Below, one piece after another: positions 1 to 64,000 of a DNA stretch of 64,000 bases; positions within the stretch are counted from its first letter, which is position 1, and every line of letters starts with the position of its first letter. The DNA is from Motiliproteus sp. (lineage in GTDB: Bacteria > Pseudomonadota > Gammaproteobacteria > Pseudomonadales > Balneatricaceae), in contig JAPHRD010000030.1 in NCBI GenBank assembly GCA_026196225.1, positions 1 to 64,000 on the forward strand, in the 5' to 3' direction. The position numbers were made by a program, and so were the translations under genes. The notes under the pieces were generated by a model. The model made no database searches. It saw only the letters and a program-made list of their open reading frames with translations, and had not been told where the DNA came from.

Positions 1-234
1 ACATTAGCGCAGACCACCCTCGTCATCGCAATCAGCTATTGCAACAACGAGGGGAACCATACATTTTGTCTGAATTGTAGGGTAGGACCGGGTCAACATC
101 TGTCGGACAGCCTCCCCTTACGGTTGCTAAAGCAGATCATTAAGCGATCTGTAAAGATTGGTTAATAGATTCGGTATGTAGTGGTCGTGCGACTGAAAAA
201 GAGATGCAGGTTGTCCGTCTATCAATAGGCAAAA
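1..234. other. Non-coding left edge
   Basis: I see no convincing gene here. The stretch lies downstream of the minus-strand CHASE2-GGDEF-EAL gene. It contains a short inverted repeat, CAGATC (133-138) and GATCTG (146-151), without a following T-run, so it is not a clear terminator. It could be the upstream region of a gene outside the window. Confidence 0.4.
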
Positions 235-2739
235 CTAGAGAGGCTTAGGCTTTAGATAGCTATGTTCCACCCGGCCCTGTGAGCTGAGCTTTTCGGTGAA
301 TTCGGCGATAGGGATGGGGTGGCTAAACAGGTATCCCTGCAACTCTTCACATTCATGCTCCAGCAAAAATGCTGCTTGATCTTCGGTTTCAACGCCCTCT
401 GCAATAATGACCATGCCTAATCGTTTTGCCATGGCAATGATGGTCAGGGTGATCTGTGTGGAATTGTCATCGATGCCAATGTTTTGCGTAAAGGACTGAT
501 CGATCTTCAAGCGATTGAGAGGGAAGTTTTGCAGTTGGCTGAGAGATGAGTAACCGGTCCCGAAGTCATCGATGGCGAAACTAACCCCCAGTCTTTTAAT
601 CTCCCTCATGGTTTCGATCGCTTGCTCTACATTGTCGATCAGCGTGGATTCAGTGACTTCCAGCTCCAATTGCTGGGGGTTGATGCCTGCATTATCTATC
701 GCGGCTTTTATTTGGGATATCAGGTCTGCAGATGAGAACTGTAGCGGAGAAAGATTGACCGCAATGCGCAGTGGCCCCAGGCCTTGCTTTTCTAGAGATG
801 CCAGATCGTTGCATGCTCTGTTGAGTACCCAATCACCCAATTGCACAATTAATCCTGAATGTTCTGCGACCGGGATGAATGTAGCCGGGCTGATACGGCC
901 GAGTTGAGGATTGTCCCAACGCAACAGCGCTTCGGCTCCGATGATATTGCCGCTGATGGTATCTATCTGTGGTTGGTAATAGACTTCAAACTCGTCCCGT
1001 TCCATGGCATATCGCATAGCCTGTTCCAGCTGTGAACGGGTCTTGATCTCTTGACTGATATCGGCGGAGTAAACACAGAGTCCCTGGTCAGCATCCATTC
1101 TGGACTTGAACATGGCGGTATTAGCATTTTGCAGTAACGCCAGGGCATTGTTGCCGTCTGTAGGCCAGATGCTCACGCCAATATTGGGGCTCAGCACAAC
1201 CTCATCGTCGAAGTGAATAAAAGGCTTTTTCAGCTGGCGGAGGAACTCCTCGGCAACCTCTATGACTTGATGGTTATCTTCCTGTTCTGAAAGCAGAATA
1301 GCAAAATCATCACTGCTGAGATGGGCAATAAAGCTGGGCGGATTGGTAGTGGTTTTTAGCCGCAATGCCACGCTCTGCAAAATGGAATCTCCCATCGAAC
1401 GACCCAAAGCGGTGGTGGCTGATTTGGGCCAGTCAATATGTACCAACAATAGAGCGGCAACCGTAACTCGCGATGGTTGTGCGGTGAGGCGGCGTAAATA
1501 CTCCTCCAGCAGGTGCTGGTTTGGTAGGCCGGTAATTGAGTGATGTTGGGATTGGTGTTCCAAGCGTTGTTTCAGTTTTTTGGTCAGGCTTGACTCCACT
1601 CCCAGGCGCCAGACACTCCAGATACCCCATAGTCCGATCAGCATTGCGATGGTAGGAGCCGGAGAGAACCAGAGTCGGTACGAGATGAGTAATAATGCAG
1701 ATGTGCCTAGAGTAACCGCTATTTGGCTGATCAAAATAAAGGGGGCGAAGCGGAACGGTAAGCAAAGCGTGGTTATTCCAACGAACAGCGATAGCCCCAG
1801 AGTCAGAAGTATTTGGGTCTGATTTGAAACCGGTGCCAGTGGTTCCTCCTGAAGGAGTCCATTCAGTTGTTGCGCCAGTAAAGCCACTCCGGGCATACGT
1901 TGGTGGGAATGCTCTGAAGGTGAATAGAGCATATCTCCAATTCCGGAGCTGGTGGTACCCACGAGAACTAACTTATTTCGAATGTCTAAAGCAGATACGT
2001 GGCCGTCAATAATGTCAGAGTAGGAGATTTGATTGGGTGCTTGGTCATGGGAGCTAAAAGGTATGTAGCGCCGATGGGATCTGACCCAGCGGTTTTCGGG
2101 CGTACTCGGTTCTGCGGCAGAATTCTGGTTTGGGTACAGTCCTGTTGCGTTGTGGTCTATCCCTGCAACCTCCAGCATAGCCAGGGCAGCGCTGGGCCAG
2201 TGTGGGGCTCCTATGCCGCCGTAGAGGTAGAAGTGTCGGCTGATGCCATCAGAATCCAGTTCAACATCTACATGACCTAAGGCCGCAGCATGTTCTGCCA
2301 AGGCGGGGATGGGTAGCAGTTCAGAAATGTCAGCATCCGAAGTCTCCTTGGCAGGAGCTACCACCAGAACCGTTCGGCCGTTGCGTTCTATGGCATCGGC
2401 AAAAGCGCTATCTGAAATGGGGTCGCCGGCCTCCGAAAACAAGATATCGAAGACGACGGCGCTTGGCTGAAATGCGGTGAGCTGATCCAGGAGTTCTGCA
2501 TGTTGCTGTCGTGGCCAGGGCCAGCGCCCGATTCGCCGGATACTGGCCTCATCAACGGCGATGATGGTAATTTGATCGCTCATGGATGGTGCATGAAAGG
2601 GTAGCAACCAGTCGTAAGCGATCAGGTTGAGACGACTTAGCATAGGGCTTTGAGTGAGCCCCAGGTTAACCGGAATCAGCAGTAAGATGGCGGTTAGTCC
2701 TATGGCTCGTGCCAGGTGGCGCGGTACCATATGTGTCAC
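235..2739 (-). CDS. CHASE2 sensor with degenerate GGDEF and intact EAL domain (c-di-GMP phosphodiesterase)
   Basis: An 834-residue inner-membrane protein. An N-terminal membrane segment (about 10-28) is followed by a periplasmic CHASE2 sensor domain (about 45-290), a cluster of membrane segments (about 305-375), a GGDEF domain (about 395-550) and a C-terminal EAL domain (about 565-820). The GGDEF signature reads SSDDF (474-478), so diguanylate cyclase activity is unlikely. The EAL domain keeps EALLRW, AVNLSP, EVTES, DDFGTGYSS, LKID, AEGVET and QGYLFS, which are the metal-binding and catalytic positions of active c-di-GMP phosphodiesterases. The start is a GTG only 4 nt after the stop of the upstream LysM-FecR gene; an in-frame ATG at 2730 is an alternative. 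Co-transcription with an envelope FecR protein suggests sensing of an envelope or periplasmic signal that lowers c-di-GMP. The domain calls are secure; the signal is unknown. Confidence 0.9.
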   Translation of the reverse strand: MTHMVPRHLARAIGLTAILLLIPVNLGLTQSPMLSRLNLIAYDWLLPFHAPSMSDQITIIAVDEASIRRIGRWPWPRQQHAELLDQLTAFQPSAVVFDILFSEAGDPISDSAFADAIERNGRTVLVVAPAKETSDADISELLPIPALAEHAAALGHVDVELDSDGISRHFYLYGGIGAPHWPSAALAMLEVAGIDHNATGLYPNQNSAAEPSTPENRWVRSHRRYIPFSSHDQAPNQISYSDIIDGHVSALDIRNKLVLVGTTSSGIGDMLYSPSEHSHQRMPGVALLAQQLNGLLQEEPLAPVSNQTQILLTLGLSLFVGITTLCLPFRFAPFILISQIAVTLGTSALLLISYRLWFSPAPTIAMLIGLWGIWSVWRLGVESSLTKKLKQRLEHQSQHHSITGLPNQHLLEEYLRRLTAQPSRVTVAALLLVHIDWPKSATTALGRSMGDSILQSVALRLKTTTNPPSFIAHLSSDDFAILLSEQEDNHQVIEVAEEFLRQLKKPFIHFDDEVVLSPNIGVSIWPTDGNNALALLQNANTAMFKSRMDADQGLCVYSADISQEIKTRSQLEQAMRYAMERDEFEVYYQPQIDTISGNIIGAEALLRWDNPQLGRISPATFIPVAEHSGLIVQLGDWVLNRACNDLASLEKQGLGPLRIAVNLSPLQFSSADLISQIKAAIDNAGINPQQLELEVTESTLIDNVEQAIETMREIKRLGVSFAIDDFGTGYSSLSQLQNFPLNRLKIDQSFTQNIGIDDNSTQITLTIIAMAKRLGMVIIAEGVETEDQAAFLLEHECEELQGYLFSHPIPIAEFTEKLSSQGRVEHSYLKPKPL

Positions 2740-2743
2740 TCGA

Positions 2744-4390
2744 CTAAATTAATAGCAGTAATGAGCCGATTAAGACCGTCCAATAGCCCCGGTCAGGCGG
2801 CGGTAAAATTCGTTGGGTAGCCCCCCAAGGACCTTCATAGCCATCGGATTCGATCTGTTTTACACGCAAGTAGCGGGTTAGACCGGTGGATGGTGGAATG
2901 TCGAGCTGGGCTTCGGAAACGGTTTGATCAACGGTAATCTCTTTGAATTTCTTGTCGTAGGCGATCTGGACCTGATAACGGGCATCACTTGTACCAGGTC
3001 GCCAGCTGGCAACTGCTCGGCCATCTTCAGAGACGGATAAACTCGGATCAACCTTCTCGGGGATAGCTTTAATCTGATAAGAGCGGGATCTGCCTACAGG
3101 GCCTACTTCACCATCGGCGGCAATACTAGTGAGGCGCCAGTGGTAGGTGCCAGGATCTTTCAATTCTGCGGGTTTAAATTCTGTCGATGTCAGTGCCATT
3201 TGATCCAAAAGTAAGGTTTTAAAGTTTGCGTCAGCGGCGATCTCCAATCGATAGCCGGATGCGCTTTCTGGTTTGGTCCATCGTAGCGTCGGCGTTGCTC
3301 CCCGGAGTACCTGGCCCTCAATCGGTTCAAGGGCGATGGGTGGCTGCGGACGTGCGTCTAGGGTAATCAATTGGGTTTGGTTTAGTCCTTCGAGACCCAG
3401 TGAATCGATGCCTCGGACACGCACGAAGTAGGTGCCATCCGGCAGATCGGGTATTGCACTGCGGTTATGTTCACTGCGCTGCTGCCAAACTACGGTATCG
3501 AAGCTACGATCGTTAGCGATCTCAACACGATAAGCGACGGCATCTTTGAGTGGCTTCCAGGTGACGCGCCAGTTGATCTCTCGGATTCTTTCGGGAATAT
3601 CTCCCAGCTCCGGTTTTGGTAGCAACTGGCGAGGACGCAGCGGCTGTTTACCGGTGCTTACCTGAGTACCGAATCCGGCAGAAATTAAGCGTTGCTGCTT
3701 GGCGCCAGTCACTGCAACCTTGCCATGAAGAACCTCGATGTTAGAGGTTTTGCCGTTTTCTTTGACGGCCGCACGATAGACGGTTCCACGGACAGCGCTA
3801 ATGGCTGATGGGGTGTGGATTTCGAATCGGGAACCTGGTCCTTTGGCCGGTGTGACTTTAGTGTCCATGCGGCCTTTTAGCAGACGTAAGCGAGAATCCA
3901 CCATGCCGGTGCTGCCATGGGCGCTGAGATGGTCAAAGCGGACTTGGCTGCTGTTATGCAGCGTTAATATGGAACCATCGGCAAATTGTATCGCCACAGT
4001 GGTATTGGCGTCGGTCCGAATTTCGTCTCCTAAGCTAGCCATATTGCCGACCGCCAAGGGTTGGGCTGTTCGTTCACCTACCGGAGTAATCTGCGCTGAT
4101 CCCTGAATTGAAACGATTTTTGCTGGCACGGGGTTGCTACGTATCCATTTCATAGGGATGCGTATGCGGGTGCCCGGCTGCAGGCGTTTGGGATATTTGA
4201 TGTGGTTCATTCGGCGAACTTGCTCGAACCGTGTGACCCGATCGAGGTGCTTCTCACTCAGATCCCAGAGGTTATCACCTTCGCTGACCACGTAGACCCA
4301 CTCCTGGGCCCAAGTCTGGGTTGGTGCGAAGAGTATCGCAACAACTAGCCAGCTTATCCGTGAGAAGTGCTTTAACGTTTGATATTTCAA
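2744..4390 (-). CDS. LysM and FecR domain envelope protein with fibronectin-like repeats
   Basis: A 548-residue exported protein. A signal peptide (about 1-28, ending near TWAQ) precedes a LysM peptidoglycan-binding domain (about 32-82, with VSEGDNLWDLSEKHL), a FecR domain (about 95-240, containing RGTVYRA) and two or three fibronectin-III-like or WGR-type beta repeats with FVRVRGID and YHWRLTSI strands. A hydrophobic C-terminal segment (WTVLIGSLLLLI) may anchor it. The start codon appears to be TTG, chosen because GAGGGAA lies 5-6 nt upstream and the next residues form the signal peptide. It heads a two-gene unit with the CHASE2 protein; FecR-CHASE2 pairs recur in proteobacteria. Likely role (inference): a cell-wall-bound sensor or scaffold working with the membrane c-di-GMP enzyme. 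Confidence 0.85.
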   Translation of the reverse strand: MKYQTLKHFSRISWLVVAILFAPTQTWAQEWVYVVSEGDNLWDLSEKHLDRVTRFEQVRRMNHIKYPKRLQPGTRIRIPMKWIRSNPVPAKIVSIQGSAQITPVGERTAQPLAVGNMASLGDEIRTDANTTVAIQFADGSILTLHNSSQVRFDHLSAHGSTGMVDSRLRLLKGRMDTKVTPAKGPGSRFEIHTPSAISAVRGTVYRAAVKENGKTSNIEVLHGKVAVTGAKQQRLISAGFGTQVSTGKQPLRPRQLLPKPELGDIPERIREINWRVTWKPLKDAVAYRVEIANDRSFDTVVWQQRSEHNRSAIPDLPDGTYFVRVRGIDSLGLEGLNQTQLITLDARPQPPIALEPIEGQVLRGATPTLRWTKPESASGYRLEIAADANFKTLLLDQMALTSTEFKPAELKDPGTYHWRLTSIAADGEVGPVGRSRSYQIKAIPEKVDPSLSVSEDGRAVASWRPGTSDARYQVQIAYDKKFKEITVDQTVSEAQLDIPPSTGLTRYLRVKQIESDGYEGPWGATQRILPPPDRGYWTVLIGSLLLLI

Positions 4391-5035
4391 TGGAATTCCC
4401 TCGCCATAAAATAATCAATAGCTAAGTAACCAACTGCTAAAAATGGCTTAACTGTCTGATATCTGTAGGCAGAATAAACGCCCTGTTGTATGCACGCAAG
4501 TTCAATAAAAACTAATTTAAACGACCGTTAGAAGGTTTGCATTCATCCTTCCGCTGGGGGGAAAGGCTCGGCTCATCCTTTCTTCGTAATTCTTTCCAGC
4601 CCGATTCAATCCTGTTCTATAGGAGAGGGGGAGAGAACTCTGCTCAGATAACTATATTTGTCTCAGCATCTTGTCTGCCCATAAAGGTTCTCAGCGAATC
4701 TGTCTGGATAGGTCCTCTTTGTGATGCTGCTACGTTTCAGTCCCCCGCTGTTAACCCAGTCACTATGGGTGATTAGTCATGATTGCTATGACTTTTTTTG
4801 TTATTGGTTTGTTATGAGCTTGGTCAATTTTGTAAGCAAAAATGAATTTTAATGTTATTGCTGGAAGTGGTTGGTTTTGTCACTCTTGCATGGTCGTGGA
4901 CCTCGCGTCATCACTGATTGTGCGTGAGATAAGAATAAATAGATCTGATTGGCTATAGTTTAGGAGCATTTTGACTATCTAGGTGATCATTTCTGTCAAT
5001 AACCAGCCTGATAATGATAAAAAGTGGAATGGGTT
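4391..5035. other. Divergent intergenic region (about 640 bp)
   Basis: The region separates the minus-strand LysM-FecR gene from the plus-strand YCF48 gene and must hold divergent promoters. It is noticeably A+T-rich toward the right (4780-5020). I see no RNA gene, riboswitch or strong terminator. A 79-codon open frame at 4537-4776 has no ribosome binding site or recognisable product and I do not accept it. Confidence 0.4.
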
Positions 5036-6229
5036 ATGACGTTTTTTGTAACTACCTGTAAAAGGCCTTTTGCATTCTGGCGTGAGCACTCTTGGCTGTT
5101 GTTGTGCGCGTTAGTGTTGTTTTTTGGTCATATTTCAAATCTTTTCGCAGCGGATGAGGATCGCCTGAATCTTCCCGCTCTTGCTACCAAGTTGGCCCAT
5201 CGTTCACTGCTGTTAGATCTTGATCGCGCAGGGGAAAGGCTGTTCGCCGCCGGTGAGCGTGGCCATATAATCTATTCGGAAGACCAAGGATCCAGTTGGC
5301 AGCAAGCCACTGTACCGGTTTCCTCTTCTCTGACGGCAATAAGCTTTGTCGATGCAAATACCGGATGGGCGGTGGGGCACGATGGGGTGGTTCTGAAAAG
5401 CAGCGATGGTGGCGGTAGCTGGGTTAAACAGTTGGATGGCTATCAGATCAACCGTATGGTGCTTGCAGCCTATTCTCAACAGATGCAGCAGTTACGGCAG
5501 CAGCTGGAGCAGCTACAAGATCAGGAGGCTGATACCGAAGAGCTTGAGATTACTATCGAGGATCTGGAGATTGTACTCGAGGATGCTCAGCTGGCCGAAA
5601 AGGAAGGCCCCACCAAGCCTTTGTTGGATTTGCTGTTTCTAGACCCTATGCACGGCTGGGTTATCGGTTCCTACGGCTTGATTTTGGAAACCCATGACGG
5701 TGGCAGCAATTGGTTGCCGGTGATGACTTCCCTGGATAACCCCGATGGCTTTCATCTCAATACTATTTTGCGTACCTCTCGAGGGGATCTGCTGATCGCT
5801 GGCGAAGGGGGCGTGCTGTTTCGTTCGCAAGATGAGGGGGGGAGCTGGCAGCGTCTGGATTCTCCCTACGAAGGTTCCTACTACGCAGCGCTGGAAACAC
5901 AGCCTGCCGGTACGCTGTTGGTGGTCGGTTTAAGAGGTCGAGCTTTTCGCAGTGAAGATGGCGGTGACAGCTGGTTGGAATTAGACAGCGCTACACGCTC
6001 GACCCTGTCGGCAGCGTTGCAGCTAGATAATGGTGATCTTTTGCTGGCTGGTGGCAGCGGCTCTTTATCTATGCAGGCTGATTCTGAAGGCGCTTTCTTC
6101 AATTACGTCGAACCACAGCGCCGAGGTTTCACCGCATTGCTGGAAGCCAGTAATGGTGATCTGGTGCTGAGCGGGCAGGGCGGTATTACCCATGTTAAAC
6201 GACAGCAGTTTGAGGAGGCCATGCGATGA
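5036..6229 (+). CDS. YCF48/BNR-repeat exported protein with coiled-coil insertion
   Basis: About 397 residues. An N-terminal signal or anchor segment (LLLCALVLFFGHISNLFAA) precedes repeated beta-propeller blades of the YCF48/photosystem II stability factor type, with recurring motifs such as DANTGWAVGHDG, SSDGGGSWVK, GWVIGSYG, THDGGSNW and SEDGGDSW. Between the second and third blades (about 145-195) lies a Gln/Leu/Glu-rich heptad segment predicted to form a coiled coil, which is unusual in a propeller. ATG at 5036 is preferred over an upstream in-frame GTG at 5024 because TGGA sits at the right distance and the signal peptide then starts correctly. The stop overlaps the transporter start (ATGA). 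YCF48 proteins next to MMPL transporters are thought to be periplasmic partners of lipid export; that role here is inferred. Confidence 0.8.
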   Translation: MTFFVTTCKRPFAFWREHSWLLLCALVLFFGHISNLFAADEDRLNLPALATKLAHRSLLLDLDRAGERLFAAGERGHIIYSEDQGSSWQQATVPVSSSLTAISFVDANTGWAVGHDGVVLKSSDGGGSWVKQLDGYQINRMVLAAYSQQMQQLRQQLEQLQDQEADTEELEITIEDLEIVLEDAQLAEKEGPTKPLLDLLFLDPMHGWVIGSYGLILETHDGGSNWLPVMTSLDNPDGFHLNTILRTSRGDLLIAGEGGVLFRSQDEGGSWQRLDSPYEGSYYAALETQPAGTLLVVGLRGRAFRSEDGGDSWLELDSATRSTLSAALQLDNGDLLLAGGSGSLSMQADSEGAFFNYVEPQRRGFTALLEASNGDLVLSGQGGITHVKRQQFEEAMR

Positions 6230-8715
6230 GCCGGAGCAATCAGCATAATCACTCCGGCGGCGATAAGTCCGGTCGAAATCTTGAGCGGCAACTGCTGGAA
6301 CCTATTCGTCAATCAGAATCGCTGATCGAGCGCTTGGTATTCCGAAATCGTCTGCCGATTCTGTTGCTGTTTTTGCTAGCCAGTTTGCTGTTGGGATATC
6401 AGGCCACCGGCCTGAAGCCAGACGCTAGCTTCGAGAAAATGATCCCTGCCAGTCATCCCTATATTCAGAATTTCTTAGGACATCGGGAGGAGTTATCGGG
6501 GCTGGGTAATTCGGTGCGGATCGCTGTATCTACCACAGATGGCGATATCTTTACCGCTGAATACCAAGAACTACTGAAACAGATCACCGATGAGGTGTTC
6601 TTTATTCCGGGAGTGGACCGCTCGGCATTGAAGTCCTTGTGGACTCCAAATATCCGCTGGAAAGAGGTCACCGAGGAGGGGTTTGTCGGTGGCCCGGTCA
6701 TCCCAAACAGTTACGATGGCTCCGAGCAGAGCCTGGAACAATTGCGTCAAAACGCTTTGCGTTCAGGGCAAGTGGGTAGGCTGATCGCCAACGACTTTAA
6801 ATCTTCTATCGTCCATGCGCCGTTGTTTGATATCGACCCCCAAACTGGAGAACGGTTGGATTATCAGGTGTTTTCCGAGCGTCTCGAAACCCTGGTGCGG
6901 GACAAGTATGAGAATGAAAAATACAAAGTGCATATCACCGGCTTCGCCAAGGTGGTGGGCGATCTGATCGACGGTGCTTCTCAGGTTGTGCTGTTCTTCC
7001 TGTTGGCCTTAGCGATCACCGCAGTGCTGCTCTATTTGTACACTCGATGTCTTCGCAGTGCTCTGATAACACTGTGTTGTTCTTTACTTGCAGTTATTTG
7101 GCAGCTAGGTCTGCTCAACAGCCTTGGTTATGGTCTTGATCCTTATTCAATGCTGGTGCCGTTTTTGGTTTTTGCAATTGCCGTTAGTCATGGTGTGCAG
7201 ATCGTTAATGGAATCACCATCGAGAGCAGTCAGGGGGCAGAGCCTCTGGCGGCGGCCCGCCGAACTTTTCGGATGCTTTATATTCCCGGTTTAACCGCTT
7301 TGATCAGTGATGCCATCGGCTTTATTACGCTGATGGTGATCGATATCGCGGTGATTCAGGAATTGGCCGCGGCTGCGGCTATAGGCGTGGCCGTTATCGT
7401 ACTGACTAACTTGTTGCTGTTGCCTGTATTGATGTCTTATCTGCCGATGGGTAAAGGCGCTTTGGCCCATATCGATCGTCAGCAACAACGCCAGACTCTG
7501 TGGCTGTTTTTGCAGAAATTCAGCCGTCCGCGCACGGCGGCGGTGACGGTGGTGGTGGCAATGCTGCTATTTGCCTTTGGCGCCGATGTTAGTCGCAATC
7601 TGAAGATTGGTGACCTGGATCCAGGTACGCCTGAATTGCGTCCCGATTCCCGTTACAACCTGGACAACGCTTTTATCACCAGCAACTACAGCACCAGCAG
7701 CGATATTTTTGTGGTGATGGTAGAAACTGAAGATGAGCAGTGCGCCAGCTTTACCAACCTGGATCTGATCGATCGGTTCCAATGGCGTATGGCCAATGTC
7801 GACGGTGTTCAGTCAGTCTTAACCTTGGCGGACGTGGCCAAGCTAACCCTGTCGGGGTTAAGTGAAGGTAGTCTCAAGTGGCTAGCTCTCAGCCGTAATC
7901 AGTATCTGCTCAACGCCGCGCTGGCTTATGTACCCCAGGGAATGGTGAACGCGGAGTGTAATCTGACACCGGTGATCATCTTTCTAAACGATCACAAGGC
8001 AGACACGCTGGAGCGGGTGATCAGTGCCGCCGAGGCCTTCGCAGCCAGCAACAACAGCGATAAGATCCGTTTCAAGCTGGCCGCCGGTAATTCCGGTATC
8101 GAGGCGGCCACCAATCGGGTGATCGGTAAGGCTCAGTACCAGATGTTGGCCTGGGTTTACGGCGTGGTCAGTCTGCTCTGTTTATTGACCTTCCGGTCCT
8201 GGCGTACCCTGGTTTGTATTATCTTGCCACTGGCGTTGACGTCGGTGCTTTGTCAGGCCTTGATGACCTGGCTCGGTATTGGTGTGAAAGTGGCAACCCT
8301 GCCGGTAATTGCCCTGGGGGTGGGAATTGGAGTCGACTACGGTATCTATATCTACAGTCGCCTGGAATCTTATCTGCTGCAGGGGATGCCCCTCAGTACC
8401 GCCTACCTGCATACCCTTAAATCCACCGGCCGGGCGGTGGCCTTTACCGGCATTACCCTTGCCATCGGTGTGGGAACCTGGTTGCTGTCCCCGATTAAGT
8501 TTCAGGCCGATATGGGGATCCTGCTGACTTTTATGTTCCTGTGGAACATGTTGGGAGCGCTGGTGCTGTTGCCAGCTCTGGCCTATTTCCTTATTCGACC
8601 GAAAGTGGTGGAACCGCTGTCGGTGATTACACACAGCGATTATCAACCGGATGCCGACGGTAACAAGGGTGACTCGACTTTATCTAATCAGGAGCTTAAA
8701 GATGCCGTTCAATAA
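6226..8715 (+). CDS. MMPL/RND-superfamily transporter
   Basis: An 829-residue polytopic membrane protein of the MMPL (RND) family. It has the family layout: membrane helix 1 (about 43-62), a large periplasmic loop, a block of five helices (about 250-410), helix 7 (about 440-460), a second periplasmic loop, and a second five-helix block (about 640-790) with GVGIGVDYGIYIYSRL, the proton-relay-type GxxxDY motif of this family. It overlaps the YCF48 gene by 4 nt, and its end overlaps the universal stress protein gene by 14 nt, so the three genes are translationally coupled. Members of this branch export lipids, sterol-like compounds or hydrophobic metabolites. Neighbouring beta-oxidation genes fit a lipid-related substrate, but nothing in the sequence names it. 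Confidence 0.85.
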   Translation: MSRSNQHNHSGGDKSGRNLERQLLEPIRQSESLIERLVFRNRLPILLLFLLASLLLGYQATGLKPDASFEKMIPASHPYIQNFLGHREELSGLGNSVRIAVSTTDGDIFTAEYQELLKQITDEVFFIPGVDRSALKSLWTPNIRWKEVTEEGFVGGPVIPNSYDGSEQSLEQLRQNALRSGQVGRLIANDFKSSIVHAPLFDIDPQTGERLDYQVFSERLETLVRDKYENEKYKVHITGFAKVVGDLIDGASQVVLFFLLALAITAVLLYLYTRCLRSALITLCCSLLAVIWQLGLLNSLGYGLDPYSMLVPFLVFAIAVSHGVQIVNGITIESSQGAEPLAAARRTFRMLYIPGLTALISDAIGFITLMVIDIAVIQELAAAAAIGVAVIVLTNLLLLPVLMSYLPMGKGALAHIDRQQQRQTLWLFLQKFSRPRTAAVTVVVAMLLFAFGADVSRNLKIGDLDPGTPELRPDSRYNLDNAFITSNYSTSSDIFVVMVETEDEQCASFTNLDLIDRFQWRMANVDGVQSVLTLADVAKLTLSGLSEGSLKWLALSRNQYLLNAALAYVPQGMVNAECNLTPVIIFLNDHKADTLERVISAAEAFAASNNSDKIRFKLAAGNSGIEAATNRVIGKAQYQMLAWVYGVVSLLCLLTFRSWRTLVCIILPLALTSVLCQALMTWLGIGVKVATLPVIALGVGIGVDYGIYIYSRLESYLLQGMPLSTAYLHTLKSTGRAVAFTGITLAIGVGTWLLSPIKFQADMGILLTFMFLWNMLGALVLLPALAYFLIRPKVVEPLSVITHSDYQPDADGNKGDSTLSNQELKDAVQ

Positions 8716-9589
8716 CCGATTGTTGGTCGTTATCCGCTGCGGCAAGGATGAGCAGCCGGCCTTGGAACGTGGAAAACTGATTGCCCAGCGTCTGGGTGCG
8801 ACCCTTCACCTGTTACCCGATCATAAACCTCGCGGTGATCAGGATGGATGGTTGCAGGGAATGGTTGATGAACTGTCTGATCAAGGGTTTAACGCCGAGC
8901 TTGAAGACTGGGGTGAAGGGGATCTCATAGCCAATGTTTTGCAAACTCTTAAAAAGCAACGCTGTGGACTGCTGCTTAAATATCGGGATCGCAGGCATCC
9001 CGTTACCGACGCCTTTGTTACCCCTCGGGATTGGAAATTGTTGCGCTACGCACCCTGTCCGGTGCTGATGATTAAGCAGAACGAGTCCTGGCAGGGGCGG
9101 CCATTGATCGCAGCCGTTGATGCTGATCCTGAGGATGGTGATCATCGCTTGCTGAATGAACAGATTGTTCGAATGGCATCACAGATCGCCGACTTAAGCG
9201 GCGGTCTGATGCACCTGGTGTCGGCTTTTCCAGCTCCGATGCAGTCAGCCGATGCCCATTCGCAACTGTTAGCCCAGATCCAACACCGCTACCAACAAAA
9301 CTGCTTGGAACTCTGTCATCGCTTGCAGTGTCAGGCTGATGTCTTGGAAGTAGCGGAGGGTCCTCCAGAAACATTGATCCCCGCTTACAGCAGTTCCAAT
9401 AATGCCGGGCTGGTGATTATGGGGACCGTTGCTCGTCGTGGTGTGCGGGGTGCCTTGTTGGGAGGGAATACCGCTGAAGCCATTCTTTCTCAATTGAAGG
9501 CCGACGTGCTAACCCTTAAGCCCAAAGGTAGTGATGAAATTTTGGATCTTCTGCTGCATCAGGGCGAAACTCAATTGGCAGAGGAGTGA
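8702..9589 (+). CDS. Tandem universal stress protein (UspE-like)
   Basis: 295 residues made of two UspA-fold halves (about 1-140 and 145-290). The second half carries the ATP-binding signature of Usp proteins, GTVARRGVRGALLGGNTA, matching G-x2-G-x9-G-(S/T). The corresponding part of the first half (FVTPRDWKLLRYAPCPVLMI) lacks the glycines and is degenerate, as in UspE. ATG at 8702 is chosen because AGGAG lies just upstream and MPFNNRLLVVIRCG begins the first beta strand; a longer frame from 8651 would run deeper into the transporter gene. It is coupled to the MMPL gene. Role: cytoplasmic stress-response nucleotide-binding protein, partner unknown. Confidence 0.88.
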   Translation: MPFNNRLLVVIRCGKDEQPALERGKLIAQRLGATLHLLPDHKPRGDQDGWLQGMVDELSDQGFNAELEDWGEGDLIANVLQTLKKQRCGLLLKYRDRRHPVTDAFVTPRDWKLLRYAPCPVLMIKQNESWQGRPLIAAVDADPEDGDHRLLNEQIVRMASQIADLSGGLMHLVSAFPAPMQSADAHSQLLAQIQHRYQQNCLELCHRLQCQADVLEVAEGPPETLIPAYSSSNNAGLVIMGTVARRGVRGALLGGNTAEAILSQLKADVLTLKPKGSDEILDLLLHQGETQLAEE

Positions 9590-9592
9590 GTT

Positions 9593-10624
9593 ATGGCTGA
9601 GGTAACGGTTCCAACGTCCTATGTCCATTCGTTGTTGAAGTCTCTGGAATCCCAGGATATCGATTTGAACGAATTGTTGTCTGCAATTGAGGTGGACCCC
9701 AGTGCGCTGGAGCAGGAGGAGTTTCCTGCCTTTAGCTACAGCAAACTGTTCCAAAAAACCTGGTTGCTGATGCGCGACGAATCCTTCGGCATGCCCAGTG
9801 GCGGCCGTATCCCCAACGGTACCTTTCGGATGATGTGCCTGTGCGTGATCCACTGTAAAACCGTGGCTCAGGCTATTCAGCGCTGTTCTGAATTTTACGA
9901 GATTTGCCGAGGAGCGCGAATCAAGCCGTCGCTGGAATACCGTGGCCGCTATGCTCAGGTGGTGATGAGCCATCTGGAGTCGGTTTCGGAGGCGGAGTTT
10001 CTGGAGATTGTTGATAGCAGTCCTGAGGTGGCGGTGCGCACCGCGATGTCGGTGTGGCATCACTATGTGTGCTGGTTGGCGGGTCGACGCCTCGAGCTGG
10101 AGTCGGTGAGTTTTACCTTCCCCAAGCCGGATCGGGTTTCCGAATACGAGGTGCTTTTTCAATGCCCGATCAAGTTTGGTCAACCGGACAACATGATCAG
10201 ATTTTCCAGTTCGATGCTGGATCTGCCAGTGGTGCAAACCGAAGAGACTTTGGAGGGTTTTCTTAAAACCGCCCCTTATCAGCTTTTGGTGATGGTGAAC
10301 GATGACAACAGTCTGAAGTCCCGTGTGGAATCGATTATTGGACGTGATTTTAGTCGCGAAATGCCGTCGGCAGAAGCAGTGGCGCGAACGGTGAATATGT
10401 CGGTTACTACCTTGCGTAGGCGGTTGCAGAAGGAGGGGACATCGTTCCAGAAGATTAAGGATGAGTGTCGTCGCCAGGCCGCAACCAACTACCTCAGTTG
10501 TCCGGAGTTGAGTAATAACGATGTGGCAGCATTGATGGGGTTTGATGAAACCAGCGCCTTTTTCCGCTCCTTTAAGAAGTGGACAGGGATGACCCCAGGG
10601 GATTTCAGGCGCAGTGCATTTTAA
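9593..10624 (+). CDS. AraC-family transcriptional regulator
   Basis: 343 residues with an N-terminal effector domain of the Arabinose_bd/OruR type (about 15-210) and a C-terminal double helix-turn-helix AraC domain (about 245-340). The latter has ARTVNMSVTTLRRRLQKEG (first HTH) and the conserved C-terminal signature FDETSAFFRSFKKWTG. The ATG lies 3 nt after the universal stress protein stop with GAGGAG upstream, so it is the last gene of the YCF48-MMPL-Usp unit. It precedes fadBA by 288 bp. Members of this subfamily often control catabolic operons and lipid metabolism. Control of its own cassette and/or fadBA is a reasonable inference but not shown. Confidence 0.88.
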   Translation: MAEVTVPTSYVHSLLKSLESQDIDLNELLSAIEVDPSALEQEEFPAFSYSKLFQKTWLLMRDESFGMPSGGRIPNGTFRMMCLCVIHCKTVAQAIQRCSEFYEICRGARIKPSLEYRGRYAQVVMSHLESVSEAEFLEIVDSSPEVAVRTAMSVWHHYVCWLAGRRLELESVSFTFPKPDRVSEYEVLFQCPIKFGQPDNMIRFSSSMLDLPVVQTEETLEGFLKTAPYQLLVMVNDDNSLKSRVESIIGRDFSREMPSAEAVARTVNMSVTTLRRRLQKEGTSFQKIKDECRRQAATNYLSCPELSNNDVAALMGFDETSAFFRSFKKWTGMTPGDFRRSAF

Positions 10625-10912
10625 GCCCAGTCTCAGAGCTTTGGGTAATTCCTGGTGGGGGGATTTGTTACTTGGCGAAATGTCAGCTCGGTACTTTTAG
10701 TGAAAGTTGTCCCTTTATGTGGGGTTGGATGGAGTGTCGCGATGGTTGTGGCGTTTTTTGTTAATAATTTCGGCAGTAAATGCTATTGAGCAAAAAGTTC
10801 CAATATTTAGACTAGAGTAATTAACTGGGAGTCTGGTTGTTGCGCCTTGTCGGCCATATTCCCGAGTCAAAACATGTTGCGATTTCGACAACAATAAAAA
10901 ATAGGTGAACGA

Positions 10913-13072
10913 ATGATTTATCAGGGTAAAGCCCTTAAGGTCAGTGCGCTGGACAACGGTATCGTCGAGCTGCAGTTTGACCTGGAAGGGGAGTCGATCA
11001 ATAAGTTCAACGAGCAGACCATCAACGAATTGCATGAAGTGGTTGCTCTGTTGCGTGATCAACAGGATATGAAAGGGCTGCTGATCAGCAGTGCCAAAGA
11101 AGCCTTTATTGTTGGCGCTGACATCACCATGTTCCACGGTGTCTTCGAAAAAGCTGATGATGAGATCGTCGCCATCAATATGGAGATGAACCGTACCCTG
11201 TCCGGTATTGAAGATCTACCCTGCCCAACGGTTGTTGCGATCAACGGCCTAGCCTTGGGTGGCGGTTTTGAGCTCTGTCTGACTGCGGATTATCGGGTGA
11301 TGGCCGAAGGTGCCAAGGTGGGCCTGCCAGAAGTTAAACTGGGGATCTTCCCCGGCTGGGGTGGCTCCGTCCGTTTGCCTCGGCTGATCGGTCCTGATAA
11401 TGCATTCGAGTGGATCTGTGCCGGTAAAGAGAAGAAGGCCAAAGACGCATTGTTTGAAGGTGCTGCCGATGTAGTGGTACCCGCTGAGAAATTACGTGAA
11501 GCGGCTCTTGATCTGCTGGCGCAGTGCCAAGCGGAAGGGGCTGCCAAGATAGATTATCTGACCAAGCGGGAAGAGAAGAAGCAACCGCTTAAGCTTGGTC
11601 AGTTGGATAATATGATGGCGTTTGAAACCGCCAAAGGGTTTATTGCTGGTAAAGCGGGTCCTCACTACCCTGCACCAGTTGCGGCCATCAAGGCGATGCA
11701 AAAGCACGCTATGCTGGGTCGCGATCAGGCACTAGAAGTCGAAGCTAAGGCCTTTGTTAAAGTTGCCAAAACCGAGGTCTGCAAAAACCTGGTTGGTTTG
11801 TTCCTAAACGACCAGGCGATCAAGAAAGCTTCTGCTGCACATGCACCTAAAGCTTCCAAGGTTGAAAAGGCAGCGGTACTGGGCGCTGGCATTATGGGTG
11901 GTGGTATCGCCTATCAATCAGCCAGCCGTAACACCCCGATTATCATGAAGGATATTACCGAGCCTGCGCTGCAGACCGGCCTGGATGAGGCTGCCAAGCT
12001 GCTGGCCAAGAAAGTAGACCAGGGTCGAATGACCAGCGCCGAGATGGCCAAGGTCCTTGGCCGTATTCGCGCTACCCAAAGCTACGGTGATTTTGAAGAT
12101 GTGGATCTGGTAGTAGAAGCGGTGGTCGAGCATCCTGCGGTGAAAGGCAAGGTGCTGGCTGAAGTGGAACAGCAGGTGAGCGACGATGCTATCCTGACCT
12201 CAAACACGTCGACAATTTCCATCACCCAGTTATCAGAGTCCCTGCAGCGTCCCGAAAATTTCTGCGGTATGCACTTTTTTAACCCTGTGCATCGAATGCC
12301 GTTGGTTGAAGTTATCCGCGGTGAGAAGAGTAGCGACCGCGCTATCGCTTCCACAGTTGCTTACGCACAAGCGATGGGTAAAACGCCAATCGTGGTCAAC
12401 GACTGCCCGGGCTTTCTGGTTAACCGGGTGTTGTTCCCATACTTCGCTGGCTTCAGCAAATTGCTCGAAGATGGCGTTGATTTCCAGCGTATCGATAAGG
12501 TGATGGAGAAGTTTGGCTGGCCAATGGGTCCTGCCTATCTACTCGATGTAGTTGGTCTGGATACAGCGGTACACGCGCAGAAAGTAATGGCTGAAGGTTT
12601 TCCCGATCGTATGGCTGCCGATGGTAAAGGTGCTATCGATGTACTGGCAGAAGCAGGACGCTTGGGTCAGAAAAACGGTAAAGGCTTCTATAACTATGAG
12701 CCGGATCGCAAGGGTAAGCCGCGCAAGAAGCCGGCCGCCGAAGTTGCTGAGTTGATCCAGCCGTTGGCCAAGCAAACCCTTGATCTGACCGATGAGCAAA
12801 TTATTGAACGGATGATGACACCGCTGTGCATCGAGACCATTCGCTGCGTTGAAGAGGGTATTGTTGATACTCCCGCCGAAGCGGATATGGGCTTGATCTA
12901 CGGCATCGGATTCCCTCCCTTCCGTGGTGGAGCGTTACGCTACATCGATAGCATCGGCATGGCTCAATTCTGTCAGCAGACAGAAGCCTACCAGCAGTTG
13001 GGCGGTCTCTATCAGCCCACTGAAGGTATGAAGGCGATGGCCGCCGACAATAAACGTTTCTATCAATCCTAA
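10913..13072 (+). CDS. fadB: Fatty acid oxidation complex alpha subunit
   Basis: 719 residues, the usual length for gammaproteobacterial FadB. The N-terminal enoyl-CoA hydratase/isomerase domain (about 1-190) shows the oxyanion-hole motif [12 protein letters not shown] and [14 protein letters not shown] with the catalytic glutamates. The central 3-hydroxyacyl-CoA dehydrogenase has the NAD-binding [10 protein letters not shown] (about 324-333) and [18 protein letters not shown]-terminal dehydrogenase dimerisation domain completes it. It catalyses hydration of 2-enoyl-CoA and oxidation of 3-hydroxyacyl-CoA in the cytoplasmic FadBA complex. It is followed directly by fadA. The 288-bp leader holds the promoter; I did not find a clean PsrA- or FadR-like palindrome in it. 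Confidence 0.97.
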
Positions 13073-14263
<1,191 letters not shown>

Positions 14264-14560
14264 GCCTCTTTGTGTTTCACATTTTCTTCATAAAAGGGTG
14301 TTTTGGTTAGCCAAAGCACCCTTTGTCTTTTTTGATAAATGTCTCTGTATCCCTCTAAAAACAGCTAATCTGAGTGAAATGCTCGGGTGGTTGAGATCGA
14401 AAATGTCATTAAATTGGGTTTTTTTTGACATTGCTGGATCGCAGTCTTTGAACCATTCTTACACTATTGAATAAATGCATGCGGCTGCCTTTTCTCGGGT
14501 GATTGCCTTTAGTGTCAGCAGCAGCAAACCCAGCGCGGATTAAAATAAACGGAGGGCCTC
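14264..14560. other. fadA / acyl-CoA dehydrogenase intergenic region
   Basis: This 297-bp stretch contains the fadA terminator at its left end and then an A+T-rich stretch. A possible sigma-70 promoter is TTGAAC followed 17 nt later by ATAAAT (about 14448-14476). GGAGG stands just before the dehydrogenase ATG. I saw no other gene or RNA. Confidence 0.4.
14292..14333 (+). terminator. Intrinsic terminator after fadA
   Basis: AAAGGGTG and GCACCCTTT form a stem closed further by TGG/CCA inside the loop. The stem is followed by GTCTTTTTT. It lies about 30 nt after the fadA stop. Confidence 0.8.
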
Positions 14561-16360
14561 ATGCCTGAATACAAAGCGCCGCTACGAGATATTCGTTTCG
14601 TACTTCATGAGCTTTTAGAGATGGATAAGCATTATGCCAGTCTGCCGGGGGCCGAAGAGGCCACGCCCGAGCTGGTGGATGCCATCCTTGAAGAGGGTGC
14701 GAAATTTGCTGAGAACGAACTGGCGCCACTTAATCGTATCGGTGACCAGGAAGGCTGTCAGTGGAAGGATGGTGAGGTTATTACCCCGACCGGTTTTAAA
14801 GAGGCCTACGACAAATTCGTCGAGGGTGGATGGCCCTCTTTGGCACATAAGCCAGATCTGGGTGGTCAAGGCCTGCCGGAATCTATCGGCATAATGATCA
14901 ACGAACTGGTGGGCACCGCCAACTGGTCCTGGAGTATGTATCCTGGTCTCAGTCATGGTGCTATGAACACTCTGACCGCCCACGGCACCGATGAGCAACA
15001 GCAGACCTATCTGGCGCCGCTGATCGAAGGTCGCTGGACTGGAACCATGTGTTTGACCGAGCCCCATTGCGGTACCGATCTGGGATTGCTGCGTACCAAG
15101 GCTGAGCCAAATGGCGATGGCAGCTACGCCATCAGCGGTACCAAGATCTTTATCTCTGCCGGTGAGCACGATATGGCCGAGAATATCGTCCATATCGTTC
15201 TGGCCCGCCTGCCGGATGCACCTGAAGGTACCAAGGGTATCTCACTGTTTATCGTTCCTAAGGTTAACGTTAATGAAGATGGCTCTCTGGCTGATCGCAA
15301 CGGCGTTAGCTGCGGCTCCCTTGAGCACAAGATGGGTATCCACGGAAACGCTACCTGCGTGATGAATTTTGACGATGCCAAAGGTTACCTGATCGGTGAG
15401 GCCAACAAGGGTCTGAACTGCATGTTTACCTTTATGAATACCGCCCGTATCGGTACTGCGTTGCAGGGCCTGGCTCACACTGAATTTGCGTTGCAGAACT
15501 CCCTGGCTTACGCCCGCGAGCGTTTGCAGATGCGTTCTCTGACGGGGCCCAAGGCTGCTGACAAACCGGCTGACCCGATCATCGTCCATCCTGACGTGCG
15601 TCGTATGCTGCTAACTCAGAAAGCCTTCGCCGAAGGTGGTCGGGCACTGGCCTACTTTGCTGCCCAGCAGGTTGATATTGTCGCAGAATCAGAAGATGTG
15701 CAGCAGCGTGAGCAGGCAGATATGCTGCTCTCTTTCCTGACACCTATCGCCAAAGCCTTTATGACCGAAACCGGTTTCGAAGCTGCTAACCTGGGTCTGC
15801 AGTGTTTCGGTGGTCACGGTTATATTGCCGAGTGGGGTATGGAACAGAACGTGCGCGATAGTCGTATTTCCATGCTTTACGAAGGAACTACGGGCGTTCA
15901 GGCGCTGGACTTGTTGGGTCGTAAGGTGCTGATGAGTCAGGGTGAATCGCTTAAAGGTTTTACCAAAATCGTTCATAAGTTCTGCCAGGCTGAAGTCGAT
16001 AATCAGCAGATGCAGCCCTATGTTGAGCCGCTGCAGGCGATCAATAAAGAGTGGGGCGAACTGACTATGAAGATCGGTGCTGCGGCGATGCAGAACCGCG
16101 ATGAAGTGGGCTCTGCTTCTGTGGATTATCTGATGTATTCCGGTTACGCCGTGCTGGCTTACTTCTGGGCTCGTTCGGCGTTGGTTGCTCAGCAGGCGTT
16201 GGCGGCAGGCACTGATGAAAAGGCTTTTTATGAGGCCAAGCTGGCAACAGCTCGCTTCTACTTCAAGCGTATTCTGCCACGTACCCGTTCACTGGCTGAG
16301 ACCATGCTGGCTGGCGCCGATACGCTGATGGATCTTGATGAAGATCACTTTATTTTTTAA
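14561..16360 (+). CDS. Acyl-CoA dehydrogenase (large, 600-residue type)
   Basis: 599 residues. The N-terminal helical domain, the middle beta domain (CLTEPHCGTDLGLL, ISGTKIFISAGEH) and the C-terminal helical domain (GLQCFGGHGYIAEWGMEQ, then RDSRISMLYEGTTGVQALDL) are typical FAD-dependent acyl-CoA dehydrogenases. A further C-terminal domain (about 470-595) is found only in the larger bacterial subfamily. The Glu of the LYEGTTG motif region is expected to act in alpha-proton abstraction. It catalyses the first step of beta-oxidation, making 2-enoyl-CoA for FadB. ACGGAGGG precedes the ATG. It is flanked by terminators, so it is probably transcribed alone from its own promoter. The chain-length preference cannot be told from sequence. 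Confidence 0.93.
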   Translation: MPEYKAPLRDIRFVLHELLEMDKHYASLPGAEEATPELVDAILEEGAKFAENELAPLNRIGDQEGCQWKDGEVITPTGFKEAYDKFVEGGWPSLAHKPDLGGQGLPESIGIMINELVGTANWSWSMYPGLSHGAMNTLTAHGTDEQQQTYLAPLIEGRWTGTMCLTEPHCGTDLGLLRTKAEPNGDGSYAISGTKIFISAGEHDMAENIVHIVLARLPDAPEGTKGISLFIVPKVNVNEDGSLADRNGVSCGSLEHKMGIHGNATCVMNFDDAKGYLIGEANKGLNCMFTFMNTARIGTALQGLAHTEFALQNSLAYARERLQMRSLTGPKAADKPADPIIVHPDVRRMLLTQKAFAEGGRALAYFAAQQVDIVAESEDVQQREQADMLLSFLTPIAKAFMTETGFEAANLGLQCFGGHGYIAEWGMEQNVRDSRISMLYEGTTGVQALDLLGRKVLMSQGESLKGFTKIVHKFCQAEVDNQQMQPYVEPLQAINKEWGELTMKIGAAAMQNRDEVGSASVDYLMYSGYAVLAYFWARSALVAQQALAAGTDEKAFYEAKLATARFYFKRILPRTRSLAETMLAGADTLMDLDEDHFIF

Positions 16361-16391
16361 GGCGTGGTTTGGGTTCATTGCCACACAGTTG

Positions 16392-16429
16392 GGCCGCAGC
16401 TGAGCGCTAGTTCGGTGCGGCCATTTTTT
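16392..16429 (+). terminator. Intrinsic terminator after acyl-CoA dehydrogenase
   Basis: GGCCGCA (16392-16398) pairs with TGCGGCC (16416-16422), followed by ATTTTTT. It lies about 30 nt after the stop codon. Confidence 0.85.
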
Positions 16430-16469
16430 GAAAATACGGACAGAATAAGAATCAATCGGAGAATATACG

Positions 16470-16784
16470 ATGACCACTGACAACCATTTCGAACAGATGT
16501 TGAACCGTTTTGATCCTGCTGCTGCCGGCAGTCTGGATGTGGTGTTCCAGTATCAGATCGAAGATCTGGGCGCCTATCACTTTATCGTTAAAGATCAAAA
16601 CTGCGTATTGGGTAGCGGTGAGCATGAGGCTCCTTCCGTAACCCTGAAAATGAACGAAGAAACTTTAGTAAACATTCTCGACGGCGAGACCGATGGCATG
16701 GCTGCTTTTATGACTGGCCAGCTGAAGGCAACGGGTGATTTGATGTTGGCTACACGCCTGCCTCAACTGTTTCCTGCAGCTTGA
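16470..16784 (+). CDS. SCP2 sterol-binding domain protein
   Basis: A 104-residue single-domain protein of the sterol carrier protein-2 fold, with the typical strand pattern VVFQYQIEDLGAYHFIVKDQ, the motif APSVTLKMNEETLVNILDGE, and the closing helix region FMTGQLKATGDLMLATRLPQ. Small SCP2 proteins bind fatty acyl or other hydrophobic ligands and often sit beside acyl-CoA genes, as here between the dehydrogenase and the acyl-CoA ligase. The ATG follows CGGAGAAT at good spacing. It is probably an acyl-CoA or lipid carrier in the cytoplasm; the ligand is inferred. Confidence 0.88.
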   Translation: MTTDNHFEQMLNRFDPAAAGSLDVVFQYQIEDLGAYHFIVKDQNCVLGSGEHEAPSVTLKMNEETLVNILDGETDGMAAFMTGQLKATGDLMLATRLPQLFPAA

Positions 16785-16856
16785 TCGACACCTGACTCCT
16801 CTCTGAGAAAAGGAGCAGAGATCGGTTTCCCCTGCTAACCTCTGCTTCATTTCCTG

Positions 16857-16881
16857 CCAGATCCCGATAATCGGGATCTGG
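16857..16881. repeat. 25-bp near-perfect palindrome upstream of the acyl-CoA ligase
   Basis: CCAGATCCCGAT (16857-16868) and ATCGGGATCTGG (16870-16881) are exact inverted repeats around a single A. No T-run follows, and the acyl-CoA ligase start lies 38 nt downstream. A second inverted repeat, AGCAGAG (16814-16820) and CTCTGCT (16840-16846), lies to its left. It could be a terminator of the SCP2 gene acting with a cofactor, a leader hairpin or an operator; the sequence alone does not decide. Confidence 0.6.
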
Positions 16882-16919
16882 GTCTATGGCAACCATTATT
16901 ATAAAAATCGGGGCCGGAC

Positions 16920-18647
16920 ATGGCCCTAAGAGTAGAGAAGCCTGTCGTTATGAATGCCAACGCACAATTATCTAAGTCGGTCGGTTCCGAGATACAAGAC
17001 AGCGGTGAATGTTATCTACCTTCCATTAACCGTTATGGAACCTCAAGCATTGTTGAGGTGCTGGAGCAGGCTTGCGAAAAATATGCAGCTAATCCGGCGT
17101 TTACCAGTCTGGGAAAAACCCTCAGTTACGCCGAACTAGATCGACAATCGGCCGCCTTTGCCTCCTACCTTCAGCAATCCGGATTAAAGCCCGGAGATCG
17201 CATAGCGGTTCAGTTACCTAACCTGATCCAGTACCCGGTTGTGGTGTTTGGGGCGATTCGAGCGGGTTTGGTGGTAGTAAATACTAACCCACTCTACACC
17301 CGCGATGAGATGCGCCATCAGTTCCGTGATTCCGGCGCTAAAGCGCTGGTGATCCTGGCTAATATGGCGAATCTGGCCGCTGATGTGTTGGCAGATACTG
17401 ATATTCGTCATGTGGTTGTCACCCAGATCGCCGATCTGCATACACCTGTTAAACGGGTAGTGCTTAACAGTGTGGTCCGTTACGTCAAACGGATGGTGCC
17501 CAAGTACCGAATTCCCCAAGCAGTTTCATTGCGGCAGGCGTTAAAGCAGGGTTCTAAATTACCTTTTGAACGCCATGACCCGCAGGTTGGAGATGTGGCT
17601 GTGCTTCAATACACCGGCGGCACAACTGGGGTTGCCAAGGGTGCTATGCTGACCCACGGTAATCTGCTGGCAAACCAGCTGCAGTTGACCGAGCATTTCG
17701 GTGATTTCCTTAAAGATAGCGGCAAAGAGGTGTTTATTGGACCGCTACCGCTTTATCACATCTACGCCTTTACTCTGCACTGTATGCTGTTACTGGGAGC
17801 CGGCAATCACAGTGTACTGATTCCTAATCCTCGTGATATTCCTGGCTTTGTCAAAGAACTCAAAAAGTGGCGTTTTACCGGTTTTGCCGGGCTCAATACC
17901 TTGTTTGTGGCGCTGTGTCGCGATCAGCAGTTCTGTGAATTGGACTTCAGTGCCCTTAAATTTACTGCCTCCGGTGGTATGGCCCTGACCCGTGACGCCG
18001 CTGAGCGTTGGGAGGAAGTGACAGGTTCTGCTGTACTGGAAGGCTACGGTCTCACCGAAACCTCACCAGCGGTAACCTTCAATCGACCCGGCGAGCATCA
18101 GATCGGCTCCATTGGCGTCCCTGTTCCCCTTACCGAGGTTAAGGTGCTGGACGATGATGGTGTTGCTCAGGAGCATGATATCCCCGGCGAACTCTGTGTT
18201 CGTGGGCCTCAGGTGATGAAAGGATATTGGCAGCGCCCAGACGCTACCGCAGAAGTACTCGATGACGAGGGTTGGCTGAAAACCGGTGACATGGCTGTCA
18301 TTCAACCGGACGGTTACCTGCGCATCGTTGATCGTAAGAAAGATCTTATTATCGTCTCAGGCTTTAACGTCTATCCCAATGAGATTGAGGATGTGGTGGT
18401 GACCCTGCCAGAAGTGACCGAGTGCGCGGCTATCGGGGTGCCTGATGATAAATGTGGCGAAGCAGTGATGCTTTATGTGGTTTCCGATACTCCTCAGCTT
18501 ACCGAGGAGGATGTGCGTACTTATTGCCGCAGTAAACTGACCGCCTACAAAGTGCCACGAAATGTGCTGTTCTGTGACGAGCTACCAAAAACCAACGTCG
18601 GCAAAGTGCTGCGACGGGCGTTGAAAGAAAAAGCAATTAAAAACTAG
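16920..18647 (+). CDS. Long-chain fatty acid-CoA ligase (FadD-like)
   Basis: 575 residues of the AMP-forming acyl-CoA ligase superfamily. The phosphate-binding loop is QYTGGTTGVAKGAMLTH (about 222-238). The A5 motif GYGLTETSPAV, the A7 GWLKTGDMA, the A8 hinge RIVDRKKDLIIVSGFNVYPN and the C-terminal catalytic lysine motif KTNVGKVLRR are all present. It activates imported fatty acids to acyl-CoA, feeding the dehydrogenase and FadBA beside it. Start 16920 is used; an in-frame ATG at 16950 is possible and neither has a strong ribosome binding site. A short hairpin terminator follows the stop closely. FadD is the most likely identity, but other medium- or long-chain ligases look alike. Confidence 0.88.
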   Translation: MALRVEKPVVMNANAQLSKSVGSEIQDSGECYLPSINRYGTSSIVEVLEQACEKYAANPAFTSLGKTLSYAELDRQSAAFASYLQQSGLKPGDRIAVQLPNLIQYPVVVFGAIRAGLVVVNTNPLYTRDEMRHQFRDSGAKALVILANMANLAADVLADTDIRHVVVTQIADLHTPVKRVVLNSVVRYVKRMVPKYRIPQAVSLRQALKQGSKLPFERHDPQVGDVAVLQYTGGTTGVAKGAMLTHGNLLANQLQLTEHFGDFLKDSGKEVFIGPLPLYHIYAFTLHCMLLLGAGNHSVLIPNPRDIPGFVKELKKWRFTGFAGLNTLFVALCRDQQFCELDFSALKFTASGGMALTRDAAERWEEVTGSAVLEGYGLTETSPAVTFNRPGEHQIGSIGVPVPLTEVKVLDDDGVAQEHDIPGELCVRGPQVMKGYWQRPDATAEVLDDEGWLKTGDMAVIQPDGYLRIVDRKKDLIIVSGFNVYPNEIEDVVVTLPEVTECAAIGVPDDKCGEAVMLYVVSDTPQLTEEDVRTYCRSKLTAYKVPRNVLFCDELPKTNVGKVLRRALKEKAIKN

Positions 18648-18656
18648 ATCGGCCAA

Positions 18657-18682
18657 GCGCCCGCCATGTACGGGCGTTTTCT
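18657..18682 (+). terminator. Intrinsic terminator after the acyl-CoA ligase
   Basis: CGCCCG (18658-18663) pairs with CGGGCG (18671-18676), followed by TTTTCTT. It lies 10 nt after the stop and only 18 nt before the next gene, so it may attenuate rather than fully stop read-through. Confidence 0.75.
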
Positions 18683-18699
18683 TATTAGGGTGAACGGAA

Positions 18700-19260
18700 A
18701 TGGATAAGAACACAGAGTTGACGCGTCAGCTGCTGCATACCAGGCAGGTCCACTGCCAGGGTTATTTACGAAGCGATGGTCTTTGGGATATCGAAGGGCG
18801 GATGACCGATGTAAAAAGCTTCGATATGGCCAATCCCGACCGTGGCGGACAGATCGCCGCAGGTGAGCCTCTACACGATATCTCGCTGACATTGACTTTT
18901 GACCGTACCATGCAGATCAAAGCCGTTGATGCCAGAATAGACTATTCCCCATTTAATCAGTGTCCGCGTATTACCAAGGCGTTTCAGAAATTGGTGGGAC
19001 TGCGGATATCCTCTGGTTTCAGTCGTCAGGTCAAAGAGCTGTTTTCTGGCATCAATGGCTGTACCCATTTGATCGAGTTACTGCCTCCCATTGCGACAAC
19101 CGCCTACCAAACTCTTTGGCAGTCAGAGCGCGGTTACGACGGCGACGATCCAGCCGTTAGTCAGTTTTTGATTAACAGTTGTCATGCTCTGGAAGCGGGT
19201 GGTGAAGTGATACGAAGCCACTGGCCGGAATATGCCAATGTGGTAGAGATTGATGCCTGA
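18700..19260 (+). CDS. DUF2889 domain protein
   Basis: 186 residues matching the uncharacterised DUF2889 family. Visible features are an N-terminal LLHTRQVHCQGYLRSDGLWD strand region with IEGRMTDVK, a central TLTFDRTMQIKAVDARIDY, the FSRQVKELFSGINGCTHLIE segment (a conserved GxxGCTH motif) and a C-terminal helix ending near the stop. There is no signal peptide or membrane segment, so it is probably cytoplasmic. It sits 52 nt after the acyl-CoA ligase and 24 nt before an enoyl-CoA hydratase homologue on the same strand, implying a role in acyl-CoA metabolism. The biochemical function is unknown and I do not assign one. Confidence 0.75.
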   Translation: MDKNTELTRQLLHTRQVHCQGYLRSDGLWDIEGRMTDVKSFDMANPDRGGQIAAGEPLHDISLTLTFDRTMQIKAVDARIDYSPFNQCPRITKAFQKLVGLRISSGFSRQVKELFSGINGCTHLIELLPPIATTAYQTLWQSERGYDGDDPAVSQFLINSCHALEAGGEVIRSHWPEYANVVEIDA

Positions 19261-19284
19261 TAGGGCCTGTCGGAGATTCGAGAG

Positions 19285-20034
19285 ATGACTGAGCTGGTCA
19301 CGCTATATCAGCAGGGGGCCGTGTTACAGATTACGCTGCAACGGCCCGAGAAAAAGAACGCCCTCAATCAAGCCATGTACCTGCAACTGACAGCGGCGCT
19401 TGAGCAGGCGGCAGATGATAAATCTGTTGGTGCTGTTTTAATTACCGGTAGTAGCGACAGCTTTAGTAGTGGCAACGATTTAGCCGATTTTGTAGCCATG
19501 GCGGATAAGCCGGAAGGGCTGGCGCCGGTGATGGAATTTCTCCATCGCCTGGCCGCTTTTCCAAAGCCAATGATTGCAGCAGTAAATGGTCTGGCTATCG
19601 GAATCGGAACGACCATGCTACTCCACTGCGATCTGGTTTACGCCTGTCCAGAGGCTAAATTTCAGTTGCCTTTTGTGGATCTGGGGTTGGTACCTGAAGG
19701 CGGCTCCAGCCTGCTATTGCCTAATATGCTTGGCCACCAGAAAGCGTCGGAACTGCTATTGCTAGCTGAGCGCTTTAACGCTGAAACTGCGTACCGTCTG
19801 GGGCTGGTTAACCAACTGGTTAATGTGGATGAATTGCAGCACCATGCAATGGAGCAGGCGGAGAAATTAGCTAGCAAGCCTCCACTGGCGTTGCAGGCTG
19901 CCAAGCAGATGATCAAGTCCCACCGGCAGATGGGGCTTTCGGAAGTGATCGATATTGAAGGTCGTGAGTTTGCTACTAAGCTGAAGCAGCAAGAAGCCAG
20001 AGCAGCGTTGGCGGCGTTTCTACAACGCCGCTAG
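19285..20034 (+). CDS. Enoyl-CoA hydratase/isomerase family protein
   Basis: 249 residues of the crotonase fold. The N-terminal ITLQRPEKKNALNQAMY, the oxyanion-hole regions FSSGNDLADF and AAVNGLAIGIGTTMLLHCDL, and LPFVDLGLVPEGGSSLLLP are clear. The first hydratase glutamate position is not the usual E (the segment reads IGIGTTMLL), while PEGGSS keeps a glutamate. That pattern is closer to delta3,delta2-enoyl-CoA isomerases (peroxisomal ECI-like) than to true hydratases, so a role in handling unsaturated fatty acids is plausible. CGGAG precedes the ATG. It is the last gene of the beta-oxidation island and converges on the RND pump operon. Confidence 0.85.
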   Translation: MTELVTLYQQGAVLQITLQRPEKKNALNQAMYLQLTAALEQAADDKSVGAVLITGSSDSFSSGNDLADFVAMADKPEGLAPVMEFLHRLAAFPKPMIAAVNGLAIGIGTTMLLHCDLVYACPEAKFQLPFVDLGLVPEGGSSLLLPNMLGHQKASELLLLAERFNAETAYRLGLVNQLVNVDELQHHAMEQAEKLASKPPLALQAAKQMIKSHRQMGLSEVIDIEGREFATKLKQQEARAALAAFLQRR

Positions 20035-20082
20035 TAGGGCAGCTGTTAGTCGGTCTTCTCAGCGCATCCTGCCTGCAAGAAG

Positions 20083-23000
20083 CTAAGCTTTTACCGAATC
20101 GACTTTTTTATTGATGACCTCCGGATCGGCCTCCACCTCTTTGTGCGTGACCCGTCCCATATAACTGTAGATGGAGGGGATTACGAACAGCGTCAGCAGG
20201 GTGCCAAACAGCATTCCTCCGACAATGACCCAACCGATCTGGCGTTGGCTCTCTGCGCCGGCACCATCTGCCAGAGCTAAAGGCAGCACACCCAATACCG
20301 TGGCGCCGGTGGTCATCAGAATGGGTCTCAGGCGCAGTGTGGCGGCCTCAAGCACAGCTTCGTTGAGACTGAGGCCCTTGCGTTGTAGCTGGTTAGCAAA
20401 TTCCACGATCAGAATACCGTGTTTAGTGATTAGTCCCACCAGCGTGATCAGGCCGATCTGACTGTAAACACTCAGGGAGCCGCCGCTGTACTGCAGGGCG
20501 AACAGTGCACCCATCATCGCCGCTGGTACCGAGATCAGAATGATCAGGGGTGCCCGGAAACTCTCAAACTGAGCCGCCAGCACCAGATAGATAAAGGCCA
20601 GTGCCATCACAAAAGTGGCTTGCAGGCTACTGCTGGAGGCCTTGAACTCCCGGGATTCGCCCGCGTAGTCGATCTGTACATCTTTGCTGATTTCAGCGAT
20701 GGACTGTTCCAGAAACTGCAGGGCGTCGCCAAGGCTATAGCCGGGTGTCAGCGAGGCTTGGATGGTGACCGACTTTAGCTTATTAAAGTGGTTCAGTTCC
20801 CGTGGTGCCACGCTCTCGCTAACCTGTAGCAAGTTGGAGAGTTGAACCATGGTGCCGTCGGTCCCGCGCACATAAATATTGGTGAGGTCGTCTGGATTGG
20901 AGCGATCGACGTCTGCCACCTGCAGGATTACATCGTATTGCTCACCGTTCTGCTTGAATTTGGTCACCTCCCGGCCGGCCATCATGGTTTCCAAGGTGCG
21001 ACCGATGGATTCGACGTTGGCACCAACGTCCGCTACCTTGTCGCGATTCATGGAGACCCTCAGTTCCGGTTTGTTGAGCTTAAGATTGTTATCCGGTTGG
21101 GCAAAGCCAGGGTTGTTGTAGATCTTGGCCATCAGTTGGTTGTTGATCTGCTCCAATTCCTGATAGCTGGCGCTGGTCTGGATGACGAATTCTACTGGTC
21201 GAGTAGCGATACTTTGCCCCAATGAGGGTGGGTTGAGCGGGAATGACATGGTGCCGGTGATGCCGCCGAACATCTGAGGCATCAGCCCCGCTACGATCTC
21301 CTGTTGAGTGCGTTGGCGCTGATCCCAGGGCTTCAAACCCAGGAATCCGATCGACTGAGTGCTGGAGGGGTAGCCCACCACCATAAAGTAACGGTCGCTC
21401 TCTTCCACCTGACTGAACAGACCTTCTACGTGATGGGCGTAGCGATCCAGATAGTTTACCGAGGCACCGTCCGGAGCCATGGAGAAACCGATGATGGTTC
21501 CGCGATCTTCCACCGGAGCCAACTCCTGAGGCAGGGTTTGGTAGATCATCCACGAACCGTAGCAGGTCAATAGAATCAGTGGCAGCGCTAGAATCCGCAG
21601 TTTCAGTACTCCCACAAGCAAGCGGTGATAGCCCGAGGTTAAACCGTTAAGTCCGCGCTCAAATAGGTTGTAGATAGCGCTGTGCTTAGTTTCATGCTTA
21701 AGCATCCGCGAACACATCATCGGCGACAGGCTAAGAGCAATAAAGCTGGAAACCACCACTGCTGCTGCCAGAGTTAGTGCGAATTCGGTAAACAGCTTGC
21801 CGGTGCGCCCCGGGGTAAAGGCGATGGGAGCAAACACTGCCACCAGGGTGAGGGTGGTGGAGATTACTGCAAAGGCGATCTCCTTGCTGCCCTTGAACGC
21901 CGCTTGAATTGGGTTGAGGCCGTTCTCGAGGTGTCGATAGATGTTCTCCAGCATGACGATGGCGTCATCCACCACCAGACCGATAGCCAGTACCATAGCC
22001 AGCAGGGTCAGGGTGTTGAGACTGAAGTCCAGCATATACATCAGCGCAAAGGCACCTATCAGTGACACTGGGATGGTCACCAGTGGTATCAGGGTGGCCC
22101 GCAAATTGCGCAGGAACAGGAAAATTACCAGAACGACCAGAGCGGTGGCTTCTGCCAGTGTTTCGTAAACGGAGTTGATGGACTCTTCGATAAACAACGC
22201 TGAATCGTAGGCGACATCCACTTCCATGCCTTCCGGCAGCAGCTCGCGAATCTCTGGTAGCTCCTTGCGGATCGCTTGTGAAACTTCCAATGGATTGGCC
22301 GTAGACTGCTTAACCACGCCTAGGGCAACGGCGTTCTGGCCCTTGAAGCGTGAGATTTGGCGCTCGTTTTCGGCACCGATACGGATATTGGCTACATCAC
22401 TTAAGCGAATCGGGTAGCCGTCCTCGTGGCGAATCACAATCTGTTCAAACTCTTCTACGGTGCGCAGGTCGGTTTCGTTGAGAATGCTGAATTCACGCTC
22501 TTTGCTTTCAATCCGTCCGGCAGGAATCTCCAGATTCTGCTGCCGCAGTGCCTGTTCGATATCCTGACTGGTCACTTCGTAGGCGGCCATTTTGGCACGG
22601 TCCAGCCATACCCGCATGGAATAGCGGCGTTCTCCAAAGATCATCACACTGGCGACGCCGGGTACGACTTGGAGTGGATCTTTGACTCGGCGATCGGCAA
22701 AGTCGGTAACCTCCAGGGGATTGTGGTGGTCACTGGAGAAGGCTAGCCAGATAATCGGCTGGGCATCGGCCTCGACCTTGGCGATGATGGGTTCGTCGAT
22801 ATCATCCGGCAGCTGGCCCCGTACTCGTCCTACCCGGTCACGAACATCGCTGGCGGCGGCATCGGCATCGCGCTCCAGTTTGAAGGTGACGGTGATTTGA
22901 CTCTGCTCGGAGCGGCTCACCGAACTCATAAAATCGATCCCTTCAACCCCTGACAAGGAATCCTCGATGATCTGGGTAACCTGAGTCTCGATGATGGAGG

Positions 23001-23166
23001 CGTTGGCCCCCGCGTAACGGGTCTCGACGGTAACTACCGGGACGTCGATATTAGGGTACTCGCGCACTGTCAGGCGGTCGTAGGCGATAATTCCCACCAG
23101 TACCACCAGCAAGTTGATAACAGTGGCAAAGACTGGTCTTTTGATGCTGATATCAGAGAGAACCAT
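20083..23166 (-). CDS. RND efflux pump permease (HAE1 family)
   Basis: 1027 residues, the full length for an AcrB/MexB-type hydrophobe/amphiphile efflux permease. It has the N-terminal helix (IKRPVFATVINLLVVLVGII), two large periplasmic porter/docking loops and two blocks of membrane helices. The TM4 proton-relay motif GLVVDDAIVMLENIYRHLE contains the paired aspartates, and a TM10 lysine occurs in GLITKHGILIVEFANQ. It drives proton-coupled export as a trimer with the adaptor upstream. Its ATG overlaps the adaptor stop (ATGA). No outer-membrane channel gene is present, so it must borrow a TolC-type protein encoded elsewhere. Substrate is unknown; the NemR-like regulator upstream suggests reactive electrophiles or toxic aromatics. 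Confidence 0.93.
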   Translation of the reverse strand: MVLSDISIKRPVFATVINLLVVLVGIIAYDRLTVREYPNIDVPVVTVETRYAGANASIIETQVTQIIEDSLSGVEGIDFMSSVSRSEQSQITVTFKLERDADAAASDVRDRVGRVRGQLPDDIDEPIIAKVEADAQPIIWLAFSSDHHNPLEVTDFADRRVKDPLQVVPGVASVMIFGERRYSMRVWLDRAKMAAYEVTSQDIEQALRQQNLEIPAGRIESKEREFSILNETDLRTVEEFEQIVIRHEDGYPIRLSDVANIRIGAENERQISRFKGQNAVALGVVKQSTANPLEVSQAIRKELPEIRELLPEGMEVDVAYDSALFIEESINSVYETLAEATALVVLVIFLFLRNLRATLIPLVTIPVSLIGAFALMYMLDFSLNTLTLLAMVLAIGLVVDDAIVMLENIYRHLENGLNPIQAAFKGSKEIAFAVISTTLTLVAVFAPIAFTPGRTGKLFTEFALTLAAAVVVSSFIALSLSPMMCSRMLKHETKHSAIYNLFERGLNGLTSGYHRLLVGVLKLRILALPLILLTCYGSWMIYQTLPQELAPVEDRGTIIGFSMAPDGASVNYLDRYAHHVEGLFSQVEESDRYFMVVGYPSSTQSIGFLGLKPWDQRQRTQQEIVAGLMPQMFGGITGTMSFPLNPPSLGQSIATRPVEFVIQTSASYQELEQINNQLMAKIYNNPGFAQPDNNLKLNKPELRVSMNRDKVADVGANVESIGRTLETMMAGREVTKFKQNGEQYDVILQVADVDRSNPDDLTNIYVRGTDGTMVQLSNLLQVSESVAPRELNHFNKLKSVTIQASLTPGYSLGDALQFLEQSIAEISKDVQIDYAGESREFKASSSSLQATFVMALAFIYLVLAAQFESFRAPLIILISVPAAMMGALFALQYSGGSLSVYSQIGLITLVGLITKHGILIVEFANQLQRKGLSLNEAVLEAATLRLRPILMTTGATVLGVLPLALADGAGAESQRQIGWVIVGGMLFGTLLTLFVIPSIYSYMGRVTHKEVEADPEVINKKVDSVKA

Positions 23167-24305
23167 CAGGAGCCTCCGTCAGCTTTACCAGCTTTACCAG
23201 CTTTACCAGCTTTACCAGCTTTACCAGCTTTACCAGCTTTACCAGCTTTTGGACTGGGTGCGTGACTGGTTTGAGGTTGTGGAAAAAGCGGAGTTACCGG
23301 TCCGCCGGGCTGTAACTTCAGCTGGCCGGCCGTGACGATAACTTCGCCCGCATCAAGACCGCTGACTACTTCAACTTCGCCACGCTGGCGTAGCCCAAGC
23401 TCGACGGCTTGCGGGGCAATTTTTCCATCTACTACTTTGTAGACCAGCTGTGTTTTTCCACGCGGTACGATGGCCTGTTCTGGGATCATGAGTGCGGCAT
23501 CTTTTTGTTCCAAGACCAGCTCGATGCGAGCGAACAAGCCAGGTTTGAGGCGGCCGTCCGGGTTGGGGACTCGAGCGCGCATAGCCAGGCTGCGGCCCCT
23601 GACGTCAATCTGAGGAGCGGTGGCATAGATCTCACCGCTAAATATTTCATCCGGATAAGCGTCGATCTTGATATGCAGGGTTTGGCCGGTGGCTAGCTGT
23701 GACAGGTAGACTTCGGCGACGCGAAAATCGGCTTTAATCTGTTGTAGATCGACCAGCTCAACCAGGTTCTCGCCGCTGTTAACGTAGTCACCAATGCTGA
23801 TCTCCCGTAGGCCGGTGATTCCGCTAAAGGGGGCGTAGATGGTCATCTTGTTCAATTCAGTTTTTGCCAGCTTGGTACGGGCCTGATCAATTTGCAGCTG
23901 TGCCAATGCCGAGTCGCGGGCATGTTTTGAACCTAATTTTTTGCCCAACAGTTCTTGGGCTTGGTTATATTCGATACGGCTCAGTTTTTCCCGAGCCTGG
24001 GCCTGTTCTAATGCGGCACGGTAGGTCGATGACTCAAGGGTAAAGAGCGGGCTGCCTTTTTCAACCGCTTGGCCTTCCTGAAAATGGATGGCGTCGATGC
24101 GACCGGTCTGTTCCGGGCGGATAATAACCGCCTCATTGGCGCGTAGGCTACCAACCACTTCAAGGGTGCGTTCGAGCACCCGGGGCTGCACTTCGATCAC
24201 TTCGGCAGGAAGCCCTTGGGGTTTGTCCTGGCTGAACGCGGGCGCTGCTAACAGGATAGTGAGCAGAAGAATACTGGTTTTGGATATGGGGGAGCGGCTG
24301 AACAT
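23166..24305 (-). CDS. RND efflux periplasmic adaptor with repetitive AGK tail
   Basis: 379 residues of the membrane fusion protein family. A signal peptide (SILLLTILLAAPAFS) precedes the barrel-sandwich lipoyl halves (VVGSLRANEAVIIRPEQTGR, MTIYAPFSGITGLREISIGD), an alpha-hairpin between them (about 85-150), a beta-barrel and a membrane-proximal domain. The last 30 residues are a tandem AGK repeat encoded by seven identical 9-bp units, a feature not normal for the family. The start at 24305 puts the signal peptide first; a longer frame from 24362 would overlap the regulator gene and lacks a sensible N-terminus. It links the inner-membrane pump to an outer-membrane channel. Confidence 0.9.
   Translation of the reverse strand: MFSRSPISKTSILLLTILLAAPAFSQDKPQGLPAEVIEVQPRVLERTLEVVGSLRANEAVIIRPEQTGRIDAIHFQEGQAVEKGSPLFTLESSTYRAALEQAQAREKLSRIEYNQAQELLGKKLGSKHARDSALAQLQIDQARTKLAKTELNKMTIYAPFSGITGLREISIGDYVNSGENLVELVDLQQIKADFRVAEVYLSQLATGQTLHIKIDAYPDEIFSGEIYATAPQIDVRGRSLAMRARVPNPDGRLKPGLFARIELVLEQKDAALMIPEQAIVPRGKTQLVYKVVDGKIAPQAVELGLRQRGEVEVVSGLDAGEVIVTAGQLKLQPGGPVTPLFPQPQTSHAPSPKAGKAGKAGKAGKAGKAGKAGKADGGS
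23181..23243. repeat. 9-bp tandem repeat, seven perfect units, coding (AGK)n
   Basis: AGCTTTACC is repeated seven times without change, followed by a partial unit at 23244-23249. On the minus strand each unit encodes three residues of the positively charged C-terminal tail of the RND adaptor. The period is a multiple of three, so slippage would lengthen or shorten the tail without a frameshift. Confidence 0.97.
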
Positions 24306-24309
24306 GGTG

Positions 24310-24936
24310 TTATGTATCCCTACGAGTGTCGGAGCCTTCAGGCGATAAAAACAGGTTATCAAGCAGCAAAGTGACAGTATTTTTAAGGGGGGCGGTTGAG
24401 CGGCTAACCTTCATTCGTAGCATCGCACCCTGCCAAGTGTCCCAGAATAGAAGCGCTAATTCACGAGGAGGGATATCGGTACGCACGGTTCCCTGTTGCT
24501 GGGAAATGACCATATCTTCCTCGATACATTGCAGAACCTGCTCGGTGGATGCCTGAATAGCCTTGCGAAAATAGGGGCTGCTGTTGGCCAGTTCGCCACT
24601 TAGATTGGCGATCAAACAACCGATTTTGGCGGTTTGTACTTCGTATTCGGCAATAATGATCTCGAGAATATCCCGAATCTGACTGAGCCGGTCGCCCTGA
24701 TGATCGGCCAGGTAGCTTTCCCAGCGGTCAAACTCGATAGCCCGGTAATGGTTGATGATCTCTACGGCAAAGTGCTCTTTGGATTCAAAGTAGTGGTAGA
24801 AAGACCCCTTGGGAATGCCGGCGGCATCAAGGATCTCTTTCAGCCCAGTGCCGTGGTAGCCCTTATCGTTAAACAGCTGTAATCCCTGCTTCAGTATATG
24901 TTCACGGGTTTGCTGGCCTTTGCTCGCAGGACTCAT
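24310..24936 (-). CDS. TetR-family repressor, NemR-like
   Basis: 208 residues. The N-terminal helix-turn-helix (about 8-55; LFNDKGYHGTGLKEILDAAG, then IPKGSFYHYFESKEHFA) is canonical TetR. In the ligand domain, KIGCLIANLSGELANSS matches the conserved Cys segment of NemR/AcuR-type repressors, whose Cys senses electrophiles or hypochlorite. A palindrome of NemR-operator type lies 20 nt upstream of the start (24956-24970). The adaptor gene begins 4 nt after its stop, so regulator, adaptor and pump form one self-regulated operon. Role: repressor released by reactive chemicals to induce the pump (inference from family and operator). Confidence 0.88.
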   Translation of the reverse strand: MSPASKGQQTREHILKQGLQLFNDKGYHGTGLKEILDAAGIPKGSFYHYFESKEHFAVEIINHYRAIEFDRWESYLADHQGDRLSQIRDILEIIIAEYEVQTAKIGCLIANLSGELANSSPYFRKAIQASTEQVLQCIEEDMVISQQQGTVRTDIPPRELALLFWDTWQGAMLRMKVSRSTAPLKNTVTLLLDNLFLSPEGSDTRRDT

Positions 24937-24955
24937 AATGTTCTCTTTTTAAAAA

Positions 24956-24970
24956 TAGACCGGTCGTCTA
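24956..24970. promoter_or_regulatory. Probable TetR/NemR-type operator
   Basis: TAGAC-CGGTC-GTCTA is a 15-bp palindrome with 5-bp perfect arms, of the form recognised by NemR-like repressors. It lies 20-34 nt upstream of the repressor start codon, where binding would block the promoter of the regulator-adaptor-pump operon. Confidence 0.7.
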
Positions 24971-25124
24971 GTGATGAATCGTCATTTTAGGACAAAGGGT
25001 TTATTTGTCAATCAAAAGCGAGGGAGGAGTGTGCTCAAGGGTAGGGGAGATTTTCTAGTAACGGGAAAAGAGGCCCGCGAATGCTAGGTTTTTGGAAGTC
25101 TGGGGAATTTGCTGGAAGGGTATG

Positions 25125-25200
25125 TGGCCTCCCCGAGAGGACTCGAACCCCTATCTAAGCCTTAGGAGGGCCCTATTCTATCCGGTTGAACTACGGGGAG
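25125..25200 (-). tRNA. tRNA-Arg (anticodon CCU)
   Basis: A full 76-nt cloverleaf on the minus strand. The acceptor CTCCCCG pairs with CGGGGAG, D-stem is GTTC/GAAT, the anticodon stem GGGCC/GGCTT holds the loop CTCCTAA with anticodon CCT, and the T-arm is AGGGG-TTCGAGT-CCTCT. The discriminator G is followed by an encoded CCA. It reads AGG codons. It stands alone between the TetR operator and flgN. Confidence 0.95.
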
Positions 25201-25270
25201 GCGACGGGCGGAATTCTAACGGCTAGCCGAGTCCAAGTCGAGAGTCAGAAGGGTAAGTTGTTGGAAAAGC

Positions 25271-25753
25271 TTAGGCTTTACCCAGGCGGTTCTGGGCGCT
25301 GTAATTTCCTTTAGAGCCGGCCTGGTTGTAGAGGGTAGTTTTGGTGGAATGTCCTTGAAGGATGCCTAGCAGTTGAGCCATATTCTTCTGGCTGCGCTGG
25401 ACAATTTTTTCGTTGCGTTCGTTGAGTTTGGCGACTTGCTTGAGCTGCTCGGCCAGTTTGCTCCAGGCTTTTTGGATCGCAACGGCTTCTGGTTTGTTTA
25501 GGCTGCTAGTAAAGCCGTTAAAGCCGGTTTCGTCAGCACTGAAACCGCCATCGGCAAGTATCTGGTTACGTTGGCTGATATTTTCGGTGATCTGCAGAAG
25601 AACGGTTTTTTTGTCGTTGACCACCGCTTTCAGCTGTTCAGCGGAATGAGCTTCAATAGCGGCTCTTTCACGCTCACATAGATCACAAAGGGCAACCAGT
25701 TGCTGGTTGCCCTTTGAAATTAACTGATAGAGCTGTTGTGAAGGCGTGCTCAT
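25271..25753 (-). CDS. flgN: Flagellar export chaperone FlgN
   Basis: 160 residues, mostly helical, of the FlgN family: an N-terminal helix (LYQLISKGNQQLVALCDLCE) and a central RAAIEAHSAEQLKAVVNDKK helix, with a C-terminal Lys/Asn-rich tail. FlgN escorts the hook-filament junction proteins FlgK and FlgL, both encoded further right, to the export gate. The ATG at 25753 is taken because it starts 14 nt after the flgM stop; a longer frame would overlap flgM. Co-transcribed with flgM. Confidence 0.88.
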   Translation of the reverse strand: MSTPSQQLYQLISKGNQQLVALCDLCERERAAIEAHSAEQLKAVVNDKKTVLLQITENISQRNQILADGGFSADETGFNGFTSSLNKPEAVAIQKAWSKLAEQLKQVAKLNERNEKIVQRSQKNMAQLLGILQGHSTKTTLYNQAGSKGNYSAQNRLGKA

Positions 25754-25766
25754 TGCTTGGTGAATA

Positions 25767-26081
25767 TCAACCGAACGTCTGGTCTTCGAAGTTAATAATG
25801 CTGGCTGCCAGCTTTTCTGCGTCCACACTATAGCTGCCATCTTCGATGGCTGCCTTGATCGCTGCTACGCGTTCGCTATTAACATCGGGTAGTTGGCCTA
25901 CCTGTTCTTCCAGCTTTTGCAGTGACTGCGCTTCGGTACTAAGCGTCACCGATCCAGCCGGACCATTACGTTCAGCAACATCTTGCTGGTTCTTGCCAGT
26001 TGTTGACTGGCCAGGCCCATCCAGCTTGCTTCGTGTGTTGGCTGAAGGTGTCGATGACAAGCCTGTCAGATCGATCGCCAT
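25767..26081 (-). CDS. flgM: Anti-sigma-28 factor FlgM
   Basis: 104 residues. The N-terminal half is disordered and Ser/Thr/Gly-rich (MAIDLTGLSS). The C-terminal half carries the sigma-28-binding helices: VTLSTEAQSLQKLEEQV, then SERVAAIKAAIEDGSY, then VDAEKLAASIINFE. FlgM holds sigma-28 (FliA) inactive until the hook is complete and FlgM is secreted. An excellent sigma-28 promoter lies upstream, giving the usual feedback loop. First gene of flgMN. Confidence 0.95.
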   Translation of the reverse strand: MAIDLTGLSSTPSANTRSKLDGPGQSTTGKNQQDVAERNGPAGSVTLSTEAQSLQKLEEQVGQLPDVNSERVAAIKAAIEDGSYSVDAEKLAASIINFEDQTFG

Positions 26082-26117
26082 CCCAAAATCCTCAAAAATT
26101 CTTCGCTATGTTAAAGT

Positions 26118-26144
26118 TTTTCGGCAGTTTGGCCGGTAGCTTTA
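26118..26144 (-). promoter_or_regulatory. Sigma-28 promoter of flgMN
   Basis: On the minus strand TAAAGCTA (-35, at 26144-26137), an 11-nt spacer and GCCGAAAA (-10, at 26125-26118) match the FliA consensus TAAAGTTT-N11-GCCGATAA. It sits about 37 nt upstream of the flgM start. Confidence 0.85.
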
Positions 26145-26242
26145 GGAAAAATTTCATTTAATATTTGAACAGGGCTTAAGTATATAGGATCTATCGTGTA
26201 ATTTATTGTTACGGTGGCGGTTCTGCTGCCTCAGATCAAGGT

Positions 26243-26953
26243 TTAACGCCCAACTCTTACCTGTCCAGTCGCTGTAACCCGGGCGTTGATTACCTTGCCT
26301 GAGCTCGAATTGCGAATGCGTATCTGCTGGTTTTTGCGGCCATCTTCCAAGGCGATGCCGGCGACACGTACTGCCAGTATGCTGCTACTTCCTGCATGGA
26401 TAATGACTTGTTCGTCCTTTCTGACCAGCAGTGGCGGAAGTAGCAATCTTGGAGTCAAAATTTGATGTTGCTGAAGAGATCGTTTGAGTTCGTAGCCGAT
26501 GAGAGACTTCGGATCACTGTAATAGCCATTTCTCAGGCGGGATAAACCTTTTAGTTCCAGTTCCAGATCTGATAATTCAAGTACGGTGTCTTTAGGTAGT
26601 GGGCGTTGGCTGACCACCACATGCCTCATGATATCTACCTGACCACGCATGCTTACGGTCCAACGGCGTGGGCTGTTGCAACTGGCCTTGATGGAGAAGC
26701 GCCCCGGTCGAATCGGTTTGGCAGAATTAAACTGTATCTGATCCCGGCAGGGGGTTAAGGTTAGATGGCTGCTGACAGGTTGGACAACCACCTTGGTTAA
26801 GTCGGTTTCTTCGGCCTGAGGAGCGATCTGTTGCTGGATAAAATTCTGTGCCTGTTGTTCGAGGGTGGGTGATGCAGTCCCTGAGCAAGGATAAATTGTG
26901 ACAATCCCTACAAAAAGAAGAATTTTGAATGGCTTTAAACTACCCTTAATCAC
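26243..26953 (-). CDS. flgA: Flagellar P-ring assembly chaperone FlgA
   Basis: 236 residues with an N-terminal signal peptide (LLFVGIVTIYPCSGTA), a beta-rich middle with LTPCRDQIQF, and the C-terminal SAF domain: VVVSQRPLPKDTVLELSDLE, LKRSLQQHQILTPRLL, and the closing RIRNSSSGKVINARVTATG. It helps FlgI assemble into the P ring in the periplasm. The start is GTG with AGGG upstream. It is transcribed away from cheV, as in Pseudomonas, and is separated from flgM by 161 bp containing the flgM promoter. Confidence 0.93.
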   Translation of the reverse strand: MIKGSLKPFKILLFVGIVTIYPCSGTASPTLEQQAQNFIQQQIAPQAEETDLTKVVVQPVSSHLTLTPCRDQIQFNSAKPIRPGRFSIKASCNSPRRWTVSMRGQVDIMRHVVVSQRPLPKDTVLELSDLELELKGLSRLRNGYYSDPKSLIGYELKRSLQQHQILTPRLLLPPLLVRKDEQVIIHAGSSSILAVRVAGIALEDGRKNQQIRIRNSSSGKVINARVTATGQVRVGR

Positions 26954-27089
26954 AGAAATACCCTATTCTTTGGGCCCTTAGGAAGGTCGGCCACGACCGT
27001 GGTAAGATACCCGTATTGGCGTCATCTGAGGCCTTTAGTATTAGAATTCTTCTTCCCGTATAACGCAAGCAATCGAATGGGAGTTGGAC

Positions 27090-28019
27090 ATGGCTAGTGT
27101 CCTGGACAGTGTCAATCAAAGAACACAGCTGGTCGGAAAAAACCGGCTGGAACTTCTGTTGTTTCGACTTGAAGGCGATCAGGTCTATGGCGTGAATGTT
27201 TTTAAGGTTCGCGAAGTTATACAGTGCCCTAAGCTAACCGCCATGCCTAAGTTAAAGGCCAGTGTTAAAGGAGTTGCCCATATCCGCGGCCAGGCCCTTC
27301 CGGTTCTGGATCTAAGTGCTGCGATGGGACATACGCCCATTAATGACATAAGCAACGCCTTCGTTATTGTTACTGAATACAACAACCAAGTGCTTGGTTA
27401 CTTGGTTCATCACGTTGAGCGTATCATCAACACCAATTGGGAGGCTATTCATGCGCCACCAAAGGGTGCAGGCAAAGACAACTATCTGACCGCTGTCACC
27501 GATCTTAACGGTCAGTTGATTGAGATTCTCGATGTTGAGAAGATCCTTGCTGAGGTTGCTCCCCGTTCTGAAGTGGTCAACTCTGATCTGGTTGATGAGA
27601 TCAAGTCCGCTCAGGACGTTCGTCAGCATGTCTTTATCGTTGATGACTCTATCGTCGCTCGCAAGCAGTTGGAACGCTGTCTTACCGAATTGCATGTTGA
27701 TGTTACCTCTAAGAAAAATGGTAAAGAGGCCTGGGATTATTTCAAAGAGTTGGCGGATGATGGCGTCAATATTGCCGAGCATTTTATGATGATTATCTCC
27801 GATATTGAGATGCCGGAGATGGATGGCTATACCTTGACCGCCTCGGTGCGTTCCGATGAGCGCATGAAAGATGCTTACATCATGCTGCATACCTCGCTCA
27901 GCGGTGTGTTTAACCAGGCGATGGTGGAAAAAGTCGGTGCTGATGCGTTTTTGGCAAAGTTTCAGCCAGATGAGCTAGCTGAGCGAGTTCGCGACCGGAT
28001 AGTGGCTATAAAAAGCTAA
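27090..28019 (+). CDS. cheV: Chemotaxis coupling protein CheV
   Basis: 309 residues. A CheW-like domain (about 20-160; LLLFRLEGDQVYGVNVFKVR, then VKGVAHIRGQALPVLDL) is fused to a receiver domain (about 180-305; FIVDDSIVARKQLERCL, phosphoacceptor Asp in MIISDIEMPEMDGYTL, conserved Lys in FLAKFQPDELAER). It couples chemoreceptors to CheA and can buffer phosphate. ATG at 27090 follows GGGAG by 6 nt; an in-frame TTG two codons earlier is less likely. It is followed by cheR after 32 nt. Divergent from flgA. Confidence 0.95.
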   Translation: MASVLDSVNQRTQLVGKNRLELLLFRLEGDQVYGVNVFKVREVIQCPKLTAMPKLKASVKGVAHIRGQALPVLDLSAAMGHTPINDISNAFVIVTEYNNQVLGYLVHHVERIINTNWEAIHAPPKGAGKDNYLTAVTDLNGQLIEILDVEKILAEVAPRSEVVNSDLVDEIKSAQDVRQHVFIVDDSIVARKQLERCLTELHVDVTSKKNGKEAWDYFKELADDGVNIAEHFMMIISDIEMPEMDGYTLTASVRSDERMKDAYIMLHTSLSGVFNQAMVEKVGADAFLAKFQPDELAERVRDRIVAIKS

Positions 28020-28051
28020 TAGACGATTACACCTTTTTAAGGGCAGATTGA

Positions 28052-28909
28052 ATGGTATTAACGACAGGTGTGAAGTCCAGACCGCAAATTTCAGCGGGGG
28101 GGTTTCAGCTATTCAAATCTTTTCTAGAAGATGCCTGCGGCATCTTGCTTGGGGATAACAAAGAGTATCTAGTCAGCAGCCGTTTGTCCGGCATTATGCA
28201 TGACAACCAGTGCCCAACACTTGAGGAACTGGTAGAAAAGATGAAGCGACCTGGCGGCAATCGGCTGAAAGAGGCTGTTGTTGACGCCATGACCACCAAC
28301 GAAACCCTCTGGTTTCGAGATATTCATCCTTACAATATTCTTGAGAATAAATTGTTGCCGGAAGTGGCGGCTAAGTTAGGTAGCCAACCTCTGAAGATTT
28401 GGTCGGCAGCCTGTTCATCTGGCCAAGAACCCTATTCCATCAGCATGGTTATTGATGCCTTTAAGCGCTCTAAGCCGGGCCAGCTTAGAGGTGGCGAGCG
28501 AATTACCGCGACTGATATTTCTGCCAGTATGCTCGAGCATGCCCGCCAGGGGCTTTACGACATGTTGGCTCTGGGTCGGGGCCTTCCCAAGGAGCGCTTG
28601 GAGCGTCACTTTATCAAGCAGGCTGATGGTAAATGGAAGATTAAGCCGGAGATACAGACCCGCGTTGATTTTAAACCCTTAAATCTGCTCGGCAGCTACG
28701 CCATGCTGGGTAAATTTGATGTGGTCTTCTGCCGGAATGTGTTGATCTATTTCTCTTCTGAAGTTAAAGAGCAGATCCTTCGTAAAATCCACGCTTCATT
28801 AAAACCGGGCGGTTACCTCCTGCTCGGTGCCTCGGAGTCTCTTGGCCAGTTGACTGATCTCTATGAAATGGTCCATTGCAGCCCCGGAATTATCTACCGG
28901 GCCAAATAG
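28052..28909 (+). CDS. cheR: Chemotaxis protein methyltransferase CheR
   Basis: 285 residues with the N-terminal helical receptor-recognition domain and a SAM-dependent methyltransferase domain. Signatures are AMTTNETLWFRD, KIWSAACSSGQEPYSISM (SAM-binding), ITATDISASML and DVVFCRNVLIYFS. It adds methyl groups to glutamates of chemoreceptors for adaptation. The cheV-cheR unit ends with a strong intrinsic terminator, so flgB starts from its own sigma-54 promoter. Confidence 0.96.
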   Translation: MVLTTGVKSRPQISAGGFQLFKSFLEDACGILLGDNKEYLVSSRLSGIMHDNQCPTLEELVEKMKRPGGNRLKEAVVDAMTTNETLWFRDIHPYNILENKLLPEVAAKLGSQPLKIWSAACSSGQEPYSISMVIDAFKRSKPGQLRGGERITATDISASMLEHARQGLYDMLALGRGLPKERLERHFIKQADGKWKIKPEIQTRVDFKPLNLLGSYAMLGKFDVVFCRNVLIYFSSEVKEQILRKIHASLKPGGYLLLGASESLGQLTDLYEMVHCSPGIIYRAK

Positions 28910-28930
28910 AGTTCTACTCTCAAATAAACA

Positions 28931-28960
28931 AAAAGGGCTGCAGATTTTGCAGCCTTTTTT
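28931..28960 (+). terminator. Intrinsic terminator after cheR
   Basis: GGCTGCA (28936-28942) pairs with TGCAGCC (28948-28954), preceded by an A-run and followed by six T. It lies about 20 nt after the cheR stop. Confidence 0.92.
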
Positions 28961-29108
28961 ATTGCTACTGCTGTTCCATTTCCTCTCTGTCTCTACTTGC
29001 CGCCCCCTTTGCCGTTTTTACCTATCGAGCGGAAAGTCATTGCCGCTGAAATCCCCATCAAGAAAACAGATGTTGCTGCAAAGCCCTTGAAATCGCCATT
29101 TTAGTTTT

Positions 29109-29126
29109 TTGGCATCTTTATTGCTT
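29109..29126 (+). promoter_or_regulatory. Sigma-54 promoter upstream of flgB
   Basis: TTGGCAT-N5-ATTGCTT: GG at 29111-29112 and GC at 29123-29124 are separated by exactly 10 nt, the invariant -24/-12 geometry. It lies 80-95 nt upstream of the flgB start and downstream of the cheR terminator. FleQ is the expected activator. Confidence 0.85.
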
Positions 29127-29203
29127 TTTAGTGTTCGAGGGCAGTTAGATTCAATGATCGCTGCCATCATAACCGAACAATCAAATTGTAATGGGGCTAA
29201 CAG

Positions 29204-29605
29204 ATGGCAATTTCTTTTGACAGCGCATTGGGTATTCACCAACAAGCGATGTTGGTACGCACTCAGCGTGCAGAAGTTTTAGCCAATAATATTGCCAACG
29301 CCGATACCCCCAATTACAAGGCGCGTGATCTGGATTTCAAAGCCATATTGGCAGGCCAGTCTGATACTCAGCAATCGCTGGCGATGGCGGCCACCAAGTC
29401 CGGTCACAGCGGCGGCATCATTGAACCAGATTTTGCCGCAGACCTGATGTACCGCGTGCCTCTGCAGCCATCCATTGACGGCAATACCGTTGATCAGCAG
29501 ATGGAGCAGTCTGAATACGCACGCAATGCGTTGGATTTTCAGACCAGTTTTACGTTTCTAAATCGTAAGTTTACCGGGCTAACCAAAGCGATTAAGGGTG
29601 AATAA
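29204..29605 (+). CDS. flgB: Flagellar proximal rod protein FlgB
   Basis: 133 residues, normal length. It has the axial N-terminal motif RAEVLANNIANADTPNYKAR and the C-terminal helix with EYARNALDFQTSFTFLNRKF. It forms the proximal rod in the periplasm with FlgC and FlgF. First gene of the flgBCDE unit. Confidence 0.97.
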   Translation: MAISFDSALGIHQQAMLVRTQRAEVLANNIANADTPNYKARDLDFKAILAGQSDTQQSLAMAATKSGHSGGIIEPDFAADLMYRVPLQPSIDGNTVDQQMEQSEYARNALDFQTSFTFLNRKFTGLTKAIKGE

Positions 29606-29610
29606 TAACC

Positions 29611-30048
29611 ATGTCTCTTTCTAACGTTTTCAACATCGCTGGCTCAGCCATGAGCTCCCAGTCCATCCGTCTGAATACGGTGGCCAGCAACATGGCTAAT
29701 GCCGAGAGCGTTAGCAGTAGTGTTGACGAGACTTACCGCGCTAGGCATCCGGTTTTTCAGCTGATTCAACAGCAGGTTCAAGATGGATATGGTCCTGAAA
29801 ACGGCTTGTCCGCTGGTCAGGGTGTGCAGGTGGTGGATGTTGTTGAAAGCGAAGCACCCTTGCGTCAGCAGTATGAGCCCAATCATCCGATGGCGGATGA
29901 GAATGGTTATGTGTACTACCCCAACGTCAATGTGGTGGAGGAGATGACCAATATGATCTCGGCATCACGTTCATTCCAGACCAACGCTGACATTATGAAT
30001 ACTGCCAAAGAGATGATGCAGCGGGTGCTGACTTTGGGGCAGAGCTAG
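29611..30048 (+). CDS. flgC: Flagellar proximal rod protein FlgC
   Basis: 145 residues, normal length. The N-terminal motif is SQSIRLNTVASNMANAESV. The C-terminal block NVVEEMTNMISASRSFQTNA, followed by MNTAKEMMQRVLTLGQ, is characteristic. It starts 5 nt after flgB and builds the rod with it. Confidence 0.97.
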   Translation: MSLSNVFNIAGSAMSSQSIRLNTVASNMANAESVSSSVDETYRARHPVFQLIQQQVQDGYGPENGLSAGQGVQVVDVVESEAPLRQQYEPNHPMADENGYVYYPNVNVVEEMTNMISASRSFQTNADIMNTAKEMMQRVLTLGQS

Positions 30049-30091
30049 GAACTAAACTGATGGTATAGAGTTTTATCTAAGAATTTATAGC

Positions 30092-30109
30092 GGGTTCAGG
30101 AACGAACCC
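30092..30109. repeat. Intercistronic hairpin between flgC and flgD
   Basis: GGGTTC and GAACCC form a perfect 6-bp stem with a 6-nt loop and no T-run, in the 237-bp gap between flgC and flgD. It is possibly an RNA processing or attenuation element within the operon. I saw no gene or clear promoter in the rest of the gap. Confidence 0.5.
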
Positions 30110-30285
30110 TAATGACTCCGATGGTGGGAGTGGCTGTGTCCGAAATGTCGGCGTCGTGATTTTGCGGTGTTGGATTGCGGTTATGGTTCAAGGTGAGCGA
30201 GCCTGGGATGGCAGTGTTGACCTGCCAGTTTAATAAGTCCTAGAACGCAGGGGCCTGAGCCTTTGGTGTTCAAGGGAGGAATCAG

Positions 30286-30951
30286 ATGGCTGATGTAAAT
30301 GGTGTAAATAACCAAAATAACGTATTTACCGACCTCAATAAAACCGAGGAAGTTCAGGGTGATACGACCCAAAGCGACATGTTTATGGAGTTGATGATCG
30401 CGCAGCTGCGTAATCAGGACCCCAGTAATCCGACTGATTCGACAGAGTTTATGAATCAGATCTCCAACATGACCATGGTTGAGGGTATTACCAACCTTAA
30501 CTCGTCTTTGGAGAATCTAAACAGCTCTCTGTTATCTAGTCAGACGGCTCTGCAAGCCTCATCAATGGTGGGGCAGAAGGTGTTCGTACAGTCAGACCAG
30601 GCCAGGGCTGCTAGTGCCACCGGGCAGATCGACGGTGTGTTATCGCTGGATGTTAGTGCTTCGGATGTACAGATCTCGGTGTTCGATGAGGGTGGGGCCT
30701 TGGTTGACCGTTTCTCATTGGGCTCTCAGTCGGCTGGCGATGTTAATTTTGATTGGCAGCTGGACGAGGGGATGCGTCTGAGCGGCTATCGACTGGAGGC
30801 AAGCGCCACCATCGATGGTTCACCGACATCGGTGCCCGTCTTCGTAGGTATGAATGTAGATAGCGTCACACTGGGGCAGAACGGTGTCGGCATGAAGGTT
30901 AACTTTGAAGGTGGCTCCGCGTCACTGGATGAAATTAAGCAGATAGGCTAA
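30286..30951 (+). CDS. flgD: Flagellar hook cap protein FlgD
   Basis: 221 residues. The N-terminal FlgD signature is FMELMIAQLRNQDPSNPTDS, followed by EFMNQISNMTMVEGITNLN. The C-terminal half holds the Tudor-like and FlgD-Ig beta domains (VQISVFDEGGALVDRFSLG, then FDWQLDEGMRLSGYRL). It caps the growing hook and is required for FlgE polymerisation. A very good ribosome binding site (GGGAGGAA) precedes it, and flgE follows after 12 nt. Confidence 0.96.
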   Translation: MADVNGVNNQNNVFTDLNKTEEVQGDTTQSDMFMELMIAQLRNQDPSNPTDSTEFMNQISNMTMVEGITNLNSSLENLNSSLLSSQTALQASSMVGQKVFVQSDQARAASATGQIDGVLSLDVSASDVQISVFDEGGALVDRFSLGSQSAGDVNFDWQLDEGMRLSGYRLEASATIDGSPTSVPVFVGMNVDSVTLGQNGVGMKVNFEGGSASLDEIKQIG

Positions 30952-30963
30952 CGGGGTGTAACC

Positions 30964-33228
30964 ATGGCTTTTAATACAGCAATTACGGGGATCAAGGCAT
31001 CCCAGATAGAGCTGGATGTGACCGGTAATAATATCGCCAACACCAGTACCGTGGGCTACAAGTCTGCACGGACGGAGTTTTCCGATATTTTTACCACGGT
31101 GGTGGTTGGTGCAGGTAGTACCAACAATCCAGGTGCAGGTGTTATCGTTTCTGATATCGCTCAGGACTTTACCGCCGGTACCATCGAATTTACCAACAGT
31201 AATCTGGACCTTGCCATTGATGGTAGTGGCTTTTTCCAACTGGATGATGGCCAGGGTGGTACAACCTATACCCGTGCTGGTGGTTTCGAGCTAGATAAAG
31301 ACGGAAACGTCGTGTCCAAGACCGGTAAATTCCTCCAGGGGTACGGATTGGATGATGCAGGTAACCAGCAACCTATTGGTACTCTGGCAGTATCACAGAG
31401 TGAAAGTCCTCCTGAGGCGACTACCGAACTGGATCTGTCTTTTAACATAGATTCTCGAGATGATGCCTCGACTCTAGTTCGGCCCTACGATCCAGACGAT
31501 TCGGCAACTTTCACGTTCAGTACCACTACTCGGACTTTCGATAGCTTGGGTAACGAACATACCTTGAAGTTCGATCTAGTAGAGCAGCCTCCATTTCGAG
31601 AGCGCCAGACCATCGCGTTAACTAATACAGCTACGGCAACGGGTAATATTGAGTTTGCCGGCGCTACCATTTCCATAACCAATGGTGATACGCCTGCTCA
31701 GGTTGCGACCAAGATTGCGGCGGCGGAATCAACCATTCGAACCTCAGATTCACGGATCTCTTCAGTGGCTGTGGATCCGAACAACAGTAGCCAGTTGCTG
31801 GTGACCTACTTTGCTTCTGCTACAGACGTCGAGCCTTTGGTGTATACAGACCGGGGTACTACCGGGGTAACTGCGACTGTGTCATCAGATCCTGATGTGG
31901 CATCTAACGAGCAGCAAGCCGTGTCCATCTCGCAGCCTGGGGGCGCTGGTGCGATTGATTTCGGAGGAGTGCAGATCGCGGTAGATAATGCATCTGTTCC
32001 ACCGGATACAGCTACCGATGTCATTAACCGAATAGTGGCAAACCAAGCGGCGATTTTGGTTGCCAACCCTCAAATTGAATCGTTGTCTGCGGATTTAACC
32101 AATTCTCAAGTGGTTATCAACTACAAGCCCGAAGAAGGTAATGTTGGTCTACTCAGTATCGATGATTCAGGGACTGGTGTATTTGATACTCAAGAGCAGC
32201 AGACGATCAATGTCTCTGGTGCTACCGGGGCAGGTACTCTTACGATTAACTTAGGCGCAGTTGTTAACGGTTTGGGTATTGCCGATCCTACGGTTGCCTT
32301 GACCGGTAGTGAAACAGCAACTCAGGTTGGTGACGCTATCGTTGCAGCTTTTGCGGCAATTCCAGATATTACTGTGACCAACTCATCGGGTGCATTGACA
32401 CTGGCTTACAACGGTTCCTTGGGTAATGTCGACAATATAGCTGTGACGGCTGGTACTACCGGTGTTGCCGGAAGTGGCCAAGCCAATACAGTCGCTTACG
32501 CGAATGTCACCACAGCAGCTGGTGTTGAGGATGGAGATAATACTTATGAGGGTGTTTATCAGCTCTATGCATATCTGAATGGCGAAGACCTTTTGGATAT
32601 CGGTAAGCAGGTTGCTCCTGGAGAAGTTGGCAGTACATCTACACCTCCGTTGACAGAACCTGGTGCAATCTTGCTGACATTCGACAACACTAATGGTGTA
32701 TTGAATACAGTCAACGGCACAGCGGTGAGTGGCGGTGGTCTCGCTCCGGCATTAACCATTCAGGGTGCAGATCCAGCCGATCCGGCGGTTACTATTGAGT
32801 TAGATCTAACCGACACTACCCAGTTTGCCTCCGAATCGATTGTTAAATCAGCTCAGCAGGATGGTTTCGCTAAGGGTGACTTGATTGGGGTAACTTTCTC
32901 TCCTGACGGTACTATGGTGGCCAGTTTCAGCAACGGGCAAAATACCAATCTAGGTATCGTTGCACTGGCAACTTTTGAAAACCAGCAGGGATTGCAGTCG
33001 GTAGGTGATACCGAGTGGAGCGCGACGCTTGAATCTGGTCAGGCGGTTATCAACCCACCGGGAACCGGTCTAAACGGCCAGCTACGGTCGGCAGCGTTGG
33101 AGCAATCCAACGTGGATCTTTCCGAAGAGCTGGTAGCATTGATCGAGGCGCAGCGGAACTTCCAGGCTAACTCCAAGACTCTGGAAACGGAAAACGCCGT
33201 AACCCAGACCATTCTGCAGATCACTTAA
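30964..33228 (+). CDS. flgE: Flagellar hook protein FlgE, enlarged by three tandem repeats
   Basis: 754 residues; typical FlgE is 400-460. The N-terminal axial motif ELDVTGNNIANTSTVGYKSA, the FlgE/F/G domain IDGSGFFQLDD and the C-terminal LIEAQRNFQANSKTLETENA are intact. The extra length comes from about residues 214-505, where three divergent copies of a roughly 95-residue unit follow one another (starting near 214, 316 and 411). Each begins with a QQxIxI-type strand, contains GAGxIxFGG, a TATxVxxxIxAA helix and a VxxY strand, and ends in GTTGV. These are surface-exposed D2/D3-type domains. The gene ends before a double hairpin, so flgBCDE is probably one transcription unit. Confidence 0.95.
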   Translation: MAFNTAITGIKASQIELDVTGNNIANTSTVGYKSARTEFSDIFTTVVVGAGSTNNPGAGVIVSDIAQDFTAGTIEFTNSNLDLAIDGSGFFQLDDGQGGTTYTRAGGFELDKDGNVVSKTGKFLQGYGLDDAGNQQPIGTLAVSQSESPPEATTELDLSFNIDSRDDASTLVRPYDPDDSATFTFSTTTRTFDSLGNEHTLKFDLVEQPPFRERQTIALTNTATATGNIEFAGATISITNGDTPAQVATKIAAAESTIRTSDSRISSVAVDPNNSSQLLVTYFASATDVEPLVYTDRGTTGVTATVSSDPDVASNEQQAVSISQPGGAGAIDFGGVQIAVDNASVPPDTATDVINRIVANQAAILVANPQIESLSADLTNSQVVINYKPEEGNVGLLSIDDSGTGVFDTQEQQTINVSGATGAGTLTINLGAVVNGLGIADPTVALTGSETATQVGDAIVAAFAAIPDITVTNSSGALTLAYNGSLGNVDNIAVTAGTTGVAGSGQANTVAYANVTTAAGVEDGDNTYEGVYQLYAYLNGEDLLDIGKQVAPGEVGSTSTPPLTEPGAILLTFDNTNGVLNTVNGTAVSGGGLAPALTIQGADPADPAVTIELDLTDTTQFASESIVKSAQQDGFAKGDLIGVTFSPDGTMVASFSNGQNTNLGIVALATFENQQGLQSVGDTEWSATLESGQAVINPPGTGLNGQLRSAALEQSNVDLSEELVALIEAQRNFQANSKTLETENAVTQTILQIT

Positions 33229-33237
33229 GATCGCTGA

Positions 33238-33311
33238 GATCATCCGCACTTCGCGGGTGATCTTGTCCCCCACGGTAAAAGCACAATCCGTTGGTTTTCG
33301 GATTGTGCTTT
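33238..33311 (+). terminator. Double hairpin after flgE
   Basis: The first stem is GATCATCCGC (33238-33247) with GCGGGTGATC (33253-33262), including one G-T pair. The second is a perfect 13-bp stem, AAAGCACAATCCG (33278-33290) with CGGATTGTGCTTT (33299-33311). The T-run is short. Together they probably terminate or strongly attenuate flgBCDE transcription and/or stabilise its 3' end. Confidence 0.75.
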
Positions 33312-33325
33312 CTGTCGTCTCAAAC

Positions 33326-33343
33326 TTGGCATCGCTTTTGCTC
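33326..33343 (+). promoter_or_regulatory. Sigma-54 promoter upstream of flgF
   Basis: TTGGCATCGCTTTTGCTC: GG (33328-33329) and GC (33340-33341) are separated by exactly 10 nt. It lies 15 nt after the flgE hairpins and about 60 nt before the flgF start, and closely resembles the flgB promoter. Confidence 0.88.
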
Positions 33344-33403
33344 TAGTTACTCCAAAGATATTCCAGCGCGAGAAAAGTTCTGTGCTGATACCGGGGAGTA
33401 ACC

Positions 33404-34138
33404 ATGGATAAGTTTATGTACCTGTCGATGACAGGGGCCAAAGAAGCGATGCTGGCGCAGGCATCCCACGCCAATAATCTGGCCAATGCTCGAACCACCG
33501 GTTTTAAATCAGATCTGGCTCAAGCCCGCGCGATGCCAGTGTTTGGTGAGGGGCATCAGAGTCGTGTCTATGCCATGACAGAGCGTCCTGCGACCGATTT
33601 AACTTCCGGCGTTTTGAATCACACTGGCCGTGATCTGGATGTGGCGGTCCGTGGTGAGGGTTGGTTTGCAGTACAGGCACCGGACGGCACTGAGGCTTAT
33701 ACCCGTGCCGGAGAACTGCAGCTTTCTTCCACCGGCCAAGTGCTGACAGGCAGTGGATTGCCGCTTTTAGGTGAAGGAGGGCAAATCGCTTTGCCGCCAG
33801 CGGCCAAGGTGGATATCGGCCAGGATGGCAGCATCACCGTGCTAGATGAGACCGGTGGGCTTGCGGTAGTGGATCGCATCAAATTGGTAAACCCACCGGC
33901 AGCCGACATGGTGAAAGGCGAGGATGGCCTGATGCGCCTGCGTACGGGCGGCGCGGCGCCGTTGGACCCGGTAGTGGAGCTCGAATCTGGTTATCTTGAA
34001 ACCAGTAACGTCAATGCCGTTAACGAGCTGGTTTCCATGCTCGATCTGGCTCGACGTTTCGAAATGAATATCAAGATGATGCAGAAGGCAGAGGAAAACT
34101 CTGATGCATCGGCACGTATATTGCAAAATTTGGGTTAG
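33404..34138 (+). CDS. flgF: Flagellar proximal rod protein FlgF
   Basis: 244 residues, normal length. It has the N-terminal ASHANNLANARTTGFKSD, the central VAVRGEGWFAVQAPDGTEAY and the C-terminal LETSNVNAVNELVSMLDLAR. It is a rod subunit. It begins the second hook-basal-body transcription unit (flgFGHIJ), behind its own sigma-54 promoter. Confidence 0.96.
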   Translation: MDKFMYLSMTGAKEAMLAQASHANNLANARTTGFKSDLAQARAMPVFGEGHQSRVYAMTERPATDLTSGVLNHTGRDLDVAVRGEGWFAVQAPDGTEAYTRAGELQLSSTGQVLTGSGLPLLGEGGQIALPPAAKVDIGQDGSITVLDETGGLAVVDRIKLVNPPAADMVKGEDGLMRLRTGGAAPLDPVVELESGYLETSNVNAVNELVSMLDLARRFEMNIKMMQKAEENSDASARILQNLG

Positions 34139-34200
34139 TTGACGGTTTAACCGAATTGATATTGCCGCTTCTGAGAAAGAAGCTGGTGTAGGAGCTGAAT

Positions 34201-34986
34201 ATGAATGGTGCGTTGTTTGTGGGGAAGACTGGGCTAAGTGCCCAGGATACTGCGCTAAGGGTTATCTCCAACAACCTGGCTAACGTCAATACCGATGGTT
34301 TTAAGAAAGATCGGGCGGTTTTTGAAGATCTGATCTATCAAACGCAGCGATCGCCTGGTGCTCAGTCTGGAGACGGCACCGAGCTACCCTCGGGATTTCA
34401 ATTGGGTTCGGGTGTTCGCACCGTTGGTACCCAGAAGCTATTTACCCAAGGCACTTTGGAAATCACCGAGCAGAATCTGGATGTTGCCATTGAAGGTCCT
34501 GGCTTTTTCCAGATTACCCTGCCGGACGGTTCTACGGGCTACACCCGAAATGGTCAGTTTCATGTCAACTCTACTGGTGACATGGTGACGGCAGAAGGGT
34601 TCTTGATGGATCCCGGCATTACCATCCCCCAGGACACAACGTCGCTGACTATCTCTACCGATGGTGTGGTTTCGGTCACCCAGGCTTCGACCACCACGAC
34701 CACTCAGTTAGGCACTATTCAACTGGCAGATTTTGTCAATCCTGCCGGTCTGCAGGCGATAGGCAGCAATCTTTATAAGGAAACTACTTCAAGTGGGGCT
34801 CCAACCACGGGTAACCCCGGTGATACCGGAATCGGTACGACGATTCAGGGAGCGTTGGAAAACTCCAACGTCAACTCGGTAGAAGAGCTGGTGGATATGA
34901 TCACGGTGCAGCGTGCCTTTGAGATGAACTCCAAGGTGATCTCTACCGCCGATCAGATGCTGTCCTTCGTAACACAGCAGCTTTAA
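34201..34986 (+). CDS. flgG: Flagellar distal rod protein FlgG
   Basis: 261 residues, the normal FlgG length. Motifs are LRVISNNLANVNTDGFKKDR, VAIEGPGFFQITLPDGSTGY and the C-terminal ENSNVNSVEELVDMITVQRA, followed by FEMNSKVISTADQML. It forms the distal rod crossing the peptidoglycan and the outer-membrane rings. Confidence 0.97.
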   Translation: MNGALFVGKTGLSAQDTALRVISNNLANVNTDGFKKDRAVFEDLIYQTQRSPGAQSGDGTELPSGFQLGSGVRTVGTQKLFTQGTLEITEQNLDVAIEGPGFFQITLPDGSTGYTRNGQFHVNSTGDMVTAEGFLMDPGITIPQDTTSLTISTDGVVSVTQASTTTTTQLGTIQLADFVNPAGLQAIGSNLYKETTSSGAPTTGNPGDTGIGTTIQGALENSNVNSVEELVDMITVQRAFEMNSKVISTADQMLSFVTQQL

Positions 34987-35016
34987 CGGATAAAACAGGC
35001 TTACGGGCATAGGGTT

Positions 35017-35700
35017 ATGAATAGGTTAATAAGTATCACAGCACTAACGATCTCGGTGACAATAGTGGGTTGCGTTAATAATCCCCCTAAGCCGGATAAC
35101 CCTTATTATGCCCCGGTACCGCCTGCTGCAATGATGGCGCCCAAAGTGAATAACGGAGCCATCTATCAGGCCGGTTACAGCATGTCACTGTATGAGGATG
35201 ATAAGGCTAGACGCATCGGCGACATCCTCACAATTACTCTGGTTGAGCGCACCCAGGCTTCTAAGACCGCAGAAAACGAAATCAATAAAGAAAGTACAGT
35301 AAACATCGCCGCGCCTACTCTGTTCGGTGAAGAGCTTTCTATTAAGTCCGGCCATCCTCTGTCGGCCACCTTAAGCGGCGGCACCCGTGATTTCAAAGGT
35401 GAAAGTGAAGCGACCCAGAACAACAGTTTATCCGGGAATATCACCGTCACCGTCGCTAGCGTTTTGCCAAATGGAGTGTTGCAGGTTCGAGGTGAGAAGT
35501 GGATGACACTGACCGATGGCGATGAGTATATCCGCATCAGCGGGCTGGTTCGCCCTCAGGATATTAATACCGACAACACTGTGGATTCAACCAAGTTGGC
35601 GGATGCACGGATTACCTATAGCGGTGCAGGTTCCTTCCATGAAGCCAACACCATGGGTTGGTTGTCGAAATTCTTCTTCAGCGCCTTGTGGCCGCTGTAA
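35017..35700 (+). CDS. flgH: Flagellar L-ring lipoprotein FlgH
   Basis: 227 residues. A lipoprotein signal peptide ends in the lipobox IVGC with Cys19. The FlgH signature [20 protein letters not shown] and the C-terminal [20 protein letters not shown], then ITYSGAGSF, are clear. It forms the L ring in the outer membrane. It is 30 nt after flgG. Confidence 0.97.
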
Positions 35701-35714
35701 GCGAGGTGTTTAAC

Positions 35715-36821
35715 ATGAAGACTACAACGAACACCCTAGCGCGACTGTTACTGCTTTGCTTCTGTTTCAGCAGCGCTACAGTCTACGCTGAGCGACTTAA
35801 AGATATTGCCTCCATCGCCGGGGTTCGGACCAACCAACTGGTGGGTTACGGCCTGGTTGTCGGTCTTAGCGGGACCGGAGATAAAGGCGGCTTTACTTCT
35901 CAGACTTTCAAAAACATGCTGGGTCAGTTTGGCGTTACCTTGCCTGCCGGTACTAATCCCCAGTCCAAAAATATCGCTGCAGTGTCCATCCATGCAGAAC
36001 TGCCTCCCTTTGCCAAGCCAGGACAGACGGTGGATATCACCGTCTCATCTATCGGCGACGCTGCCAGCCTGCGCGGAGGCAGTTTGATTCTGGCACCATT
36101 AAAAGGTGCCGATGGTCAGGTCTATGCCATCGCCCAGGGAAACCTGGTTGTAGGCGGGCTGGGTGCTGAAGGTCGTGATGGTTCACGTATTACCGTCAAC
36201 GTTCCCAGTGTTGGTCGTATTCCCAATGGTGCGACGGTTGAGCGGGCGGTACCAACCCCCTTTGCCAGCGGTGACCATCTAGTTATGAATCTGAATATTC
36301 CTGATTTCACCACTTCTCGACGTGTTGCTGAACGCATCAATGCTTTGCTAGGTCCAGAAGTGGCTTCTTCGGTAGATGCCACCTCGATCCGTATCCGTGC
36401 CCCCAGAGACGCCGGCCAGCGGGTGACCTATCTATCCGTACTGGAGAATCTGGAAGTAGCGCCGGCAGAGGAAGTGGCGCGTGTGATTATCAACTCTCGT
36501 ACCGGCACGATCATCATCGGCCAGAATGTGCGGGTTTCGCCGGTAGCTATTACTCACGGCGGGTTGACCGTATCAATTCTTGAAGATGTGGCTGCCAGCC
36601 AACCGGGTGCGTTGTCCGGGGGTACTACGGTGGTGGCACCTCGCAGCGGTATCGAAGTAGACGCTGATAGCGGCCACATGTTCTCCTTCGCGCCGGGCGC
36701 ATCCCTGAATGACATCGTTGAGGCGGTGAATCAGGTGGGGGCAGCTCCCGGTGATCTGATGGCGATTCTTGAGGCCTTGAAGCAGTCCGGCGCCCTGAAA
36801 GCCGAGCTGGTTGTGATCTAG
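35715..36821 (+). CDS. flgI: Flagellar P-ring protein FlgI
   Basis: 368 residues with a Sec signal peptide ([17 protein letters not shown]). The mature start [20 protein letters not shown] is strongly conserved in FlgI. Further motifs are [20 protein letters not shown] and a C-terminal [15 protein letters not shown]. It forms the periplasmic P ring with help from FlgA. ATG at 35715 is chosen because the longer frame from 35658 overlaps flgH and would hide the signal peptide. Confidence 0.97.
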
Positions 36822-36835
36822 GAGCGGATGCCGTC

Positions 36836-37927
36836 ATGGTCAGCAAAGATCTCTCATTTCGTTCTTACGCCGATCTTCAGGGGCTCGATAGCCTTAAGCT
36901 GAAGAGTAAGAATAATGATCCTGAAGCGCTTCAGGCAGTTGCCAAACAGTTTGAATCACTGTTTCTCAACATGCTGTTGAAAAACATGCGTCAGGCCAAT
37001 GAGAGTTTTGGCAAGGGCAGCTACTTCGACAGCAATCAGACCCGCTTCTATCAGAATATGCTGGATCAGCAGATGTCGCTGACGTTGTCGGAAAACAATA
37101 GTATCGGCCTTAGTGAAGTGCTGGTCCGTCAGTTGAGTCCTAAATCCAGTCTTGAGGAACCCGGCAAGGTTAATACCGATTTTGGTGGTCCGGATCAGCA
37201 GCGTCGAGTCTTTAATCAGGCGCTGGAACGCACGGCTGAAGCAGCCGTTAAGGCTGCGGAGAAGAATTCACAAAGCGGTGAATCAGATGCGCTTCCAGAG
37301 TTGCGCCCCGGGGACTTTGTGGATGCCATCAAAGCAGTAGAAGCAGAGTTGATTGGCGATCCAATCCCGGTGGAGCAGGTATTGGCCAAATTGCAGCCTA
37401 CCGTGAGTGCGCCAGTGGCAGAGCAATTGCCCCCGCGCTTTGATACGCCGGAAGCCTTCATTCGGGATCTCTATCCCATTGCTCAGCGAGTAGCAGGTGA
37501 TCTGGGGGTGGATCCTAAGGTCTTGGTGGCTCAGGCAGCACTGGAAACGGGCTGGGGAAAGCATCTTCCCAATACTAACGATGGCAGTAGCAGTTTTAAT
37601 TTGTTCGGTATTAAGGCCGACCAGCGTTGGGGCGGAGACGCCACCCTGGTCAATACATTGGAATACCGAGATGGAGTAGCGGTGCGAGAGAAGGCCGCTT
37701 TTCGAGCTTACGGCTCTTATGAAGAAAGTATGCGGGATTACGTGGATTTTATCCGCGGTAATCCCCGTTATCAGAAAGCACTTGAGCAGGCCGGAGATGG
37801 CCCTGCCTATCTGCAACAGCTCCAGGCGGCCGGCTATGCTACCGACCCCAACTATGCCAGTAAAATTGCCGGCATTGTCGATGGAGAATTGCTGCAGTCA
37901 GCGCTTGCTGGAATTAAAGAAAGCTAA
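36836..37927 (+). CDS. flgJ: Flagellar rod assembly protein / peptidoglycan hydrolase FlgJ
   Basis: 363 residues with both domains of the dual-function type. The N-terminal rod-cap domain (about 25-110) has VAKQFESLFLNMLLKNMRQA. The C-terminal N-acetylglucosaminidase domain (about 205-355) has VLVAQAALETGWGKHLP with the catalytic Glu, LFGIKADQRW and FRAYGSYEESMRDYVDF. The linker (about 115-205) is long and Glu/Ala-rich. It caps the rod and opens the peptidoglycan. The 3' end of the gene contains a sigma-28 promoter for flgKL. Confidence 0.96.
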   Translation: MVSKDLSFRSYADLQGLDSLKLKSKNNDPEALQAVAKQFESLFLNMLLKNMRQANESFGKGSYFDSNQTRFYQNMLDQQMSLTLSENNSIGLSEVLVRQLSPKSSLEEPGKVNTDFGGPDQQRRVFNQALERTAEAAVKAAEKNSQSGESDALPELRPGDFVDAIKAVEAELIGDPIPVEQVLAKLQPTVSAPVAEQLPPRFDTPEAFIRDLYPIAQRVAGDLGVDPKVLVAQAALETGWGKHLPNTNDGSSSFNLFGIKADQRWGGDATLVNTLEYRDGVAVREKAAFRAYGSYEESMRDYVDFIRGNPRYQKALEQAGDGPAYLQQLQAAGYATDPNYASKIAGIVDGELLQSALAGIKES

Positions 37928-37941
37928 GGGCAGGCCGATGA
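37915..37941 (+). promoter_or_regulatory. Sigma-28 promoter of flgKL inside the flgJ 3' end
   Basis: TAAAGAAA (37915-37922), an 11-nt spacer and GCCGATGA (37934-37941) match TAAAGTTT-N11-GCCGATAA. The -35 element lies within the last codons of flgJ and the -10 lies just past its stop. It would give flgKL a roughly 175-nt leader that contains the miniature inverted-repeat element. Confidence 0.82.
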
Positions 37942-38052
37942 CTAGAGGTATTCAGCATCGACCCTTACTACCAGTGTCCACGGTGTATTGCGCTTTATCT
38001 CAAAGCGATCTTAAGCATCCGTCAACGCCACTGAATTATCAGCCTGTCACTT

Positions 38053-38105
38053 GGCCTGTTAACACTTAATGGATCGCGCGCTAATCCTACAAGTATTAAC
38101 AGGCC
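38053..38105. repeat. 53-bp miniature inverted-repeat element in the flgK leader
   Basis: GGCCTGTTAACACTTA (38053-38068) is mirrored by AAGTATTAACAGGCC (38091-38105), a 15-nt stem with one mismatch and a 22-nt loop. These sequences are essentially the same as the terminal repeats of the 280-bp element at 52329-52608, so this looks like an internally deleted copy. It ends 24 nt before the flgK ATG. Confidence 0.8.
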
Positions 38106-38129
38106 TTAATAATCCAACGGGAGGTTATC

Positions 38130-40151
38130 ATGGCTGGATTGCTTAATATTGGTGTTCAGGCCCTGAACGTAAACCAGGCTGCACTGGACATTACCGGTCA
38201 GAATATTGCCAACGTCAATACGGTGGGTTACACCCGTCAGGCGGTGGAGCTTAACTCGCGTGCTGTGCCTGAGCTGGGGGTTAAGCTGGACGACATCAGT
38301 CGTGTGGCGGACCAGTTCGCCACGCGCCAGTTGTGGGTGGATACGGCTAAAGCCAGTAGCTCAGAGATCTTTGAAGCGCAGGCAAACCAATTAGATAATC
38401 TGCTGGCTGACAGCAGTACCAGTATCTCATCAGCAATGGATGACTTTTTTGGTGCATTGCAATCAGGTGTTGATGATCCCAGTTCTATCTCTAGCCGCCA
38501 GGTTGTCCTATCACAAGCTGAATCTTTGGTACGCAGATTCCAAGATTTGGATCATCAGTTGGAGCAGCAGAACGCGCTGATTTCCAGTCAGATCACTGCG
38601 CTGTCCTCACGGGTAACTGAGCTATCTGCACAGGTTGCCGATTTGAACCAAAAAGTTTCATTTGCAGTAGCCCGTCAAGAGCCGGCCAATGAGCTTAAAG
38701 ATCAACGGGAAGAGATTGTCCGTCAACTTTCAGAAATTATCGGTGTTTCGGTACAAAGCTCCGGTGAGGACGGTGATATCAATCTGTTCGTGGGTAACGG
38801 ACAACCGCTTGTCATCGGCAACCAGGCGAGTAGCGTTGGAGTTTTAAATGGTGACCCGGATCCCGACAAGTTACGGGTGATGGTTACGGTAGCGGGTCGC
38901 TCTATTGAAGTGGGAGGTGATATCACCACTGGGCAGATTGGCGGAATGTTGACCTACCGAGATGAAGTCCTCATCCCTGCCTGGAACGAGCTTGGTAGGC
39001 TGGCGATTACTTTTTCTGAATCGATGAATGAGCAGCATCTCAAAGGTGTGGACCTCAATGGTGATATGGGAGTCAACCTGTTTGATGATTTGAAGCAGAC
39101 CGGGATTGTGTCGGCTTACACGGGCAACGAAACGGGAACCACGGTGAATCCCAGTGTCTTGATAACCGATACCAGTCTGTTGCAGGCGAGCGACTATACA
39201 ATCACATTTACCGATACGGACGATTTTCTCATTATCCGAGAGTCGGATGGTGAGCAGTTTCATCTAGGCTCAGATATCAGTTTTGACAGTGGTGCCAGTG
39301 TACCTTTGGCCGCCAATACTTATTGGGCAGATTTTCCCAACGGCGATATTCGCGTCAATATCGATGGCTTTGAGGTGACGCTGAATGGTGAAATTGAATT
39401 TCAGCAAGGTGATAAGTTCCTAGTCCAGCCAGTACGGAGCGGTGGTGAGCTGTTAGAGCTAGCAATCGGTGACGGTGAGTTGCTGGCTTTTGCATCTCCA
39501 ATCAGGGCAACAGCTGATTCTGACAATAGTGGTTCTGCGGTCATTGATTCAGTCACAGTTACTGAATCAGGTAATGCGACCTTTACCACCACTGCTGGGG
39601 CAATGTCGCCTCCGGTGGAGATTGTTTTCAATAACACCGATCCGGCTACCTTTGATGTGTTGGATACGACCGATCCTAACAATCCAGTGCCCTATTTGCT
39701 GAACGGTACAACTGCGCTCAGTGGTCAGAGCTATACCAGTGGTGATTCGATTCAGCTCAATGGTTTTAGTGTGACCTTAAAGGGGGTTCCTACGCCGGGC
39801 GACCGCTACACTTTTGATTACAACACTGACGGTGTTGGTGATAACCAGAATGCCTTGGCGCTGTCTGATCTTCAGATTGCCGCGACGACGGACGGTGCTT
39901 CTTACCAAGATATCTACAGCCAACTGGTTGAGTCTGTGGGTACCCGTGCAAGTGTTGCTCAGATCACTGCTGCGGCCGATCAAACCGTGTTGAAAAATTC
40001 CACATCGGTTCGTGACAGTGTATCCGGCGTCAATCTTGATGAAGAGGCGGCCAACATCATCAAATTCCAGCAAGCTTATCAGGCGGCGGCTCAATTGATC
40101 GAAACCAGCCGTACGCTGTTTGATACCTTGCTGAACGCTTCTAGGGGTTAG
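38130..40151 (+). CDS. flgK: Hook-filament junction protein FlgK (HAP1)
   Basis: 673 residues, longer than the roughly 550 of enterobacteria and similar to Pseudomonas. The N-terminal motif is ALDITGQNIANVNTVGYTRQ. A coiled helical region runs to about residue 300 (SSRVTELSAQVADLNQKVSF). The C-terminal VNLDEEAANIIKFQQAYQAA, then AQLIETSRTLFDTLLNA, is diagnostic. The centre (about 330-560) is beta-rich and variable. It joins hook and filament and is escorted by FlgN. It is expressed from the sigma-28 promoter in flgJ. Confidence 0.96.
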   Translation: MAGLLNIGVQALNVNQAALDITGQNIANVNTVGYTRQAVELNSRAVPELGVKLDDISRVADQFATRQLWVDTAKASSSEIFEAQANQLDNLLADSSTSISSAMDDFFGALQSGVDDPSSISSRQVVLSQAESLVRRFQDLDHQLEQQNALISSQITALSSRVTELSAQVADLNQKVSFAVARQEPANELKDQREEIVRQLSEIIGVSVQSSGEDGDINLFVGNGQPLVIGNQASSVGVLNGDPDPDKLRVMVTVAGRSIEVGGDITTGQIGGMLTYRDEVLIPAWNELGRLAITFSESMNEQHLKGVDLNGDMGVNLFDDLKQTGIVSAYTGNETGTTVNPSVLITDTSLLQASDYTITFTDTDDFLIIRESDGEQFHLGSDISFDSGASVPLAANTYWADFPNGDIRVNIDGFEVTLNGEIEFQQGDKFLVQPVRSGGELLELAIGDGELLAFASPIRATADSDNSGSAVIDSVTVTESGNATFTTTAGAMSPPVEIVFNNTDPATFDVLDTTDPNNPVPYLLNGTTALSGQSYTSGDSIQLNGFSVTLKGVPTPGDRYTFDYNTDGVGDNQNALALSDLQIAATTDGASYQDIYSQLVESVGTRASVAQITAAADQTVLKNSTSVRDSVSGVNLDEEAANIIKFQQAYQAAAQLIETSRTLFDTLLNASRG

Positions 40152-40153
40152 TC

Positions 40154-41710
40154 ATGAGAATCTCGACACAACAGATTTTTAATCGCTCTGTAGAGCAAAT
40201 GCAGTCTCAGCAGACCCAGCTGGCGAAAACTCAGGAACAGATATCTACGGGTAAGAAAATACTGCAGCCTTCCGATGATCCAATAGCTGCCGCGCAGATC
40301 CTGAAGTTAAATCGAGAGATCGCTCGTTTTGATAAATTTGAGGACAATATTGATGTTGCCTCACGTCGCCTGGAACTGGAAGAAACGGTATTGGACCAGG
40401 TTGATATTGCCGCTGACCGGATGAAAGAGCTGACCATTCAGGCTGGTAGCGCCACTCTAACTGATGCAGATCGCTCCTTTATCGCCGAAGAGGTCCGTCA
40501 GCTGCAAGACCATATAGCTGGTTTGATGAACACCCAGGATGCGCAGGGCGAGTATCTTTTTGCAGGTAGCAAGGCGAAGACACCGCCATTTGTGGAGCAG
40601 GGGGATGGTAGTTTTATCTACCAAGGTGATGATGGCCAGCGCTTTATTCAGGTGGGGGCTGAGGTGCAAGTTGCCAGTAATGATTCTGGGCGGGCTATCT
40701 TTGAAGTTATTCCCGATGATATCGAAGTGGACGTGTTGGGGGCTGACACCAGTTTAGTATCTAATGTCTCAGTGTTGGATCCAGAGGCGGACACCTATAA
40801 GACATTCTCGGATACCTTTGGTGATGTTCGGGTAGTTATTAGTAAGGAAGGTGATACTGCAGGCGCCTACCGCTATTCGGTTTTAGACAGTGCGGGCAGT
40901 CCTATTACAGGGACCAATCCGGCAGTGTTGCTAGATGATATCAGTTTTGACTCATCTGACTTGGTAGCTGATACCGTTGAGTTTGGTGGTATCCAGCTAG
41001 ATTTGAGTGATTTAAGTGGAATCACCGATACGGCTCTTAGCATCGATAAGACGGCTGGTAGCCCTGATACTTCGATCACCAGTGATGAAAACATCACCAA
41101 TGCCGCCACCATGAAAGCGTTCTTTGAAGCCAATGGTGATGTTCGACTCAACTTCAGTAAGCCTGCCAATACTTTTACGGTTACTCGTATCAGTGACGGT
41201 GCGGATGTGACGCCTGGTGGTGTCCCCATTGATTTCTCCTCAGGAACCATCTCCTTTGCCGGTTATGAACTGACTGACGTTTCTATTGCCGATGGAGATA
41301 CGCTGGATCTGCGAGCATCAGCTGATGTGACTTTGCGTGCTGAAGAAGATAGACACAGCTTGCTGCAGACCGCTGAAGACCTGATTAATTTATTGGAAAC
41401 GCCGGTAACGGATACAGCCTCACGGATTGCGCTTAGTGAGGGATTGGCTACGGCATTGGAAGAGCTAAGTTTGGCGAAAGAAGGGAATTTAAAAGTGAGG
41501 ACGGCGGTGGGAGCCCGAATAAATACCTTGGACGATCTAACCGCAGTGAACGCCGATTTTAAGCTTTTTACAGAGACGACATTGTCCCTCTTGGAAGACG
41601 TCGATCTGACCGAAGCGATCAGCGAATTCCAACTTCAGGAAATTACCTTGCAAGCGGCTCAAGCAACCTTTGCCCGCGTGCAGAACCTTAACCTGTTTAA
41701 CTTTCTATAA
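40154..41710 (+). CDS. flgL: Hook-filament junction protein FlgL (HAP3), enlarged
   Basis: 518 residues compared with about 320 in enterobacteria. The N-terminal flagellin-like MRISTQQIFNRSVEQMQSQQ, then TQEQISTGKKILQPSDDPIA, and the C-terminal DVDLTEAISEFQLQEITLQA, then QATFARVQNLNLFNFL, are intact. The central variable part (about 150-400) accounts for the extra length. It starts 2 nt after flgK and is followed by a strong terminator. Confidence 0.95.
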   Translation: MRISTQQIFNRSVEQMQSQQTQLAKTQEQISTGKKILQPSDDPIAAAQILKLNREIARFDKFEDNIDVASRRLELEETVLDQVDIAADRMKELTIQAGSATLTDADRSFIAEEVRQLQDHIAGLMNTQDAQGEYLFAGSKAKTPPFVEQGDGSFIYQGDDGQRFIQVGAEVQVASNDSGRAIFEVIPDDIEVDVLGADTSLVSNVSVLDPEADTYKTFSDTFGDVRVVISKEGDTAGAYRYSVLDSAGSPITGTNPAVLLDDISFDSSDLVADTVEFGGIQLDLSDLSGITDTALSIDKTAGSPDTSITSDENITNAATMKAFFEANGDVRLNFSKPANTFTVTRISDGADVTPGGVPIDFSSGTISFAGYELTDVSIADGDTLDLRASADVTLRAEEDRHSLLQTAEDLINLLETPVTDTASRIALSEGLATALEELSLAKEGNLKVRTAVGARINTLDDLTAVNADFKLFTETTLSLLEDVDLTEAISEFQLQEITLQAAQATFARVQNLNLFNFL

Positions 41711-41737
41711 TGCCTTGAGTGAGTTGTAGATCACGAG

Positions 41738-41764
41738 AAAGCGGTGCTTAGGCACCGCTTTTTT
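41738..41764 (+). terminator. Intrinsic terminator after flgL
   Basis: AAGCGGTGC and GCACCGCTT form a 9-bp stem with a TTAG loop, followed by TTTTTTATTT. It lies between flgL and the oppositely oriented FliT-like gene. Confidence 0.92.
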
Positions 41765-41806
41765 ATTTATAGGGGTTATATTTTGCCGTGCTTGTTAGAG
41801 CCTCAA

Positions 41807-42127
41807 TCAGTAGGGGCGTTGGGTATTACCGTAGGCTGCCTTCATCTTCTTGCCTTTATCTGATTTCTTCAGATTGTTGAGAATTGCCGTTTTGTTCTTT
41901 TCTACAAGCATCATCAGTTCTTTGTCTGATTGCTTAATCACCGCAATAGCTCGCCGAACATCTTCCGCCTGATCGGTTGAAAAATCGACACTGATAAGCT
42001 GATTTAGCTGTTTATCACGGCGCTGAATTAAATTTTCCAATTCTTCCCATCGTGACGCTTGAGCTGCTTCAAGTAGTTCTTTCGATGCGTCAATACAGCT
42101 ATTGAGCAGTTGTTTATGGCTATCCAC
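41807..42127 (-). CDS. FliT-like small helical flagellar protein
   Basis: 106 residues, all helical and strongly charged, with a pattern like FliT/flagellar chaperones: LLNSCIDASKELLEAAQASR (Trp-containing first hairpin, WEELENLIQRRDKQL), then AIAVIKQSDKELMMLVEKNK and a basic tail. The start appears to be GTG. It is inverted relative to all neighbouring filament genes and lies between flgL and fliC; FliT is usually downstream of fliS. No promoter was found with confidence. The size, heptads and location support an export-chaperone role for a filament protein such as FliD, but the identification is tentative. Confidence 0.6.
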   Translation of the reverse strand: MDSHKQLLNSCIDASKELLEAAQASRWEELENLIQRRDKQLNQLISVDFSTDQAEDVRRAIAVIKQSDKELMMLVEKNKTAILNNLKKSDKGKKMKAAYGNTQRPY

Positions 42128-42180
42128 GGCCCCATTCCAATTTTATTGATCCAGGTCATAAGTCTGAAGCTAATGGAGGC

Positions 42181-42207
42181 TAAAGACAATATTACCGGTG
42201 CCGATAG
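42181..42207 (+). promoter_or_regulatory. Distal sigma-28 promoter of fliC
   Basis: TAAAGACA (42181-42188), 11 nt, then GCCGATAG (42200-42207), a near-perfect FliA consensus. It lies about 160 nt upstream of the fliC start. Confidence 0.9.
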
Positions 42208-42256
42208 CCTTACTCACAGCGGCGAAATCTACCAATTACAAGCGCTGAAAAAAAAT

Positions 42257-42283
42257 TAAAGCGTTTGTTTAACCGGTCGATAA
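42257..42283 (+). promoter_or_regulatory. Proximal sigma-28-like promoter of fliC
   Basis: TAAAGCGT (42257-42264), 11 nt, then GTCGATAA (42276-42283), one mismatch from GCCGATAA. It lies 85 nt upstream of the fliC start and 76 bp downstream of the first promoter. Confidence 0.72.
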
Positions 42284-42368
42284 ACCAAACAAGATTTACG
42301 AATCGAAGGGCTCTGTTGCCCTCTGAAGAAACAACTAATATCGCAGTAGGGTATTCAGGAGAAGAATC

Positions 42369-44399
42369 ATGGCTCTGGTAATTAACACAAACGTTCAGTC
42401 TTTGAACGCACAACGCAACCTGACACTGTCCGCAGGTGATATGGATCAGGCAATGGAACGTCTGTCTTCTGGTAAGCGTATCAACAGCGCTGCCGATGAC
42501 GCTGCAGGTCTTGCAATCTCTAACCGTCTGACCTCTCAGGTTAGAGGTTTGGATCAAGCAATTCGAAATGCAAACGATGGTATCTCTCTGATCCAGACTG
42601 CTGAAGGTGCTCTTTCGGAATCTACCAACATCCTGCAGCGGATGCGTGAACTATCCATCCAGTCTGCTAACGGAACCTTCACAGATGGTAACCGTGAGAC
42701 TCTAAATGCTGAGGTTCAGCAGCTTAAGACAGAGCTGACACGTATCGCAGAAACAACTACCTTTAACGGCCTAAACATTCTGGATGGCACGTTGGGAACT
42801 GTAGATCTTCAGGTAGGTTCAGAGGCTAACGAGACAATTACTATTCAAACGGGTAGTGGTTTTGATGCTGCGTCTTTGGGTGTGAGTGGCTCTAATGCTG
42901 TTGTAACTGGCTATGCAGGAACATCGGTGGCTGCAACAGGTATTCTAGAAACCAATGCTCTTGAGATTAATGGTCAGCTAGTAAACTTCGGTGCGGATAT
43001 CGATTTGTCTGATGTTGATGGTTCTGGTAACTCTGCTGCTACTTCAGCAGGTTTCAAGGAGCTGCTTGCCAAATTCAATGGTGGGCTTGATGGCGTTACG
43101 GTTACCGGGCAGACAACGGCAGAAGCTGATACTGTAGGTACAGGCTTGTTGGATGCCTCGAACACCTTAACCATAACTTCGAATAACCCTGATGGGGCCG
43201 AAGCTGTAACCTTTACTAGCTCTTCTAGCTTGGAAGATCTCGTAAGCCAAATTAATGCAAATATGAGTAGTGTCAGCGCAACCATCAACGATGCAGGGCG
43301 TATCGTTCTCGAAAATAGTACTGGTGGTAATATTGCGATCACGGATACTGGTACCGGTGATGCGAACGCAGGTTTTGGTACGACTACCAGCTTTAACGGA
43401 TCTCTAGTCTTTACTGCTGATGATGGCAGTGGGGTATCAATCGCTGCAGGTTCAGAAGATGGCGATGGTGAGACCGTCCAAGAAAACCTTGATAGAGCTG
43501 GACTAATGCTCTCTTCGGGAACAGGTGTCGTCTTAGGTTCCTCATTTACTGCTACTACGGTAGATGATTCATTTGAAGCGAATGCTTTGAGCATTAACGG
43601 AGTAACGATCGGAACGACTGATACAGATAGCTTCAAAGGTAAACTTGATGCGATCAATGCGGTCACTAGCCAAACCGGTGTAACAGCATCTGCTGCAATG
43701 GAAGTAACTATTGAGGTCCTTGATTCCACTGGTGGTTTGTCAATTAACGGTGCTACCGCCTCTACAGGTACGAGTTTGAACGCATTGGCTACTGCGTTGA
43801 ACGCTGCTGATACTGGTTTGAGAGCAGAGATCGTTGGTGATGGTACCGGAACCACCGGAACACTGGTCTTGAAAGGTGAATTGGAAACAGCATCTATCGC
43901 TGCCGCCGCAACCGGAGACTATGAGCTAGATGGTGCCGAACTTAATACAGCGGGTAACCAGCAAGTTTATGGTGGAATAAAGCTCAACAGTGATAATGGA
44001 ACTGCTATTAGTGTTGACCTAAGTCCTACAGCGACAGCCGCGAACTATAGTGTGAAAGAGACGAACGCTGCTCCATCATCAGGACAAAGTGTGGAGGGGA
44101 TTGATATCTCTACTGCAGCTGGTGCTCAAAATGCTATCGGATCTATCGATAACGCATTGGAAACTATCAACGATGCGCGAGCTGATTTGGGTGCGATCAA
44201 CAACCGTCTAGACTTTACCATCAACAACCTGAGCAGTATCTCTCAGGCGGCATCGGCTTCTCGTTCTCGGATTGAAGATGCTGACTTTGCAGCTGAATCT
44301 GCGGCACTGAGTCGAGCTCAGGTACTGCAACAGGCAGGTACTGCTATGTTGGCCCAGGCGAATGCCCAGCCACAGCAAGTACTGTCACTACTGCAGTAA
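42369..44399 (+). CDS. fliC: Flagellin FliC, long variable region
   Basis: 676 residues. The conserved D0/D1 ends are complete: N-terminal [38 protein letters not shown] and [15 protein letters not shown]-terminal [20 protein letters not shown], then [20 protein letters not shown], ending in QVLSLLQ. The centre (about 170-600) is a large Thr/Ser/Gly-rich surface region that includes a flagellin-hook IN-like segment ([18 protein letters not shown]). It forms the filament. Two tandem sigma-28 promoters, a strong ribosome binding site (CAGGAGAAG) and a following hairpin mark it as a highly expressed single gene. Confidence 0.97.
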
Positions 44400-44418
44400 G
44401 ATGAGATTGGCCTAGAGC

Positions 44419-44427
44419 TGATATAAT
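44419..44427 (+). promoter_or_regulatory. Possible extended -10 promoter for flaG-fliD-fliS
   Basis: TGATATAAT matches the extended -10 form TGn-TATAAT, about 57 nt upstream of flaG. No convincing -35 box is visible, and the start site would fall within the fliC hairpin. Tentative. Confidence 0.35.
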
Positions 44428-44428
44428 T

Positions 44429-44459
44429 AAGCTGCCCCTGTCAAAAATAGGGGCAGCTT
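44429..44459 (+). terminator. Hairpin between fliC and flaG
   Basis: AAGCTGCCCCT (44429-44439) is an exact inverted repeat of AGGGGCAGCTT (44449-44459). The T-run is weak (CGTTCT), so partial termination or 3' end stabilisation of fliC mRNA with some read-through into flaG is likely. Confidence 0.75.
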
Positions 44460-44483
44460 CGTTCTAAAAAATGGAGTAATGCA

Positions 44484-44849
44484 ATGGCAGATTCAATGAA
44501 TGTGACCGGTGTGACTCCTCAACTGCAGCAAGGCACCGGTTCTAGTTCCGCTAATTCAGTGCCAGCTAGACCTGTCGCACCGGTATCCGAAGCCAGTCAG
44601 GCAGCCGTCGAACAGGCTCAGATCTCCGTTGAGGATATTCAGGCAACCGTCCAACAACTTAATGAATTTATGTCTCAGGGACAGCGTTCGCTTTCGTTTT
44701 CTGTTGATGATTCAGTGGGTGAAGTGGTTGTTCGTGTTACCGACAAAGAAACCAGCGAGTTGATCCGTCAAATTCCTTCCGAGGAAGTTCTAAAATTCAA
44801 ACAGCATCTTGATGCTATGCTGGGGATGTTGTTTAACGAAAAGGCCTAG
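44484..44849 (+). CDS. flaG: Flagellar protein FlaG
   Basis: 121 residues. The N-terminal half is a low-complexity Ser/Gln/Ala stretch. The C-terminal FlaG domain shows LNEFMSQGQRSLSFSVDDSV, then VVVRVTDKETSELIRQIPSE and EEVLKFKQHLDAMLG. FlaG proteins sit between fliC and fliD in polar flagellates and influence filament length; the mechanism is not established. It is 37 nt before fliD, in a flaG-fliD-fliS unit. Confidence 0.93.
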   Translation: MADSMNVTGVTPQLQQGTGSSSANSVPARPVAPVSEASQAAVEQAQISVEDIQATVQQLNEFMSQGQRSLSFSVDDSVGEVVVRVTDKETSELIRQIPSEEVLKFKQHLDAMLGMLFNEKA

Positions 44850-44885
44850 GGTATCTTGCCTTAGGTTTTTCGGAGGTTATCCCCT

Positions 44886-46940
44886 ATGTCTGATAATATT
44901 ATTTCCAGTTTGGGTGCTGGCTCGGGAATTAACACCTCTCAATTGGCCGATGATCTGATCTCAATCGAGCGTTCTGGCACCGATGAGATCCTTGATAATC
45001 GACAGCAAAAATATGAATCCCAAATTTCCGGTTATGGCGCACTTCGTAGTGCCATGACTAGTATTCAGGACAACCTTAGCTTATTGGTTGATTCTGATAC
45101 CTTTAACGGTCGTAACGTTTCCTTTCCTACTACCGATATTTTGACACCGACTTCAGTATCAGCTGAAGCATTGGCGGGCGAATATAGCGTCGAAGTGACC
45201 GCGTTGGCGGCTTCTCATTCCCTTAGCTCGGACGATGCTGCTCTCTATAGCGATGCTGATTCAGTTGTTGGTAACGGCACGCTAACCTTCAGTTTTGGTG
45301 ATTGGGATGGAGGTGCATTTACCGCCAACGGTACCAAAGAATCTCAAGTTATTACCATCGATGATTCCAATAACACGTTGACTGGAATCCGTGACGCTAT
45401 CAATTCAGCTGATTTTGGTGTCCAGGCTGCGGTAATCAATACAGGGTCGGGTTACCAATTACAGATGACTGGGCCGTCGGGTGCCAACAACGAGATCGAG
45501 GTTGTGGTCTCAGAGGGTGCTCCAGCAGGCTTGTCGGCACTGGCTTACAACGTTGGTAATTTAAATATGGATGAGAATCAAACCGGCGCCGATGCGGCGC
45601 TAAAGGTTAACGGTCTGTCCATTACTCGCGAATCAAATCAACTTGATGATGTGATTACCGGTTTGGAGTTTACTCTCAACAACGCTTCTATCGGCGAAAC
45701 CGTTGCGATAACGATCACTGAAGATAAGAGCCTTGGCGAACAAACAATTCGTGATTTTATTGAAGGCTATAACAGCTTTTTAACCACCGCTGAAAGTCTA
45801 ACCGGAAGCGATACCAGTGACGAGGACGCAAGTGTTGGCAGTTTAGTTACTGATGCGTCAGCGAAAAGCATGATTAACCAAGTTCGAAATAGTATTTCGA
45901 CAACGATTACGGGCTTAAGTGGAAACTATACGGCGCTTGCCAATATTGGTATCCAGACGGAATTGGATGGATCATTGAGCATCGATGAGGATCAATTCCA
46001 GAGTTCTATCGATAATAATTTTTCTGAAGTCGTGTCATTGTTCACGGCTTCAAGTAGTTCGTCTAATTCCTTAATAGACATCGTAAAAGTTTCTCCTACC
46101 ACTAAAGCAGGTGAGTTTGACGTGGTTGTGACTACAGACCCTGCTAAAGGCGATTGGGTTGCAGATAATGCTATTAGTGAGGGAACCTATGTCGCAGGGA
46201 CTGATAGTTTTAGTAGCACCCTGACTGCGGATGGCACCTATACCTTTAAAGTCACTGTGGATGGGACTAGTAGCGATACCATTACGTTGACTGGTGGTTT
46301 TGATACCGCAGAAGAGGTTCGAGCCAAGCTGCAGAGTTTGATTAACGGCGACACAAACCTTAGCGGAGTTGGAGCAGCAGTCGATGTCGCTTTTGATAGT
46401 GCTACCGATAAGTTTACCTTTACCTCCAGGTCCTATGGTTCTAGTTCTAACGTCAGCGTGACCGAATCTGGTGCTGGAATGATTGCCTTAGGTGTTGATA
46501 AAGATAACGGTACAGCGACTGGCGGAACTGATGTGGTGGGTACCATAGATGGTGTCGATGCTTTCGGTTCTGGGAATATCCTTTTACCAGAGCTCGGTAG
46601 TGAGCTTGCAGGATTAAGTCTAAGTATCTCTCCGGGTGCTACCGCCGCTTCTACAGTCACCATTACTCATTCACGAGGATTCTCCAACGAGTTAAATAAC
46701 ATTTTGGATGCTTTTCTGGCTAATAATGGATTGATAGATACTAGGGAAGACACTTTAAATGATCGGCTGGATGACATTGAAGAAGATCGTGAGGATCTAG
46801 ATACACGAATGGAGGTTAGACGGGCACAATTACAAGCTCAGTTCATCGCAATGGAGCAAATCATTGCCAGTTTGAACTCAACGAGTGATTCCCTTGGTGG
46901 TCTGGTAGATCGTTTGCCCTTCACCTCTAGCAGTAATTAG
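44886..46940 (+). CDS. fliD: Flagellar filament cap protein FliD (HAP2), enlarged
   Basis: 684 residues compared with about 470 in Pseudomonas and E. coli. The N-terminal LGAGSGINTSQLADDLISIE, the FliD_N domain to about 130, a flagellin IN motif (SQVITIDDSNNTLTGIRDAI), the FliD_C core (VNGLSITRESNQLDDVITGL) and the C-terminal helices (REDTLNDRLDDIEEDREDLD, then AQFIAMEQIIASLNS) are all found. An extra beta-rich insertion at about 395-575 explains the length. It caps the filament and guides flagellin folding. CGGAGG precedes the ATG. Confidence 0.95.
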   Translation: MSDNIISSLGAGSGINTSQLADDLISIERSGTDEILDNRQQKYESQISGYGALRSAMTSIQDNLSLLVDSDTFNGRNVSFPTTDILTPTSVSAEALAGEYSVEVTALAASHSLSSDDAALYSDADSVVGNGTLTFSFGDWDGGAFTANGTKESQVITIDDSNNTLTGIRDAINSADFGVQAAVINTGSGYQLQMTGPSGANNEIEVVVSEGAPAGLSALAYNVGNLNMDENQTGADAALKVNGLSITRESNQLDDVITGLEFTLNNASIGETVAITITEDKSLGEQTIRDFIEGYNSFLTTAESLTGSDTSDEDASVGSLVTDASAKSMINQVRNSISTTITGLSGNYTALANIGIQTELDGSLSIDEDQFQSSIDNNFSEVVSLFTASSSSSNSLIDIVKVSPTTKAGEFDVVVTTDPAKGDWVADNAISEGTYVAGTDSFSSTLTADGTYTFKVTVDGTSSDTITLTGGFDTAEEVRAKLQSLINGDTNLSGVGAAVDVAFDSATDKFTFTSRSYGSSSNVSVTESGAGMIALGVDKDNGTATGGTDVVGTIDGVDAFGSGNILLPELGSELAGLSLSISPGATAASTVTITHSRGFSNELNNILDAFLANNGLIDTREDTLNDRLDDIEEDREDLDTRMEVRRAQLQAQFIAMEQIIASLNSTSDSLGGLVDRLPFTSSSN

Positions 46941-46955
46941 TAATTAGGAAGTCTA

Positions 46956-47348
46956 ATGACCTATAACCAAAAAGCGTTAAAGCAGTATCAAAGTGTTGAT
47001 GTCAGTTCTGCTGTTAATAGTGCTTCACCCCATAAATTGATCAGTATGTTGTTTGATGGCGCTTTAACGGCTTTAGCTCGTGCAAAAGGCATGATCGAGC
47101 GTAAGGATGTTTCCGGTCGTACCGAGCAGATCAATAAGGTGTGCGATATCATCATCGGATTAAAAGGTTCTCTGGATTTAGAACAGGGTGGTGAAGTCGC
47201 AACGAATCTGGATAGTCTCTACGATTATATGCTTACTCGAATGTTGGCTGCGAACAGCCAAAACAGCGTGGAAGCGGTTGATGAGGTTACTAAGCTTCTA
47301 GCCGAAGTCAAAACGGGTTGGGAGCAAATGCCTGAGGATGCAAAGTAA
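46956..47348 (+). CDS. fliS: Flagellin export chaperone FliS
   Basis: 130 residues, normal length. Motifs are ALKQYQSVDVSSAVNSASPH, then KLISMLFDGALTALARAKGM, GLKGSLDLEQGGEVATNLDS and YDYMLTRMLAANSQN. It binds the C-terminal helix of flagellin to stop premature polymerisation. It lies 15 nt after fliD and no fliT follows it; the FliT-like gene is elsewhere and inverted. Confidence 0.96.
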   Translation: MTYNQKALKQYQSVDVSSAVNSASPHKLISMLFDGALTALARAKGMIERKDVSGRTEQINKVCDIIIGLKGSLDLEQGGEVATNLDSLYDYMLTRMLAANSQNSVEAVDEVTKLLAEVKTGWEQMPEDAK

Positions 47349-47743
47349 TATCGTCGCATGATTTGGCGTTAGGCTTTTCGGTCTTTCGCCACATGCTCCT
47401 TCAACTCCACCCCATTTTTTTTCTTCTAAATACAAAGCTAAAACGAGTACGTCCCTAGTAGTAAGCTTACGATAGCGCTTTGTTGTCAGAGGTACACTAT
47501 TCGTTGGATTTCTTTTCCTGCAGTATTCCTCCTGTGTTTTTCAAGCAGTCAGAATGCTGACTAATCGCATCGATTGTCCGTTCTCAATTGCTAGGTGTGT
47601 GACATTATTTTGACTTTTTATTCGTCGTATAGCTATCAATAGAATGTTGATAATTATCCGTCATAAAATTGACAAATCAGGCTTGTAATGCTTTCCTATC
47701 ACTTAGGCTTAATTAAGTGTCAATTTTTTGATAGGAGGGTGGT
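47349..47743. other. Upstream region of fleQ
   Basis: A 395-bp A+T-rich stretch. A sigma-70-like promoter is possible: TTGACT (47610-47615) with TATCAA (47634-47639), 18-nt spacer; a second TTGACA stands at 47669. ATTGACA (47668-47674) and TGTCAAT, about 50 bp downstream, form an inverted repeat spanning the leader. No clear terminator for fliS and no gene was seen. Confidence 0.4.
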
Positions 47744-49234
47744 GTGAGCAGTCTTGGCAAAATCATTGTGATTGATGATGACCTGTCACGGCGGCAACGT
47801 TTGGCCGATCTCTTCTCCTTTCTTGAATATCCCTGTCAGTCTTCAGATTTTGTATCCTGGTTCCAAAACAAAGAAAGTGCGCTTAGTGGCGAGGATGAGG
47901 CTGTGGTGTTGTTAGGTAGCAGCGAACTGCCTATATCTATAGAGAAACTACTCAGCGATTTTCAAGCCGCAGACCCCAATATCCCTGTTGTTTCACTTGA
48001 ACAGTGGTCTGAGGTTGAATCACTCAATCAGAATCTCAGTTCTATGCTGATCGCCCATCTTCAATACCCCTTGGTCAGTACCAGTCTGATTAGCGTGCTG
48101 CATCAGGCTCAGGTTTATCGTCAGCGTCGTCAAAGTGCCAATGGTCAGTTGCAACTTTGGGAAGATCACGCCCGGTTATTTAATCATCTGGTTGGGACCA
48201 GCGTCCCTATGCAACATGTTCGGTCGATGATGGCGCAGGTGGCCGATCGTGATGTCAGTGTTTTGATTACAGGGGAATCGGGTACCGGAAAAGAGGTAGT
48301 AGCCCGCAACCTGCATGATTCCTCCTCCCGTAAAGACAAGCCCTTTGTGCCGGTGAACTGCGGTGCTATTCCCGCTGACCTTCTGGAAAGTGAGCTGTTT
48401 GGCCATGAAAAGGGAGCTTTTACCGGTGCGGTGTCTACTCGTGTAGGTCGCTTCGAACTGGCCCACGGCGGTACATTGTTTCTCGATGAGATCGGTGACA
48501 TGCCGCTGCCGATGCAAGTCAAATTGTTGCGGATATTGCAGGAGCGCAGGTTTGAACGGGTGGGTGGCAATCGGACTCTGGAAGTCGACGTGCGAATTAT
48601 CGCTGCGACTCACAAAGATCTGGAAGTGATGATCGAGGATGGAACTTTTCGCGAGGATCTTTACTACCGCCTGAATGTTTTTCCCTTGGAGATGCCTGCG
48701 CTGAGGGAGCGAATAGAAGATCTGCCGCTGTTGTTGAACGAGTTAATCCTGCGGGTGGCAAACAACGGTTTGGGTAAAATTAAGCTCGATGCCATTGCGA
48801 TTAAGTCCTTGTCCTGTCATGGCTGGCCGGGCAATGTGCGGGAACTGGCCAATCTGGTTGAACGGCTGGCTATTATGTACCCCAATGAAATTATCGGTTT
48901 TAACCAGCTACCTGGAAAATTCCAGCATCTGCAAGATGATGAGATCCCGGAATATATTCAAGTAGATGCGCAATTGGCAGCGGCGATCCCCGTTGCTGCT
49001 GTTACGGGAGTTGTTGCCGGTGCTGTTGCTGGTACCGCAGCAGGAACGGATGGGGTATCACTTCCTGCCGAGGGAGTTGATCTCAAAAATTATCTGGCGG
49101 ATCTTGAGCAGGGCTTGATCGAACAGGCTCTCAATGAAACCGATAACGTAGTAGCGCGTGCTGCATCACTGTTAAAAATCCGCCGTACCACGCTGGTGGA
49201 GAAGATGCGTAAGTACGGCATTCAGCGTAAGTAA
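47744..49234 (+). CDS. fleQ: Flagellar master regulator FleQ/FlrA (sigma-54 activator)
   Basis: 496 residues. A receiver-like N-terminal domain (VIDDDLSRRQRL) lacks a phosphorylation setting. The AAA+ domain has Walker A GESGTGKEVVARN, the sigma-54-contacting GAFTGA loop and Walker B GGTLFLDEIGDMPLP. The C-terminal Fis-type HTH reads VARAASLLKIRRTTLVEKM. It activates sigma-54 flagellar promoters (flgB, flgF). In Pseudomonas FleQ, c-di-GMP binds LFRS plus KExxxRN; here KEVVARN is kept but LFRS is LFNH (residues 145-148). An Ala/Gly-rich linker (AAIPVAAVTGVVAGAVAG) precedes the HTH. The start is GTG behind a strong AGGAGG. fleS starts directly at its stop. Confidence 0.95.
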   Translation: MSSLGKIIVIDDDLSRRQRLADLFSFLEYPCQSSDFVSWFQNKESALSGEDEAVVLLGSSELPISIEKLLSDFQAADPNIPVVSLEQWSEVESLNQNLSSMLIAHLQYPLVSTSLISVLHQAQVYRQRRQSANGQLQLWEDHARLFNHLVGTSVPMQHVRSMMAQVADRDVSVLITGESGTGKEVVARNLHDSSSRKDKPFVPVNCGAIPADLLESELFGHEKGAFTGAVSTRVGRFELAHGGTLFLDEIGDMPLPMQVKLLRILQERRFERVGGNRTLEVDVRIIAATHKDLEVMIEDGTFREDLYYRLNVFPLEMPALRERIEDLPLLLNELILRVANNGLGKIKLDAIAIKSLSCHGWPGNVRELANLVERLAIMYPNEIIGFNQLPGKFQHLQDDEIPEYIQVDAQLAAAIPVAAVTGVVAGAVAGTAAGTDGVSLPAEGVDLKNYLADLEQGLIEQALNETDNVVARAASLLKIRRTTLVEKMRKYGIQRK

Positions 49235-50425
49235 ATGATGAGCGAAGATAACAATAAAAAAACAGTTTCGGTTGAGGAGCACGAACAGTTGGTGGAGGCG
49301 TTTCGCCAATTCAGTGAAATGTCGGAGCAGCTGACCGACTCCTATCGTGAATTGGAACAGCAGGTGGAGCATCTGACTGCTGAGTTGCAACGCTCGAACC
49401 AGCAGCGGGAGCAGGAACTCAGCGAGAAAGCGCTGGTTACCCAGCGGCTCGAAAGTTTGTTGCAACTGCTGCCGGCTGGGATTCTGGTGTTGGATAATCA
49501 AGGCCAGATTCAGGAGTGCAACCGAGCGGCAGAAGCGCTGCTTGGTATGCCGCTGCAAAACCAGCCTTGGATCGAAATTATACAACGCAGTTTTTCACCT
49601 CGTGCCGATGATGGTCATGAGGTTTCTTTAAAGGATGGTCGTCGCGTTAATTTAGCAACGCGATCTCTGGAGGGAGAGCCGGGTCAGATCATTATGATCA
49701 CCGATCTCACCGAAACACGCCAGCTGCAGGATCGTCTTGGCCATATGCAGCGATTATCATCGATGGGCAAGATGATGGCGTCGCTGGCACACCAGATCCG
49801 TACACCATTATCGGCTGCGATGCTCTACAGTTCTCACCTTACTAAAAACAATCTCTCGTCCGAGCAACGTATCCGTTTTGCCTCCAAGGTGAAGGGACGA
49901 CTTAGTTCGCTGGAACAGCAGGTGCGGGATATGCTGATCTTTGCCCGCAGCGAAACCAAGCTTACCGATCTGGTTACAAGCGAGCAGCTTTTTCGGGCAA
50001 TCGAAGACGCATTGGATGTGCCTTTGGCCAATGCCGACGCTGATGCCGATTACATTAACCAAACCCCGGGGGTGCGGTTGCAGTGTAATTTGGAATCCCT
50101 GGTCGGGGCGTTGATGAATCTGGTAGATAATGCGTTGCAGGCTTCTGGAAATGGAGGTGAGCTGGTGATCCGTAGCCGTTTTGACGGCGAAGGGTTTTTG
50201 GTGCTGACCGTCGAAGATCAGGGGCCGGGAATGGATGCCGACGAGCTGCTGCGAGTGCAGGAGCCGTTCTATACCACAAAATCGCAGGGCACCGGTTTGG
50301 GCTTGGCGGTGGCGCAGGTGATTGCCCGTGCCCACCACGGTCGCTTTGAGATTCAATCCGCAGCACAACAGGGAACTCAGGCCGGTTTCGTGCTGCCCTA
50401 TATAAATTCCACCGATAACCAATAA
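49235..50425 (+). CDS. fleS: Flagellar sensor histidine kinase FleS/FlrB
   Basis: 396 residues, soluble. An N-terminal coiled coil (about 10-75, Glu/Gln-rich) precedes a PAS domain (about 80-165; ILVLDNQGQIQECNRAAEAL), a HisKA domain with the phospho-His in MASLAHQIRTPLSAAML (near 187) and a HATPase domain (NLVDNALQASG, VEDQGPGMD, TGLGLAVAQV). It phosphorylates FleR. Its ATG abuts the fleQ stop with no gap, so fleQ, fleS and fleR form a single operon here. Confidence 0.94.
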   Translation: MMSEDNNKKTVSVEEHEQLVEAFRQFSEMSEQLTDSYRELEQQVEHLTAELQRSNQQREQELSEKALVTQRLESLLQLLPAGILVLDNQGQIQECNRAAEALLGMPLQNQPWIEIIQRSFSPRADDGHEVSLKDGRRVNLATRSLEGEPGQIIMITDLTETRQLQDRLGHMQRLSSMGKMMASLAHQIRTPLSAAMLYSSHLTKNNLSSEQRIRFASKVKGRLSSLEQQVRDMLIFARSETKLTDLVTSEQLFRAIEDALDVPLANADADADYINQTPGVRLQCNLESLVGALMNLVDNALQASGNGGELVIRSRFDGEGFLVLTVEDQGPGMDADELLRVQEPFYTTKSQGTGLGLAVAQVIARAHHGRFEIQSAAQQGTQAGFVLPYINSTDNQ

Positions 50426-50447
50426 CAGATAGGGAGCGCAGAAACGG

Positions 50448-51827
50448 ATGAGTAAGGGGTGTGTACTGGTCGTTGAGGACGACAGCGATCTTCGCGAAGC
50501 GTTATGCGATACCTTGGAACTCGAGGGTTATAGCTTCTTACAGGCCGAATCTGGCGAAGCCGCGTTGTCGCTGCTTGCGGAGCAGGCGGTGGATATGGTG
50601 GTCAGCGATGTCAATATGGGCGGTATGGATGGTCATGAGCTGCTCAAACAGATCAACCAGCTCTATCCCTGCATGCCGGTGCTGCTGATTACCGCTTATG
50701 GTCAGGTGGATCGCGCTGTTGATGCCATCCGCAGTGGCGCAGTGGATTATCTGCTGAAGCCTTTCGAACCGCAGCAGCTACTGGAGATTGTTGCCCGCTA
50801 CGTGTCTAGTTCGCTCACTGAGAATGCGGTGGAGCCGATTGCAGAGGAAGCTTCCAGCAAGCAGTTGCTGCAATTGGCGCGACGGGTGGCACAGACTGAT
50901 TCGACGGTGCTGGTATCGGGAGAGAGTGGTACCGGTAAAGAGGTTCTGGCTCAATATATTCACCGTCATTCCAATCGTGCGCATAAACCCTTCGTGGCGA
51001 TCAACTGCGCAGCGATTCCAGAGAATATGTTGGAAGCGACGTTGTTTGGTCATGAGAAGGGAGCCTTTACCGGCGCCTACAGCAGCATGCCCGGTAAGTT
51101 TGAGCAGGCTGACGGCGGTACATTGTTGCTTGATGAGATCTCGGAGATGGATCTTGGTCTACAAGCAAAGCTGCTGCGAGTTTTGCAGGAACAAGAGGTC
51201 GAGCGAATCGGTGGCCGCAAGGTGATCAAGCTCAATGTGCGGGTGCTGGCCACGACCAACAGAGACTTGACTGCCGAAGTGGCAGAGGGCAAGTTCCGAG
51301 AAGATCTATTTTATCGACTCAATATATTTCCTTTGCAATGGTTACCGTTGCGGGAGCGTCCAGCCGATCTGGTACCCTTGGCTAAGCGACTGTTAAAAGT
51401 ACATGGTTTAAAGATGAATCGAGGTGTGGTGGAGATGGATAGCTCCGCTGAGCAGCAATTGCTGGCCCATGATTGGCCCGGCAATGTTCGCGAGCTGGAA
51501 AATGCCATCCAGCGCTCGCTGATTCTACAGCAGGGATCGGTCATCAGTGGGCCGGATCTGTGTATACAGCCCTCGGCCATCCAGCAATCGGTTAATCTTA
51601 GCGGAGCTGGCGCCGCGGTTATCAATACTCCGCAGGAAGCTCCGGGGCAGTTGGGTGGTGACCTCAAACAGCGGGAATACCAATTGATCGTCGAGGCGCT
51701 CAAGAGTACCGGCGGCAGCCGTAAAGATGCTGCCGATAAGCTGGGTATCAGTCCTCGCACCTTGCGTTACAAGCTGGCGCAGATGCGAGAATCGGGACTC
51801 GATCTTGATGCACTGTTAAAAGGCTAG
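50448..51827 (+). CDS. fleR: Sigma-54 response regulator FleR/FlrC
   Basis: 459 residues. The receiver domain (about 5-120) has VVEDDSDLREALCDTLELEG, phospho-Asp in MVVSDVNMGGMDGHE and the conserved Lys in DYLLKPFEP. The AAA+ domain has GESGTGKEVLAQ, HEKGAFTGAY and GGTLLLDEISEMDL. The Fis-type HTH is KDAADKLGISPRTLRYKLAQ. With FleS it activates the later sigma-54 flagellar promoters. AGGGAG precedes the ATG. fliE and the export/motor genes that follow fleR in Pseudomonas are absent here. Confidence 0.95.
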   Translation: MSKGCVLVVEDDSDLREALCDTLELEGYSFLQAESGEAALSLLAEQAVDMVVSDVNMGGMDGHELLKQINQLYPCMPVLLITAYGQVDRAVDAIRSGAVDYLLKPFEPQQLLEIVARYVSSSLTENAVEPIAEEASSKQLLQLARRVAQTDSTVLVSGESGTGKEVLAQYIHRHSNRAHKPFVAINCAAIPENMLEATLFGHEKGAFTGAYSSMPGKFEQADGGTLLLDEISEMDLGLQAKLLRVLQEQEVERIGGRKVIKLNVRVLATTNRDLTAEVAEGKFREDLFYRLNIFPLQWLPLRERPADLVPLAKRLLKVHGLKMNRGVVEMDSSAEQQLLAHDWPGNVRELENAIQRSLILQQGSVISGPDLCIQPSAIQQSVNLSGAGAAVINTPQEAPGQLGGDLKQREYQLIVEALKSTGGSRKDAADKLGISPRTLRYKLAQMRESGLDLDALLKG

Positions 51828-51843
51828 CGCAGCGGCTCGTTGG

Positions 51844-52326
51844 CTAACTCTGCAGGCGGTTGAACAATTCCAGCCATAGCCGTACCTGATCGGCGGGCAG
51901 GCTTAGATCAAGTTCCAGCATGGTTTCGCATTCGTTGCGACAGAGTTCTCGCTCTTCAGTTGGTACGCTAACCAGCAACTCGGCCACCGGTCGAATAGCT
52001 GTTTCCATTTCTCGGTCTAGACTGTCGCAAATCTTCTCCAGCGCTTGTTCGGTCTGGTAAGGATCGATGCAGTAAAGCGGATTGTCCTCCAGATCCAGCA
52101 AGAGCTCTTCAAATACCGATTTCGGACTGTGACCTTCATGAAGCAGGGTTTCCGGGTCGGTACTCATTAGTATCCCTTGTTCATAGATCTCATCGAGCCA
52201 CTCGCTGTCCGGGCTGATCAAAGTAGATTTGATCTGTCCGCTGCTGAGACTCCATGCGACAGCGATGGGGAAGGCATCGTCTTCGTAACTGCTCATTTCA
52301 AAAGCGATGATCAAGGGGTAATTCAT
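51844..52326 (-). CDS. Degenerate DnaQ-like (3'-5' exonuclease fold) protein, hypothetical
   Basis: 160 residues, acidic. The first half follows the pattern of small DEDD exonucleases: a start like PLVIDIExS (here PLIIAFEMSS), FPIAVAWSL, TLISPDSEW, a MSTDPETLLHEGHSP segment and PLYCIDPYQTEQAL. The first catalytic Asp is Ala (the following Glu remains) and the usual HxI is lost, so it is probably not an active nuclease. The C-terminus is helical (RELCRNECETMLELDLSLPA). Its start codon lies only 3 nt from the terminal repeat of the neighbouring MITE-like element and has no good ribosome binding site, so the element may have displaced its promoter. The fold is inferred by eye. Confidence 0.6.
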   Translation of the reverse strand: MNYPLIIAFEMSSYEDDAFPIAVAWSLSSGQIKSTLISPDSEWLDEIYEQGILMSTDPETLLHEGHSPKSVFEELLLDLEDNPLYCIDPYQTEQALEKICDSLDREMETAIRPVAELLVSVPTEERELCRNECETMLELDLSLPADQVRLWLELFNRLQS

Positions 52327-52328
52327 AC

Positions 52329-52608
52329 TAGGGCCTGTTAATACTTATGAGATTTACACGACAGTGGTCATTTTTTCGCAAACCAAGGCGCAGCGAGTGT
52401 CGAGTAGTTATTCTACTTTACTCTACTCAAGCGATCTGCAACGCTGGATTGCGGGAAAATGGCCCTGTCCCTGTCGGTTGTGCCTGTCATCAGGCTGTGC
52501 TGTGTTATTCGTCGATCATTTGGAATAACCAAACTTCTCTCCTTATACCTTGCTCAGCCGGATGACAGGCAGCAACGTGTTTAATCGGCTAAGTGTTAAC
52601 AGACCCTG
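52329..52608. mobile_element. MITE-like element with terminal and nested inverted repeats
   Basis: A roughly 280-bp non-coding block bounded by TAGGGCCTGTTAATACTTA (52329-52347) and TAAGTGTTAACAGACCCTG (52590-52608), inverted repeats matching at 16 of 19 positions. Inside are two imperfect stem-loops: 52359-52382 pairs with 52449-52470 (GACAG...CATTTT...CGCAA type), and GCCTGTCATCAGGCTG (52482-52497) pairs with CAGCCGGATGACAGGC (52555-52570) with one mismatch. It encodes no protein. The same terminal repeats recur as a 53-bp miniature before flgK. No clear target duplication was recognised. Confidence 0.78.
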
Positions 52609-52713
52609 GTCTATACTCTGTTTTCGGGTTGGATTATCAGCCTAAAGTATTGCTTTTAGGGGTTGGGATTAGCCAAAGTAGACCAAGGTCTTACTTCGCG
52701 TAGACCAATGTCT
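52601..52713. promoter_or_regulatory. Three AGAC-N4-GTCT palindromes upstream of acs (candidate CrbR sites)
   Basis: AGACCCTGGTCT (52601-52612), AGACCAAGGTCT (52680-52691, perfect 12-bp palindrome) and AGACCAATGTCT (52702-52713). The last two begin 22 bp apart, two helical turns. A half-site AGACCC follows at 52719. A possible -10 box CATAAT lies at 52762-52767, placing the sites at activator positions. Related units precede the symporter operon. The first site overlaps the right end of the MITE-like element. The assignment to CrbR is inference. Confidence 0.6.
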
Positions 52714-52947
52714 AATTAAGACCCTAGAGGCTATCGGTTTAAATCTAGCTTCTTAGCTGAACATAATAAAGCCGATCCCAAAGTAGGATGCAATAACGGC
52801 ACTCACAAGGGTGAACACTCCGGCATCAAACGCCAGCATTTTACCCTTGATAACAATAAAGAGGCTTCCAAATTTCCCATACCAAGAGATGGGTGACGGG
52901 AGGCTCAATAGCTATTTCCACAAAAGGATTAACGTAAGGGCATCATC
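52714..52947. other. acs promoter and leader region
   Basis: This is the remainder of the 620-bp gap before acs. It holds the putative -10 (52762-52767), a long leader of roughly 170 nt and the ribosome binding site AAGGG before the ATG. No RNA gene or other coding sequence was recognised. No clear CRP palindrome was seen. Confidence 0.4.
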
Positions 52948-54906
52948 ATGAGCGAAATTAAGGTATATCCGGTCAACCCTGAGCTGGCTGCTCAGGCGCA
53001 CGTCAACGAAGAAACCTATCATCAGATGTACAAGCAGTCCGTCGAAGATCCCGATGGCTTCTGGGGCGAGCAAGGTCAGCGTCTAGACTGGATCAAGCCG
53101 TATACCAAAGTTAAGAACACCTCATTTGATCCGCACAATGTCGATATCCGTTGGTTCGAAGACGGTACTCTGAATGCCTCTGTCAACTGTCTTGACCGTC
53201 ACCTGGAAACCCGTGGTGATCAAGTTGCCATCATCTGGGAAGGTGATGACCCTAGCGAAGATCAGAATATTACCTATCGTGACCTGCACGAGCGCGTCTG
53301 TAAGTTTGCCAACGCACTGAAAGCTCAGGGCGTAGAAAAGGGTGATGTTGTTACCCTTTACATGCCAATGATTCCGGAAGCAGCGGTTGCTATGCTGGCC
53401 TGTACCCGTATCGGTGCGGTTCACTCCATCGTATTCGGTGGTTTCTCTCCAGAAGCCCTGGCTGCTCGTATCGAAGGTGCAAATTCCAAGGTTGTTGTAA
53501 CTTCTAACTACTCTCTGCGTGCTGGTAAGTCTGTTCCACTTAAAGCAAACGTTGATAAAGCCCTTACCCATGAAGGTGCCAAGGCCTGCGTTGAAAGCGT
53601 AATCGTTGTTAAGCGTGTTGCTGACGATGTTGCTTGGAATGACTCCGTCGATGTTTGGTACGAAGATATTGTTGCTGATGCCTCTGCTGACTGTGCTCCA
53701 GAAGAGATGGAAGCAGAAGCTCCTATGTTCATCCTTTACACCTCTGGTTCCACGGGTGCACCTAAAGGTCTGAAGCACACGACTGGCGGATACATGGTTT
53801 ATGCAGCCATGACCCACGAGTTGGCGTTCGACTACAAAGAGGGCGACATCTATTGGTGTACTGCTGACGTAGGTTGGGTAACCGGTCACAGCTACATCGT
53901 ATACGGGCCTCTGGCCAACGGTGGCACCTCTGTAATGTTTGAAGGTGTTCCAAGCTACCCAGATAACAGCCGCTTCGGTCGTGTTATCGAGAAGCATAAA
54001 GTTAATCAGTTCTACACGGCTCCGACTGCTATCCGTGCATTGATGCAGCAAGGTGAAGACGTGCTGGGTGATTCCGATCTGTCTACTCTGCGTATCCTCG
54101 GGTCTGTAGGTGAGCCAATCAACCCAGAAGCTTGGGAGTGGTATTACCGCATCATCGGTCAGAGCCGTTGCCCAATCGTTGATACCTGGTGGCAGACTGA
54201 AACTGGCGGCATGATGATTATGCCTCTGCCAGGTGCAACGCCAGCTAAGCCTGGTGCTGCTTCTCGCCCATTCTTCGGCGTACAACCTGCCTTGCTTGAC
54301 GCAGAAGGTAAAGAGTTGGAAGGTGCTTGTGACGGCAACTTGGTTATCAAGGATTCCTGGCCTGGCCAGAGTCGCTCCATCTGGGGTGATCACGAGCGTT
54401 TCATCCAGACTTACTTCTCTACTTACAAAGGTGTTTACACCACGGGTGACGGTGCCCGTCGTGATGAAGACGGTTATTACTGGATCACCGGCCGTGTTGA
54501 TGACGTAATCAACGTGTCTGGTCACCGTATGGGTACTGCAGAAGTAGAATCTGCACTGGTAGCTCATGCCGCTGTTGCTGAAGCAGCAGTAGTTGGCTAT
54601 CCCCATGAAGTTAAGGGTCAGGGCATCTACGTTTACGTAACCCTGCAGTCTGGATACGAGCAGTCTGATGAGCTGCTGAAAGAGCTGCGTATGCATGTTC
54701 GTTCCGAGATCGGACCAATCGCTTCTCCAGACCTGATCCAGTTTGCTCCCGGTATGCCTAAGACTCGTTCCGGTAAGATCATGCGTCGTATCTTGCGTAA
54801 GATCGCCGAAGACGATTTCGATGCGTTGGGTGATACTTCTACCCTGGCTGATCCTAGCGTTGTAGATGACCTGATCGAAAACCGTTGTAACCGCAGCAAA
54901 GACTAA
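52948..54906 (+). CDS. acs: Acetyl-CoA synthetase
   Basis: 652 residues, the normal length for AMP-forming Acs. It has the ACS N-terminal domain, the phosphate-binding loop [16 protein letters not shown] (about 263-278), [10 protein letters not shown] (acetate/AMP pocket), the hinge region [20 protein letters not shown] and the C-terminal [10 protein letters not shown] with the catalytic lysine that is a known acetylation target. It converts acetate, ATP and CoA to acetyl-CoA (acetate scavenging). Codon use is strongly biased toward C/T-ending optimal codons, suggesting high expression. Followed by a terminator, then the regulator pair crbR/crbS that controls acs in relatives. Confidence 0.98.
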
Positions 54907-54948
54907 TATGTCTTTGTAGTCAGAGGTGTTTTTGCCATCTGGCTAGCT

Positions 54949-54991
54949 TTAGCTAGGCACTTATTGAATACTCAATGGGTGCCAAAGCTAA
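54949..54991 (+). repeat. 3' untranslated hairpin after acs
   Basis: TTAGCT-A-GGCAC (54949-54960) pairs with GTGCC-AA-AGCTAA (54979-54991) around an 18-nt loop, just upstream of the intrinsic terminator. It may stabilise the acs mRNA end. Confidence 0.5.
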
Positions 54992-55013
54992 TTCCGGTTA
55001 CTCAGCAACTATG

Positions 55014-55054
55014 AAAACTCCCTTTAGTTCATTACACTATGGGGAGTTTTTTTT
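55014..55054 (+). terminator. Intrinsic terminator after acs
   Basis: AAAACTCCC (55014-55022) pairs with GGGAGTTTT (55042-55050), followed by further T residues. Confidence 0.88.
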
Positions 55055-55151
55055 GAAGTGCGTTTAGTACCAATGGCTTAGCTGTAATGGTCAGCTGTGC
55101 GGTCATCGGTTATTGTGCTTCTTTTTGTTCGAACGGTGAGGGAGTTAACGG

Positions 55152-55817
55152 ATGCAACTGGCACAGAAAATTATTATTGCCGACGACCACCCGCTCTTTA
55201 GGGCAGCGCTTAAGCAGGCGGTAGCCCAGGCAGTCCCAGATGTTGTTGTGATAGAGGCGGACTCTCTCACAGCATTGCAAGAAACCGTAGAAGCCCACAA
55301 GGATGCCGATCTGGTGCTGTTGGACCTGCATATGCCAGGAACCAACGGATTTACCGGTCTGGTATATCTTCGTGGTCAGAACCCAAGTATGCCTGTCGTT
55401 GTTGTTTCCGGTAGCGAAGAGCCTCGAGTTATGAAGCGAGCTATCGAGTACGGGGCATCTGGATTTATACCGAAATCTGCGCCACTGGATATCATCTCCG
55501 GTGCTATTGTCGCGGTGCTGGAAGGGGAGGTTTGGTTGCCTCAGGATGTGGCTGAGATGGATGAAGGTGTCACCGACGATGATGCTGAATTCGCAGCCAA
55601 GCTGGCGTCTCTGACACCACAGCAGTTCCGCGTACTGATGATGTTGACCGAGGGTTTGCTGAATAAGCAGATCGCCTACGAGCTCAATGTCAGCGAGGCG
55701 ACCATTAAAGCCCACGTAACGGCAATTCTTCGTAAGCTTGGCGTGCACAGTCGTACCCAGGCGGTAATCGAAGCCAGTCGTTTGGGCGTGGAGCCGCCTA
55801 AAACCGAAATGGGCTAA
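55152..55817 (+). CDS. crbR: LuxR-type response regulator CrbR (ErdR-like)
   Basis: 221 residues. The receiver domain (about 5-120) has IIIADDHPLFRAALKQAV, phospho-Asp in LVLLDLHMPGTNG, and FIPKSAPLDIISG. The C-terminal LuxR HTH (about 150-215) reads LTPQQFRVLMMLTEGLLNKQ, then IAYELNVSEATIKAHVTAIL. Position between acs and a symporter-kinase hybrid matches the CrbS/CrbR acetate-switch system of Vibrio and Pseudomonas (also called MxtR/ErdR), in which CrbR activates acs. GAGGGAG precedes the ATG. It converges on crbS across a shared bidirectional terminator. Confidence 0.88.
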   Translation: MQLAQKIIIADDHPLFRAALKQAVAQAVPDVVVIEADSLTALQETVEAHKDADLVLLDLHMPGTNGFTGLVYLRGQNPSMPVVVVSGSEEPRVMKRAIEYGASGFIPKSAPLDIISGAIVAVLEGEVWLPQDVAEMDEGVTDDDAEFAAKLASLTPQQFRVLMMLTEGLLNKQIAYELNVSEATIKAHVTAILRKLGVHSRTQAVIEASRLGVEPPKTEMG

Positions 55818-55832
55818 TCCAGTTGTTGGAAT

Positions 55833-55860
55833 AAAAAATCGGACGTCGTCCGGTTTTTTT
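55833..55860. terminator. Bidirectional terminator between crbR and crbS
   Basis: AAAAAATCGGAC and GTCCGGTTTTTTT form a stem around a 3-nt loop with A- and T-runs on both sides, serving both convergent genes. Confidence 0.9.
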
Positions 55861-55886
55861 ATTCCCATCTATAGCGGCGCAGATAG

Positions 55887-58800
55887 TTAACGGCGTGCTA
55901 ACACTGTAGTCATCATCGCTCGAAGTGCTGCAGGCTTCATCGGCTTATGCAGTATCTGTGCTCCCGATTCGGAGACCTCTTCCTGAACTTCGTCGGTTCT
56001 GTCTGCTGTAATCACGATCGCCGGTATCGGTTTTTCCCAGCATTCCGAGAGTGTGGCTAAGGCCATGACGCCGGTTTGGGTTTCGCTCAGATGGTAGTCG
56101 GCCAGGATAATATCAGGGGTGAATTCGCCATCGTTACATATCTCTAACGATTCGCTTTCGCTCAGGGCACTCTTCACCTCGCATCCCCAGCCCTTTAATA
56201 GCGCCGACATACCTTCCAGTATGTTTGGTTCGTTATCAATGCAGAGTACCTTGGTGTTGGTGAGGTTGGAGCTGCGCATGGAGCTGGTGCTACGGCTGCG
56301 GGGTTTGATCACCTGGCTGATATCGCCAATGGGGACTTCGACGCTAAATACCGTGCCGGTTCCTTGCCATGAGCGGACCTTCAGTGGGTGTCCGAGCATC
56401 CGTGAAATTCGTTCGGTGATCGCCAATCCTAGTCCCAGGCCTTGGACTTGAGAGTGCTTGGGATTATCGATCCGACGGAACTCCTCAAATACCTCTTTAA
56501 TTTTGCTGTCAGGAATGCCTACACCGGTATCCCAAACCTCTATGCGCAGAAAATCACCTCTACGTCGGCATCCCAGTAGGATCTTGCCGGTCTGTGTATA
56601 TCGGATCGCGTTGGATAGGAAGTTTTGCAGTACTCGGCGTAGCAGTTGCTGATCGCTGTGAACGACGCAGTCGCAGCTAACGTTGCGAAACTCCAGTTGT
56701 TTTTCCTTGGCCAGGGCGGTGAATTCGGCTTTGAGAGTGCTGAATAGATTACTTAGTTTGAAGTGAGACAGGTTAGGTTCAAGCGCACCCGCATCTAGTT
56801 TGGAGATATCTAGCAGCGTGACCAAAAGCTCTTCCGCGCTTTTTAGTGAGCCATCGAGATTATGTACCAGTTCGCGGGTGTCGTCGCTATGGGCCTGTTG
56901 GCCTAAAGCGGAGGTAAATAGCCGAGCCGCATTGAGAGGCTGGAGGAGGTCGTGGCTGGCTGCTGCCAGGAAGCGGGTTTTGCCCAGGTTGGCGGCGTCC
57001 GCTTCTCCTTTCGCTTGTCGAAGCTCATCCTCAATCAGTGCCCGGATGGCGTTTTCTTTGCGCAGCTCCTTGTTAATCGCCGAGATGGCGTGGGTGCGCT
57101 CGTGGACCCGCTGTTCGAGATTTTCGTTGGTTTCCTGGAGGGCTAGTTCAGCCTTTCGGCGCTCGGTAATATCTTGATAAAGCGTGAAATATCCGAGGAT
57201 ATCGCCGTATTCGCCAACGTGCGGGATGTAGGTTACATCGGCATAACGGAGATGGCCGTTCTTGGAAGGTAGTTTGGTTTCGAAGCGTTCGCGCTCACCC
57301 TTAAGAGCGCTGGTGATATAGGGGGTGCGAATTTCGTATTCTTTTTTCGATAACACTTTGTAGCAGGGGGTGCCGATCATGGCGTGACGGTCTTCGATGC
57401 CAAAGGCTTCTGCGTACGCTTTATTTATAAACAGGAAGCGCAGTTCTTTGTCGAGATAGGCGATCAGTACCGGCACGTTATCGGTGTAGATGCGGATGCT
57501 TTGCTCACTTTCCCGTAAGGCTTCTTCGGTGCGCTTGTGGGCGGTAATGTCCATGTAGGTGTTGACGTAGCCGCCGCCGGGCATGGGGTTGCCTTGCACT
57601 TCCAGTACTGTGCCGTCTTTGCGGTAACGGATATAGGAATGAGGTTTTCCGGATGTCAGCACAGCCAGACGAGAGGCCACCTGTTCCTCGACATTGCCTG
57701 GGCTGTATTCCCCCATTTTAGCGTTGTATCGGAAGATCTCTGCCGCAGGTCGACCCACGCAGATCAGCCCGTCGGGGTAGTCGAACATCTCGGTATAGCG
57801 GCGATTCCAGGCCACCAGACGAAGTTGCTGATCCACTACGCTTATTCCCTGATTGATGTTCTCGATGGTGGATTGCAGCAGTGCGCGGTTGAACTGCAGA
57901 ACTTGTGAGGCTTCGTCGACGATGCTGACCACGTCTCCCAGCTGCATATCTTTACCCCGCAGGGTGGAGGCGATCAGGATGCGGGCGGAAGAGGCGCCGA
58001 TAACACCCGCCAGAAGGCGTTCGGTAAAGCTGATCAGATCGGCATTGGCCTTGTCTCCAGACAAGGGGGGATCCTCTCCCCGCTGCAGGGAGTAGCCGGT
58101 AAAGGCGTGCTGGGCTTTGTTGACACCGATAAAGCGCTCGGCCAGCAGCTGAAGATCGCCCACGGTGGTGGCGCCGCTGATGGCGTGATCGTCACCTTCG
58201 CCATAGCTGCCGTGGGCATCAACGTAGGTGCTGGCCTGGATGCGATCGATCAAGCGTTTGGACGAGTAATGGCTGACGATAATGTAGAGGGTGATGTTGA
58301 GTAGCAGGCTCCAGAAGGTGCCGTGGGTCAGTGGGTCAGCGAACTGAAGACCGAACAGCGCATCTGGTTTCATCCATTCAGAACCCCAAACGGCATCTGA
58401 GATTGGGGTGGGAATTAGTCCGGCGTTGCTCATAGTTGGGAAAACTAAGGTGTACAGCCATACCATGCTGCCGGCGGTGATGCCTGCCAGAGCGCCTTGT
58501 CTGGAACCACCTTTCCAGGTGACCGCGCCGAAAATAGCTGGCGCGAACTGAGCTACGGCCACAAATGCCAGCAGTCCGAAGGAGGCCAGGCTCTCCTCTT
58601 CGCCAAGAATACGGTAATAGAAATAAGCCAGCAGCATCAGGTTAACGATGGTGAGGCGTCGTACTTTTAGCAGTAGCGCACCTAAGTCTTTCTTTTCAGA
58701 AAGTTTCAGCCAGGAGATGCGTAATAGCATCGGCATCACAATATCGTTACAGACCATGGTGCTGAGAGTGATGGTAGCGACGATAACCATTGACGTTGCA

Positions 58801-59822
58801 GCGGACAATCCACCAATAAAGGCAAAAAGCGCCAAATTATCGTTACCTTCGAACAGCGGCAGAGTCAGTACAAAGGTGTCTGCATCGACATCGCCGCCGG
58901 GGAATGTGAGCATGCCGGCGGTGGCGATAGGTAGCACGAACAGGCTGGCTGCCACCAGGTAGATAGGGAAGATCCAGCGGGCTGTTTTCAGGTCCTTGGG
59001 GTCGGCGTTTTCCACTACTGCGACGTGGAATTGGCGCGGTAGACAGATAATGGCGATGGTGGCCAGTAAGGTTTCGGTGAGGAAGCTGTTTTGAGTGAAG
59101 TCTCGTTGGAAATTTTCGTTACTGGCCAGTTCTGCTGCGGCTTTGGTAAACAGATCGTCAAAGCCGTCAAAGACGCCGAAAGTAACGAACAGGCCGACGG
59201 CAATAAAGGCGGTTAGTTTGATGATCGATTCGAAGGCGATCGCCAGTACAATGCCTTCGTGGTGTTCGGTGGCATCGATGTGGCGAGTACCGAACAGGAT
59301 CGAAAACAGCGCCATAAGCAGGGCAACAAAGAGGGCGGTATCGCTACCGGCAGCAGCGTCGAGGGCGCCGCTGGTGCCGCTGGCCAGAGCGTTATAACTG
59401 ATCGCCACTGCTTTTAGTTGCAGGGCAATATAGGGGACGATGCCTAGAACTGCGATGCAGGTCACTAATACCGCCAGGCTTTGGCTTTTACCGTAGCGTG
59501 AAGCGACAAAGTCAGAGATGGTGGTGATGTTCTGCTGTTTGCTGACCCGGATGATCTTGGTAAAGACCTGCCAGCCAACAATAAAAGTAATGATTGGCCC
59601 TAAATAAGTGGCGAGAAACTCCCAGCCGCTACTCGAGGCGCGGCCAACGGCACCATAAAAGGTCCAGGAGGTGGCGTAAACGGCTAGGGATAAGCTGTAA
59701 ACAAGTGGGCGGGTTTTTGAGTTAAGCAGTTCTTTGGCGTGATTGTCTCCGTAATATGCAATCGCAAACAGCAAGCCGACGTAGCTCAATGAGATAACAA
59801 TGATAAACCAGCCGTCGAGCAT
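55887..59822 (-). CDS. crbS: Sodium/solute symporter-hybrid histidine kinase CrbS
   Basis: About 1311 residues. The N-terminal half (about 1-530) is a complete sodium:solute symporter-type module with about 13 membrane helices (YATSWTFYGAVGRASSSG; NITTISDFVASRYGKSQSLA). It is followed by PAS domains (about 645-765 and 770-890), a coiled coil, a HisKA domain with phospho-His in AAASHDLLQPLNAARLFTSA (near 956), a HATPase domain (FLSNAIRYTQTGKILLG, DTGVGIPDSKIKEVFEEFR) and a C-terminal receiver (CIDNEPNILEGMSALLKGWG; Asp in IILADYHLSETQTG). ATG at 59822 has GGGAG at proper spacing; another ATG lies four codons upstream. It probably senses a transported solute or energy state and phosphorylates CrbR to turn on acs. 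Confidence 0.9.
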   Translation of the reverse strand: MLDGWFIIVISLSYVGLLFAIAYYGDNHAKELLNSKTRPLVYSLSLAVYATSWTFYGAVGRASSSGWEFLATYLGPIITFIVGWQVFTKIIRVSKQQNITTISDFVASRYGKSQSLAVLVTCIAVLGIVPYIALQLKAVAISYNALASGTSGALDAAAGSDTALFVALLMALFSILFGTRHIDATEHHEGIVLAIAFESIIKLTAFIAVGLFVTFGVFDGFDDLFTKAAAELASNENFQRDFTQNSFLTETLLATIAIICLPRQFHVAVVENADPKDLKTARWIFPIYLVAASLFVLPIATAGMLTFPGGDVDADTFVLTLPLFEGNDNLALFAFIGGLSAATSMVIVATITLSTMVCNDIVMPMLLRISWLKLSEKKDLGALLLKVRRLTIVNLMLLAYFYYRILGEEESLASFGLLAFVAVAQFAPAIFGAVTWKGGSRQGALAGITAGSMVWLYTLVFPTMSNAGLIPTPISDAVWGSEWMKPDALFGLQFADPLTHGTFWSLLLNITLYIIVSHYSSKRLIDRIQASTYVDAHGSYGEGDDHAISGATTVGDLQLLAERFIGVNKAQHAFTGYSLQRGEDPPLSGDKANADLISFTERLLAGVIGASSARILIASTLRGKDMQLGDVVSIVDEASQVLQFNRALLQSTIENINQGISVVDQQLRLVAWNRRYTEMFDYPDGLICVGRPAAEIFRYNAKMGEYSPGNVEEQVASRLAVLTSGKPHSYIRYRKDGTVLEVQGNPMPGGGYVNTYMDITAHKRTEEALRESEQSIRIYTDNVPVLIAYLDKELRFLFINKAYAEAFGIEDRHAMIGTPCYKVLSKKEYEIRTPYITSALKGERERFETKLPSKNGHLRYADVTYIPHVGEYGDILGYFTLYQDITERRKAELALQETNENLEQRVHERTHAISAINKELRKENAIRALIEDELRQAKGEADAANLGKTRFLAAASHDLLQPLNAARLFTSALGQQAHSDDTRELVHNLDGSLKSAEELLVTLLDISKLDAGALEPNLSHFKLSNLFSTLKAEFTALAKEKQLEFRNVSCDCVVHSDQQLLRRVLQNFLSNAIRYTQTGKILLGCRRRGDFLRIEVWDTGVGIPDSKIKEVFEEFRRIDNPKHSQVQGLGLGLAITERISRMLGHPLKVRSWQGTGTVFSVEVPIGDISQVIKPRSRSTSSMRSSNLTNTKVLCIDNEPNILEGMSALLKGWGCEVKSALSESESLEICNDGEFTPDIILADYHLSETQTGVMALATLSECWEKPIPAIVITADRTDEVQEEVSESGAQILHKPMKPAALRAMMTTVLARR

Positions 59823-59834
59823 AGGGACTCCCAT

Positions 59835-60148
59835 CGAAGTGTGGCTGAGCGGTTGGGTGCCAGCCTGAAACTGTAAACTTCTACTGTAACCTGAAATTTG
59901 TCAATTCCAAGTCAACAGTGTGTATTGGTTCGGGTTTGCTGTCAGTGTTTCGATTCTACCCAGTCGAGATGGCTAACAGCTTGAATGATCGTGTTTTATT
60001 CGACCTTTGTTGAGGCTGGTGTTCGGTCTTTAGTCTAATCACAGACTAAAGTCGTGATTTGTTTGGGGGTGCTCTTTGTTAAATTGCACCTGTGATTTTT
60101 CCACTGGAAATTAATAACAATAATGTCATCAATTGAAAGGAAGGTGCC
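59835..60148. other. Divergent regulatory region of crbS and the symporter operon
   Basis: This 314-bp gap contains the AGACTAAA palindrome described separately, a possible -10 (TTAAAT, 60079-60084) for the plus-strand operon and AAGGAAGG before the DUF4212 gene. On the crbS side I saw no copy of the motif. No RNA gene was recognised. Confidence 0.45.
60025..60054. promoter_or_regulatory. AGACTAAA palindrome upstream of the symporter operon (candidate CrbR site)
   Basis: CTTTAGTCT (60028-60036) and AGACTAAAG (60043-60051) are perfect inverted repeats with a 6-nt spacer. Read as units, they give AGACTAAAGACC on the minus strand and AGACTAAAGTCG on the plus strand, close to the AGAC-N4-GTCT sites before acs. 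The block lies about 40 bp upstream of a possible -10 box, a typical activator position. Confidence 0.6.
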
Positions 60149-60409
60149 ATGAGCCTAACTCCTGAAAAAGCGCAGGCCTACTGGAAGGAAAATATTCGTA
60201 TTATCCTGTCCTATTTGGCGGTCTGGTTCGTAGTCTCCTATGGCTGCGGCATCCTGTTTATCGAGCAACTCAATGCGATTCCGTTTTTCGGCTTTAAGCT
60301 GGGATTCTGGTTTGCTCAGCAGGGTTCAATCTTTGTGTTCTGTGGTTTGATCGTTGCTTACGCGATAAGCATGAACAAGCTCGACGAAAAGTACGACGTA
60401 CACGAATAA
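60149..60409 (+). CDS. DUF4212 small subunit of sodium:solute symporter
   Basis: 86 residues with two membrane helices: IRIILSYLAVWFVVSYGCGI, then GFWFAQQGSIFVFCGLIVAY. The N-terminal YWKENIRI and the C-terminal MNKLDEKYD flank them. This matches the DUF4212 family of small partners of VC_2705-type symporters; it is not the YjcH/DUF485 partner of ActP, though it has a similar layout. It lies 32 nt before the large subunit. AAGGAAGG precedes the ATG. Confidence 0.88.
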   Translation: MSLTPEKAQAYWKENIRIILSYLAVWFVVSYGCGILFIEQLNAIPFFGFKLGFWFAQQGSIFVFCGLIVAYAISMNKLDEKYDVHE

Positions 60410-60441
60410 CAATAACGATATAGATATAGGACTTCGAGACT

Positions 60442-62265
60442 ATGGCTACACAAGATATTCTCAATTTTGTCTTTATAGGTGCGTCTTTCGCGCTCTATAT
60501 CGGCATCGCGGTCTGGGCTCGCGCCGGATCAACTAAAGAGTTTTACGTAGCGGGTGGTGGTGTGCCTCCTCTTGCTAACGGTATGGCAACGGCGGCTGAC
60601 TGGATGTCTGCGGCATCGTTCATCTCCCTGGCTGGTATTATCTCTTTCATCGGTCGTGACGGTGCAGCCTATCTGATGGGTTGGACTGGCGGTTACGTAA
60701 TGCTGGCAATGTGTCTGGCTCCTTACCTGCGTAAGTTTGGTAAGTTTACTGTGCCTGACTTCGTTGGTGACCGTTACTACTCCGATACAGCGCGTCTGAT
60801 CGCGGTTGTATGTACCATTATCATCTCCTTCACTTATGTGGCAGGTCAGATGCGTGGTGTTGGTATCGTGTTCTCCCGCTTCCTGCACGTTGACATCAAC
60901 ACTGGTGTTATTCTGGGTATGGCGATCGTATTCTTCTACGCTGTTCTCGGCGGCATGAAGGGTATCACCTACACTCAGGTTGCTCAGTACGTCGTACTGA
61001 TCCTGGCTTTCACCGTTCCTGCATTGTTCCTGTCTTTCCAGATTACAGGTCACATCCTGCCTCAGACTGGTTTGGGTGCTGCATTGGCTGATGGACAGTC
61101 GGTGTTGGCAACACTTGACGGCTTATCCACAGAGCTTGGTTTCGCGGAATATACTGCCGGTAAGAAATCTACCCTGGATATGTTCTTCCTGACTGCTGCA
61201 CTGATGTGTGGTACTGCGGGTCTGCCTCACGTAATCGTACGCTTCTTCACCGTACCTACTGTTAAGGACGCTCGTTCTTCCGCAGGTTGGGCGCTGATGT
61301 TTATCGCGATTCTTTACACTGCGATTCCTGGTGTGGCTGCATTCGGTAAGTACAACCTGATCAACACTGTTAACGGTGCTGACAAAACGGGTACTGCTTA
61401 CTCCGAAATGCCTACGTGGTTCAAGAACTGGGAAAATTCAGGTCTGATCGGTTGGAAAGACTACAACGGTGACGGCAAGGTTCAGTACGCTGCTGGTAAG
61501 GCGTTCGAAGGTAAAGGTAAGCCTGCATTCGTTGGTGGTGTTGATGACGAGTCTGCTCGTGGTCAGTACGGCGAGCGTCTGACAACTAACCATTTCGAAT
61601 CTAACAAGCCAGTTGGTAACGCGCCTTTCGCCAACGAAATTTACGTAGACCGTGACATCATGGTACTGGCCAACCCAGAGATCGCTTCTCTGCCAGGTTG
61701 GGTAATTGCCCTGGTTGCTGCCGGTGCGGTTGCTGCGGCACTGTCTACCGCTGCAGGTCTGCTGCTGGTAATCTCTACGGCTATCTCTCACGACTTGATG
61801 AAGAAGGTTGTTAACCCGAACATCACTGACAAGCAAGAGCTGATGTACGCTCGTCTGGCGGCTATCGTAGCAATCTGTATCGCAGGTTACTTCGGTATCA
61901 ATCCTCCAGGATTTGTGGCGATAGTTGTTGCCTTGGCATTCGGTTTGGCGGCATCCTCGTTCTTCCCTGCGATCATCATGGGTATCTTCATGAAGCGCAT
62001 GAACTCTCAGGGTGCAATTGCAGGTATGGTTGTTGGTCTTGGTTCTACCATGGCTTACATCATCTACTTCAAGTTTATGGGTGGCACCAAAGACGAGCTG
62101 TTCATGGGAATCTCCCCTGAAGGCTTCGGTACTGTTGGTATGATCCTGAACTTCATCACTGCGATTATCGTATCTTCCATGACGCCTCCTCCTCCAGCGG
62201 AGATCCAGGCTATCGTTGAAGATATCCGTATCCCTCGCGGTGCTGGTGAGGCTCATGATCACTAA
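60442..62265 (+). CDS. Sodium:solute symporter, VC_2705-like subfamily
   Basis: 607 residues with about 13 membrane helices of the SSS family: EFYVAGGGVPPLANGMATAA, then DWMSAASFISLAGI, the GLPHVIVRFFTVPTVKDARS signature and C-terminal ISRDL-type ISTAISHDLMKK. It is longer than ActP because of a large loop at about 305-400 with an EF-hand-like DYNGDGKVQY. Paired with DUF4212, it is probably an acetate or short-chain carboxylate importer, since it shares the locus and a candidate operator with acs. Codon bias is strong, as in acs. A strong terminator follows. Confidence 0.9.
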   Translation: MATQDILNFVFIGASFALYIGIAVWARAGSTKEFYVAGGGVPPLANGMATAADWMSAASFISLAGIISFIGRDGAAYLMGWTGGYVMLAMCLAPYLRKFGKFTVPDFVGDRYYSDTARLIAVVCTIIISFTYVAGQMRGVGIVFSRFLHVDINTGVILGMAIVFFYAVLGGMKGITYTQVAQYVVLILAFTVPALFLSFQITGHILPQTGLGAALADGQSVLATLDGLSTELGFAEYTAGKKSTLDMFFLTAALMCGTAGLPHVIVRFFTVPTVKDARSSAGWALMFIAILYTAIPGVAAFGKYNLINTVNGADKTGTAYSEMPTWFKNWENSGLIGWKDYNGDGKVQYAAGKAFEGKGKPAFVGGVDDESARGQYGERLTTNHFESNKPVGNAPFANEIYVDRDIMVLANPEIASLPGWVIALVAAGAVAAALSTAAGLLLVISTAISHDLMKKVVNPNITDKQELMYARLAAIVAICIAGYFGINPPGFVAIVVALAFGLAASSFFPAIIMGIFMKRMNSQGAIAGMVVGLGSTMAYIIYFKFMGGTKDELFMGISPEGFGTVGMILNFITAIIVSSMTPPPPAEIQAIVEDIRIPRGAGEAHDH

Positions 62266-62319
62266 GCAGTGATCTACTCGCGACAGATTTAGTCCTCTGG
62301 ATTAAATCATGAGACAAGG

Positions 62320-62354
62320 GGCACACTGGCAGATAATGCGAGTGTGCCTTTTTT
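62320..62354 (+). terminator. Intrinsic terminator after the symporter gene
   Basis: GGCACACT (62320-62327) pairs with AGTGTGCC (62341-62348), followed by TTTTTT. Confidence 0.9.
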
Positions 62355-62460
62355 GCTTGAAGACTGGCGAACATGTTCAGCGTGTTCCCTAAGAGGTCTG
62401 TGAATAGTACTGGAATATCGGGCCAGCGCTATTCACAGTGTTCTTAACCGAGGAATGGAA

Positions 62461-64000
62461 ATGACCGCGGAATTTAATATCGATAACCTCCCGTTTAGTC
62501 TGCTCAATGAAGAGGAGATGAGGGTGCTAAAGAACAATCTGGATATTGCTTATTACCAGCAGGGCGAGCATCTGATTACGGCTGGAGAACCACCCGAAGG
62601 GCTTTTTATTATTCTTAAGGGTCAGGTGCGGGAAGTTGAAGTTAAGGATGAAGGTGAGGATGAGGATGAGCATGTCTTTGTTCACTACTCCAACGAAGAC
62701 TATTTCGGTGCCTGGTCTGCGCTGAAAGGTAAGGCGATTCACAACTTCGTGGCCGAAGAAGAAACTATCGCCCATATTCTTCCGACCAAAAGTCTGCTTG
62801 AACTGGTCTACAGTAACCCTCGGTTTGGCGACTATTTTAGCCGAACCCTGGCTGCCAAGACGGAGCTTCATGACGAGCACGGTGGTGAAGACCAAGGCAT
62901 GGCAGAATTTATGCTGGCCCAGGTGGACGGCGAATGTATGCGCGATCCGTTGGTTATTCTTGAAGGCACCAGCATCCGCGAAACCACCGAGCTGATGCGC
63001 GAGAAACATGTTGACTGCGTGCTGGTTAAAAAAGGTCCGCGCCACGGCATTGTAACGGGTACCGACCTGCTGAATGCGGTGGTGCTGAAAGAGTTATCTC
63101 GGGATAGTGATGTCTCTGAAATCGCTACCTACCGTTTGATCTCGGTGGAGGCAGGTGATTACCTGTTTAACGCCCTGATTCTAATGACTCAGCAGCATAT
63201 CGAGCGAGTGGTGGTGATGAAAGATCATCAGTTGCTGGGGATTGTTGAGCTGACTGATGTGTTGAGCTATTTCTCCAGTCACTCTCACGTTATCGGTCTT
63301 CGTATCGAGCGAGCCAAAACCATTGAGGATCTTTCTACTGCTGCCCATGGCCTGAATGATTTGATTCGCTCACTGCTTTCACATGGTGTAAAAGCACGTT
63401 TTGCCATGGATCTGATCTCGGCTATGAACGAGCGAGTCATGGCGAAACTGTTTACCCTCTTGGTTCCTGAAGATCTGTTAGGTCACGTCTGTTTGGTGGT
63501 CATGGGGAGTGAAGGCCGTGGCGAACAGATCATGAAAACCGATCAGGACAACGCCATCATCATGCGCGACGGCCTGGACTGGCCAGATCGAGATGCGGCG
63601 TTACAGAGATTTACCGAAGTGCTGATTGAGTTTGGTTATCCGAGATGTCCGGGCAATATCATGGTGTCCAATCCCTATTGGGTGCAACATTTGAGTGACT
63701 GGACCAGTCGTATGGATGGCTGGGCTGCTTCCTGTGAAGGTGATGCTCAGATGAATCTTGCGATTGCTGTTGATGCTAAGCCAGTAGCAGGAAACCCCGC
63801 TCTGTTTAAAGCGGCTCGGAACTGGTTCTTGCGTAAACTGCAAGATAACGATGTGTTTTTCTCTCACTTTGCTAAAGCGTCCTTAGAGTTTGATACGCCG
63901 CTGACCTTCTTCGGCGGTATCAAGAGCAAGGGGCAGGGAATCGATATTAAGAAGGGGGGGGTGTTTCCGATTGTGCACGGCGTTCGCACGCTGGCAATGC
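62461..64000 (+). CDS. DUF294 nucleotidyltransferase-like protein with cNMP-binding and CBS domains (partial, cut at window end)
   Basis: The frame is open from ATG 62461 to the window edge, 513 codons, so the C-terminus is missing. Domains in order are a cyclic-nucleotide-binding-like domain (about 15-125; YYQQGEHLITAGEPPEGLFI), a CBS pair (about 155-280; MRDPLVILEGTSIRETTELM and HIERVVVMKDHQLLGIVELT), and a DUF294 nucleotidyltransferase core (about 295-450; MGSEGRGEQIMKTDQDNAII, which includes the GSxxRxE and DxDN residues). The start of the DUF294 C-terminal domain follows. AGGA lies 6 nt upstream of the chosen ATG. This family regularly follows symporter genes in acetate loci and is thought to be regulatory; its reaction is unknown. 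Confidence 0.9.
   Translation, partial: MTAEFNIDNLPFSLLNEEEMRVLKNNLDIAYYQQGEHLITAGEPPEGLFIILKGQVREVEVKDEGEDEDEHVFVHYSNEDYFGAWSALKGKAIHNFVAEEETIAHILPTKSLLELVYSNPRFGDYFSRTLAAKTELHDEHGGEDQGMAEFMLAQVDGECMRDPLVILEGTSIRETTELMREKHVDCVLVKKGPRHGIVTGTDLLNAVVLKELSRDSDVSEIATYRLISVEAGDYLFNALILMTQQHIERVVVMKDHQLLGIVELTDVLSYFSSHSHVIGLRIERAKTIEDLSTAAHGLNDLIRSLLSHGVKARFAMDLISAMNERVMAKLFTLLVPEDLLGHVCLVVMGSEGRGEQIMKTDQDNAIIMRDGLDWPDRDAALQRFTEVLIEFGYPRCPGNIMVSNPYWVQHLSDWTSRMDGWAASCEGDAQMNLAIAVDAKPVAGNPALFKAARNWFLRKLQDNDVFFSHFAKASLEFDTPLTFFGGIKSKGQGIDIKKGGVFPIVHGVRTLAM

Follow-up and report, generated by a model that had tools for sequence, protein, structure and literature searches.

What is the compact noncoding block that lies upstream of acs in this Motiliproteus genome, how did it come to be there, and has it altered the control of the genes on either side? 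The 64,000-nt stretch of DNA that was analyzed (the window) had been given a preliminary description that took the block for a MITE-like element with 19-nt terminal inverted repeats (TIRs) and two internal stem-loops. We examined the element itself, its relatives, the transposases that could have moved it, and its two neighbors. The coordinates of all features are collected in Table 1.

Structure of the element upstream of acs

An inverted-repeat search and a comparison of folding energies with shuffled sequences confirmed the overall design. The right TIR differs from the left one at 3 of 19 positions, and the repeats extend to 28 nt at 79%. Two internal inverted repeats were found, 52366-52385/52445-52464 and 52481-52500/52552-52571. 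Folded as DNA, the element reached -62.1 kcal/mol, compared with a shuffle mean of -31.35 (standard deviation, 3.97; z = -7.75), and 0 of 200 shuffles was as stable. The proposed lack of coding capacity was also borne out, as the only open reading frame (ORF) of at least 60 aa inside the element has 72 aa and gave no Pfam match. The target ends at this copy read TA and TG, an imperfect TA duplication; the TA duplication at the left TIR was assigned from copies in another genome (G228; see below).

Table 1. Features of the acs upstream region and of a short relative of the element in the window
Feature	Position	Strand	Remark
Whole MITE copy, 280 bp	52329..52608	+	Six genomic copies, empty sites in sister species, alignment, lengths
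Left TIR, TAGGGCCTGTTAATACTTA	52329..52347	+	First TA assumed to be one of the two target copies
Right TIR, CAGGGTCTGTTAACACTTA on the minus strand	52590..52608	-	Final TA reads TG
Hairpin A, inverted copy of the hairpin B motif	52361..52469	-	Hairpin B model matches on the minus strand, 35.2 bits, E = 1.5e-6
10-bp tandem near-duplication	52408..52427	+	Direct repeat; gap in 22/23 alignment rows
Hairpin B, best-conserved internal part	52477..52575	+	Own model, 107.4 bits, with the acs-locus copy in the training set
CrbR/ACTU-like inverted repeat, AGACCCTGGTCT	52601..52612	.	Half in the element, half in the flank
Second CrbR/ACTU-like site	52680..52691	.	Among 5 species compared, in the acs-locus species and G001
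CrbR/ACTU-like site	52702..52713	.	5/5 species compared
160-aa neighbor gene, family not assigned	51844..52326	-	ATG 2 bp from the left edge of the element
acs, acetyl-CoA synthetase	52948..54906	+	Pfam PF00501, PF13193, PF16177
59-bp relative of the element	38050..38108	.	Little beyond two facing terminal repeats; 57-bp copies of like build in G228

Copies in the genome and empty sites in related species

A BLAST search of the 3.96-Mb genome found six copies, which were 70 to 87% identical in the better orientation, a range suggesting that they are old. A covariance model of hairpin B recovered these six loci again and, with 150 of 748 candidates scored, no hairpin standing alone. TA was present at both ends in three of the six copies, and the other three lacked it at one end. 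The 160-aa gene and acs are separated by 621 bp here, versus 315, 243, 235, and 245 bp in the congeners G001, G002, G004, and G005, respectively. The element was absent from this interval in all four, the congeners that have both genes; in the fifth, G003 (89% complete), neither a match to the 160-aa gene nor a close acs was found. Because four sister species with the gene pair lack it, the element is an insertion. The preliminary description would have given way to a lack of other copies or to conservation of the block at this locus as an ordinary regulatory region; neither was found, and the searches for further copies and for empty sites in close strains both came out in its favor. The block lies in a divergent promoter region and carries a CrbR-like site at its edge, but a regulatory or intergenic region of acs that had evolved in place in the ordinary way would hardly have five other genomic copies while being missing from the interval in every congener with the gene pair, and this reading is almost certainly wrong.

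Hairpin B matches were patchy in the four congeners searched, with seven in G002 (contigs C6, C8, and C9), one in G004, and none in G001 or G003. The 59-bp relative in the window sits between two long ORFs, which from their appearance we take to be flgJ and flgK.

Copies in a genome of another genus (G228) were far more alike. Fourteen copies of 267 bp had a mean identity of 98.8%, and all 20 of the copies chosen for exact TIRs were located at Y-TA-R. Read together, this identity and target preference point to recent movement with duplication of the TA. The same genome has 57-bp copies (at L108 and L114) with little beyond the facing terminal repeats, and an insertion can therefore exist without the internal hairpins.

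IS5-family insertion sequences with matching ends

The first part of a transposase from genome G306 was compared with 293 genomes and matched in 30, many of the matches being distant. Among the 30 transposase loci fetched, five (G306, G149, G211, G273, and G039), all from other genera, had a matching end pair with 0 to 2 mismatches per TIR, 794 to 812 bp apart. The transposase of the 794-bp G306 copy seems to be disrupted; its pieces match PF13340 and PF01609. The G149 copy has two overlapping frames, the second of which passes the NF033580 (IS5 family) threshold (131.6 versus 110 bits), with the first falling below it at 93.7. One Pseudomonas plasmid and two Cupriavidus plasmids carry elements of 817 to 828 bp with like ends. 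Each of the eight insertion sequences is located at Y-TA-R. The insertion sequences resemble the MITE only at their ends, over about 26 nt at most, and 221 short alignments contained 0 internal matches. Since only the ends are shared, the MITE belongs to type II.

The transposase with matching terminal repeats that the preliminary description had suggested looking for thus exists, but in other genera: neither the own genome (0 in G000) nor its five congeners yielded one, in a draft of 138 contigs where a multicopy insertion sequence could hide in gaps. The local copies therefore look stranded. Judging from the sequences, the mobilizer is likely to be an IS5-family insertion sequence of 794 to 828 bp with near-identical TIRs and the same YTAR target with TA duplication. 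A related IS5-type transposase locus (L129, 1391-2231, in G294) has a different end pair, with 5 mismatches in each, and ends thus vary among relatives.

The element upstream of acs is very probably a type II MITE moved in trans by an IS5-family transposase through its ends of about 19 nt, with insertion at YTAR and TA duplication. Under this mechanism, an enzyme of the IS5-type class would recognize the ends in trans and insert the element at YTAR, duplicating the TA; the local copies would be old and now immobile; and the two inverted hairpins would have been kept since propagation depends on DNA in a folded or cruciform state. At acs, insertion moved the 5' leader of the divergent gene away from its start codon, and the conserved CrbR-type site and the promoter region beyond it are uninterrupted.

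Spread and length of the family

An order-wide BLAST search matched 30 of the 293 genomes, from 17 of the 119 genera, the own genome included; many of the matches were only 40 to 50 bp long. A motif scan found at least 120 stretches in named genomes and one in viral contigs. Among the matches listed, the viral one included, 122 were sorted into 87 with a measurable end pair, 27 too near the end of the locus, and 8 unpaired. The length was 268 to 270 bp in 61 of these 87 measured elements, with a range of 145 to 323 bp, weak pairs included. This statement on length is taken from the wide-window measurement set only; the search windows of the class-wide set used for the pairing and stop-codon counts admitted only about 258 to 282 bp. 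Although the preliminary figure of about 280 bp holds for the acs-locus copy, it does not hold as the typical size. That copy is longer than its relatives by 10 extra bases because of the tandem near-duplication in hairpin A.

Full-length elements were found in Azotobacter, Pseudomonas, Stutzerimonas, Halomonas, Chromohalobacter, Thiodiazotropha, and an Arenicellales genome, so that the family spans four or more NCBI orders of Gammaproteobacteria in full-length form. The full-length copies from Azotobacter/Pseudomonas, Halomonas/Chromohalobacter, Thiodiazotropha, and Arenicellales were mostly 268 to 272 bp, with the pairing kept. In Salinisphaerales, the motif was seen among the matches listed, and no complete element was found there. 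A phage search gave no match to the element, and a plasmid search gave two records, each across 18% of it. As far as these counts go, the family is wider, and more constrained in length and pairing, than a reading of the single sequence could reveal.

Conservation of pairing within the element

Of 39 candidates, 7 were unpaired, and 23 of the 32 paired elements were aligned; a second alignment used 22 of the 23, leaving out L101. In the 23-element alignment, 93.0% of 2,041 cells were standard pairs and 68 of 89 pairs were changed on both sides, figures flattered by the derivation of the structure from the same alignment. The corresponding values were 74.7% and 40.7 in shuffles and at most 44.1% and 40 with slid partners. 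In a dereplicated set of 48 sequences, kept from 98, a Watson-Crick double change was found in 77 of the 89 pairs. Conserved unpaired letters were also seen in the 23-element alignment. An apparent internal inversion of the L003 and L005 copies was ruled out, both merely lying on the opposite strand.

The interior of a bacterial MITE is often regarded as free to drift, the element itself being taken for decaying debris. We tentatively propose something different here, as a possibility that falls short of an even chance: a class-wide nonautonomous element that maintains its fold and not its letters, with two inverted copies of a hairpin of about 100 nt set between mobile ends. Its length would stay close to 269 bp across wide divergence because DNA in a folded or cruciform state has a part in the recognition, copying, or tolerance of the element. 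The same double changes could also arise without selection if template switching or gene conversion between the inverted-repeat arms kept them paired. Such correction predicts Watson-Crick double changes, few intermediates, and no G-T preference along a whole strand, all of which were seen; by itself, however, it explains neither the near-constant length (among the matches listed) nor the conserved unpaired letters, and we consider it somewhat unlikely. If the pairing reflects selection on the fold and not arm-to-arm correction, the family would offer natural replicates for learning which features of a folded DNA element are read by an IS5-type transposase or by the host.

Possible consequences for the neighboring genes

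The block was said to abut the start codon of one neighbor, to supply through its terminal repeat half of an AGAC-N4-GTCT site, and perhaps to have rewired both neighbors. The first two statements were correct: only 2 bp separate the left edge from the ATG of the 160-aa gene, and AGACCCTGGTCT straddles the right edge. Rewiring of both neighbors is conjectural. About 90 bp downstream of the element lie, uninterrupted, a CrbR-type site shared by all five species compared and, beyond it, the promoter region of acs.

The label "exonuclease-like" for the 160-aa neighbor found no support, as no Pfam or NCBIfam family was found at an E value of 0.001 and a comparison with the PDB gave two chance-level matches (E = 0.21 and 0.99). 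The gene adjoins acs in four of five congeners. Its frame is intact and 69% identical to the G001 counterpart, with a dN of 0.25 between the two species and a dS that was not computable. With the left edge of the element only 2 bp before the start codon, its native leader is displaced. An effect of the insertion on this divergent gene is plausible because the displacement reaches right up to the start codon. Between 52200 and 52960, there was one promoter-like site, versus a shuffle average of 1.0, and no terminator-like site.

On the acs side, all three AGAC-N4-GTCT sites of the window lie upstream of the gene; shuffled sequences had a mean of 0.81 such sites, and 2 of 100 had as many as three. 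The block GCGTAGACCAATGTCTAATT was found in all five species compared and resembles published examples of the CrbR-dependent ACTU motif in the part of the source consulted (PMC5715377). A by-eye comparison makes the edge site a candidate for a CrbR/ACTU inverted repeat. A candidate regulator encoded at 55152-55817 is ErdR/CrbR-like, its best NCBIfam match being ErdR at 272.5 bits, below the 390-bit cutoff; a hybrid kinase gene is also near acs. The family also provides here a plain example of a mobile edge next to a promoter under two-component control.

The edge site may influence acs. In the strongest form of this idea, the insertion together with two substitutions in the right repeat would have created a third CrbR site that changed the control of acs. 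The site contains CAGACCCTG where other copies have CAGGCCCTA, two differences that help make it, and the regulator encoded nearby fits such a role; the match is, however, post hoc, comes from one genome, and lies about 100 bp (center to center) upstream of the conserved site, and the A-to-G end change is also present in the L006 copy, where no such site matters. We regard this co-option as improbable. The acs protein shares 92 to 93% identity with its counterparts in genera g8, g15, and g16 but 83 to 85% with those of four congeners, while the acs upstream region resembles that of the congener G001; gene exchange is one possible reading of these two patterns.

Strand preference and the question of a transcript

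Counted on one strand of the whole element among the Watson-Crick-dominant pairs, the G-T and A-C cells numbered 34 and 47 in the closing stem, 55 and 31 in hairpin A, 16 and 37 in hairpin B, and 8 and 10 elsewhere. This lack of a G-T preference on one strand disfavors selection on a single whole-element transcript. Along the strand of the motif itself, G-T led by about two to one in both hairpins (55 versus 31 in hairpin A and, hairpin B being inverted, 37 versus 16), and a strand-specific constraint on the motif is thus possible. With G-T-dominant pairs included, hairpin A had 91 G-T and 33 A-C cells.

A mobile family of structured noncoding RNAs, with the transcript under selection, would accommodate the excess of pairing and double changes over shuffles, the conserved unpaired letters, and the G-T lead along the motif strand. 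It is nevertheless distinctly improbable, given that no G-T preference runs consistently along one strand of the whole element and that Rfam gave no gathering-score match in the window except a tRNA elsewhere, the single match on the element having an E value of 0.95. We lean toward maintenance of the fold in DNA.

Comparison with known mobile elements

The IS5-family insertion sequences with DUF4096 and DDE domains (NF033580) share with the MITE the TIRs (0 to 2 mismatches in the five examples from the order) and the Y-TA-R target; they differ in carrying a transposase in two overlapping frames, and the shared stretch is at most about the first 26 nt. These insertion sequences presumably correspond to the subgroup named IS427.

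Type II bacterial MITEs have been reviewed (PMC10969869). In the part of that review consulted, they are described, like the present family, as short, bounded by TIRs, without a transposase, similar to an insertion sequence only at the ends, and stably folded; that part mentions no case of near-constant length combined with a covarying whole-element fold across several orders, which sets the acs-locus family apart. According to the portion consulted of another source (PMC2229807), the CIR elements of alphaproteobacteria also have two long inverted-repeat arms with a linker and are conserved between species, whereas they are about 110 bp long, carry a GANTC motif, and have an uncertain mobility mechanism; this comparison is by description only. 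The same portion describes the RUP element of pneumococcus, which resembles the present family in that it is thought to be mobilized in trans by an insertion sequence with like ends, IS630-Spn1, and has TA at the target, and differs in being 107 bp long, in its link to IS630 rather than IS5, and in being described from one species (PMC2229807). Literature searches by keyword and by TIR or sequence string, with limited coverage of mainly titles and abstracts, found no description of the family.

Gene stops at the ends of the element

A long ORF stops exactly at the TAG of the element at 37 of 184 ends (2 of 12 in the own genome, 12 of 36 in the order, and 23 of 136 class-wide), and at 20 further ends the stop lies deeper inside the element (2, 3, and 15, respectively). 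Targeting of stop codons was considered and rejected: uniform use of YTAR in noncoding DNA plus stops predicts 18.2 cases (standard deviation, 2.6), with 21 of 86 seen, and we therefore make no claim of targeting. Gene prediction was crude in this analysis, above all in GC-rich loci, as was the YTAR background. At the L003 copy, the preceding 499-aa ORF is full length relative to its congener counterparts. There (L003, 3-1502), at L006 (1-1503), and at 35 of 172 ends outside the own genome, the first bases of the element (TAG) supply the stop codon of the gene.
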